Positions 1-39,817 of a stretch of 39,817 bases of DNA are shown here, in pieces (the first letter of the stretch is position 1; the number at the start of each line of letters is the position of its first letter). The notes beneath the pieces were generated by a model. That model was not told the origin of the DNA, ran no database searches, and saw only the letters and a program-made list of their open reading frames with translations. The stretch lies in contig LGFT01000030.1 in the NCBI GenBank assembly GCA_001509375.1, forward strand, positions 1-39,817, given 5' to 3'. Origin of the DNA: Methanothrix harundinacea. GTDB taxonomy: Archaea; Halobacteriota; Methanosarcinia; Methanotrichales; Methanotrichaceae. The translations under genes were made by a program, and so were the position numbers.

Positions 1-541
1 CTAGCGCCGACTCCGATGAGTCCAGCCTCAGCGTCACCTTCGATAACGCCGTTCTGAAGATCGACATCTACGCCAAGGCCACCTGCTGCTGCGGCAGCCG
101 CGACGGTTCCCCTTCTGTTAGAGGCCTCAATATCCTCGCCATAGGCTCTTGTGCCTCGTGCTCCGGTTCCTGCAGTCAGGGTTCCTGCGCTGATCTTGTT
201 CTTTCCGCCATCCGCTAGAACGCCGACGCCTGCTGCCTCAGCACCTCCGCCGACGAATCCGTTCTGAAGGTCGGCGCCTGCTTCAAGGCCGCCCGCGGTC
301 GCCGCAGCCACGACAGTTCCCCACCTGTTGGAAGCTTCGATATCCTCGCCATAGGCTCCTGTGCCTCGTGCTCCGGTTCCTGCAGCCAGGGTACCGGCGC
401 TGATCTTGTTCTTTCTGTCGTCGGCTAGAACGCCGACGACTGCGGCCTCGGCGCCGCCAGCGATGAATTCATTATCGAGGTAGACTCCGCCAAGGCCACC
501 TGCTGCTGCGGCAGCCGAGATTACCGGCGCTGATCTCGTTA
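1..541 (-). pseudogene. Continuation of the repeat protein in a shifted frame, running off the left edge
   Basis: Read on the minus strand in the frame GGLGGVYLDNEFIAGGAEAA, this stretch has no stop down to base 1 and encodes two further copies of the same repeat (NKISAGTLAAGTGARGTGAY and NKISAGTLTAGTGARGTRAY). It is therefore the downstream part of the gene at 472-1605, separated from it by a frameshift near 520-541. Either the gene is really broken, or the repeat was collapsed during assembly. The 3' end of the gene is outside the window. Confidence 0.6.
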
Positions 542-800
542 TCTCTCCCGTCGGCGAAGACTCCTATGCCTGCTGCCTCGGCGCCGCCGGCGATCCATCC
601 ATTTTCGAGTTCGACATCTACGCCCACGCCACCTGATACTGCGGCGGCACCGACAGTTCCCCTCCTGTTGGAAGCCTCTATATTCTCGCCATAGGCTCCT
701 GTGCCTCGTGCTCCGGTTCCCGCAGCCAGGGTTCCGCAGATCTCGTTATTTCTGCCGTCGGCCTGAACGCCGACGACTGCGGCCTCAGCCTCGCCGTCGA
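1..800 (-). repeat. Coding tandem repeats, unit about 210 bp
   Basis: The anchor ATCCTCGCCATAGGCTC begins at 132 and again at 342, exactly 210 bp (70 codons) apart; the next related anchor (ATTCTCGCCATAGGCTC) begins at 682, only 340 bp on instead of 420. The missing 80 bp is not a multiple of three, which explains the frame change. Units also share the segments CGTGCTCCGGTTCC and CTAGAACGCCGACG. Confidence 0.75.
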
Positions 801-1605
801 TGTAAAGGTTGCCGTTCATGTCGGCTTCGAGAACCACATTTCCGGCCCCCGCCCCCGCCCCGACGGTCCCGAGATCGCTAGTCGCCGATCGGATGTCGCC
901 AATAGCCCAAGCGCTGTTTCCGGTTCCTGTCGCAAGGCTGCAGTCCACCTCTGAGACGCCGTCGCGGCTGTCATAAGAGGATACAGCTACTGCAGCCCCC
1001 TCGCCCTCAATATTCAAATTTGTGGGTCCGCGGTTGACGTTCATGTAACCGGCGGTCCCGAAGGCCGTCGGAAGAAATCCGACCATCTGAGTATCCTGGG
1101 AGGTAGTGATCCCATCGTCGATATCTATCGTCTGGAGGGAATCGAGGGACCCTTCCCCTACGAAAGCGTGCTGCATCGCGCTCCTTCCCTCCAGATTCCC
1201 AGTGGAGACGACGGCGCTCTCAGCAGCGCCATCTATTGATACGTCCTGGACGACGCCCAGGGCCCCGGGCGTGAGATGGGAGCTCCCGAGGGCCAGAGTA
1301 TGGGTGGCGTCTCGGGCATAAATGTAGCTCGCGCCCGCGTAACCGCCACTCCCGGAATATCCCTGAACAACGTAGACTTCCCCAGGACCAACGATGCTTC
1401 GGGAGTTGTCCATGCTCAGATCTCCGCTGAAGCCAGCGGACGATTTGCCGCTGACCCCGACGCTGTCATCAACGTCGTAATAGTCCCCGATGCTCACACT
1501 TCCTCCGTCGCCATCGCTAGCTGAGAAATGCATATCGATGGCATAAGCCCCTTGGAAAATCAGAAGGCAAATTACTGATACGATTAACCGATACGATCCG
1601 GACAG
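472..1605 (-). CDS. Secreted Gly/Ala-rich tandem-repeat protein, N-terminal part
   Basis: No ATG, GTG or TTG lies upstream of the ATG at 1533, but the frame stays open to a stop at 1618-1620. Between them it encodes a convincing signal peptide (LSGSYRLIVSVICLLIFQGAYA, split here as LSGSYRLIVSV then ICLLIFQGAYA). A purine-rich GGAGGGAGG (1609-1617) precedes a CTG at 1603-1605, so a CTG start is the best guess. The mature part is acidic and Gly/Ala/Ser-rich, then enters units of about 69-70 residues containing GTGARGTGAYGENIEASNRR. The frame ends at 472 after out-of-frame residues (CRSSRWPWRSLPR), which look like a frameshift product. Probably a cell-surface protein; function unknown. Confidence 0.6.
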   Translation of the reverse strand: MSGSYRLIVSVICLLIFQGAYAIDMHFSASDGDGGSVSIGDYYDVDDSVGVSGKSSAGFSGDLSMDNSRSIVGPGEVYVVQGYSGSGGYAGASYIYARDATHTLALGSSHLTPGALGVVQDVSIDGAAESAVVSTGNLEGRSAMQHAFVGEGSLDSLQTIDIDDGITTSQDTQMVGFLPTAFGTAGYMNVNRGPTNLNIEGEGAAVAVSSYDSRDGVSEVDCSLATGTGNSAWAIGDIRSATSDLGTVGAGAGAGNVVLEADMNGNLYIDGEAEAAVVGVQADGRNNEICGTLAAGTGARGTGAYGENIEASNRRGTVGAAAVSGGVGVDVELENGWIAGGAEAAGIGVFADGRDNEISAGNLGCRSSRWPWRSLPR

Positions 1606-1620
1606 AGACCTCCCTCCTTA

Positions 1621-2240
1621 GATTAGATCCGTATCTCAACTCCGCATTAGATAAACATTTCCACAAATTGATAAAATATTGGAAACAAGATATACAATTT
1701 ATATGCTGACATATTGTATTAATAATAAATAGTAAAAATAAACAAAATCGATAGAATAAGGCCATAGTTACTTCGATCAGATTATCACCACTTATGCTGG
1801 CATAATAAATTGAACTGTATTCCAGACGGCATCTTCCCTACAAACGATCTGCAAACAATCGCCAGCCTTCAGCAATCTCTCAAAGGGAAGACCCAGTATT
1901 GAAAAGGGCACAACCGGCCTATATAATGGTCGGACAACAGAATCCCAAGATCCAATGAAATAATCATTATGTAAAATATGATGGATATAATTTTTCATTG
2001 GAACATTGAATGCAAAAAACGTTATCGAGAAAGTAGCGTGGGCGCCAAATCTCCCCTGCGTTTTAGGTGCCTCTGGGTAGAGAATGGTCCGAGATCGGAT
2101 CGAGAGTAGCTGGGTGCAAGCCCCACAGTGCCGTCGGCGTTTCTTCCGTCCGGCCATCTAGGCCCATCGATGTGATCAAGACATTTGAAGTCTCGGGGTT
2201 TTGCGCCTACTTATGCTCAAAATCGTAATTCCCGGAAGAA
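1621..2240. other. Non-coding stretch without a convincing gene
   Basis: AT-rich on its left side (1621-1790). A 121-codon minus-strand ORF (1792-2157) exists, but its codon choice and composition do not resemble the neighbouring genes, it has no clear ribosome binding site, and I recognise no family. No tRNA or rRNA signature was seen. Confidence 0.4.
1697..1703 (-). promoter_or_regulatory. Candidate TATA box for the repeat protein
   Basis: On the minus strand the AT-rich stretch reads CATATAAATTG. It lies about 95 nt upstream of the proposed CTG start at 1605 and would give a leader of roughly 65-70 nt. Judged by resemblance to archaeal TATA boxes only. Confidence 0.35.
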
Positions 2241-2243
2241 CCT

Positions 2244-2256
2244 ATTTAGTATATTT
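2244..2256 (+). promoter_or_regulatory. Candidate TATA region for the YeeE/YedE pair
   Basis: ATTTAGTATATTT about 45-55 nt upstream of the ATG at 2302, a suitable distance for a short leader; GGTGA at 2296-2300 could pair with 16S rRNA. Confidence 0.35.
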
Positions 2257-2301
2257 CATCCTAATAGATCACGACGTCCTCAATAACCCAACTATGGTGA
2301 A

Positions 2302-2826
2302 ATGATGATCGAATGCCTGAGCATGAAAGAGTGGTCCCCCTACCTCGTCGGTGCTGGGATAGGGGTCTTGAACATCCTCGCCTTCCTCCTTTCCGACAAG
2401 CCCATTGGCTGCTCCACCGCTTACACCAGGGCGAGCGGAATGATCGAGCGGCTCCTTCGTGGATCGAAGGTCAACGAGAAGGCCTACTACAGGAAGTTTG
2501 TGCCGGTCGTCGACTGGGAGGTGATGCTTTTGGCGGGGATCGTTCTCGGGGCGTTCCTTTCAGCGAACCTATCGGGAGAGTTCCGGCCCGAAATGGTCCC
2601 AGCCCTCTGGAGGGAAAGGTTCGGCTCCGATCCGTTTCTGAGGATCGCCGTCGCCTTCGCTGGGGGCGTCCTCCTCGGCCTTGGCGCCCGGTGGGCAGGA
2701 GGCTGCACCAGCGGCCACGGAATCAGCGGGACGACCCAGCTCGCCGCCAGCTCCTGGCTTGCAGTGATCTGCTTCTTCATCGGCGGAATCGCTACGGCGA
2801 TGATCCTCTTCGGGGCTGGAGGGTGA
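2302..2826 (+). CDS. YeeE/YedE-family sulfur-compound permease, first half
   Basis: Integral membrane protein of 174 residues with about four hydrophobic segments. It has the family's conserved cysteine motifs: KPIGCSTAYTRASG near residue 35 and RWAGGCTSGHGISG near residue 135. In the related bacterial protein TsuA such cysteines line a path for thiosulfate. Full-length relatives are about 350 residues; here the protein is divided in two and the second half starts in the overlapping TGATG at 2824-2828. Probable role: uptake of thiosulfate or another sulfur species across the cytoplasmic membrane. The exact substrate cannot be told. The start could also be the ATG at 2305. Confidence 0.8.
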   Translation: MMIECLSMKEWSPYLVGAGIGVLNILAFLLSDKPIGCSTAYTRASGMIERLLRGSKVNEKAYYRKFVPVVDWEVMLLAGIVLGAFLSANLSGEFRPEMVPALWRERFGSDPFLRIAVAFAGGVLLGLGARWAGGCTSGHGISGTTQLAASSWLAVICFFIGGIATAMILFGAGG

Positions 2827-3401
2827 TGGAGGTGATTGATTCGATGCTCGAAAGCTTGCGCTCTAACCATCGGGTACAGCTCGCCATCGGCCTTTTCATT
2901 GGTATCATCTTCGGCTTTCTCCTCCAGAAGGGCGGCGTCACCCGGTACGAGGTCATCGTCGGCCAGATCCTCCTTGCAGACTTCACCGTCTTCAAGGTGA
3001 TGGCCTCGGCGGTGATCACGGGGATGATCGGCGTCCACCTCCTCCGAAGCCTGGGGATGGTGAAGCTCCACCCCAAGCCCGGCTCCTTCGGCTCCTCGGC
3101 CCTGGGCGGGCTCATCTTCGGCGTCGGATTCGCCCTTCTCGGCTACTGCCCGGGAACGATAGCCGGGGCCGTCGGCCAGGGGTCGGTCGACGCCCTCCTC
3201 GGCGGAGTCGGGGGGATACTCTTCGGGGCGGGCATCTTCGCCGGGGCGTACCCCAGGCTCCAAGAGATGGTGCTGAAAAGGGGCGAGTTCGGGGATGTGA
3301 CATTTCCCGAGATCCTGGGGGTCAACCCCTGGGCCGTGGTAATCCCAGGGGTTATGATCCTTTTGGGACTTCTATTCTGGGTTGAAGAGATGGGATTCTG
3401 A
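2826..3401 (+). CDS. YeeE/YedE-family sulfur-compound permease, second half
   Basis: A 191-residue membrane protein beginning at the ATG that overlaps the stop of the preceding gene, MEVIDSMLESLRSNHRVQLA. It has hydrophobic segments at about residues 17-35, 50-70, 85-115, 120-140 and 165-187. The third YeeE/YedE cysteine motif is present as LLGYCPGTIAGAVGQG. The same frame is open much further upstream, but that part only shadows the first half gene. The overlap suggests translational coupling and a heteromeric transporter with its neighbour. It is convergent with fpoN, 75 bp away. Confidence 0.8.
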   Translation: MEVIDSMLESLRSNHRVQLAIGLFIGIIFGFLLQKGGVTRYEVIVGQILLADFTVFKVMASAVITGMIGVHLLRSLGMVKLHPKPGSFGSSALGGLIFGVGFALLGYCPGTIAGAVGQGSVDALLGGVGGILFGAGIFAGAYPRLQEMVLKRGEFGDVTFPEILGVNPWAVVIPGVMILLGLLFWVEEMGF

Positions 3402-3476
3402 ATCTGCTTTGATCCCGGACTATATAGGCACTTAGAGGAAAGGGGTTTCAAAATAGAGGACGAAAAAAGAGGGTTT

Positions 3477-4955
3477 TCAGTGCAGCAGAACAGCTGCTGC
3501 ACTGTATGCGAAGTCGACGAAGGCCTGGGGGAAGACGCCGATCCAGAGGACGACCACCAGGGCTGCGACCATGGCCAAGACGTACCCCTTCGGCTCTGCG
3601 ATCTTCGCGCCCGCGGGCTCTCTGACGTACATGTACATGATCACCCTCAGGTAATAGTACAGCGAGAGAGCGCTGTTGAGGGCGAATAGCACCGCCAGCC
3701 AGACGAGGCCCGAGTCGATCGCCGAACCCCAGAGCATGAACTTCCCGATGAACCCCGCCGTTGGGGGGATCCCCGATAGCGAGAAGAGGAAGATCAGCAT
3801 GCAGAACGCGGTTATGGGGGCTCTTCGCCCCAGGCCCGCATACTGCTCCAGGTCGTCGGGGTTCTTCCTCCCCTCGGAGAGGGCCATGTATCCGACGACC
3901 GCAGCGGCGATGAAAGCCCCGGTCTTCATGAATGCGTGGCCGAGGATCAGCATTAGGCCGCTCGCGAGACCATTCTGCGCCACAGCCAGATCTAGGCCTC
4001 CGCTGTTCGCGGCGCCGACGACTACGAAGGCGATGGCGATGTACCCGGCGTAGGCCACGCTGGAGTAAGCCAGCATCCTCTTGACGCTCTTCTGCCAGAT
4101 GGCAACGACGTTTCCGAGGGTCATGGTTATCGCGACAAGGATGGCGAAGGCCATGTACCACTCAAAGCTGAGGGCTACCAGGGCTATGAAGAGGACCTTG
4201 AAGGCCGCCACAAATCCCATCTTCTTGGAGCCTGCCGCGAGGAAGGCCGTGACGATGGTGGGGGAGCCCTCGTAGGTATCGGGAGCCCACATGTGGAAGG
4301 GCACCAGAGCCATCTTGAACCCGAAGCCCGCCACTACGAAGAGGAGGGCGACGAGGGTTGCAGGTCCCATGCTCTCCACCGAGGCCGCAGCGATCTCTGC
4401 AAGCTTGGTGGTCCCCGAGAGGCCGTAGAGGAGAGAGAACCCGAAGAGCATCATCGCCGATGAGACCGATCCGAAGATGAAGTACTTCATCGCAGCTTCA
4501 AGGTTCTGCTTTTCCCTGTCGAAGGCGGCCATGGCGTAGGTGGATAGGCTAGCCAGCTCAAACCCTATGAATAGGGTGACGATGTCGATGGAGCTGGCGA
4601 CGACCATCATCCCCACAGTGGCGAAGAGGAGGAGGACGTAGAACTCGTCCTGGGCCGGGGAGTCCTTGTACCTGCTGAGCGCCGCCATCACCACGATCAG
4701 AGCGACGGCGACGAAGACCAGCTTGAAGAACTGGGATAGAGCGTCGACCTCCATCGTCCCGTAGAAGATGGAGCCTTTGGTCATATCGGCTCCCATCACC
4801 AGGAATAGAGAGGCTACGAGCCCCGCGAGGCTCAGGTACCCCATAAGGTTCTTGTTCTTCGTGAAGAGGCCGATCATGATCATCAGCAGAGCAAGCCCCG
4901 TGAGCAGAGCCTCTGCTCCCAGCAGAGACAGATAGTCACCGAATCCTAGTGTCAC
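3477..4955 (-). CDS. fpoN: Fpo complex subunit N (NuoN-like proton pump)
   Basis: A 492-residue polytopic membrane protein of the antiporter-like NuoN/FpoN family. It retains the discontinuous-helix region with charged residues (GFGFKMALVPFHMWAPDTYE near residues 210-230) and an ASLSTYAMAAFDREKQNLEA segment. Role: one of three proton-translocating antiporter-type subunits of the membrane arm. It is the last gene of the operon, separated from fpoM by a single base. No fpoO follows: the next gene downstream is the convergent YeeE/YedE pair. Confidence 0.95.
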   Translation of the reverse strand: MTLGFGDYLSLLGAEALLTGLALLMIMIGLFTKNKNLMGYLSLAGLVASLFLVMGADMTKGSIFYGTMEVDALSQFFKLVFVAVALIVVMAALSRYKDSPAQDEFYVLLLFATVGMMVVASSIDIVTLFIGFELASLSTYAMAAFDREKQNLEAAMKYFIFGSVSSAMMLFGFSLLYGLSGTTKLAEIAAASVESMGPATLVALLFVVAGFGFKMALVPFHMWAPDTYEGSPTIVTAFLAAGSKKMGFVAAFKVLFIALVALSFEWYMAFAILVAITMTLGNVVAIWQKSVKRMLAYSSVAYAGYIAIAFVVVGAANSGGLDLAVAQNGLASGLMLILGHAFMKTGAFIAAAVVGYMALSEGRKNPDDLEQYAGLGRRAPITAFCMLIFLFSLSGIPPTAGFIGKFMLWGSAIDSGLVWLAVLFALNSALSLYYYLRVIMYMYVREPAGAKIAEPKGYVLAMVAALVVVLWIGVFPQAFVDFAYSAAAVLLH

Positions 4956-4956
4956 T

Positions 4957-6459
4957 TCAGATCACCCCCGTCGCAGCCACGGCTATAAACGGTTCGACCA
5001 GCGGCTCTGCCGCCACGCCCATGATATCGGTGATCGTCGCGGGCTGGACCCCGAAGTAGATTATGAGCAGCACCAGGATGCTCATGGAGAGGATCTCGTA
5101 AGAATGAGGATCTTTGAGATCCAGGTACTTCTTCAGGATAGGCCCGAACATCACCTTCTGCATCGCCCACAGGTGGTAGCCTGCCGTCACGGCGATGCCG
5201 CCGAAGATCGTTATCAGGACGTAGATGGGCAGGTTCTCGTAAGATCCGGCCAAGACTGAGAGCTCAGCCACAAAGCCGCACATCCCTGGCAGTCCCAGAG
5301 ATGCCATGAACCCCGCCATCATCAGGACCGCGAACTTGGGCATCCTGTCAGCAAGTCCGCCGAGTTCGGAGATGATCCTCGTTCCGGCCGTGTGCTGAAT
5401 CGTCCCAGCGCTCATGAAGAGAACGCAGGTGATCAGCCCGTGGCTGAACTGCTGGAACATCGCTCCCTGGACCGAGAGGACGCTGAGGGCCCCTGCCCCG
5501 AGAAGGACGTAGCCCATGTGGCTCACACTGGAGTAGGCGACCATCTTCTTGAGGTCCTTTTGGGATAGGGCCAGAAAGCCGCCGTAGACGATGCTTACCA
5601 CTCCGATTATCGCCATCAGGGTGATGTAGTGAGTGGAGACGTTAGGCAGCATCGGCATCACGATCCTGAAGAGGCCGTAGCCGCCCATCTTCAGGAGGAG
5701 AGCTGCCAGGAGGACGCTCCCCGCCGTAGGCGCCTCGACGTGGGCGTCGGGGAGCCAGGTGTGGAAGGGAACCGCAGGCATCTTCACCAGGAAACCGAAG
5801 AGGAGCCCGATGAAGATGACGTTCAACAGCATAGGCGAGAAGATCGCCGAGTCTCCCGTCGCCTCAAGGAGGGTCAGCATGTCGAAGGTTCGAAGACCCT
5901 CAGGAGTTCTGTAGCTGAAATAGAGGGCGAATATCGAGAGGAGCATTATCAGACTTGCCACGTGAGTATAGATGAAGAACTTGATCGCAGCATAGTCCTT
6001 CCTCGGCCCGCCCCATATCCCTATCAAAAAGAACATGGGTATGAGCACGATCTCCCAGAAGATGTAGAAGAGGAAGAAGTCGAGAGCTGTAAATACTCCG
6101 AGAACTCCCACCTCGTTTAAGAGGAGGAGGGCGAAGAACTGGTTTGACCTCTTCTCCTCGCCCCAGGAGTAGACCACCACGAGGATGCTGACTATGGTGG
6201 AGAGGAGTATCAGGGGCAGACCTATGCCGTCAACGCCGACGGTGTACTTGACGCCGATGGCAGGAACCCAGTCGTAGCTCTCCACAAACTGCATCGCGTT
6301 CGATGTCTTGTCGAACTCCTGGAACATCTGGAGTGATATCGCCAGGGGGACGAGAGACCCTATCAGGGCCACGTACTTTGCTGCCTTCCCGTTGAGGAAG
6401 GCGACGACCGCTGCTATAAGTGGTATGGCGATCATCAGTGATATGGCGTTGTCAATCAT
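4957..6459 (-). CDS. fpoM: Fpo complex subunit M (NuoM-like proton pump)
   Basis: A 500-residue membrane protein of the NuoM/FpoM family. Diagnostic stretches are WEIVLIPMFFLIGIWGGPRK and FGFLVKMPAVPFHTWLPDAH, the latter carrying the conserved lysine and the histidine/aspartate of the proton channel. It has about 14 transmembrane helices. It overlaps fpoL by the four bases ATGA, so translation is probably coupled. Role: proton translocation in the membrane arm driven by electron transfer to methanophenazine. Confidence 0.95.
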   Translation of the reverse strand: MIDNAISLMIAIPLIAAVVAFLNGKAAKYVALIGSLVPLAISLQMFQEFDKTSNAMQFVESYDWVPAIGVKYTVGVDGIGLPLILLSTIVSILVVVYSWGEEKRSNQFFALLLLNEVGVLGVFTALDFFLFYIFWEIVLIPMFFLIGIWGGPRKDYAAIKFFIYTHVASLIMLLSIFALYFSYRTPEGLRTFDMLTLLEATGDSAIFSPMLLNVIFIGLLFGFLVKMPAVPFHTWLPDAHVEAPTAGSVLLAALLLKMGGYGLFRIVMPMLPNVSTHYITLMAIIGVVSIVYGGFLALSQKDLKKMVAYSSVSHMGYVLLGAGALSVLSVQGAMFQQFSHGLITCVLFMSAGTIQHTAGTRIISELGGLADRMPKFAVLMMAGFMASLGLPGMCGFVAELSVLAGSYENLPIYVLITIFGGIAVTAGYHLWAMQKVMFGPILKKYLDLKDPHSYEILSMSILVLLIIYFGVQPATITDIMGVAAEPLVEPFIAVAATGVI

Positions 6460-8417
6460 ATCGCCACCCCCATTGACGCCAGTTGAATCAGTATCAGCAG
6501 GACCGCCAGGCCGAGAACTACGGCGGTGAGGTAGTTCTGTATCACGCCGGTCTGTATCTTCCGCAGACTTCCACCGAATCCCACCGATATGGCGCTTATC
6601 TTGTTCACTGTTCCGTCTATGATCTTGAGGTCGATCATGTTAGAGACGAGAGCTATGCCGTAGACCACCTTCTCTGCAAACCAGAGGGTGTAGATCTCGT
6701 TCTGGTAGTACCTCTTGAGAAGGATCTTTCTAAGCGGATCTCCCTCTGAGGTGACCATTCCCGGGTCGAACCTCTTCCACCGCGAGTAGAAGAGCGCGGC
6801 GATGATTATGCCGCCGACTCCGATTATGATCGGCAGGATCTTGATGATGAAAGGCTCGTGGACGTGAGCTGCGTGCTCTACGTGATGGCCTCCTATCACC
6901 GCCAGCTCATCGAAGTCGACTCCGTAATGCTCGAAGTTGTTACCTACATAGTGGTAAAAGTTCTCCTGAGTGGGCATCCCCATGAAGAGGGCGAATAATG
7001 CGAGGATCACCAGAGGACCGAGCATTATCCAGGGCGACTCGTGTTTGTGATAATCGCTCCTCGCCTCGCCGTCAAAGGTCAAGAACCAAAGCCTGAAGGT
7101 GTATATGGCGGTGAGGAGGGCCGCTACGATCGCGAATACGTAGGGTAGCCAGCCGAAGCCCATGGCTCCGTGCTCGTAGGCAGTGACAATGATCTCGTCC
7201 TTGCTGAAGAATCCCGTGGTTAGAGGGAACCCGGCTAGGGTTAGAGATCCTGCCAGCATGGTCAGGCCGGTCCACTTCATGTGCTTCAGAACGCCTCCCA
7301 TCTCTCTCATATCGTTGGTGCCGACGGCGTGAATTACGCTTCCGGCACAGAGGAAGAGGAGGGCCTTGAAGAAGGAGTGGCCGATCAGGTGGAACATCGA
7401 GACGCCGACGGAGAAGGCTCCCATGGCAGCCCCGACTCCCAGGCCCGCCATCATGTAGCCGAGCTGGCTGACCGTCGAGTAGGCTAGGACCCTCTTGATG
7501 TCGAACATCACCAGGCCCATCGTCGCTGCGAATAGAGCTGTGAAGGCGCCGACGTAGGCGACGATCATGAGGCCGTTGGGCGCCGCATAGAAGAGCGGGA
7601 ACATCCTCGCCACGAGGTAGACGCCCGCGGTAACCATGGTGGCGGCGTGGATCATAGCCGAGACCGTGGTGGGACCCTCCATGGCGTCAGGAAGCCAGAC
7701 GTGCAGGGGGAACTGACCTGACTTGCCCACGGCTCCACCGAAGAGGAGCACTGCGATCCAGGTGAGCTGGTCGGGCGGTATCAGCGTCAGGCTGTCGTAG
7801 ATCGTCTGGAACTGGAGGAGATATGCTCCTTCTGGCAGGACCAGATTCAGCTTCACCATGTTGGTGTAGAGCAGGATGATACCTGCAAGGAACATGACAT
7901 CTCCGACTCTGGTCACCAGGAAGGCCTTCTTGGCGGCGGAGGCCGCAGAGGGCTTTCGGTACCAGAACCCAATCAAGAGGTAAGAACAGAGACCCACAAG
8001 CTCCCAGAATATGAAGAGCTGAAGCAGGTTGTCGGAGAAGACGAGGCCCAGCATCGCCGCGGTGAAGAGGCCCGCCTCGGCGAAGTACCTTGCCATCCCC
8101 GGGTCACCCTCCATGTACCCGAGAGCGTAGGTGTGGATCATGGTACAGACGAAGGTGACCATCAGGAGCATCACTATCGCCAGCGGATCTATCAGGATTC
8201 CGGCGTTGAAGCTCGCAAACCAGTGCATAGACTGGTGGACTATCTCGTCGTTGGGATAAATCTCTTTGAATATCCCGAAGGATAGTATGAACCCTGCGAA
8301 GGTCGCCAGAACTGTGATGAACCCGCCTCCCTTTGGCAGATGCCAGCCCAGAAAGATCGTGAGCACGAAGGCCAGTATCGGCAGGCCCACGATCAGATAG
8401 GCGTAATCTTGGTACAT
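6456..8417 (-). CDS. fpoL: Fpo complex subunit L (NuoL-like proton pump)
   Basis: A 653-residue protein of normal NuoL/FpoL length. The antiporter core is seen in FWELVGLCSYLLIGFWYRKP and GKSGQFPLHVWLPDAMEGPT. The last 130 or so residues hold the lateral amphipathic helix and anchoring helix typical of subunit L (FYSRWKRFDPGMVTSEGDPL onwards). A His-rich loop (HHVEHAAHVHEP) lies near residue 510. It sits between fpoK (4 bp away) and fpoM (4 bp overlap). Confidence 0.95.
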   Translation of the reverse strand: MYQDYAYLIVGLPILAFVLTIFLGWHLPKGGGFITVLATFAGFILSFGIFKEIYPNDEIVHQSMHWFASFNAGILIDPLAIVMLLMVTFVCTMIHTYALGYMEGDPGMARYFAEAGLFTAAMLGLVFSDNLLQLFIFWELVGLCSYLLIGFWYRKPSAASAAKKAFLVTRVGDVMFLAGIILLYTNMVKLNLVLPEGAYLLQFQTIYDSLTLIPPDQLTWIAVLLFGGAVGKSGQFPLHVWLPDAMEGPTTVSAMIHAATMVTAGVYLVARMFPLFYAAPNGLMIVAYVGAFTALFAATMGLVMFDIKRVLAYSTVSQLGYMMAGLGVGAAMGAFSVGVSMFHLIGHSFFKALLFLCAGSVIHAVGTNDMREMGGVLKHMKWTGLTMLAGSLTLAGFPLTTGFFSKDEIIVTAYEHGAMGFGWLPYVFAIVAALLTAIYTFRLWFLTFDGEARSDYHKHESPWIMLGPLVILALFALFMGMPTQENFYHYVGNNFEHYGVDFDELAVIGGHHVEHAAHVHEPFIIKILPIIIGVGGIIIAALFYSRWKRFDPGMVTSEGDPLRKILLKRYYQNEIYTLWFAEKVVYGIALVSNMIDLKIIDGTVNKISAISVGFGGSLRKIQTGVIQNYLTAVVLGLAVLLILIQLASMGVAI

Positions 8418-8421
8418 CCCT

Positions 8422-8742
8422 TTACCACCTCAGTGCGTTGATGTTGTCCAGATCTATCGTTCCGTACAGCCTGTACAGCACTATCAGGATGGCAAACCCA
8501 ACGCCAGCCTCCGCAGCGGCCAGGGCGATGGAGAACAGGGCGAATACCTGACCGTTCGCGTTGGGCAGGTACGCCGAGAACGCCACCAGATTGATGTTTG
8601 CGCTGTTCAGCAGGATCTCCACGCACATCATAAGCTTGATACCGTTCCGCTGAGTCAGAAGGCCATAAAGGCCGATGGTGAACATCGCCGACGCCAGCAG
8701 CACGTAAAGCACTAGTGGGACCATCTGTTTTCCTCCCTCCAC
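8422..8742 (-). CDS. fpoK: Fpo complex subunit K (NuoK-like)
   Basis: A 106-residue, three-helix membrane protein of the NuoK family. It has the conserved intramembrane glutamates in GIKLMMCVEILLNSANINLV and ALAAAEAGVGFAILIVLYRL, which link the quinone site to the proton pumps in complex I. It starts with MEGGKQMVPLVLY; the second methionine (MVPLVLY) is also possible. It sits between fpoJ2 and fpoL, with 4-bp gaps on both sides. Confidence 0.93.
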   Translation of the reverse strand: MEGGKQMVPLVLYVLLASAMFTIGLYGLLTQRNGIKLMMCVEILLNSANINLVAFSAYLPNANGQVFALFSIALAAAEAGVGFAILIVLYRLYGTIDLDNINALRW

Positions 8743-8746
8743 GCCG

Positions 8747-9013
8747 TCATCTGGGCAACTCCTTTCTTGCGACGTATATCGCTCCGATCATGGCTGCCAG
8801 GAGCACCAGGCCGAGCACCTCGAAGGGGAAGAGATATAACGTGAAGATCTCAATCCCGACCTCCCCCACTCCGCTCTCCGGGGCCCTGACCCCCTCTCTC
8901 GGCTCGAAACTGTACGAGCCGTTCTCCATGCCGCCCCATGGTGTCGCTGCGATGAATACGATCAGCACGGCCAGAAAGATCAGCATCAAAATAGCCGTTT
9001 TCACCTTAACCAT
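8747..9013 (-). CDS. fpoJ2: Fpo complex subunit J, C-terminal half
   Basis: An 88-residue protein with two hydrophobic segments (residues 5-25 and 63-83) and a hydrophilic loop, matching the C-terminal part of NuoJ. A divided fpoJ is the usual arrangement in Methanosarcinales, so this is not a frameshift. It overlaps the first half by 8 bp. Confidence 0.85.
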   Translation of the reverse strand: MVKVKTAILMLIFLAVLIVFIAATPWGGMENGSYSFEPREGVRAPESGVGEVGIEIFTLYLFPFEVLGLVLLAAMIGAIYVARKELPR

Positions 9014-9305
9014 GGGATTCCTCCTCCATCAGCGTCTTTCTTGTGAGCATTATTGCGAAGAGTATCAGCACTCCCACCGCTCCGATGTACACCAGAACCT
9101 GGGCCACCCCCACGAAGGTGGCGTTCAGGGATATGTATAACGCAGCTACCGCGGCGAAGCTCCCCAGGAGATATAAGCCGCTGTGAACTATGTTTCTGGA
9201 GTAGACGGTGAGGATTGAGAGGCCGAGGATAATCACTGCGAGCAGAGAGAACGCTCCCAGCTCTATCAGGAACCTTATGTCGTAAAATTGAGTCAGATCT
9301 ATCAT
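9006..9305 (-). CDS. fpoJ1: Fpo complex subunit J, N-terminal half
   Basis: A 99-residue membrane protein with three hydrophobic helices. It includes the NuoJ-type segment NIVHSGLYLLGSFAAVAALY and a VGVAQVLVYIGAVGVLILFA helix containing the pi-bulge-like glycine-rich region. It begins MIDLTQFYDIRFLIELGAFS. It follows fpoI after 20 bp. Confidence 0.9.
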   Translation of the reverse strand: MIDLTQFYDIRFLIELGAFSLLAVIILGLSILTVYSRNIVHSGLYLLGSFAAVAALYISLNATFVGVAQVLVYIGAVGVLILFAIMLTRKTLMEEESHG

Positions 9306-9325
9306 CCGGTCTCACCCTCCGATAG

Positions 9326-9886
9326 TTATTCTGCCTTCTTCTTGGCGGTCTTTTCGCCGGAACCCTTCTCTCCTTCCTCGGCGGCCTTTGCCTTGGCTGC
9401 CTTCGCCTTCTTGGCCTTTGCAGCCTCGGCGGCCTTTCTTTTCTTCTCCTCTTCGGCCTTCCTCGCCTCCTCGGCGAGCTCGGCCAGCTCCTGGTCGTTG
9501 TACTGACCGACGGCGATATCCTCGGGACCATATACTATGTCGTCCCTCTCCCAGCCGGCGATCTCGAAGACCTTCGACATGGTCAGGCAGTTCGCGGGGC
9601 AGTCATCGACGCAGAGGCCGCAGAACATGCACCTGCCATAATCGATCTGAGGATACTGCTGTTTTTTGTTCTTGAGGGGATTTCCGCGCGCGTAAGGCAC
9701 CAGCTTGATACAGTCGTTGGGGCAGATCCGTGCACATGCACCGCATCCGATGCATTTCCTGATATCCAGAACGTGGACGCCTCTCTCCGCATCGGGAAGG
9801 TCCATGATCTTCTCCGGATAGAGACGGGTAACCTCCACGCCTCCGATCGAGCGCTTCAGGGTCATTTTGAGATTCTTAAGCACCAT
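9326..9886 (-). CDS. fpoI: Fpo complex subunit I, two [4Fe-4S] ferredoxin domain, with Lys/Ala-rich tail
   Basis: A 186-residue protein. Two CxxCxxCxxxC motifs (Cys45/48/51/55 and Cys86/89/92/96, followed by CP-type cysteines 59 and 100) bind two [4Fe-4S] clusters that carry electrons towards FpoB. From about residue 133 to the end the protein is a highly charged helix-forming tail rich in Lys, Ala and Glu. This tail is absent from the usual FpoI/NuoI core. In Methanothrix-type Fpo, where FpoF is missing, basic extensions have been suggested as docking sites for acidic ferredoxin; that role is inferred here. Confidence 0.93.
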   Translation of the reverse strand: MVLKNLKMTLKRSIGGVEVTRLYPEKIMDLPDAERGVHVLDIRKCIGCGACARICPNDCIKLVPYARGNPLKNKKQQYPQIDYGRCMFCGLCVDDCPANCLTMSKVFEIAGWERDDIVYGPEDIAVGQYNDQELAELAEEARKAEEEKKRKAAEAAKAKKAKAAKAKAAEEGEKGSGEKTAKKKAE

Positions 9887-9897
9887 AGATCGTCACC

Positions 9898-10944
9898 TCA
9901 TGCGAAGTATAGCCCCACGACGACTGCCCACGCCAGGTTGACCATCGAGAGGGGAAGCAGAATCTTCCATCCCAGGTCTGTGACCTGGTCTATCCTGAAC
10001 CTTGGAAGCGATACCCTCACCCATATTAGGGCCACCAGCACGATGACCAGCTTCATGAAGAACCAGATCATCGGTGAGATGAAGGAGATCACTGGGATGA
10101 CGGGACCGTTCCAGCCTCCCAGGTAGAGGTGGACCAGAAGGATCGACCCGAGGAGCATCACGATGTACTCCTGGAAGTAGAGAAGGCCGAACCGGATCCC
10201 GCTGTACTCGGTGTTGTAGCCGGCGATGATCTCCTCTTCGGCCTCAGTCTGGTCAAAGGGCATCCTCCCGAGATCCGTGATGAGGGCGATGGCGAATATA
10301 ACAAACCCGAGGGGCTGGGCGATGGCAAACCAGACGCTCTGGGCCTGGACGATCTCCACGACGTTCAAGCTGTGGGCCATGACGGCGACGCTGATGACGC
10401 AGATCCCCATGGGGACCTCGTAGGCGATCATCCGAGCGATGCCTCGAAAGGCACCCAGCATCGAGTACTTGTTGTTCGAAGACCAGCCCGCCATGAAGGC
10501 GGATATCGCCATGATGCTCAGCGCGGCTTCGATGTAGAAGGCGCTGATGTCCATGTTGGCCACCACCAGGGGGATCTCTTTTCCGTCTATTATCACGGCG
10601 CCGAAGGGGAGCGCTCCCGCCACCAGCATCGTCGTCGCGACCGCCACAATGGGAGCCCAGACGTAAACGGGCTTGTCCGCGCCCCGGGGGATGACGTCCT
10701 CTTTTGTGAAGAGCTTGACGGCGTCAGCGCCGAGCTGGAGGACGCCCCATCGCCCGCCTACCCTGTTCGGCCCGTACCGCGCCTGGAAGTCGCCCATGAC
10801 CTTCCTCTCGAGCCAGACGAGGAGCATCGCAACCACGTTGATGATCGAGGCGAGGATGGCGGCGGCGACGAGCCCGATGACGAGACCGTATATCTTCGGC
10901 TCTTGGGCTGCAAATTCTGTGATCGCAGATAATACCAAATTCAT
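9898..10944 (-). CDS. fpoH: Fpo complex subunit H (NuoH-like)
   Basis: A 348-residue membrane protein of the NuoH/ND1 family, which forms the quinone- or methanophenazine-binding chamber at the junction of the peripheral and membrane arms. Signature stretches are LVWLERKVMGDFQARYGPNR (ERK..G..Q.R.GPNR) and DLGRMPFDQTEAEEEIIAGY (acidic loop). Eight or so transmembrane segments. It lies 6 bp after fpoCD. Confidence 0.95.
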   Translation of the reverse strand: MNLVLSAITEFAAQEPKIYGLVIGLVAAAILASIINVVAMLLVWLERKVMGDFQARYGPNRVGGRWGVLQLGADAVKLFTKEDVIPRGADKPVYVWAPIVAVATTMLVAGALPFGAVIIDGKEIPLVVANMDISAFYIEAALSIMAISAFMAGWSSNNKYSMLGAFRGIARMIAYEVPMGICVISVAVMAHSLNVVEIVQAQSVWFAIAQPLGFVIFAIALITDLGRMPFDQTEAEEEIIAGYNTEYSGIRFGLLYFQEYIVMLLGSILLVHLYLGGWNGPVIPVISFISPMIWFFMKLVIVLVALIWVRVSLPRFRIDQVTDLGWKILLPLSMVNLAWAVVVGLYFA

Positions 10945-10950
10945 TCCCTC

Positions 10951-12666
10951 CTACCTGTCCACCTCGCTGGTGCAAGCGTCCATGCTGCCCGCGATGGCGA
11001 CGACGTCGGCTATGTAGACCCCCTCCAGAAGCGGGGGCAGGGCCTGGAAGTAGGCGTAGACAGGACCCCGAGCCTTAACCTTGGCAGGCTTATCGGACCC
11101 GTCGCTCACCACGAAGAATCCCATCTCTCCCCGGTGGTCTTCGACGCGGTAGTAGGCCTCGCCCGGATCGGGCTTGATCCTCTTGGGGACCCCCTCGGCC
11201 ATGACGGGACCGCTCGGGATCTGGTCGAGGCACTGCTCTATGATGTAGCAGCTCTCGAGGATCTCGTCGAGCCTCACCTCTACCCGAGCCTTGGAGTCTC
11301 CCTCTTTCCTGGTGATCACCTCAAAGTCCATATCCTTGTAGAGGAGGTATGGATCTTCCCGCCTCATGTCGTAAGGCGTATCAGAAGCCCTCAGGGGCGG
11401 ACCTGATACCCCGAGCCTCCGAGCTTCCTGGGGCGAGAGGACCCCCACGCCCTCCATCCTCTTCCGGTAGATGCTGTCGGAGAGGAACAGCTCCTTGTAC
11501 TCCTCAGTCTTCTGCCTGATCATCTTCAGGGTGTCTAGAGTCATATCCTTGAAGCCGTCGGGGAGATCGTTTCGGACCCCGCCAAACCGGACGAAGCTGT
11601 GGTTGATCCTCGCGCCGGTGACGCTCTCTATACAGCTTAGGACGTCCTCTCGGTCGATGATCATGTAGAGGAAGGGCGAGTAGACGGCGGACGCGATGAG
11701 GGTCAGAAACTCGCCGGTGCCGAGGAGGTGGCTTTGGATCCTCGATAGCTCCTCCAGGATCATCCTGATGTACTGGCCCCTCTCGGGAGCTTCGATCCCG
11801 AGAAGCCTCTCCACGGCGCCGCAGTAGGCTTCGTTGTTGGTGAGAGCGGCCATGTAGCAGAGCCTGTCGGTGATGGGGATGCCCTGCGTGTAGGTCCGAT
11901 TCTCCATGATCTTCTCGATCCCCTTGTGAATGTAGCCCACGTCCAGGAAGGCCTTCTTCACCCTCTCTCCATCCACCAGGATGTCCAGGAGGAAGGGGCC
12001 AGGAACTACGGCGTGCTGGGGACCCATGTGGAGGATCATCTCAGACTCGCCCTCGATCTCCATCTCCTCCCTCTCCCGGAAGGTGGGGTACTTCGGCCTA
12101 TCGACGGGGACGGTCCCCGCCTTGATCTCGGCCTCGGTGGGGGGGAAGGAGTACTCAGTGTACCCGTCGGAGGTGACCATCTCGATCGCCCTCTCGGCGG
12201 TGGTGTAGTCCGGGTAGCCCTTGAAGTCCTTCCTCCAGGGCCAGACCCCCACCAGCTCGTCGCAGAGCAGAAGGGGATAGAGCTCAGGATGCCCTTCGAA
12301 GTTGATCCCCAGCATCTCCCAGATCTCGCGCTCGTACCAGTTGGCGTTCCAGTAAAGGCCCGTCAGAGACTTGACCGATGGGTCGTCCCGGGGGGTCTTC
12401 ACCTTAAGGAGCGCTACCACCTGGTGGGCGCCGTGGCTTGCGAGCAGTTCTGTGACCTCAAAGAGGCCTTCATCGATCTTGTCCACGCCCGCAGCACCGG
12501 AGTAGTGGTCGAAGCTGTGATTATCCCTCAAGTACTTGCAGACGTCCACGATCTTGTCCGGCTTGATCGTTGCCCAGAGCTGCCGCTCGGGGCTGATCTT
12601 CGCCTCCTCGACCGCTCCCGGAAAGGCTGACTGCAGGGCAGACAAGACATCATTTGCAGTTGTCAA
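10951..12666 (-). CDS. fpoCD: Fused Fpo subunits C and D (NuoCD-like)
   Basis: A 571-residue single reading frame. Residues 1 to about 185 match subunit C (30-kDa type), with GLYWNANWYEREIWEMLGIN and GHPELYPLLLCDELVGVWPWRKDF split around residues 105-150. After a linker (FPPTEAEIKAGTVPVDRPKY), subunit D (49-kDa, hydrogenase-large-subunit fold) begins with EMILHMGPQHAVVPGPFLLD and ends normally at CTSEVDR. Subunit D holds the quinone-proximal site near cluster N2 on FpoB. The join is like the NuoCD fusion in E. coli. There is no stop or frame change between the parts. Confidence 0.93.
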   Translation of the reverse strand: MTTANDVLSALQSAFPGAVEEAKISPERQLWATIKPDKIVDVCKYLRDNHSFDHYSGAAGVDKIDEGLFEVTELLASHGAHQVVALLKVKTPRDDPSVKSLTGLYWNANWYEREIWEMLGINFEGHPELYPLLLCDELVGVWPWRKDFKGYPDYTTAERAIEMVTSDGYTEYSFPPTEAEIKAGTVPVDRPKYPTFREREEMEIEGESEMILHMGPQHAVVPGPFLLDILVDGERVKKAFLDVGYIHKGIEKIMENRTYTQGIPITDRLCYMAALTNNEAYCGAVERLLGIEAPERGQYIRMILEELSRIQSHLLGTGEFLTLIASAVYSPFLYMIIDREDVLSCIESVTGARINHSFVRFGGVRNDLPDGFKDMTLDTLKMIRQKTEEYKELFLSDSIYRKRMEGVGVLSPQEARRLGVSGPPLRASDTPYDMRREDPYLLYKDMDFEVITRKEGDSKARVEVRLDEILESCYIIEQCLDQIPSGPVMAEGVPKRIKPDPGEAYYRVEDHRGEMGFFVVSDGSDKPAKVKARGPVYAYFQALPPLLEGVYIADVVAIAGSMDACTSEVDR

Positions 12667-12683
12667 TGTGAACTCCTCCTCTC

Positions 12684-13256
12684 CTAATAGCCTCTCTTGT
12701 CCTCGCGCTGCTTGATCTTCTCCTGGAGCTCCCTGAAGCCCTCGATGAACTTCTCAGGCCGTGGAGGGCAGCCCGGGACGAATACGTCTATGGGGAAGAA
12801 CTTGCTGGTGTCGTTTATGATGTTGTAGGAGTCATAGAACGGCCCGCCAGAGATGGCGCACTCGCCTATAGCCATGACCCACTTTGGCTCGGGTATCTGC
12901 TCCCACAGGTTCTTGATAGCCGGCAGATACTTTCTTGTTATGTAGCCGCTGATGATCATGACGTCGACCTGCCTCGGGGTCGCCCGGGGGAATATCCCGA
13001 ATCTGTCGCAGTCGTAGTGGGGACAACCGAAGACGAGCATCTCGACACCGCAGCATCCCATGGGCTGCATCAAAAACCACAGGGAGTTCTTCCTGCCCCA
13101 GTTCAGGACGTTCTTGATGGGCCCCATGTCGATGATCTCGTGGATCTTCTCCGTGGTGGTGAACCAGACGTCCGTCAGGGGCCTGCCCCAGATGGTCCAC
13201 TTCTCCAATTCCTTATCAACTGCAACAGGCAGAGGTATGACATCGCTTATACCCAA
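12684..13256 (-). CDS. fpoB: Fpo complex subunit B (NuoB-like, cluster N2)
   Basis: A 190-residue NuoB-family protein. It has the adjacent cysteines of cluster N2 (Cys68-Cys69 in QPMGCCGVEM) and the later ligands in MAIGECAISGGPF and VPGCPPRPEKFIEG. The C-terminal 20 residues are basic and acidic mixed (QEKIKQREDKRGY). It overlaps fpoA by 10 bp and is followed by fpoCD after 17 bp. It passes electrons from FpoI to the methanophenazine site. Confidence 0.95.
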   Translation of the reverse strand: MGISDVIPLPVAVDKELEKWTIWGRPLTDVWFTTTEKIHEIIDMGPIKNVLNWGRKNSLWFLMQPMGCCGVEMLVFGCPHYDCDRFGIFPRATPRQVDVMIISGYITRKYLPAIKNLWEQIPEPKWVMAIGECAISGGPFYDSYNIINDTSKFFPIDVFVPGCPPRPEKFIEGFRELQEKIKQREDKRGY

Positions 13257-13642
13257 CGCAACGCCTCCTTCTTAATGTCGTAGAGCAACCCTATCAAGAG
13301 CACGACGATGAAAATCAGCATTCCTGTGATGGCTATGCTCACTCCACCGACAGCAGGGATCGCATCGGAAGCGTAGACGTAGATCCACGGGTAGAGGAAG
13401 AGAACCTCAACGTCGAAGATCACGAAGGCGATAGCGAAGAGATAATACTGGACGTTGTACTGGATTATAGCCTCCCGTATAGGTCTCAGACCGCCCTCGT
13501 AGGTTGACCTTTTCTGAAGAGTTGATTTCTGAGGAGATATTATCTTCACGGCAGCCAGCGCCCCTATGGGCACCAGAGCACCTACTATTAAAAACATAAT
13601 AAGTGGGATATAATAGTCCACTGCCATCATTTCGCCGCTCAT
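13247..13642 (-). CDS. fpoA: Fpo complex subunit A (NuoA-like)
   Basis: A 131-residue protein with three transmembrane segments. The NuoA/ND3 loop motif is present as RSTYEGGLRPIREAIIQYNV, though the usual cysteine in the loop is replaced (TYEGG instead of YECG). The conserved acidic helix AIAFVIFDVEVLFLYPWIYV follows. It is the first gene of the operon. GGAGGT precedes the ATG at 13642; the ATG six codons in (MMAVDYY) is an alternative. Confidence 0.93.
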   Translation of the reverse strand: MSGEMMAVDYYIPLIMFLIVGALVPIGALAAVKIISPQKSTLQKRSTYEGGLRPIREAIIQYNVQYYLFAIAFVIFDVEVLFLYPWIYVYASDAIPAVGGVSIAITGMLIFIVVLLIGLLYDIKKEALRWV

Positions 13643-13683
13643 TTTTTACCTCCGTTAGCCGTAAGAGCTAAACACAAGGTACT

Positions 13684-13694
13684 GATATAAAAGG
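13684..13694 (-). promoter_or_regulatory. Candidate TATA box of the fpo operon
   Basis: The minus strand reads CCTTTTATATC about 45-50 nt upstream of the fpoA start, a good archaeal TATA match. On the plus strand the same bases read GATATAAAAGG and lie about 95 nt upstream of the divergent gene at 13787. The intergenic space (13643-13786) also holds ATCACT (13716-13721) mirrored by AGTGAT (13732-13737), a possible operator. Confidence 0.4.
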
Positions 13695-13786
13695 TTTATG
13701 AGAAAATCGATTAGCATCACTACCGCTAAGCAGTGATCTGGTCGGTCTCTAAAGGCTTCAAACGAGGATAATTCGGGTGAGTTTCT

Positions 13787-14704
13787 GTGGATTATATAAG
13801 ACAGATGGAGATCGAAGCCGGGATAGATGCGGACGAGCTGGTAAGAATGATGGAAGCTTGCGGCTTTGGCGCGAGAAGGCTCGCTGAAGCTGTAAATATC
13901 TACGAGGAGATGCTTTCGGGGGATTATACCAAGTTCTTCACCCTGGCCGGCGCGATGGTTCCTGCGGGCATGAGAAACATAGTATCAAACCTCATAAGGG
14001 ACGGACGGATAGACGTTCTCGTCTCCACTGGAGCAAACCTCGTCCACGACATTATCGAGAGCTTCAGCCACCACGCCTTGGGGGACCCCGAGGCCTCCGA
14101 CTCCGAATTGAGAGAAGAGGGGGTGAGCAGGATATATGACGTCTACGTGGGGGACGATGACTTCGTTCGGTTCGAGGAGCTTCTCCAGGAGATCTTCCCC
14201 GAGGGCGGAGACCCGATGACGGGAACCGAGCTTCTGAGACATCTCGGCTCCGGGATCGAGGACGAAAAGTCGATCCTCAGATCCGCCTCAGACTTGACGG
14301 TCCCCATATTCTGTCCTGCCCTCTCCGACTCCATGATAGGGTTACAGGCCTGGCTTTACAAGCAGACGAAAAAACTCACCATCGACGCCTTTGACGACGT
14401 GGGAGAGTTGGTGGATATCTGTTACGACGCAGAGCGGTCTGGGATAGTCATGATCGGGGGAGGCGTTCCGAAGAACTTCGCCCTCCAGTCGATGCTGGTC
14501 ACGCCGAATAGCTTCGACCTCGCCATCCAGCTCACGACAGACCGGCCCGAGCCTGGGGGTCTATCGGGAGCATCCCTCTCGGAGGCCGTCTCCTGGGGCA
14601 AGATCGGGCCGAAGGCGAGAAAGGTGACGGTATACGGTGATGCCACTATCAATCTCCCTCTGATGGTGGCTTCTACCTTGACGAGGCTTTCGAGGAGGGC
14701 CTGA
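13787..14704 (+). CDS. Deoxyhypusine-synthase-family protein
   Basis: A 305-residue NAD-dependent enzyme of the deoxyhypusine synthase fold. The catalytic lysine lies in SLSEAVSWGKIGPKA, matching the human SWGK motif, and the NAD-site elements VSTGANLVHDIIES and GIVMIGGGVPKN are present. Two spermidine-binding residues of canonical enzymes differ. The His of human GGG.VKHH is Asn here (GGGVPKNF), and the aspartate of GSDSGARP is replaced in GGLSGASL. These differences resemble DHS-like proteins, some of which act in polyamine synthesis. It may modify aIF5A or make a polyamine. The GTG start is supported by GGGTGA at 13775-13780. Confidence 0.8.
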   Translation: MDYIRQMEIEAGIDADELVRMMEACGFGARRLAEAVNIYEEMLSGDYTKFFTLAGAMVPAGMRNIVSNLIRDGRIDVLVSTGANLVHDIIESFSHHALGDPEASDSELREEGVSRIYDVYVGDDDFVRFEELLQEIFPEGGDPMTGTELLRHLGSGIEDEKSILRSASDLTVPIFCPALSDSMIGLQAWLYKQTKKLTIDAFDDVGELVDICYDAERSGIVMIGGGVPKNFALQSMLVTPNSFDLAIQLTTDRPEPGGLSGASLSEAVSWGKIGPKARKVTVYGDATINLPLMVASTLTRLSRRA

Positions 14705-14764
14705 CCGGCGATTTCATCTGGCAGAGGATGTGGTAACATTCAGAGGACGGGAAAGATTCTTGAC

Positions 14765-15361
14765 GTGGTGGTGGGGATCAGTGGAGCTTCAGGGGTCGTC
14801 TATGGCATCAGGCTCCTGGAGGTTCTGGCGGAGATGGGGTGCACGACCCATCTGGTGATGACGGAGGCCGCCCGGAGGATAATCGAGATCGAGACCGAGG
14901 AGAGTCCCATCGAGGTGGAGATGATGGCCGACCGGGTGCACTCCGCCCGGGATTTCACGGCGTCGATCGCCAGCGGATCGAGCATATTCGACGCCATGGT
15001 GGTGGCCCCATGCAGCATGAAAACCCTGGCTGGTATTGCGAACGGAATATCAGATACGCTCATCACTCGGGCGGCGGATGTTTGTTTGAAGGAAAGGCGG
15101 AGGCTTATTCTGGTGACTCGAGAGTCGCCCTTGAACCTCGTCCACCTGAAGAACATGGTGGCCGCCACGGAGGCCGGAGCGATCATCCTCCCGCCTTGTC
15201 CCGGTTTTTACTCGAAGCCCGATAGCATCGAGGAGATGGTGGACGTGGTGGTGGGAAGGGTTTTGGACCTCCTCGGCGCAGAACACGACCTCTATAAGAG
15301 GTGGAGGACTCCGCTGAGCGGAAATGCTTATAACGACGAAAATCAGATTGAAAAGAGGTGA
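14765..15361 (+). CDS. ubiX: Flavin prenyltransferase UbiX
   Basis: A 198-residue flavoprotein of the UbiX/Pad1 family. It has the FMN-binding start VVGISGASGVVYGIRLLEVL, the central APCSMKTLAGIANGISDTLI, and the CLKERRRLILVTRESPLNLV segment with the basic and Glu residues of the active site. It prenylates FMN to make the cofactor of UbiD decarboxylases. The start is uncertain: three GTG codons stand in a row at 14765, and the frame is open back to 14705 without a standard start codon. It is followed after 5 bp by a small CxxC protein and may be co-transcribed with the gene before it. Confidence 0.9.
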   Translation: MVVGISGASGVVYGIRLLEVLAEMGCTTHLVMTEAARRIIEIETEESPIEVEMMADRVHSARDFTASIASGSSIFDAMVVAPCSMKTLAGIANGISDTLITRAADVCLKERRRLILVTRESPLNLVHLKNMVAATEAGAIILPPCPGFYSKPDSIEEMVDVVVGRVLDLLGAEHDLYKRWRTPLSGNAYNDENQIEKR

Positions 15362-15366
15362 CTTAG

Positions 15367-15540
15367 ATGAAATGTCAAATCTGTGCTGTTGACAAGGAGA
15401 CATTGCCCGTAAAAGCCAAGCAAGCTACCATACACGGCCCCAAGGACACAGTTTTTCATGTCTGTAAAGAATGTCTTGAGGCTGCTCACGAGTCTTACTC
15501 AAACAAAGAATTTCTTCTGAAGAAGGGAGGAGAAGGATAG
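15367..15540 (+). CDS. Small CxxC...CxxC zinc-ribbon-like protein (57 aa)
   Basis: Starts ATG AAA TGT with GAGGTG (15354-15359) at good spacing, and ends TAG at 15538-15540. It contains MKCQICAVDKE (Cys3, Cys6) and VCKECLEAAHE (Cys33, Cys36), the layout of a single four-cysteine zinc site. It is Lys/Glu-rich and soluble, with no recognised function. It begins 5 bp after ubiX on the same strand, so it is probably in the same transcript. Confidence 0.7.
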   Translation: MKCQICAVDKETLPVKAKQATIHGPKDTVFHVCKECLEAAHESYSNKEFLLKKGGEG

Positions 15541-15683
15541 AGGTCGTCTCATCAAGCCCGAATATCTGGATCGGGTTATTGAAGGAGACTTTCCTACATC
15601 TGGAGACCAGCACAGGCTTTGACTACGTATATAATCGACTTTGATGATCAGTGATGGTGGTCTCTGTCGGGACGGTCTCGGAT

Positions 15684-15695
15684 AAATTTAAATTT
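15684..15695 (+). promoter_or_regulatory. TATA box of the MCR activation block
   Basis: AAATTTAAATTT, preceded by GGATA, about 33-44 nt upstream of the atwA ATG at 15728, predicting a very short leader. The 187-bp gap 15541-15727 holds no other gene. Confidence 0.5.
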
Positions 15696-15727
15696 GGGAT
15701 GGTTTGTAGTTCATACACAATACCAAC

Positions 15728-17347
15728 ATGAGGCGAGATAATTTGACACCATTTATTGAGATCCGGGACTTGACGGTGCGGTTTGGTGATGTTGAAGCAC
15801 TGCGAAATGTCAATTTGGAGATCGAAGAGGGTGAGTCTCTCGGCATCCTGGGAAGAAGCGGATCAGGAAAGAGCGTCCTCTTGCACGTCCTCCGAGGCGT
15901 GGAGCCCTTTGAGAACATCAGCGGCAACGTGATCTATCACGTCGCAAGATGCGCCAAGTGCCACCATGTCGAGCCGCCGAGCAAGGTGGGAGAGAAGTGC
16001 GGGTGCGGCGGGAATTTTGAGGCGCTCGAAGCCGATTTCACCTCGTTAGGGATGAACGATCCCAAGAGGCGCGACATATCTCGCAGGATCGCCATCATGC
16101 TTCAACGGACCTTCGCCCTATACGGTGACGAGAGGGTGATCGTTAACGTCATGCGGGCTGTGGAGGAGGCGAGCGGCGGATCCATAAGCATCAACCGCGC
16201 AGCGGACCTGTTGGACGAGGTGAACATGTCCCACAGGATGATGCACGTCGCAAGGGAGCTATCCGGCGGCGAGAAGCAGCGTGTGGTTCTCGCCCGACAG
16301 CTCGCCAAGTCGCCGATGATGCTCCTCGCTGATGAGCCCTCTGGGACCCTGGATCCCAAGACCGCAGACCTCGTCCACGAGAGCATAAGGCGGGCGGTCG
16401 ACGACTTCAATATGACCATGATCATCACCAGCCACTGGCCTGACGTCATGGTGGAGCTGACGGACCGCGCCGTCCTCCTCGACCACGGCGAGATAATTTC
16501 TCAGGGCAAACCCTCGGATATCGCCAGCGAGTTCGCCGCCATGGCGGGCAAGATGGAGGAGCGGAAGAAGACCGATGTGGGAGCTCCCATCATACGGTGC
16601 AGAGATCTCGCCAAACGCTACATCAGCATCGATCGTGGTGTCGTGCGGGCTGTGGACGGCGTCAACCTTGAGGTCTACGAGGGCGAGATCTTCGGCCTCG
16701 TGGGAACCAGCGGCGCCGGCAAGACCACCCTCTCTAAGATGCTGAACGGGATCATCCTTCCCACCAGCGGTGGGATCTGGTGCAGAGTTGGCGACGATTG
16801 GGTGGATATGACTGTCCTTGGTGCGGATCAGAAGGGCAGAGCCACCAAGTACATGGGAATGCTCCATCAGGAGTATACCCTATATCCCTACCGGAGCGTC
16901 ATAGACAACCTCACAGAGTCGATCGGCCTCGCCCTCCCCTTCGAGCTTGCCGAGAGGAAGGCGCTGCACACCCTTGTTACGGTGGGCTTCACCGAAGAAG
17001 AGGCCGGGAAGGTCCTCTCCAAGAACCCCAACGAGCTGAGCGAGGGTGAGAGGCACAGGGTTGCCATGGCCCAGGTTCTGATCAAAGAGCCGAGGATAGT
17101 GGTTTTAGACGAGCCCACGGGAACGATGGACCTTATAACAAAGATAGACGTCTCCAAATCGGTCTTGAACGCCCGAGACGAGCTTGGTGAGACCTTCCTC
17201 ATCGTCAGCCACGACATGGATTTCGTCCAGAACGTCTGCGATCGCGCAGCTCTGATGCGAAATGGCAAGATCGTCCACGTGGGGACGCCCGATGGCGTGC
17301 TCTCTCTCATGACGAAAGAGGAAGAAGAGGAGATGTTGGGGAGTTAA
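15728..17347 (+). CDS. atwA: Methyl-CoM reductase activation component A2 (double ABC ATPase)
   Basis: A 539-residue soluble protein with two ABC ATPase domains. The first has Walker A GRSGSGKS (42-49), signature LSGGEKQR and Walker B MLLADEPSG; the second has GTSGAGKT, LSEGERHR and VVLDEPTG. Four cysteines in the first domain (75, 78, 91, 93: CAKC...CGC) form a zinc-type site. Component A2 supplies ATP hydrolysis for reducing the nickel of cofactor F430 to Ni(I) in methyl-CoM reductase. It heads the block of mmp genes, one base before mmp3. Confidence 0.95.
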   Translation: MRRDNLTPFIEIRDLTVRFGDVEALRNVNLEIEEGESLGILGRSGSGKSVLLHVLRGVEPFENISGNVIYHVARCAKCHHVEPPSKVGEKCGCGGNFEALEADFTSLGMNDPKRRDISRRIAIMLQRTFALYGDERVIVNVMRAVEEASGGSISINRAADLLDEVNMSHRMMHVARELSGGEKQRVVLARQLAKSPMMLLADEPSGTLDPKTADLVHESIRRAVDDFNMTMIITSHWPDVMVELTDRAVLLDHGEIISQGKPSDIASEFAAMAGKMEERKKTDVGAPIIRCRDLAKRYISIDRGVVRAVDGVNLEVYEGEIFGLVGTSGAGKTTLSKMLNGIILPTSGGIWCRVGDDWVDMTVLGADQKGRATKYMGMLHQEYTLYPYRSVIDNLTESIGLALPFELAERKALHTLVTVGFTEEEAGKVLSKNPNELSEGERHRVAMAQVLIKEPRIVVLDEPTGTMDLITKIDVSKSVLNARDELGETFLIVSHDMDFVQNVCDRAALMRNGKIVHVGTPDGVLSLMTKEEEEEMLGS

Positions 17348-17348
17348 C

Positions 17349-18881
17349 TTGAAAGTTTTTGTGGATGGAGCGGAGATCTCCCTCAATGATGGGGCGATCC
17401 TTAAAGACGCCCTCGACGTTGGAGGCGTCGCCCCGCCTCCTGAAGGTGCCATCATAGGGATAGTCAAGGGTCGGGAGGAGGAGGCGAAAGAGACCAACTC
17501 TTATTGGCTCAACACCACCAAAGGAAAGCTTAGGATCGAGCTTCTCGATACCGGGATCCAGGAGGCTTGGCACAAAGCCGTAGACCAGATCTCGGGGCTC
17601 AAGGTCAGGTGGAGCGACGGTGCAGCCGTAGCCTTTGGGCCGTTGTCGACTAGAATCGCCCCCACCAGAAGAGAGCATGAGTACGACAGGTGGGAGGTGG
17701 TCTTTGGCGCCAGCGGTTTTGAGGCCGATAAGGCCCAGATCGTCTTCGCGAGGAAGAGGCACTCTGCGGCTTACGGCGCTCCCGCCGAAAATCGGGGCGT
17801 ATTCGCCTCGGTGGTGGGGGGGAAAGACCTCCTCTATCGTCTTGATATGGGCGATGAGATCTTGGATGCTGAGCCGATCGTGGAGTGGGCTGCCCTCTCA
17901 GACAAGATGGCGACCCAGGACCTCTCCCTTCCTCTCGCCGACGGGATGGAGATCTACACCAGAATAGAGGTGGACCTGATCGAGGCGGCTCCCGAAGGGT
18001 CCGAATTCTTTTTGGCTGCAACGAGGGACCGGGTTTTTGCGGTCGATGGCATCTCCAGCTCCTACGCGTCATCTGATATTTTGATGGGCGAGCGGATCGA
18101 GTTTGAGAACCGCGAGCCTAGAGCTGAGGGCGTTGTCACCATACGGACTCAGGGGAGGGGCTTGGGGAGAATATTCATCTATAAGGCGGACCGGACATCC
18201 ATCCCCTCTCACTCTGTGGTGGGAAAGGTCACCTCCGGCATGGATCTGGTTAAGCTCGCCGAGCCCGGCACGAAGCTGGCGACGAAGGTCAAGCCCGAGA
18301 GGATCATGCTCATGGGCCTCTCCCTCAACGAGGCCGAGAAGATAGCTGAGGAGCGCGGCATAGGTTTCGAGGTCGAGGGCTACACTGGGGATGATGCTGT
18401 GGTGGTGGAGCAGAGGCCTGTCACCACCATGCAGATCATAAAAGTGGGGCAGGTCGTGGTCACAACGATCCCGGCCGACCGGATGGTGGCGATCGAGCTT
18501 TACGACGACTTGGCCCCGAAATCCCTCGACTACTTCAGGCACGTTGTGGGCTTGAAAGAGAAACCCGTAGGGCCGCTTCCCGTCTACTTCGTCTACGAGA
18601 ATACCGTCCTCTTCAAGCCGGTGATCGCGGCCACCAGCTACAAGGAGATCCTCCCCGAAAACAAGCCGACAGGCGTCGTCAAGGCAGGAGAGATCGGAGT
18701 CACCAACCAGGCCGCCAAGAACGCCGGCCTTATAGGCGTGAAGCTGGAGGACGACTCGAAGTACGGCCCCTCGGGAGAGAAGTTCTTGGCGACGAACATC
18801 GTGGGTCGGATCCTCGATCTGGAGAAGCTCCGGGACGTCGAGGAGGAGGAAACCGTCTACGTTCTGGAGGTGCGAAAGTGA
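17349..18881 (+). CDS. mmp3: Methanogenesis marker protein 3
   Basis: A 510-residue protein matching methanogenesis marker 3 (UPF0288), with cyclophilin-like regions. The N-terminal part is ubiquitin-like (LKVFVDGAEISLNDGAILKD) and the C-terminal half contains DRMVAIELYDDLAPKSLDYF, typical of a cyclophilin-type barrel. It is translated from a TTG following AGTTAAC. It belongs to the protein complex that activates methyl-CoM reductase. It directly follows atwA and overlaps mmp6 by 4 bp. Confidence 0.9.
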   Translation: MKVFVDGAEISLNDGAILKDALDVGGVAPPPEGAIIGIVKGREEEAKETNSYWLNTTKGKLRIELLDTGIQEAWHKAVDQISGLKVRWSDGAAVAFGPLSTRIAPTRREHEYDRWEVVFGASGFEADKAQIVFARKRHSAAYGAPAENRGVFASVVGGKDLLYRLDMGDEILDAEPIVEWAALSDKMATQDLSLPLADGMEIYTRIEVDLIEAAPEGSEFFLAATRDRVFAVDGISSSYASSDILMGERIEFENREPRAEGVVTIRTQGRGLGRIFIYKADRTSIPSHSVVGKVTSGMDLVKLAEPGTKLATKVKPERIMLMGLSLNEAEKIAEERGIGFEVEGYTGDDAVVVEQRPVTTMQIIKVGQVVVTTIPADRMVAIELYDDLAPKSLDYFRHVVGLKEKPVGPLPVYFVYENTVLFKPVIAATSYKEILPENKPTGVVKAGEIGVTNQAAKNAGLIGVKLEDDSKYGPSGEKFLATNIVGRILDLEKLRDVEEEETVYVLEVRK

Positions 18882-19303
18882 AGTCTACCAAGTACGTGGT
18901 GACGAGTCAGGACTCCGACGTCCTCCCCTCTGACATCGCTCTCAAGATCTACGAGCTCGGTCGGGAGATTAACGTCAAAGAGACCTGTTTTGGCGTCATC
19001 ATAGACGGCGATGAGGAGGAGATCGAGGCGACGGTGAAGGAGATCAGGGCGATGGATCCCAGCAACATCTTCATTAAAGACCGAGGATTTCCGCCCGGGG
19101 ATCCCAGAAGGTGTCGGGGCCACCGCGGCGGCGGGGCGAGGCCCGGCTTTTACATGATGCAGCACGAGTCTGAGATCCTGCCTCTGATATCCCGGGGCCT
19201 CGACGCCGAGGCGAAAGGAGAAGAAGTTCCCCCAGAGATCGGGACGAAGAAGCGGCCCAGCTTGGAGGAGATGGAAGAGATGATAAAAGAGGAGTTTTCT
19301 TGA
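18878..19303 (+). CDS. mmp6: Methanogenesis marker protein 6
   Basis: A 141-residue protein of the marker 6 family, identified from order and from segments such as KYVVTSQDSDVLPSDIALKI and GVIIDGDEEEIEATVKEIRA. The conserved RGFPPGDPRRCRGHRGGGAR near residues 69-88 contains the only well-placed Cys/His. The start is GTG, overlapping mmp3. It is a part of the MCR activation complex known from other methanogens; no enzyme activity can be read from the sequence. Confidence 0.88.
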   Translation: MKSTKYVVTSQDSDVLPSDIALKIYELGREINVKETCFGVIIDGDEEEIEATVKEIRAMDPSNIFIKDRGFPPGDPRRCRGHRGGGARPGFYMMQHESEILPLISRGLDAEAKGEEVPPEIGTKKRPSLEEMEEMIKEEFS

Positions 19304-19312
19304 GGTTGGCTC

Positions 19313-19750
19313 ATGGTTAAAGTCATGGTATATCCTCCCACCAGCATGATTCTGGCAGATCTCGTCGAGAGGACCGGCCACGAGGCGCTGGTGGTATCAA
19401 AAGAGGTCAGAAAGAAGGTCAATACCCCCGGTCTCGACTCGCCCCCCCTGAACATGACCCCAGAGGATCCAAAGAAGGGGCTGAAGTATGCCGCCGTCGA
19501 TGTTCCCTCTGGGGTGAGGGGAAGGATGTCCCTTCTGGGGCCGATGATCGAGGAGGCGGATGCCGCCATCGTCATAAGAGGCGATGACTGCACCCTGGGG
19601 TGCACCGGCTGCGCCAGGACCAACGAGCTGACCCGCTTTCTCCTCAAAACGAAAAGGATTCCCCTCCTGGAGCTGAAATATCCCGAGGACGAATTTCAGG
19701 CGAAACAGTTCGTCCACAAAATACGAGAGTTTCTGGAGGGTTTGAATTGA
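19313..19750 (+). CDS. mmp5: Methanogenesis marker protein 5
   Basis: A 145-residue protein of the marker 5 family. It contains [20 protein letters not shown] (around residues 83-102), a CxxxCxxC group able to bind a metal or an iron-sulfur cluster. It is separated from mmp6 by 9 bp and its stop overlaps the start of mmp15 (TTGA). Role by association: assembly or function of the MCR activation complex. Confidence 0.88.
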
Positions 19751-20973
19751 TCAGGATAGCTCAGCTCTCCTGTGGCTCCGAGTACAGTGGAGTCCAGGGG
19801 GAGCTGGAGAAAGCTGCCGAGATGGTGGGCGCGGAGCTCGTCTTCCCCGAGGTCTCTCTGGAAGATGTCCGAAATGTGGAGGAGAGGTTTGGGATCAAGG
19901 TGGCCAGCGGCGACCTCAATCTTGCCATGGCGAGAGCCACGAGGATAGTGGAGAACCCCGATCTCGCCGACGCCGTATTCGTCGCGACCTGTTTTCGGTG
20001 CGCCGAAGGCGCCATAGTCAGAAGCGAGATCCGAAAGTACATCCACGAGAACTCGCGGATCCCCGTCCTCAGCTACTCCTTCACCGAGAGGACGACCGCC
20101 GAGACGCTTCTGACCAGGATGGAAGCCCTCGTCACCACGGCCAAGTTCAAGGGGCTCCTGGCCCGGGAGAGGCAGACCGGCCTCACCGCAGGGATCGATT
20201 CGGGCTCGACGACCACGAAGGCCGTTGTTATGAGGGACAATGAGGTGATAGGTACCGGCTGGGTTCCCACCACTGAGGTAATAAAGAGCGCCGAGGACGC
20301 CTACAACGCCGCTCTGGAATCGGCTGGCGTAAAGAAGGAGGAGATCCAGGGGCTGGGGACGACCGGATATGGCCGTCACCTGGTGGGCAAGGAGTTCGGG
20401 GCGAAGCTTATCCAAGAGGAGATCACTGTCAACTCCAAAGGTGCGGTGTTCCTTGCGGACGCCCAGAGGGGCGAAGCCACGGTGATCGATATCGGGGGGA
20501 TGGACAACAAAGCGATTTCCGTCCAGGACGGGATCCCGGGAACCTTTACCATGGGCGGGATCTGCGCTGGGGCTTCGGGCAGGTTTTTGGAGCTGACGGC
20601 GCGGCGTCTCGGTGTGGAGATAACGGAGCTTGGAAAGCTCGCCATGAAGGGGGATCACCAGAAAGTGCCCATGAACAGCTACTGCATCGTCTTCGGAACC
20701 CAGTCCCTGGTGAACAGCCTCTCGGCAGGAAGCAGGCCCGAGGACGTGGCGATGGCCGCCTGCCATAGCGTCGCAGAGCAGGTATTCGAGCAGCAGCTCC
20801 AGGAGGTGGAGGTGAAGGAGCCGGTGATCATGGTGGGCGGAACCGCTTTGATCGAGGGGCTCCCCCGGGCCATGGAGCAGCTTTTGGGCCTCAAGGTTAT
20901 GGTTCCCGAGTACGCCCAGTACATCGGCTGCGTTGGAGCGAGCCTTCTCGTCTCGGGCCTCGTGGAGGATTGA
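19747..20973 (+). CDS. mmp15: Methanogenesis marker protein 15 (BcrAD/HgdC-type ATPase)
   Basis: A 408-residue protein beginning at the TTG that overlaps the mmp5 stop, with GGAGG upstream, [20 protein letters not shown]. The frame runs open further upstream only as a shadow of mmp5. An N-terminal region of about 150 residues has [13 protein letters not shown]. It is followed by an actin-fold ATPase of the 2-hydroxyacyl-CoA dehydratase activator type: phosphate loop [14 protein letters not shown] and cluster ligand region [13 protein letters not shown]. Such activators couple ATP hydrolysis to low-potential electron transfer, fitting reductive activation of F430. Confidence 0.93.
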
Positions 20974-20974
20974 G

Positions 20975-21550
20975 ATGGAGATGGACCCCCTCGAGGTATT
21001 CGAGGTCGAGATGCCCGGCGAAGATTACGGGGCTGAGAAGTACAGGGAGATCATCCTTGATATCCTCCAGGATCTGGGGCTGATCAGGTCCATAGGGAGG
21101 CTCTACGTCTATGTCGATATAAAGGCGCCCTACTTCGCCGTCTTAGGGATGATCCGGGGCAAGCAGCCTCCCTTGAAGGTCAGCGACGTAGGCGACCTGG
21201 TACAGGCTGACGGAGGGTATCAGATAACTGTGGAGGATGAGGAGCACATGGCTAACCTGATTCGGGCTCTATGGGACGCCTACGGCCGAGATAAGGTGGA
21301 GCAGCCCGAAAGGAACGTCCTCGTGGTCCTCTCGGACAAGTCTCCCGAAGATCTGGTGGTGGCAGACTTGGAGACCGAGTTCAGACGAGATCTGATGGAC
21401 GCCCTCGTCCGGATAGCTCCGGAGGGGTTTCGGAATCGTAGGAACGAAATGGGCAAAGAGAGCTTCTTCTTTTTGGCGGCGGAGGAGACGATAAAGCCCG
21501 AGATGGTCGCCGAGGCGAAGGAGAAACTCGGGGGCATGAGAGATGCTTGA
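20975..21550 (+). CDS. mmp17: Methanogenesis marker protein 17
   Basis: A 191-residue protein starting at 20975 (MEMDPLEVFEVEMPGEDYGA), one base after the mmp15 stop; an upstream in-frame start at 20933 would lie inside mmp15. It is of normal length for marker 17, with no obvious cofactor motif. It overlaps mmp7 by 8 bp. Marker 17 has been found with Mmp7, Mmp3 and McrC in a complex with component A2. Confidence 0.9.
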   Translation: MEMDPLEVFEVEMPGEDYGAEKYREIILDILQDLGLIRSIGRLYVYVDIKAPYFAVLGMIRGKQPPLKVSDVGDLVQADGGYQITVEDEEHMANLIRALWDAYGRDKVEQPERNVLVVLSDKSPEDLVVADLETEFRRDLMDALVRIAPEGFRNRRNEMGKESFFFLAAEETIKPEMVAEAKEKLGGMRDA

Positions 21551-22466
21551 CCCAGTGATGTTCACCGGCGGCGTCTACAAGCACGACCTGGTGACGGAAT
21601 TGATCGAAGACCTGGGAGGTTACCTCCTCCAGAAGAACGTCACCCAGAGCGAGATAATCCTCCTGATGCTTGTCCCTCACGATGACATGCCTGTTCTCGA
21701 GGCTATGAACAAGGAGCTCCGGGGAAAGCTGGAAAGAGCCCCCCTCGCGGGAACGGAGATCGCCGTCGTCACCCCGACCCTCGCCATCCATCACCTCCCC
21801 CACCCGGCCTGCGACGTCGCCGAGTACCTGCGGAGGCACGGGGCCAAGAGCAACATGATCGGGATGGGGCGGGGCGTCGCGAGAGAGATCTCCCAAATAG
21901 ATGAGTATGAGACCGCCCTCATCAACGAGCACGACGCCGTCGTCTTCATCTTCGGCAACTTCACAGACTGCATCCTCAAGAAGGAGCACCTCTACCAGAA
22001 CCTCTCTGTCCCGGTGATCATCACCGGCGGACCTGAGATGAAGAAGGAGGACCTCCCTTACGCCTTCGAGTACGTCCCCAATGTCGGCCGGATTGCTCAT
22101 CGGTCCCGGAAGGCGACGGAGATCGGAAGCCTCGACAACATCGTGGCGGCGGCGGGAAGAGCCCTCGACAGCGTCCGCAGCCAGATCTCAAAAGACCCCC
22201 TGACCACCACGCCTCCGAGGGTGATGGAGGCGGTGAGGGAGCAGGTGCCCGACATCACCCAGTCTCTTTCGCCGCTGCCGATCGCCCTTAACCTAAACGG
22301 CCTGAGGATAAAGCTTCCTTTCGAGGAGTACCATGAGGCAGTGGCTATGGTGACGTTCGACGAGGGGGTGACTCTGGGAGAGATCGCCAAAATCGTGCCC
22401 TCCAGGATGAAGAACTATATACTCGTTCGGATATTGCCCAATTCAGAAACCGGCTTTGTCGTCTAG
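21543..22466 (+). CDS. mmp7: Methanogenesis marker protein 7
   Basis: A 307-residue protein of the marker 7 family (MLDPVMFTGGVYKHDLVTEL; VFIFGNFTDCILKKEHLYQN). Conserved His/Cys positions such as LAIHHLPHPACDVAEYLRRH near residues 81-100 could bind a metal cluster. It is a subunit of the MCR activation complex. mcrC, often close to mmp7 and mmp17, is not in this window. Confidence 0.92.
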   Translation: MLDPVMFTGGVYKHDLVTELIEDLGGYLLQKNVTQSEIILLMLVPHDDMPVLEAMNKELRGKLERAPLAGTEIAVVTPTLAIHHLPHPACDVAEYLRRHGAKSNMIGMGRGVAREISQIDEYETALINEHDAVVFIFGNFTDCILKKEHLYQNLSVPVIITGGPEMKKEDLPYAFEYVPNVGRIAHRSRKATEIGSLDNIVAAAGRALDSVRSQISKDPLTTTPPRVMEAVREQVPDITQSLSPLPIALNLNGLRIKLPFEEYHEAVAMVTFDEGVTLGEIAKIVPSRMKNYILVRILPNSETGFVV

Positions 22467-22476
22467 GTGAGCTGAT

Positions 22477-22923
22477 ATGAGCTTTGAAGAAGATCTGGAG
22501 AGGGTCCTGGATAAGGGCAAAGAGCAGACCGCGGAGGATATGCTCGCCTCCATCGAGAAGATGTACGGCGAGGTGCCGTACATCTTTCGGTTCATGAAGG
22601 ACGAGCCCGAGCTTCTGATCACCAAGATTCTTCACAACAACGCCATCATCAGAAGCTCTCAGGCCCTGGATCTAGAGACTCAGGAGCTGATATCCATCGC
22701 CGTCGCAGCGGCGATCCGGTGTAGCCACTGCCTCAAGCTCCACATCAGGGTCGCGAAACGGATGGGGATCTCCGACGACGAGATCGGGGCCGCCCTCCTC
22801 ATCGCCGGGAACATCGCCAATGCCACCGTCCTCGCCATGGCCACAAGGGAGCTGAACGAGGAGAAGGATGCATGTCCCGTCTGCCAGGTGAGCGGCGGCA
22901 ACGGCGACCCCATGGACATCTGA
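22477..22923 (+). CDS. AhpD/carboxymuconolactone decarboxylase-family CxxC protein
   Basis: A 148-residue helical protein with the full AhpD redox signature E-x11-C-x2-C-x3-H: Glu70, Cys82, Cys85 and His89 (RCSHCLKLH). It has a second CxxC near the C-terminus (Cys133 and Cys136, CPVC). AhpD-type proteins act as thiol-disulfide oxidoreductases or peroxidase partners. It starts 10 bp after mmp7 on the same strand and probably belongs to the same transcript. A redox-protection role for MCR activation is an inference. Confidence 0.85.
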   Translation: MSFEEDLERVLDKGKEQTAEDMLASIEKMYGEVPYIFRFMKDEPELLITKILHNNAIIRSSQALDLETQELISIAVAAAIRCSHCLKLHIRVAKRMGISDDEIGAALLIAGNIANATVLAMATRELNEEKDACPVCQVSGGNGDPMDI

Positions 22924-22975
22924 TCGGCCTCTTTATCGGTCCAGATTACAGCCCAGATCACTTGCCATCTCGTCT

Positions 22976-23485
22976 TTACCCCGTCGGTCTATCAGTTCCG
23001 CCGTCTCTCAGGTTCGAATTATATTTCTCTGGGATCCTCCGGCTCTCACTCTCGTCGTTCCAGACGATGGAGCTCACCCGCCACGACCCGTCCACCTTTA
23101 CGAGCTGGATGCTGTTGATCCCGACGGTTAGAGGCTCGGGATCGTCGGGGTCGAACCTCGCCTCATAGGTGCTGAAACGGTGGGCTACCTTTCCGAAGAT
23201 GTCAGTCCTCTCTGCTACCTCCCTCTCGCTGAAGGACCTGAGGCTCCCGGCGGAGAGCTGCTCTTCGATCGCCTCGACGAACTGATAGATGGTGAAGATC
23301 AGGGGATCGTCGTTGTTGTTAATCAAGATCCCCTCCTTGATGAAGAGGCTCTTTAGCCTCGCCAGTTCCGGCTTCTCTCCCTGCCGGAAGGAGATGCATG
23401 AATATAGCGAATTCGTCAGCTCTTCGATCATCCTCAGGTCCTGGCCGCTCTCCTCAAAATCCAACTTATGCCGCCTCCAGTCCAA
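22976..23485 (-). CDS. SnoaL/NTF2-like protein
   Basis: A 169-residue soluble protein. The region YSCISFRQGEKPELARLKSL through SIQLVKVDGSWRVSSIVWND has the helix-then-curved-sheet pattern of NTF2/SnoaL-like proteins that bind small molecules (DUF4440-type). No catalytic residues can be assigned. It is convergent with the mmp block, 52 bp from its last gene. Function unknown. Confidence 0.65.
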   Translation of the reverse strand: MDWRRHKLDFEESGQDLRMIEELTNSLYSCISFRQGEKPELARLKSLFIKEGILINNNDDPLIFTIYQFVEAIEEQLSAGSLRSFSEREVAERTDIFGKVAHRFSTYEARFDPDDPEPLTVGINSIQLVKVDGSWRVSSIVWNDESESRRIPEKYNSNLRDGGTDRPTG

Positions 23486-23636
23486 ATGTCAATAGACCGA
23501 GATCGGATTTGGGGATTCCGATCGGCGTGCTAGCCTTCGACATGATCTCAGTTAAGAATCGTTGGAAAATAGAAAAGAATGGCCTCAAGAGATTGGGGGC
23601 TGGACTTCTGCCCCCTTTCAAAATCCAGAGGTCGAT

Positions 23637-23996
23637 CTAGTGCCGGTGTTCTCTGCAGGCGTTCTTGTCGGTTGCCTCTTCGAGATACCCCTCCTTCCAG
23701 TCGGAGATGGCGTCCCTGACGGTCCCCGTCGCCCCGACGAAGACCTCAATCCCGTATCCTTCAAACATCTTGACGGCCTTGGGGCCTAGGCCTCCCGTCA
23801 GCATGACGTGGGCCCCCTTGGCGGAGATGAGCTCTGGGGGAAGGCCGGTGCCTCCCATGTGCTCGCTCGTGTTTCTGATCACCTCAACGTCTCCTGAGTC
23901 GATGTCGACTATCGTGAAGGTCTCGGCACGGCCGAAGTGGGCGCATATCAGTTCATTGAGGCCCTGATCTCCCATGGTCGGAACGGCAACTTTCAT
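23637..23996 (-). CDS. NifX/NafY-like protein (dinitrogenase Fe-Mo cofactor biosynthesis family)
   Basis: A 119-residue protein with the family's ribonuclease-H-like fold: start MKVAVPTMGDQGLNELICAH, then FGRAETFTIVDIDSGDVEVI (HFGRA motif), then GAHVMLTGGLGPKAVKMFEG. The C-terminus is His- and Cys-containing (KNACREHRH). Family members carry or deliver iron-sulfur precursors of the nitrogenase cofactor; many, as here, stand far from nif genes and have unknown roles. It lies 6 bp after the next NifX-like gene on the same strand. Confidence 0.88.
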   Translation of the reverse strand: MKVAVPTMGDQGLNELICAHFGRAETFTIVDIDSGDVEVIRNTSEHMGGTGLPPELISAKGAHVMLTGGLGPKAVKMFEGYGIEVFVGATGTVRDAISDWKEGYLEEATDKNACREHRH

Positions 23997-24002
23997 CTCG
24001 TA

Positions 24003-24461
24003 TCACCAGTTTTGGCCGCCCTGTCCTCTTCCACCGCCTCGACCTCCACCACGACCTCCACCGCGACCCATCCCGCCTCCTGCGCCCATTCCCGCATGGG
24101 CGGAGACCGAGGCGGAAGAGGTTTCGGAGAACTCACCGTTCTTGAACTTCTCTATCGCTTCTCCGACGCTGCCTCCCGGGGCGAGGTAGACCTTGACCCC
24201 TGCTGCCCTCAGGGTCTCGGCGGCGTTGGGGCCGATGTTCCCCGTTATCAGGGCGCCGGCTCCGGCGTTGGCGATCGTCTGGGCCGCCTGTATCCCGGCG
24301 CCGCTTGCGGCGCTGGTTTCAAGTCGATTACCAATTTCTATCTTTTTCGATCTTCTGAAGTTCTGAGTTTCAGGTTGAAAGCCGATCTCTGGAAACTTCA
24401 GAAGCGCTGATCTCGCAGATCGTATTGTTGTTGGTTCTGGTTCGATAATATATGCGATCAT
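24003..24461 (-). CDS. NifX/NafY-like protein with abnormal N-terminus
   Basis: A 152-residue ORF. From about residue 50 it matches the NifX-like family (TSAASGAGIQAAQTIANAGA, then ALITGNIGPNAAETLRAAGV and SVGEAIEKFKNGEF), ending in a Gly/Arg tail (GRGGGRGGGRGGGRG) with GMGAGGGMGRG. The first 50 residues do not match: the expected MKIA... start and DPRFGR motif are missing and this DNA is less GC-rich. The 5' end may have been replaced, or the true start may lie inside. A perfect 11-bp inverted repeat sits in this abnormal stretch (24352-24404). Confidence 0.6.
   Translation of the reverse strand: MIAYIIEPEPTTIRSARSALLKFPEIGFQPETQNFRRSKKIEIGNRLETSAASGAGIQAAQTIANAGAGALITGNIGPNAAETLRAAGVKVYLAPGGSVGEAIEKFKNGEFSETSSASVSAHAGMGAGGGMGRGGGRGGGRGGGRGQGGQNW
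24352..24404. repeat. 11-bp inverted repeat inside the abnormal 5' end of the NifX-like gene
   Basis: CTTCTGAAGTT at 24352-24362 is mirrored exactly by AACTTCAGAAG at 24394-24404, with a 31-nt spacer. It lies just where the downstream gene stops resembling its family. It may be a remnant of a small mobile element or a hairpin in a leader RNA. Confidence 0.6.
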
Positions 24462-24528
24462 CTATTTCAAGGTTGCGCGGATATTGTCCTAATTGGCGGG
24501 CTTTTAATTTACACGCATCTCTTAATCC

Positions 24529-25917
24529 TTATGCAGCTTCTCTCTGACCCTCGCCTCCACCGGATATGCTGGCAAAGATCCCTCCAAAGGAGAGAACCGC
24601 AAAGGCGGCGAAGGTCGCCTGGGCGCTTCCAATAAAGAGGTCGATGCTCTCGGGGGCGATGGCAGTCCTCCCCATGTAGAAGGAGAAGCAGAGCATCACC
24701 ATCCCCATGCTCAGCATGTGGCCGGAGAGCCTCATCGTCCCCAGGGTCGATGAGGCGACGCCGTAGAACCGAGGCAAAACAGAGCTCATGACGGCGTTGG
24801 TGTTGGGAGACGAGAAGAGGCCTACGCCGAGGCCCAAGATCGCAAGGCTCGACAGAACAGATGCGATCGAAGTCTCTCGTCCGAGGTCGAGAAGAGTGAG
24901 GAGGCTCGCCGTCGTCAGGGCCATCCCGATGCCTGCCAGGATTTGGGGTCTCATCCTGTCGGAGAGCCAGCCCGAGAGGAGGGCGACGAAGATCATCAGG
25001 AGGGGCTGGGCTATGAGGATTAGCCCTGCATCCTGGGCGGTGAGCCCTTTGACGTACTGGAGGTAAAGGCTGAGGAGAAAGCCCACCCCGAAGGTGGCGC
25101 TGTAGTTGATCAGGGCGGCGAGGTTGGAGAAAGCGAAGGCCCTGTTCTTCCGAAAGAGGCCGATCTCCAGAAGGGGGCTCTTCGACCTCGACTCCACAAG
25201 GGCGAAGGCCACAAGCCCCAAAAGCCCCAGGAGGATCAGCCCGCACCCCGCGAGATCAGGAAGGATCGAGAAGCCGCATATTGTCGCCACCAGCGCTCCG
25301 CAGTAGAGGGCCGAGCCGAAGAGGTCGAAGCTCTCGCCCCGGGCCTCGGCCCACTCACCCTTTAGACGGAAGGCCACCAAAAGCAGCACCATCAAGCCGA
25401 CGGGCAAATTCGAGAGAAAGACAGCCCTCCAGCCGAACTGGTGGGTTAGAAACCCGCCGAGGGACGGCCCTAAAGTCAGGCCGAGATAGACGGCGGCGAC
25501 GCTCACCCCCAGGGCCTTGCCCCGCTCGCGGGCGGGGAAGGCAGAGATGAGGATGGCGGTTCCGGTCCCGAAGATCATCGCCCCTCCCATGCCTTGAGTG
25601 AACCTGAAGACGATGAGCATAGGCGCTGAGGTCGCGAGAGCGCAGAGGAGGGCCGACCCCGTATAAGTCAGGACCCCACAGGTGAAGACCCGCTTCCGCC
25701 CATGGATATCTCCGAGGCGACCGAAGGGGACGAGGAAGATCGCCGCCGCCAGGACCGCCGAGGTCGTCACCCAGCTCAAGGTCACGGCGTCGAGGGCGAA
25801 CTGGTCGCCGATCGCCGGGAGGGCGATGTTCACCGAGGAGCCCATGAAGGGGGTGAGAAAGGAGCTGGTTGCCGCCACCCCTAAGGCCGCCATCTTCTGC
25901 GAGGAGTCTTCTGTCAT
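24529..25917 (-). CDS. MFS transporter, DHA2 (EmrB/QacA-type) family
   Basis: A 462-residue, 14-helix transporter. It shows the MFS loop motif GRLGDIHGRKRVF near residue 66 and the antiporter motif region YLGLTLGPSLGGFLTHQFGW. Length and arrangement fit proton-driven drug or metabolite exporters. The substrate cannot be deduced. It is alone in its transcription unit: the CDF gene on the same strand ends 177 bp upstream. AAAAATATTT on the minus strand near 26050 is a possible promoter. Confidence 0.88.
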   Translation of the reverse strand: MTEDSSQKMAALGVAATSSFLTPFMGSSVNIALPAIGDQFALDAVTLSWVTTSAVLAAAIFLVPFGRLGDIHGRKRVFTCGVLTYTGSALLCALATSAPMLIVFRFTQGMGGAMIFGTGTAILISAFPARERGKALGVSVAAVYLGLTLGPSLGGFLTHQFGWRAVFLSNLPVGLMVLLLVAFRLKGEWAEARGESFDLFGSALYCGALVATICGFSILPDLAGCGLILLGLLGLVAFALVESRSKSPLLEIGLFRKNRAFAFSNLAALINYSATFGVGFLLSLYLQYVKGLTAQDAGLILIAQPLLMIFVALLSGWLSDRMRPQILAGIGMALTTASLLTLLDLGRETSIASVLSSLAILGLGVGLFSSPNTNAVMSSVLPRFYGVASSTLGTMRLSGHMLSMGMVMLCFSFYMGRTAIAPESIDLFIGSAQATFAAFAVLSFGGIFASISGGGEGQREAA

Positions 25918-26094
25918 CTCTGGGGCAGGGGTATGGGAGGGGGGAAGTTAAGGGTTTGTAGGTTGAGGCTGAGGATGAACGCGGGGGAATCGTTGTGAAC
26001 GTCGCTAGGCCGGTCCCTGAGTTTCATCATGAGCAACAATGCGGAAATATTTTTAGTGGGTTGTGGCGCAAGTACAATCACAAAATATCGTCGA

Positions 26095-27300
26095 TCACTC
26101 CCAACCCATCCCCTCCACAACCTCCCGGAGATTCCCGGCCTCGGTCCTGACCGTCTCGACCCCCGCCTCGGCGAGGGCGTAGCCCGGACCCTTCCCCTCC
26201 AGGCTCTCGCCCGCCACGACGACGTCGGGCTTGTGAGAGAGGAGGAACCCGGAGACCTTCAGCCCCTTCCCCTTCTCCATGTCCTTGTAGGGGTTGGCGA
26301 GGATCGTCTGCCCCTCGACCCGCTCCTCTTTGAGGTTGAAGTCGACGAGGGCGAAGTAGGGCGACTCGCCGAAGTGAGAGCTTATCTTTCCTTCCAGGTC
26401 CGCCAGGGCGACCGCGTACCGGAGATGAGTCCGCGGCCGGGGCTCGTAGTGGATCAAGACCCGGTCGACGTTGGGGACCGCCTCTCTTATGTCCCTCTCG
26501 ATCCTCTGGCTCGCCTGATGGGCCCTCGCGAGGTCTGTGACCCTGAAGGCGACCTTCGCCTCGACGAACAGATATCGTCCCGAGTTTCTGCCCGTCACCT
26601 CCTCCACAGCCGAGACCTCTGGGTTTGCCTCGATCGCCTCCTCGATCTTCTTCAAGGTGGCGGGATCGATGGAGGCGTCCAGAAGGACCCTCATCCCCGA
26701 GACGAGGATCTCCCAGCCGGCTTTGATGATGAGGACGGCGATGATCGCCGCTGCGATCCTATCCAGGGGGAGGCCGAAGAACTGGCCCGCCACCGCGGCG
26801 AAGACGACGAGTTCTGTTAGGACGTCGGCCCGGAACTGTCGGCCGTCGGCGGCGAGGCTCGGGGAGCTGTATCTCTCGCCGACTTTCATTTCATAGGTGC
26901 CGAAGAGGAAGGGGATGGGGACGATAGCCGCCACCGCCACCAGGACCCAGCCGCTGTAGGGGACGCCTGAGGTGGCTCCTACCGCCGCCTCTCGGGCGAT
27001 TTCGTAGGCGGTGAGGAATAAGAGGAGGGAGATGATCACGGCAACTAGGTTCTCCACCTTGTAGAGGCCGTAGGGGAAGCTCTTGCTCTTCCTCCCGGAG
27101 ATGAATATCCCGAGGATCAGGGCGGTGGAGCCGAAGACGTCCACCATGGAGTGGACGGCGTCGGCCCGGAGGGCGAGGCTCCCGGATAGGCTGGAGAGGG
27201 CGAGCTTGATCCCGACGAGGGAGAGGTTCACCAGGAGGGATAGGATCGCCACCCTGAATACGGGATCTCTGCCATATTTTGCATCTGCCGCAACTTGCAT
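26095..27300 (-). CDS. Cation diffusion facilitator with C-terminal NifX-like domain
   Basis: A 401-residue protein. Residues about 12-210 form the six-helix CDF transporter, with metal-site residues D47, H50 and D54 in helix 2 (RADAVHSMVD). In helix 5 the usual HxxxD reads QFRAD, with Gln in place of His. A cytoplasmic ferredoxin-like domain follows (about 210-290). The last 110 residues (KISSHFGESPYFALVDFNLK, then PDVVVAGESLEGKGPGYALA) form a NifX/NafY-like domain. CDF proteins export Zn, Fe, Mn or similar ions. The fused domain may sense or bind a metal or cluster. Confidence 0.88.
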   Translation of the reverse strand: MQVAADAKYGRDPVFRVAILSLLVNLSLVGIKLALSSLSGSLALRADAVHSMVDVFGSTALILGIFISGRKSKSFPYGLYKVENLVAVIISLLLFLTAYEIAREAAVGATSGVPYSGWVLVAVAAIVPIPFLFGTYEMKVGERYSSPSLAADGRQFRADVLTELVVFAAVAGQFFGLPLDRIAAAIIAVLIIKAGWEILVSGMRVLLDASIDPATLKKIEEAIEANPEVSAVEEVTGRNSGRYLFVEAKVAFRVTDLARAHQASQRIERDIREAVPNVDRVLIHYEPRPRTHLRYAVALADLEGKISSHFGESPYFALVDFNLKEERVEGQTILANPYKDMEKGKGLKVSGFLLSHKPDVVVAGESLEGKGPGYALAEAGVETVRTEAGNLREVVEGMGWE

Positions 27301-27430
27301 ACTTTCTTAAACTCCCCATCGAATTATCTGGCCTGAAGTTTCTATTTCGACTTACTTCTCCAAATGCATAAACTTATGGCGAGCGCGAAATAACTTCAGG
27401 ACTCCACATATGCCATCAGGCGCGCGATAG

Positions 27431-27438
27431 ATTTAAAT
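27431..27438 (+). promoter_or_regulatory. TATA box of the small zinc-finger gene pair
   Basis: GATTTAAATGG centred about 32 nt upstream of the ATG at 27466, so the transcript would be almost leaderless. Confidence 0.45.
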
Positions 27439-27465
27439 GGGTTCTCACCAGCCAGTGAGATATAC

Positions 27466-27588
27466 ATGTACGAAGATCTATCCGATATCTACCAGGCCGC
27501 TTTGGAGGACGAGCGGAAGCGAAAGTATATGAAAGAGATCGGCGACTGGCTGGTGGAGGAGTACTTCGAACCATATCAGGCGTCCTGA
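27466..27588 (+). CDS. Small acidic hypothetical protein (40 aa)
   Basis: ATG at 27466 opens a 40-residue frame (MYEDLSDIYQAALEDERKRK...WLVEEYFEPYQAS) with well-spaced charged and aromatic residues that predict one or two amphipathic helices. It follows a TATA box and is 4 bp before a cysteine-rich small gene on the same strand. Family unknown. Confidence 0.5.
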   Translation: MYEDLSDIYQAALEDERKRKYMKEIGDWLVEEYFEPYQAS

Positions 27589-27592
27589 TATC

Positions 27593-27772
27593 ATGGAATT
27601 GATGGGCATCTGCAGCATATGTGGCATAAGTGGCAAGCTTTTTACCTGTCAGCTCTGTGGGAGGCTAGTCTGCTCCCGATGTTTTGACCCTCTCACTGGA
27701 GTATGCCGCCAGTGCAGTGGTGGCCGGAGATCTGAAGGTGCCTCAAAGAGGCCTTTCACCATCGATCCTTAA
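27593..27772 (+). CDS. Small zinc-finger protein with four CxxC knuckles (59 aa)
   Basis: The frame from ATG 27593 to TAA 27770-27772 contains CSIC (7,10), CQLC (19,22), CSRC (27,30) and CRQC (38,41). The spacing fits two cross-braced zinc sites as in B-box, HIT or RING-like fingers. An inner start at 27602 (MGICSIC) is possible. Probably co-transcribed with the 40-residue gene before it. Role unknown; protein or nucleic-acid binding is likely. Confidence 0.65.
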   Translation: MELMGICSICGISGKLFTCQLCGRLVCSRCFDPLTGVCRQCSGGRRSEGASKRPFTIDP

Positions 27773-28056
27773 GGCGCGCATAATTCGGCGTTAAGGTCCA
27801 TCATCAATTTCGCCGCCAATGGGGACGGTTTATTTTTCGACCTAATTGGTTTTTTCGAGAGAGGATGGCGAAATTTCCAATTCCGATAATTTTTATTTCG
27901 TGGATGACCATGAATTATCTGATATATGGATTATTTCATTCCAAAGACAGTTTCTTGTCTTGTGAACACAATTAAAAGGTCAATTTAAGGTTTATTCTGA
28001 AATTAAGCTTAATATAACGGCTTTCACTGGGCTACTACAACTCCCTACACTCAGAA
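27773..28056. other. AT-rich non-coding stretch
   Basis: No supported gene on either strand. It contains T-runs (TTGGTTTTTTCG near 27848) that may end the small-gene transcript. Confidence 0.4.
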
Positions 28057-28068
28057 AAGTTTATATAC
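28052..28068 (+). promoter_or_regulatory. Strong archaeal BRE/TATA promoter
   Basis: CAGAAAAGTTTATATAC is close to an ideal archaeal BRE plus TATA box and is the best-looking promoter in the window. The predicted transcript start is near 28090, about 470 nt before the next recognisable gene (28562). Confidence 0.6.
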
Positions 28069-28089
28069 CAATATAACACAAGGGATGTT

Positions 28090-28561
28090 GGCAGAAGGAA
28101 ATCCGCATCCTGTCTGATCACATAGCAATGAAGGGGGGGACCTTGGCTTTGAAGGGGGCTAAAGGTCACCAGTAGTAGGGAAAGTGAAGGGGGGACGGAG
28201 ATGGTGGTTTTTAATCTGCCTTTGGAGCGATGCCGGGATCTTGTCTGGGTCCACGGGGCTCCAACTTCACAATTTGGGTATGCAGTTGGTAAGGGAGATA
28301 ACGCAATGAAGGGGGTGGGCGGATCGGATGGAGTTTCCGAGACAGCTCTAGTCTTGATTCGCCCTTCATCACTCGCGATTAACGTTATAAAGTGAAGGGC
28401 TAAAATGAAGGGGGTGGGCGGATCAGGGATTCGTGTTCATTCATCCTGGTTCGCCATTAACTATTCCCTCCCTCTGTTAGTCGGACTTCTCCATCTCCAA
28501 CATAAAGCGGAGCTAAGCTGGAGGTAATGGGCAAGGTTCCCCGGACTGAGGGTTGGTTTGA
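28090..28561 (+). other. Long G-rich leader with GAAGGGG repeats and tiny ORFs
   Basis: No gene of ordinary size. GAAGGG motifs begin at 28130, 28151, 28186, 28308, 28394 and 28407. Several sit directly on possible starts: ATG 28128 (MKGGTLALKGAKGHQ), GTG 28184 (MKGGRRWWFL...), ATG 28306 (MKGVGGSDGV...), ATG 28405 (MKGVGGSGIR...) and ATG 28527 (MGKVPRTEGWFE). Stops and starts overlap at 28306-28309, 28525-28529 and 28562-28565. It could be a structured leader, a non-coding RNA, or a chain of coupled tiny ORFs. Confidence 0.4.
28305..28424 (+). repeat. 21-bp direct repeat pair AATGAAGGGGGTGGGCGGATC
   Basis: Identical copies at 28305-28325 and 28404-28424, 99 bp apart (33 codons). Between them GCCCTTCA (28361-28368) is mirrored by TGAAGGGC (28393-28400). 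Confidence 0.8.
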
Positions 28562-29011
28562 ATGAAGGTCAAGATCGAGATCGAAGATGACGGCATGAAG
28601 TCCACCCACGTATTTGAGGGTGCCATTGTTCGAGAGAAGATCATCGATTTCTTGGCCGCAGCTGGCGTCTTCTCTGAGGGTGGTGATGGTCTTAGAAAGG
28701 CCACGGAGCCCAAATCTGAAAGCAATAGGACCCTAAGAGACCGGCTGGAAATTTTTGTAAGAGAGGAGTTCCCAGACTCCTGGTTTTCCTCGAACGAGCT
28801 GAGGGATCGGTATGAAACTGTATCCGATGATATAAAGCTCAGCACGGTATCTACGTATCTTTCGCGAATGTACTACGACGGCGTCCTCGAAAGGCGAGGC
28901 AACAGAAATCAGAGGCAGTACCGCCTGGTAACTGAAGAATTTACATCTGAGGTCAAGTATCCCGGCACCGTATTCAAAGAGTCGCCATGGAAAGCAGAGA
29001 GTGGCTGGTAG
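28562..29011 (+). CDS. Winged-helix domain protein
   Basis: A 149-residue protein. The N-terminus is a short acidic strand region (MKVKIEIEDDGMKSTHVFEG). The C-terminal half is a winged-helix fold: FSSNELRDRYETVSDDIKLS as helix-turn, then TVSTYLSRMYYDGVLERRGN as recognition helix and wing. Probably a DNA-binding regulator of a type common in Methanosarcinales; targets unknown. Its ATG overlaps the stop of a 12-codon ORF (ATGA), and GAGGG stands upstream. Confidence 0.75.
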   Translation: MKVKIEIEDDGMKSTHVFEGAIVREKIIDFLAAAGVFSEGGDGLRKATEPKSESNRTLRDRLEIFVREEFPDSWFSSNELRDRYETVSDDIKLSTVSTYLSRMYYDGVLERRGNRNQRQYRLVTEEFTSEVKYPGTVFKESPWKAESGW

Positions 29012-29080
29012 GGCGGGGATCCCTCTCAGTTTTCTGGTATCCGGATATTCACCTTATTTCATACATCGATTCAGATTGTT

Positions 29081-29752
29081 TCAGCGCCTTTTAGGCATGC
29101 GATCGCTCTTCTCCCAGGCGGTCGAGATCGCCTGGTTTTTTTCCAGGTATTTTTTGGCCGCCTCCTCCGATACACTGTTTAGTGGGCAGGAGAAGTTGAC
29201 GCATCTCGAACAGAAATGGCGGGTTAGGATGTATATGAACTGAAGGACGGCCATCGCCGTCGCCATATTGATCCCCACCATTCCCAGGAGGGCGAACCCG
29301 GCTTCCCGGCTGAACAAAAACCAAGTACCATAGATCTGGACCAGCGACGGAAAGGAGAGAAGAAAGATGGAGAAGAGGATCACGACCGATCTCTCAAGCC
29401 CGTTCAGGGGTCGGGGACTAAAAGGGAAGAGCTTTGGAAAGGGGTTTGGGCCCATGCACCGGAGCCGCGACCCCGCCCGGGCGTAGTGAGGGCAGTGACG
29501 GCATAGGGCCGCCATCTCGACAGGCCCGAGAAATGCAACCCCCACCATAGAGTAAGCGAGAATCGGCCACAAGATTCCGGTCGCAAGCCCCACCATTCCC
29601 ATCCCGAAGAAGGAGAGAAGGAGGAAGGGGACCTGGTTTAATACGAAGAACCATCGCTCTTCTCGGTCTACCGGGCAGATCAGCTCTCGGGGCGGCTCAA
29701 AGCTGGAGTCGTCTTCCCGACTGCAGATCTGGGGATTACCGTCTACCGTCCA
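29081..29752 (-). CDS. Membrane protein with Cys-rich loops, start unclear
   Basis: From ATG 29602 the product is 173 residues, with transmembrane segments at about 3-30, 68-90 and 100-128. It has the motifs LCRHCPHYARAGSRLRCMG and HFCSRCVNFSCPLN, which could bind metal. The frame remains open upstream to a stop at 29753-29755 and encodes protein-like sequence (ICSREDDSSFEPPRELICPV, then DREERWFFVLNQVPFLLLSF) that joins smoothly onto the first helix. No ATG, GTG or TTG occurs there, so the gene is either 5'-damaged or uses an unusual start such as CTG 29683. Function unknown. Confidence 0.6.
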   Translation of the reverse strand, partial: WTVDGNPQICSREDDSSFEPPRELICPVDREERWFFVLNQVPFLLLSFFGMGMVGLATGILWPILAYSMVGVAFLGPVEMAALCRHCPHYARAGSRLRCMGPNPFPKLFPFSPRPLNGLERSVVILFSIFLLSFPSLVQIYGTWFLFSREAGFALLGMVGINMATAMAVLQFIYILTRHFCSRCVNFSCPLNSVSEEAAKKYLEKNQAISTAWEKSDRMPKRR

Positions 29753-29922
29753 TCAAACCCCCTAAAACTGAGACATCGTAAACTGGGTGGTCGTACGAAC
29801 TGGTGCTATTTGAAGGGATCGAAGAGGGGAATCTCCGGGCCGAAGAACTCAGAGAAAAGAGAAATGGGGGAAAGAGAACTCCGGGCTCGGCCCATGAGGC
29901 AGGGCAGACTGACGATCGGAGG

Positions 29923-29943
29923 TGGTCGGCTGAAGGCCGGCCA
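29923..29943 (-). terminator. Hairpin after proX
   Basis: TGGTCGGC, loop TGAAG, GCCGGCCA: an 8-bp stem with one G-U type pair, located 10 nt after the proX stop. It probably ends or stabilises the proVWX transcript. No clear T-run follows. Confidence 0.45.
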
Positions 29944-29953
29944 CTAGATACTT

Positions 29954-30832
29954 CTATACTTCCCCTTCTATCCAGTACTCGACCTTCTCGGGATTGTTCG
30001 AGATCCACTTGGAAGCGGCCTCATCCTCCGGCATTCCGTTCTCGATATCCATCATCACCGAGGATATATCCTCCTGGGTCCAATGGAACCTCTCGGCGAT
30101 GGCGTAGACCCCGGGCTTCTCTTCCTCTAGACCCATACGGGCGAGGGTAGTAGCGTTATCTCCAGTGCCGTAGGCCTTTAGGGGGTCGGTCAGGTACTTC
30201 AGGTCCCAGCGGTTGAAGGCCCAATGGGGCGACCAGAGGGTGACCACGATCCAGTCGCCGTTGCCGATGGCCCTCTTGAGGGCCGACGCCATCCCTGCGC
30301 CGGAGCTGGACTCAAGTACGTAGTCGAGATCGTACATCTCGATGGCGTCCTCGGTGTTCTGCATGATCCCGGCTCCGGGATCAATCCCGACGATCTCGCC
30401 GTCGAACTCGTCCCTGAACCCGTTCAGCTCCTCGATGGAGTCGATGGTGACATAGGCGGGGACCACGAGGCCTACTCTACAGCCTTCGAGGTTCGGTCCG
30501 ACGTAATCGATCTCGTCCTTGTAGATCTCCCAGTAGTTCTTCTGGGTCTCGGGCAGCCAGGAGGATACCGTCAGGTCGAACTCGCCGTTGGCAAGCGCCT
30601 GATAGAGGGGTCCTGTGTCCACGGCTATTATATCGACCTTGTATCCCGCCCTCTCGTAGACCTGCCTCAGGACGTTGGTGCTGGCGATCTCGCCGTCCCA
30701 TAGGACGTATCCTATCGAGACCTCGCCCTTCGTCGTTTCGAGGGTGTCGCCCTCTTCGGTGCATCCGGAGACGAAGACCGCCACCAAAGCGACCACAACA
30801 ACTAAAAGTGTTTTAGCTTGAATATCTTCCAC
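29954..30832 (-). CDS. proX: Glycine betaine/proline-type ABC transporter substrate-binding lipoprotein
   Basis: An OpuAC/ProX-family protein. From the GTG at 30832 it begins with a lipoprotein signal (KTLLVVVVALVAVFVSGC, Cys24). An upstream ATG at 30886 would add 18 residues ahead of the signal and seems less likely. The mature domain has Trp-rich ligand-site segments (SSWLPETQKNYWE; TLWSPHWAFNRWDLKYL), as expected for trapping quaternary ammonium groups. It is anchored to the outer face of the membrane and delivers solute to ProW. It is last in the proVWX unit. Confidence 0.92.
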   Translation of the reverse strand: MEDIQAKTLLVVVVALVAVFVSGCTEEGDTLETTKGEVSIGYVLWDGEIASTNVLRQVYERAGYKVDIIAVDTGPLYQALANGEFDLTVSSWLPETQKNYWEIYKDEIDYVGPNLEGCRVGLVVPAYVTIDSIEELNGFRDEFDGEIVGIDPGAGIMQNTEDAIEMYDLDYVLESSSGAGMASALKRAIGNGDWIVVTLWSPHWAFNRWDLKYLTDPLKAYGTGDNATTLARMGLEEEKPGVYAIAERFHWTQEDISSVMMDIENGMPEDEAASKWISNNPEKVEYWIEGEV

Positions 30833-30942
30833 TTTATCACATCTAAAATGCTTTTTTGCCATTTTTGGCCAAATTATAAAGGACAATTGCCGTCATTTTG
30901 AGGCTTTGTTCTGTTCATATAAACCACTTTTGGGCGGATCTC

Positions 30943-31773
30943 TTATCCTCTGGTTAGGCTCCGGGTGATCCGGTCCAGCACCATGGCGATGATCACGATG
31001 GCGAGCCCTGCCTCAAATCCCGTACCGATGTCCACCCTCTGAATCCCGACCAGCACCTGGTACCCGAGCCCTCGGGCCCCGATCATGGCGGCGATGACGA
31101 CCATCGAGAGGGAGAGCATTATGCACTGGTTGACCCCGGCCATGATCGTCGGCATGGCGAGGGGGAGCTGAACCTTCAGGAGCTTCTGTCTCGGGGTGGA
31201 CCCGAAGGCCTCCGCCACCTCCACCAGGTCTCTTGGGACCTGGCGTATCCCCAGGTTCGTCAGCCTGATCGTCGGAGGCATGGCAAAGACGACCGTAGCT
31301 ATGATTCCGGGAACGTTTCCAAGGCCGAAGAATATCACTGCAGGGATCAGGTAGACGAAGGAGGGCATCGTCTGCATCAGGTCCAGGATCGGTGTGATCA
31401 TGCTGTTAGCACCGTCGCTTCTCGAGCATAGGATTCCGACCGGTATCCCTATCACCAGGGCTACGAGGGTGGAGGAGATCACCAGCGCCAGGGTCTCCAT
31501 CGAGAGGCTCCAAAGCTGCATGCTCTCGATCAGGAGGAGGCTGATGAGGGTGCCCGCGGCCAGCTTGAGTTTTCGTCTGCTAACCTTCCAGACGAAGAGA
31601 GCTATGACCAGAGCCATCGCCAGGGGCGGAAGAAAGAGGAGGAGGTCCTTGAGCCCCCCAACAAGGGCGCCGAGGACAGAGCTCAAGAGGTCGAGAAGGC
31701 CTCCGAAGTGGGACTCCACCCAGTCGACGGCGATCTCCACGCCGTCTCCGAGGGGGATTCTAGGCAACGCCAT
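30943..31773 (-). CDS. proW: Glycine betaine/proline-type ABC transporter permease
   Basis: A 276-residue permease of the OpuAB/ProW family. It has about six transmembrane helices and the ATPase-coupling loop EVAEAFGSTPRQKLLKVQLP near residue 185. It overlaps proV by 14 bp. It imports compatible solutes with ProV and ProX. Confidence 0.93.
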   Translation of the reverse strand: MALPRIPLGDGVEIAVDWVESHFGGLLDLLSSVLGALVGGLKDLLLFLPPLAMALVIALFVWKVSRRKLKLAAGTLISLLLIESMQLWSLSMETLALVISSTLVALVIGIPVGILCSRSDGANSMITPILDLMQTMPSFVYLIPAVIFFGLGNVPGIIATVVFAMPPTIRLTNLGIRQVPRDLVEVAEAFGSTPRQKLLKVQLPLAMPTIMAGVNQCIMLSLSMVVIAAMIGARGLGYQVLVGIQRVDIGTGFEAGLAIVIIAMVLDRITRSLTRG

Positions 31774-32974
31774 TCTCAGCCACCCCCGGGGTCAGGGCGT
31801 CCAGAAGCGCTACGTGGTTGATCATCCCCACCAGGATCTTATGGTCGTTGACCACGGGGAGAGGATGAGGGCTTCCCGCCACCAGGGATATCAGCTCCGT
31901 CACCGGAGTCTCGGGGGAGACAGCGGGGGCGTCGAGGACGAGGACATCCTCAATCCTCTCTCCGATCTCGGCGGCCCCTCTCGCCTCCTCCTCCCTGATA
32001 ATCCCCAAAAACTCCTCCTTCCTGCTGGTCACGAAGGCGAAGCTCTTCTTCCGCTTTCTCATCCGCTTGAGGGCTGCCTCGGGGGTCGAGTCGGCGAATA
32101 TGACCGGATCGGCCCGTTTCATCACCCCCTCTGCGGTCAGAACCTTGGCCATGTTTACCCCGGCGACGAACTTGGCGACGTACTCGTCGGCGGGGCTCGT
32201 CAGAATCTCCTCGCCCGTTCCGATCTGGATTATGGCGCCGTCCTTCATGAGGGCTATCCGATCGCCTATGTGGAGCGCCTCATCAAGGTCGTGAGAGACG
32301 AAGATGATCGTCTTGTTCACCTTGTCCTGGAGGTCGAGGAGCTCGTCTTGCATCTCCCGCCGTATCAGGGGGTCGAGGGCGCTGAAGGCCTCGTCCATGA
32401 GGAGGATGTCGGGATCGCTGGCAAGCCCCCGGGCGAGCCCCACTCTTTGCTGCATCCCGCCGCTGAGCTGGGGCGGGAAGCTTTCTTCATGTCCCTCGAG
32501 CCCCACCAGCCTCAAGACTTCTGCCGCCTTCGCCAGCCGCTCACCCTTGGGGACGCCCCTCACCTCCAGGCCGTAGGCGACGTTCTCGATTATAGTCCGA
32601 TGGGGCAAGAGGGCGAAGTTCTGAAAGACCATCCCGAGTTTCGTCCTCCTGACCTCTCGTAGCCGCTGTGGTGTCATCTCCAGGACGTTCTCGCCGTCGA
32701 TGGCAACCTCTCCTGCAGAGGGTTCAAAGAGCCGGTTGATGCACCGCAGGAGGGTGGACTTGCCGCTCCCCGAGAGGCCCATGAGGACGAAGATCTCGCC
32801 CTCGGCGACGTCGAAGCTGGCGTTGTAGACGCCGACGATCTGACCAGTCCCCTCGAAAATTTCGTCTTTGGTAAGCCCCTCCTCCAGGTGGCGTAAGGCC
32901 TCACGAGGCCGATCCCCAAATATCATTGATAAATTTCTAACACTTACTTTGATATTTTCACCTTCAGAAATCAT
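31760..32974 (-). CDS. proV: Glycine betaine/proline-type ABC transporter ATPase with CBS domains
   Basis: A 404-residue ATPase with Walker A GLSGSGKST (about residue 67), signature LSGGMQQRVGLARG, and Walker B ILLMDEAFSALDPL. The last 130 residues form a CBS pair (MKRADPVIFADSTPEAALKR; VVNDHKILVGMINHVALLDA), which in OpuA-type transporters senses ionic strength and gates activity. It is the first gene of the transporter unit, with its own 237-bp upstream space, and GGGGC shortly before the ATG. Confidence 0.94.
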   Translation of the reverse strand: MISEGENIKVSVRNLSMIFGDRPREALRHLEEGLTKDEIFEGTGQIVGVYNASFDVAEGEIFVLMGLSGSGKSTLLRCINRLFEPSAGEVAIDGENVLEMTPQRLREVRRTKLGMVFQNFALLPHRTIIENVAYGLEVRGVPKGERLAKAAEVLRLVGLEGHEESFPPQLSGGMQQRVGLARGLASDPDILLMDEAFSALDPLIRREMQDELLDLQDKVNKTIIFVSHDLDEALHIGDRIALMKDGAIIQIGTGEEILTSPADEYVAKFVAGVNMAKVLTAEGVMKRADPVIFADSTPEAALKRMRKRKKSFAFVTSRKEEFLGIIREEEARGAAEIGERIEDVLVLDAPAVSPETPVTELISLVAGSPHPLPVVNDHKILVGMINHVALLDALTPGVAENGVA

Positions 32975-33060
32975 TCAAAGCCCCTTTTTAAAATTTGGTA
33001 CATAATTGGCATTGTTATCGTTTCAATCTATTTTAAGCGTTTCTATGTATCTTGATTATT

Positions 33061-33080
33061 TTTATATTTTAAAAATTTAA
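33061..33080 (-). promoter_or_regulatory. Candidate promoter region of proVWX
   Basis: The minus strand reads AAATTTTTAAAATATAAA in the AT-rich 237-bp gap between ectC and proV, about 90-105 nt upstream of the proV ATG. Several overlapping TATA-like matches make the exact box uncertain. A run of nine Gs lies at 33129-33137. Confidence 0.3.
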
Positions 33081-33156
33081 TTCAAACTGTGGTAAAAACC
33101 TGTATGTAGTATATGCGGATGTCGAGGCGGGGGGGGGCATATAAAATGGTGCGTAA

Positions 33157-33174
33157 ATTATCCTCGCAGATAAT
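33157..33174 (-). terminator. Weak hairpin downstream of ectC
   Basis: ATTATC (33157-33162) and GATAAT (33169-33174) form a 6-bp stem about 40 nt after the ectC stop. It suggests that ectABC and proVWX may be separate transcripts. Confidence 0.25.
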
Positions 33175-33211
33175 AATATTATAGAGTTTTATGAGCTGGC
33201 AGAAATCTTCT

Positions 33212-35539
<2,328 letters not shown>

Positions 35540-35550
35540 CGATCCGCCTT

Positions 35551-36036
35551 TCAATGGTTTGTCGTCAGTTTTGTTCCGCATTCTCCCGACTCCGGGATGC
35601 TATTAGCAGAGCTCCGGGCATGGCCCATCCCCAGCTTCTTCAGAATGATCCTTATTTGCTTAGGGGTGTACTCGACGCCGAACTCCTTATTTATGAGATC
35701 TTTGACCTCGCTGGTGGTCCAGCGGTCTCGCTGAATAAGAAGGATTTTCAGCTGCTCTTTTTGAACTTCCGAGAGCTTTGTAGGCCTTCCGCCTCCGTGC
35801 CTCGGTATCAGCTCCTCGTAGCCGCCGTCGTTCCACTTCCTCTGCCAAGTATATCCCACGCTCTTGGTAATGCCTACTAGATGAGCTGAGGTCTCAACAC
35901 TGAAGCCCTGATACCGGTATCTGATGAAGCGCAGCCTCTTCAGAATCCGGGAATACTTCTCTAATTCTTTTATCCTGAAATCGAGCTCCTCGGGCGCCAT
36001 ACATCTCTGTATGGAGACCTGCTCCGGCTTGGGCAT
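35551..36036 (-). CDS. IS630-type helix-turn-helix protein without a transposase catalytic domain
   Basis: A 161-residue ORF matching the N-terminal DNA-binding part of IS630/Tc1-like transposases. First helix-turn-helix: YQGFSVETSAHLVGITKSVG. Second, after RHGGGRPTKLSE: RWTTSEVKDLINKEFGVEYT and KQIRIILKKLGM. It ends soon after (IPESGECGTKLTTNH), and no DDE catalytic half was found next to it. It stands 11 bp before ectA on the same strand, so it is the first gene of an ect transcript. Either a transposon remnant or a recruited regulator; the sequence cannot decide. Confidence 0.8.
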   Translation of the reverse strand: MPKPEQVSIQRCMAPEELDFRIKELEKYSRILKRLRFIRYRYQGFSVETSAHLVGITKSVGYTWQRKWNDGGYEELIPRHGGGRPTKLSEVQKEQLKILLIQRDRWTTSEVKDLINKEFGVEYTPKQIRIILKKLGMGHARSSANSIPESGECGTKLTTNH

Positions 36037-36051
36037 GGACTACGGTTGAAA

Positions 36052-36065
36052 TTAATACGTATTAA
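36052..36065. promoter_or_regulatory. Perfect palindrome TTAATACGTATTAA at the ect promoter
   Basis: A 14-bp perfect palindrome begins 16 nt upstream of the ATG of the helix-turn-helix ORF. On the minus strand TATTAATTTC overlaps it and could be the TATA box, predicting a nearly leaderless transcript; no ribosome binding site is seen before that ATG. A regulator bound here would block transcription of HTH-ectABC. Confidence 0.5.
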
Positions 36066-36210
36066 GTGTTTGGTTCTAAGAAGATAATTTTGTTTTTGAA
36101 CAAATATAGTTGTTTATGGTATGTGACTTTTTCGAAGGCGTCTTCTCTCTTTCCTCAGAGCAGAGCCAGCGAACTCTAAATCGGATGGTCTCCCAAAAAG
36201 AGGCGGCAAA

Positions 36211-36243
36211 TTTTGACAGGTCTGGCTCCCAGACCTGTCAAAA
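36211..36243 (-). terminator. Strong hairpin downstream of the rhodanese-like gene
   Basis: TTTTGACAGGTCT (36211-36223), loop GGCTCCC, AGACCTGTCAAAA (36231-36243): a perfect 13-bp stem about 20 nt after the stop at 36262. It is probably a transcription terminator; an insertion-sequence end is an alternative. Confidence 0.55.
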
Positions 36244-36261
36244 AGTCGGTTTTCAATCAGA

Positions 36262-37317
36262 TCAGGATATGGAGCTGATGGCGTAATCGGTATCCCGCCA
36301 CCAGTCGCCATCCAGGACTGTCGCTTTATAGCCCATTGCCATCAGGGCGAAGTAGAGGCTGCAGGCCTCGGGGGTTCCGTAGACCATCTGAACTTTGTCC
36401 TCGTCAATCCCCCTCCCGGAGAAGAGCTCTTCAAGCTCCCCAGCGCTCTTGAGGGTGCGGGCTTCGGGGTCGCTGTAGAGGTCGGAGGTCTTCAGATTCA
36501 TCGAGTTTGAGATGCGAGACGTTGCGTAGTCGGAGAAGCTGGACCTGGCGTCCACGATCTGAACTCCGATGCTGCCTTTAGCCTGGCCTAGGACTGACTC
36601 GTTGACCAGAAGTCCCTGCCTCATCGCTGAGGTGTAGTTGGACTCGTTCAGCCTGGGAGCGTTCGAGACCAGTTCGAGGTTGGAGATGGCCTTTATGTCC
36701 CCATCCATGCGGCTCAGGTTCTTGTGCCCCAGGCACTCAAGAGCCCAGAAGAGGTAGGCGGAGTCGTCGCCGTTCCCGTAGACGACGATCGAATCCGTTT
36801 CATTGACCCCCAGGCGGCGGAGCTCGGCGACGGCCAGTTCCGGGTCCAGGCTTCCTGCGGGCCTAATCCACCTCCAGTAGAGGTTCCTCGCCCCCGGAAG
36901 GTGTCCCCCCTCGTAATCGGCGGGGGGCCGGGCGTCCAGGAGAACCCGCCCATCGAGATCGTCTTTTGGATCGACGAGAAGCTCCGGGGTTTCGTACTCA
37001 TCCTCGGCTATCTCGGTCGCTGCTTTCTCCTCTCTCGACTTCAGGGCCTGATCCTGAAGTTTTCCCGTCGAGGATCCGGGATCAGCCTCATTTGGGCCGG
37101 TGTGGTATCTGTCCCACCACTCGTTGAAGTTGACCCAGTCTGGGCAGTCTGGACAGCCCGGAGTGCTCGCCAAAGCGGTGCCTGCGATGACAGACCCCAA
37201 GATCAGAAATGAAAGAGCGGATACTAGAGCCAGGCAAAGGATCCAGGGTCTCTTGAGCCCCGATCTAGGGCGACCCTCGGATTGTGAAATCGATCGTGAA
37301 TTTGCTATGATCATCAC
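36262..37317 (-). CDS. Exported double rhodanese-fold protein lacking catalytic cysteines
   Basis: A 351-residue protein. Residues about 24-50 are a signal or anchor helix (WILCLALVSALSFLILGSVI), followed by TPGCPDCPDWVNFNEWWDRY. Two rhodanese-like domains follow: the first with VLLDARPPADYEGGHLPGAR and IVVYGNGDDSAYLFW, the second with VQIVDARSSFSDYATSRISN and QMVYGTPEACSLYFALMAMG. In active rhodaneses a cysteine follows the VVY strand; here both positions are Gly. It may bind a thiol ligand or partner outside the cell, not act as a standard sulfurtransferase. The CPDCP motif could instead carry redox chemistry. Confidence 0.8.
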   Translation of the reverse strand: MMIIANSRSISQSEGRPRSGLKRPWILCLALVSALSFLILGSVIAGTALASTPGCPDCPDWVNFNEWWDRYHTGPNEADPGSSTGKLQDQALKSREEKAATEIAEDEYETPELLVDPKDDLDGRVLLDARPPADYEGGHLPGARNLYWRWIRPAGSLDPELAVAELRRLGVNETDSIVVYGNGDDSAYLFWALECLGHKNLSRMDGDIKAISNLELVSNAPRLNESNYTSAMRQGLLVNESVLGQAKGSIGVQIVDARSSFSDYATSRISNSMNLKTSDLYSDPEARTLKSAGELEELFSGRGIDEDKVQMVYGTPEACSLYFALMAMGYKATVLDGDWWRDTDYAISSIS

Positions 37318-37381
37318 TCCCCATTCCTCATACTGACTTCAACGGTTATATTTGAGCCTGGCGAGCCGATGGATGGGAACC

Positions 37382-37389
37382 TATAAATA
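37382..37389 (+). promoter_or_regulatory. TATA box of the ADH synthase gene
   Basis: TATAAATA within AACCTATAAATACC, 76 nt upstream of the start at 37465, giving a leader of about 50 nt. Confidence 0.5.
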
Positions 37390-37464
37390 CCGAATCGTGT
37401 CCATCAAAGCAAAATAAAGTACGTTATTGTATGTAATTATACATTAGAATTTGGGGGGATACAA

Positions 37465-38256
37465 TTGATCGGAAAATCAGTCAGGATGGAGAGGATCTTC
37501 AATCGGGAGACGGACAGGACTGTGATCATTCCCATGGACCATGGGGTCACCGTCGGGCCGATCCGGGGGATAAAGAACGTGAGGGAGGCAGCAGATCTAG
37601 TCGCCGCTGGGGGCGCCGACGCCGCCGTCGTTCATAAGGGCGCGGCCTCTTTTGGCCATCGGGGATACGGCCGGGACTTGGGGCTGATACTCCACCTTTC
37701 GGCTTCCACCAACCTCGGCCCCGATCCCAACAATAAAGTCCTGGTGGCGACGGTGGAGGAGGCTCTGAAGCTGGGAGCCGACGGAGTCAGCATCCAGGTG
37801 AACGTGGGGGCTGAGGACGAGGCGAGGATGCTCGCCACCCTGGGCGAGATCTCCAGGAAATGCCAGGAGTGGGGAATGCCGCTCCTCGCCATGATGTATC
37901 CCCGGGGAAAGAAGATCGAGGATGAGCATCGGGCTGAGTACATCTCTCATGCCGCCCGGGTTGGGGCGGAGCTGGGGGCCGATGTCATCAAGACCAGTTA
38001 TTCCGGTGATCCCGACTCCTTTCGAGAGGTGGTGGAGGGCTGTCCCGTGCCCGTGGTCATAGCGGGGGGGCCTCGGACGGAGACCGAGGCCGAGTTTCTG
38101 GAGATGGTCGCTGACGCCGTCGGAGTCGGGGCCCGAGGGGTCGCCATCGGAAGAAATGTCTTCCAGCACCAGGACCCGACCCTCATCACGAAAAGAATCT
38201 GCTCCATCGTCCACCGGGGCATGACAGCAGATGAAGCTCTAAAGGTCGAGGGTTAG
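37465..38256 (+). CDS. aroA': 2-amino-3,7-dideoxy-D-threo-hept-6-ulosonate (ADH) synthase
   Basis: A 263-residue class I aldolase of the DhnA/MJ0400 type. It has [36 protein letters not shown], the Schiff-base lysine in [12 protein letters not shown], and the phosphate site [16 protein letters not shown]. It joins a 6-deoxy-5-ketofructose-1-phosphate-derived unit with aspartate semialdehyde, the first step of the archaeal route to 3-dehydroquinate. A TTG start is chosen because GGGGGG lies 7 nt upstream and archaeal homologues include GK.VR.ERIFN. A related fructose-bisphosphate aldolase is the alternative. Confidence 0.88.
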
Positions 38257-38705
38257 CTTCGCCAGGATGGGATCTAGCTACGATAGGGCTGAAGGTCACT
38301 TCAAGTACTCTACTCTCCCCTCACAGCCCAGAAGGTGACCATGTAGCGATGAACCTCTTGCCGGGACTATCGTGCCTCCGCTCATGGTGCAATTAGGGAT
38401 CATTATTCTCGGGGTGTTTTCTCAGAGCTCTCGCGATCTGGATGCTCGGAAGGAGTTTGACTCATTGCGAAGGGACTATGACGTCGATTGGGCTTGGACC
38501 TCCAGACCCGCTCTATTCTCCTTTATCAGGCCCGTCCTTGACCTCTTTAGGTTCCAGAGCTAAATTTTGTGGAGCAGGACTGCATAGAGCACGAAAGCTA
38601 TGAAGAAGAAGGTCAAAAGATCCAGAGTGTTCATGTTGTCCAGATAGGAGAGAGGGTGATGTTGATACAAACAGATGGCTGCAAGATCGGTTTGGTGAGG
38701 GAGAT
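38257..38705. other. Intergenic stretch with only tiny ORFs
   Basis: Contains a 63-codon plus-strand ORF (38372-38563) of no recognised family, a near-inverted pair GGTCACTTC and GAAGGTGACC in 38294-38340, and the tiny membrane peptide listed separately. No RNA gene seen. Confidence 0.35.
38560..38634 (-). CDS. Possible 24-residue membrane peptide
   Basis: ATG (38632-38634) to TAG (38560-38562) encodes MNTLDLLTFFFIAFVLYAVL followed by LHKI: one clean transmembrane helix with a polar start and basic end. There is no clear ribosome binding site. It lies antisense between two plus-strand genes. It may be chance. Confidence 0.3.
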   Translation of the reverse strand: MNTLDLLTFFFIAFVLYAVLLHKI

Positions 38706-39725
38706 ATGACCACCTATAGTCTGGCTGCGAGGGCAATGCTGATGGCTTTCGTCCTACTATCGTATTCTGCCTGTTCTGCGGAGGACTTCTATCGGGCCGA
38801 GGGGGGGCCCTCGATCTTCGTCACCTCCGTCACCTCCAGCCTCGAGACCGGAAAGGTGGGGTCGGTCTTCATCGAGATCGAGAACCGGGGGCAGATAACG
38901 GGCCTTGAGGAGAAGAGCGCCCCCACGACCGACGACGAAAAGATGCTGGCCCTTCTGGAGGGGGAGCTGGAGATGGAGGGCTCCGAGGCCATAGGGGTCG
39001 AGGCGAAGCTTTCTTCTAGGGACGAGAGGCTGGAGGTCCTCTCCCGGTCCCAGCTGGCGGGCTCCCTCTCGGCTGGCGAGAGGCTGAAGATGCCGATGGA
39101 GTTCTCAGTTCGGGCGGAGGAGTCTGCTAGTGCCGGGATTTATCAGATGGTCCTGGAAGTCTCCTACGAGAGGCAAGAGGACGTTCACGTCCAGGGAAAT
39201 CCCCTCTACCCCGAGATATATTTCCAGAGGGCGCCTACAAAGGAGACGATCTTTCTTGAAATCCCAGTAATGACGGGCCCAAGGCTCGAGGTTGCGGAGG
39301 TGAAGGGCTCGCTATCTCCTGGTCGCTCTTCCGATCTCGAGCTGGTCGTCGAGAATTCCGGCGACGTTCCGGCCCGAGAGGTCCAAGCGAGGCTCCTCTT
39401 CCATCCCCCATTCAACAAAACCAGTCAAGAGCTGTCCCTGGGGGATATCGAGCCCGGGAAAAAGGCCGCAGCCAAGTTTCCCCTGGAGGTGGATAGGGAG
39501 GCAGATCCAGGAGAATACGCTCTAGTCTGTCAGATCCAGTACAGGTCTGGCGAGGGGGCTGAAGAGAGGAGGGAGGATCTGGCTGCTCTCGTGGAGGTGA
39601 AGTCCCCGACGGGCCTTCGGACGATATTGATCTTCCCCGTCGTAGCCATTCTTCTGACTCTCCTCTACCTCGGCGGGGTGGGAAAGAGGCTCAAGCTTCC
39701 GAGAATCCGAAGAAAGAAATGGTGA
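38706..39725 (+). CDS. Exported COG1361-like protein with C-terminal membrane anchor
   Basis: A 339-residue protein with a signal peptide (MLMAFVLLSYSACSA, residues about 11-25). Two beta-rich, immunoglobulin- or CARDB-like domains follow: SIFVTSVTSSLETGKVGSVF with EIENRGQ, and RLEVAEVKGSLSPGRSSDLE with VENSGDVPA. A single transmembrane helix near 310-330 (ILIFPVVAILLTLLYLGGVG) precedes a very basic tail (KRLKLPRIRRKKW). This is the build of S-layer-related archaeal surface proteins. GAGGGAG precedes the ATG. Partner unknown. Confidence 0.75.
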   Translation: MTTYSLAARAMLMAFVLLSYSACSAEDFYRAEGGPSIFVTSVTSSLETGKVGSVFIEIENRGQITGLEEKSAPTTDDEKMLALLEGELEMEGSEAIGVEAKLSSRDERLEVLSRSQLAGSLSAGERLKMPMEFSVRAEESASAGIYQMVLEVSYERQEDVHVQGNPLYPEIYFQRAPTKETIFLEIPVMTGPRLEVAEVKGSLSPGRSSDLELVVENSGDVPAREVQARLLFHPPFNKTSQELSLGDIEPGKKAAAKFPLEVDREADPGEYALVCQIQYRSGEGAEERREDLAALVEVKSPTGLRTILIFPVVAILLTLLYLGGVGKRLKLPRIRRKKW

Positions 39726-39771
39726 TAGACCCGTTCGCCTCCCGAAACAATATCTTGAAATGGTTTACGAT

Positions 39772-39817
39772 TTATCTCGACACCAGGTCCTGGAACTGCT
39801 CCTGGGCCCGGGCCAGG
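39772..39817 (-). CDS. C-terminal end of a gene entering from the right
   Basis: On the minus strand the last bases read LARAQEQFQDLVSR followed by TAA (39772-39774), a natural-looking soluble-protein terminus, convergent with the previous gene. Too short to name. Confidence 0.45.
   Translation of the reverse strand, partial: LARAQEQFQDLVSR

Follow-up and report, generated by a model that had tools for sequence, protein, structure and literature searches.

We conclude that the gene in front of ectABC in the window analysed here, a 39,817-nucleotide stretch of Methanothrix harundinacea (contig LGFT01000030.1, assembly GCA_001509375.1), is probably the orfA of a two-ORF IS630 element, left without its catalytic half and fixed before ectABC together with the left end of the element, and that its product probably serves as a TIR-binding autorepressor of ect. 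Judged from sequence, it seems that a transposon has become a genetic switch in this archaeon. The HTH gene is linked to ect, and in Methanocrinis genomes the candidate site is confined to the front of ect genes; that the HTH protein controls ect transcription is what we infer.

Ectoine is a salt-stress protectant. The ect unit has the order HTH-ectA-ectB-ectC, with all genes on the same strand. The HTH gene (35551..36036, minus strand; 161 aa) starts with the ATG at 36036 and ends with the stop codon at 35551-35553, and it is followed by ectA (diaminobutyrate acetyltransferase; 35024..35581, minus), placed by a profile match and its conserved start, ectB (diaminobutyrate aminotransferase; 33697..35016, minus; Aminotran_3), and ectC (ectoine synthase; 33212..33700, minus; Ectoine_synth). 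This arrangement bears out the sequence-only reading that put the HTH gene first in the unit, in the position of a regulator. The same reading left 11 bp between the HTH gene and ectA, which had to be corrected: such a gap reaches the ATG at 35539, but the start that is conserved for ectA lies at 35581, an ATG preceded by GGGAGA; translation from it gives an EctA of 185-187 aa, and the overlap with the HTH gene is then 31 bp. The overlap is 31 bp in the window's genome (G000), G002, and G008, 28 bp in G003, and 4 bp (ATGA) in G006. By comparison of starts, the PESGEC codons of the HTH tail (35578..35595, minus), conserved in six Methanocrinis genomes, double as ribosome-binding site and start of ectA (GGGAGA followed by ATG, start codon 35581-35579), and PESGEC is kept in an otherwise variable tail because its codons carry that ribosome-binding site. 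A hairpin with a 15-bp stem lies behind the upstream rhodanese gene (36211..36243, minus; −24 kcal/mol, z −3.65), and a different hairpin is found at the equivalent place in other species. This hairpin is probably the terminator of the rhodanese gene and sets the HTH-ect unit apart from it, which suggests that the unit is transcribed on its own.

The HTH protein scored above the Pfam cut-offs for HTH_32, HTH_33, HTH_29, and HTH_23. It lacks the DDE part, because only positions 1-112 of the 299 in the NCBIfam profile transpos_IS630 (NF033545) matched it (E 8e-24); neither a DDE catalytic domain nor an orfB was detected for the gene in the ORF list or with the NCBIfam profile, and ectA overlaps its 3' end. 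The ORF, the Pfam domains, and the profile coverage agree with its earlier description as an IS630-type double-HTH ORF without a DDE domain. The AlphaFold model consists of two three-helix domains, at residues ~15-71 (35824..35994, minus; helices 15-42, 47-54, and 58-71; HTH_23/HTH_29) and ~90-134 (35635..35769, minus; helices 90-102, 108-119, and 125-134; HTH_33), with a GGGRPTK linker between them (residues 81-87; 35776..35796, minus). Residues G82, G83, R84, and P85 of the linker were invariant in the alignment of ten ect-linked HTH proteins, and we take the linker to be AT-hook-like and to resemble that of paired and Tc1-mariner domains. The nearest PDB folds found with Foldseek were Pax paired domains, Mos1 transposase, and the SETMAR DNA-binding domain on the Hsmar1 TIR (7s03), all weak matches (E >= 0.01, TM ~0.3) to what is a flexible two-domain model. 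No MarR domain was found with Pfam or NCBIfam, the MarR matches in the PDB were weak and insignificant, and a PDB sequence search returned no significant relative. The HTH gene is single-copy in the window's genome.

The best-conserved stretch upstream of the HTH gene comprises 34 columns (36042-36075) with 92% pairwise identity among eight species, most other upstream sequence being well below this value. It coincides with the candidate TIR-derived promoter/operator block AACCAAACACTTAATACGTATTAATTTCAACCGT (36042..36075, minus), defined by its conservation, by an IS630 TIR match at −41, and by its occurrence only before ect genes. Within it lies the perfect palindrome TTAATACGTATTAA (36052..36065), already noted in the sequence-only reading as promoter-like, whose arms are conserved in the eight species and which overlaps the presumed TATA box. 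The HTH transcript is likely leaderless, because there is no Shine-Dalgarno motif before the HTH start, and its TATA box would lie inside the palindrome region. A search for the regulon of the candidate site, by sequence pattern only, returned near-matches solely before ect genes in nine of nine Methanocrinis genomes, one per genome and, in G000 and G007, another at the second ect copy; the reversed-pattern control gave 0. The putative operator is recognised by sequence similarity over 22 bp; this stretch is AT-rich and includes a presumed TATA box, and the GAACCAAACA part of it is not generic. Most Methanocrinis species share a further conserved element, AGTTAAATAAATTGTGGTTGCTTAAACGCAA, which lies upstream of the candidate operator at ~50-85 bp from the HTH start (alignment A2, columns ~150-180) and is weaker in the window.

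Comparison with mobile elements indicated where both protein and promoter come from. The nearest homologues of the HTH protein outside ect loci are the orfA proteins of two-ORF IS630 elements, in which the DDE motifs are encoded by orfB in another frame. The ends of these elements are true inverted repeats, for example ATTATAGTCCAGAACCAAACATTTATAACTTATA and ATTATAGTTAAGAACCTAACATTTCTAACTTATA. The ect promoters align without gaps to the left TIR, at an equal distance from the start codon, as in G003 (TTGATTAGAACCAAACATTTAATACGTATTAA) versus the element (TATAGTCCAGAACCAAACATTTATAACTTATAA). A PWM of the inner 22 bp of the TIR, built from IS ends alone, had its best match at −41/−42 in 11 of 11 ect promoters tested (P<=0.002 each); the tip of the mobile TIR, TATAGT, has been lost from the ect promoter, and the background scan with the PWM found no second TIR at the ect loci. 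In the tree, the 11 ect-linked HTH proteins formed one group among the IS orfA proteins with moderate support (88/84). Related full IS630 elements are present in the genus and family, for example L019 in G002, and no full-length IS630 of this type is present in the window's genome. The descent of both the HTH protein and the promoter from an IS630-type element, the promoter being the inner part of the TIR at its original spacing, is well supported by these sequence comparisons. In the archaeal IS630 elements L061 and L064-L068, the two ORFs (orfA, ~160 aa; orfB, ~185 aa) lie in different frames, which suggests programmed frameshifting.

The HTH protein was found in eight of the nine Methanocrinis species genomes of the genus sample (67-88% identity), always between the rhodanese/aldolase block and ect, and the HTH-ectABC synteny was found in six of these genomes. 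The identical HTH-ect order recurs in two other Methanotrichaceae genera (L062, L063) and in a distant 'Methanomicrobia' MAG, Zod_Metabat.342 (L115), so that the pairing is known from 11 loci in four lineages; ten intact orthologues span three genera of the family. The remaining ect clusters in the phylum (L186, L187, L189-L198) had no HTH gene, and scans of the upstream region, made for a part of them, found no TIR-like promoter. By the Nei-Gojobori method, with dS values of 0.3-1.0, dN/dS was 0.13-0.26 for the HTH gene and 0.10-0.19 for its domain, compared with 0.15-0.32 for ectA, 0.16-0.32 for ectC, and 0.20-0.38 for the rhodanese gene. The HTH gene is thus under purifying selection at a level like that of ectA and ectC. 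The sequence-only reading had named the same pairing in other ect-containing archaea and a measure of selection as checks on its proposal of a domesticated transposase fragment, and had held that full IS630 copies with the same N-terminus, together with a lack of conservation at ect, would point to a chance remnant; no such copy exists in the window's genome, and the pairing, the dN/dS values, and the TIR-like promoter confined to ect support domestication.

Several genomes have lost or damaged parts of the unit. G005 has lost the HTH gene by deletion; what is left of it, namely the promoter, the start codon, and the first ~25 codons, is joined in frame to ectA, which as a result encodes a 236-aa EctA (L034:6831-7541, minus). 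In Methanothrix G040 a similar promoter is separated from ectA by an HTH pseudogene (74% DNA identity, E 4e-17), and in M. soehngenii (G015) the HTH gene is gone and the promoter block alone remains; in promoters of the M. soehngenii type the TIR PWM is not significant alone (P 0.08-0.14), and the block AAACCCAAACAYTTAA is visible. The HTH protein is not essential for keeping ect, because the promoter survives without it in some lineages. The reverse case is G007 (MAG 280, CP086218; L016:7280-7760 and L208): here the HTH gene is intact, whereas the ectA next to it has been lost by deletion and ectB is reduced to a pseudogene. A second ect copy in this genome, promoter-ectB-ectC, carries the same promoter and is split at runs of N, which are assembly gaps; a splitting of ectB by rearrangement was considered and rejected, since the pieces belong to two ect loci, the second broken by these gaps. 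No ectA was found anywhere in G007, in agreement with PMC9128505. The HTH gene is intact in G001 as well, with the cis ect genes decaying. The G007 pattern is as expected of a regulator that would also work in trans; the time over which G001 and G007 have kept the HTH gene may be too short to demonstrate a trans function. The window's genome has a second, truncated ect copy (G000:C1:13122-13146; L105, L106). It consists of the promoter and a 243-aa ectB piece, lacks both HTH and ectA, and adjoins a sodium:neurotransmitter-symporter-type gene; the only ect locus found in G005 has the same neighbourhood.

In the mechanism we favour, the TIR-derived site, extending across the presumed BRE/TATA box, would still be bound by the two HTH domains; with the protein in place, TBP/TFB would be blocked, so that the HTH gene and ectABC, which overlaps it, would both be repressed. 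An osmotic cue, such as a rise in ionic strength, would loosen this binding and allow ectoine to be made, and the overlap of the HTH stop with the ectA start would couple translation of the two genes. One could also envisage the same domesticated protein and site acting to activate ect, given that the site starts ahead of the presumed TATA box, a position that could also recruit TBP; the site covers the TATA region too, however, and the ect genes and promoter are kept in lineages without the protein. The latter point (G005, G040, and G015) argues against an obligate activator, and we regard activation as fairly unlikely. Retention of the promoter without HTH in these three genomes and in the second copy of G000 would also suit a history in which the transposon end was recruited as the ect promoter and the HTH protein is a passenger or minor autoregulator slowly being lost. 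The dN/dS of the HTH gene, however, equals that of ectA and ectC, ten intact orthologues persist in three genera, and the gene remains intact in G001 and G007 despite the decay of the cis ect genes, which makes this history unlikely.

The related full IS630 elements of the genus and family, such as L019 in G002, raise another prospect, that the protein is an immunity-like inhibitor that occupies their TIRs and blocks transposition, its place before ect being incidental. We consider this quite improbable, as no such element is found in the window's genome, the conserved site occurs only before ect genes, and the linkage to ect is conserved across several genera. Least credible is the other option of the sequence-only reading, that the gene is a neutral scar left by the element with which ect arrived. 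The clear transposase ancestry and the decaying copies in Methanothrix would fit a scar, but synteny conserved in eight of nine species, intact frames, and purifying selection, with dN/dS well below 1 over dS values of 0.3-1.0, contradict it, and no second TIR was found at the ect loci; the synteny and dN/dS led us to reject it.

The ect unit may not be the sole instance of a domesticated set. A class-wide search uncovered a 136-138 aa homologue of the HTH protein that almost every Methanococcoides- or Methanohalophilus-like genome has in one copy, as does one Methanosalsum-like genome. At all 11 loci examined (L137-L145, L151, L152; for example L137:4424-4834, plus, and L145:4673-5089, minus), the gene is divergent to mtbC-mtbB (dimethylamine methyltransferase) and has no orfB. 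These genes have TIR-like promoters at −40/−42 and dN/dS values of 0.06-0.14, and their products form their own tree group (98/91); we conclude that they are a second domesticated set. A single clade of the ect- and mtb-linked proteins was neither shown nor rejected (AU p 0.35), and both a shared and an independent domestication are compatible with the tree. Stand-alone homologues in two Methanosarcina-like genomes (L148:1218-1634, plus; L149:4283-4708, minus) are each followed by the same GNAT-like gene of ~212 aa, which is possibly a third domesticated pair. The PWM found no TIR-like promoter at the solo homologues L146, L148, and L149 of Methanosarcina- and Methanosalsum-like genomes. We give about an even chance to the broader proposal that methanogens have repeatedly made IS630 elements into modules of regulator plus operator, with the DNA-binding half as transcription factor and the element end as promoter/operator (ectABC in Methanotrichaceae, mtbCB in halophilic Methanosarcinaceae, and perhaps the GNAT-like gene in Methanosarcina).

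Among known systems, the ect-linked HTH shares with the IS630/Tc1/mariner transposases, here the two-ORF archaeal IS630, the bipartite N-terminal HTH, the GGRPxK linker, and a TIR-like site ~41 bp before the start. Unlike them, it has no DDE domain or orfB, no right TIR, and no TATAGT tip, and it is present in a single copy at a constant place. The mtbC-linked genes belong to the same family and are likewise DDE-less, constant in place, and provided with a TIR-like promoter, but they form a separate tree group, have another target operon, and are divergent rather than co-transcribed; they were not found in the literature searched. Bacterial ect regulators are MarR-type EctR proteins, and the EctR repressor binds at the ect promoter (PMC5924519). 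EctR is the best known of the regulators in bacteria. Like the HTH gene, the genes for EctR and CosR, both MarR-type, lie directly upstream of ectABC. The archaeal HTH protein differs from them in its unrelated fold and origin, in the overlap of its gene with ectA and its apparent membership in one unit with it, and in a candidate operator derived from a transposon end. The Pax paired domain and the SETMAR DNA-binding domain are, like the ect-linked HTH, captured DNA-binding domains of the IS630-Tc1-mariner superfamily with catalysis lost, and the ect-linked HTH is under purifying selection. The SETMAR structure was solved on its TIR (7s03), whereas binding of the ect-linked HTH to a TIR-type site is predicted. 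The latter is, unlike Pax and SETMAR, archaeal, stand-alone, and linked in cis to one metabolic operon, the promoter of which would be the TIR itself.

The passages found on ectoine in the Methanocrinis/Methanothrix papers (PMC10598746, PMC9128505) do not mention a regulator, and those of the paper on HdrR, a winged-HTH regulator (PMC11218639), showed no link to the ect-linked family. A review of recruited prokaryotic mobile elements (PMC8987985) gave no hit for IS630. The family was otherwise not found in the literature searched, subscription papers being outside its scope, and its novelty is provisional. No regulator of archaeal ectoine synthesis has been described in this literature. Going beyond the sequence-only reading, our analysis adds the TIR origin of the promoter, the overlap with ectA, and the second domesticated set at mtbC. 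It also provides a defined 25-bp site and a 161-aa protein, with G005, M. soehngenii, and G040 as natural knock-outs for comparison. The regulator and its candidate operator apparently arrived together as a transposon end, and a regulatory circuit would have been born in a prokaryote in one step, in parallel with Pax and SETMAR in animals.
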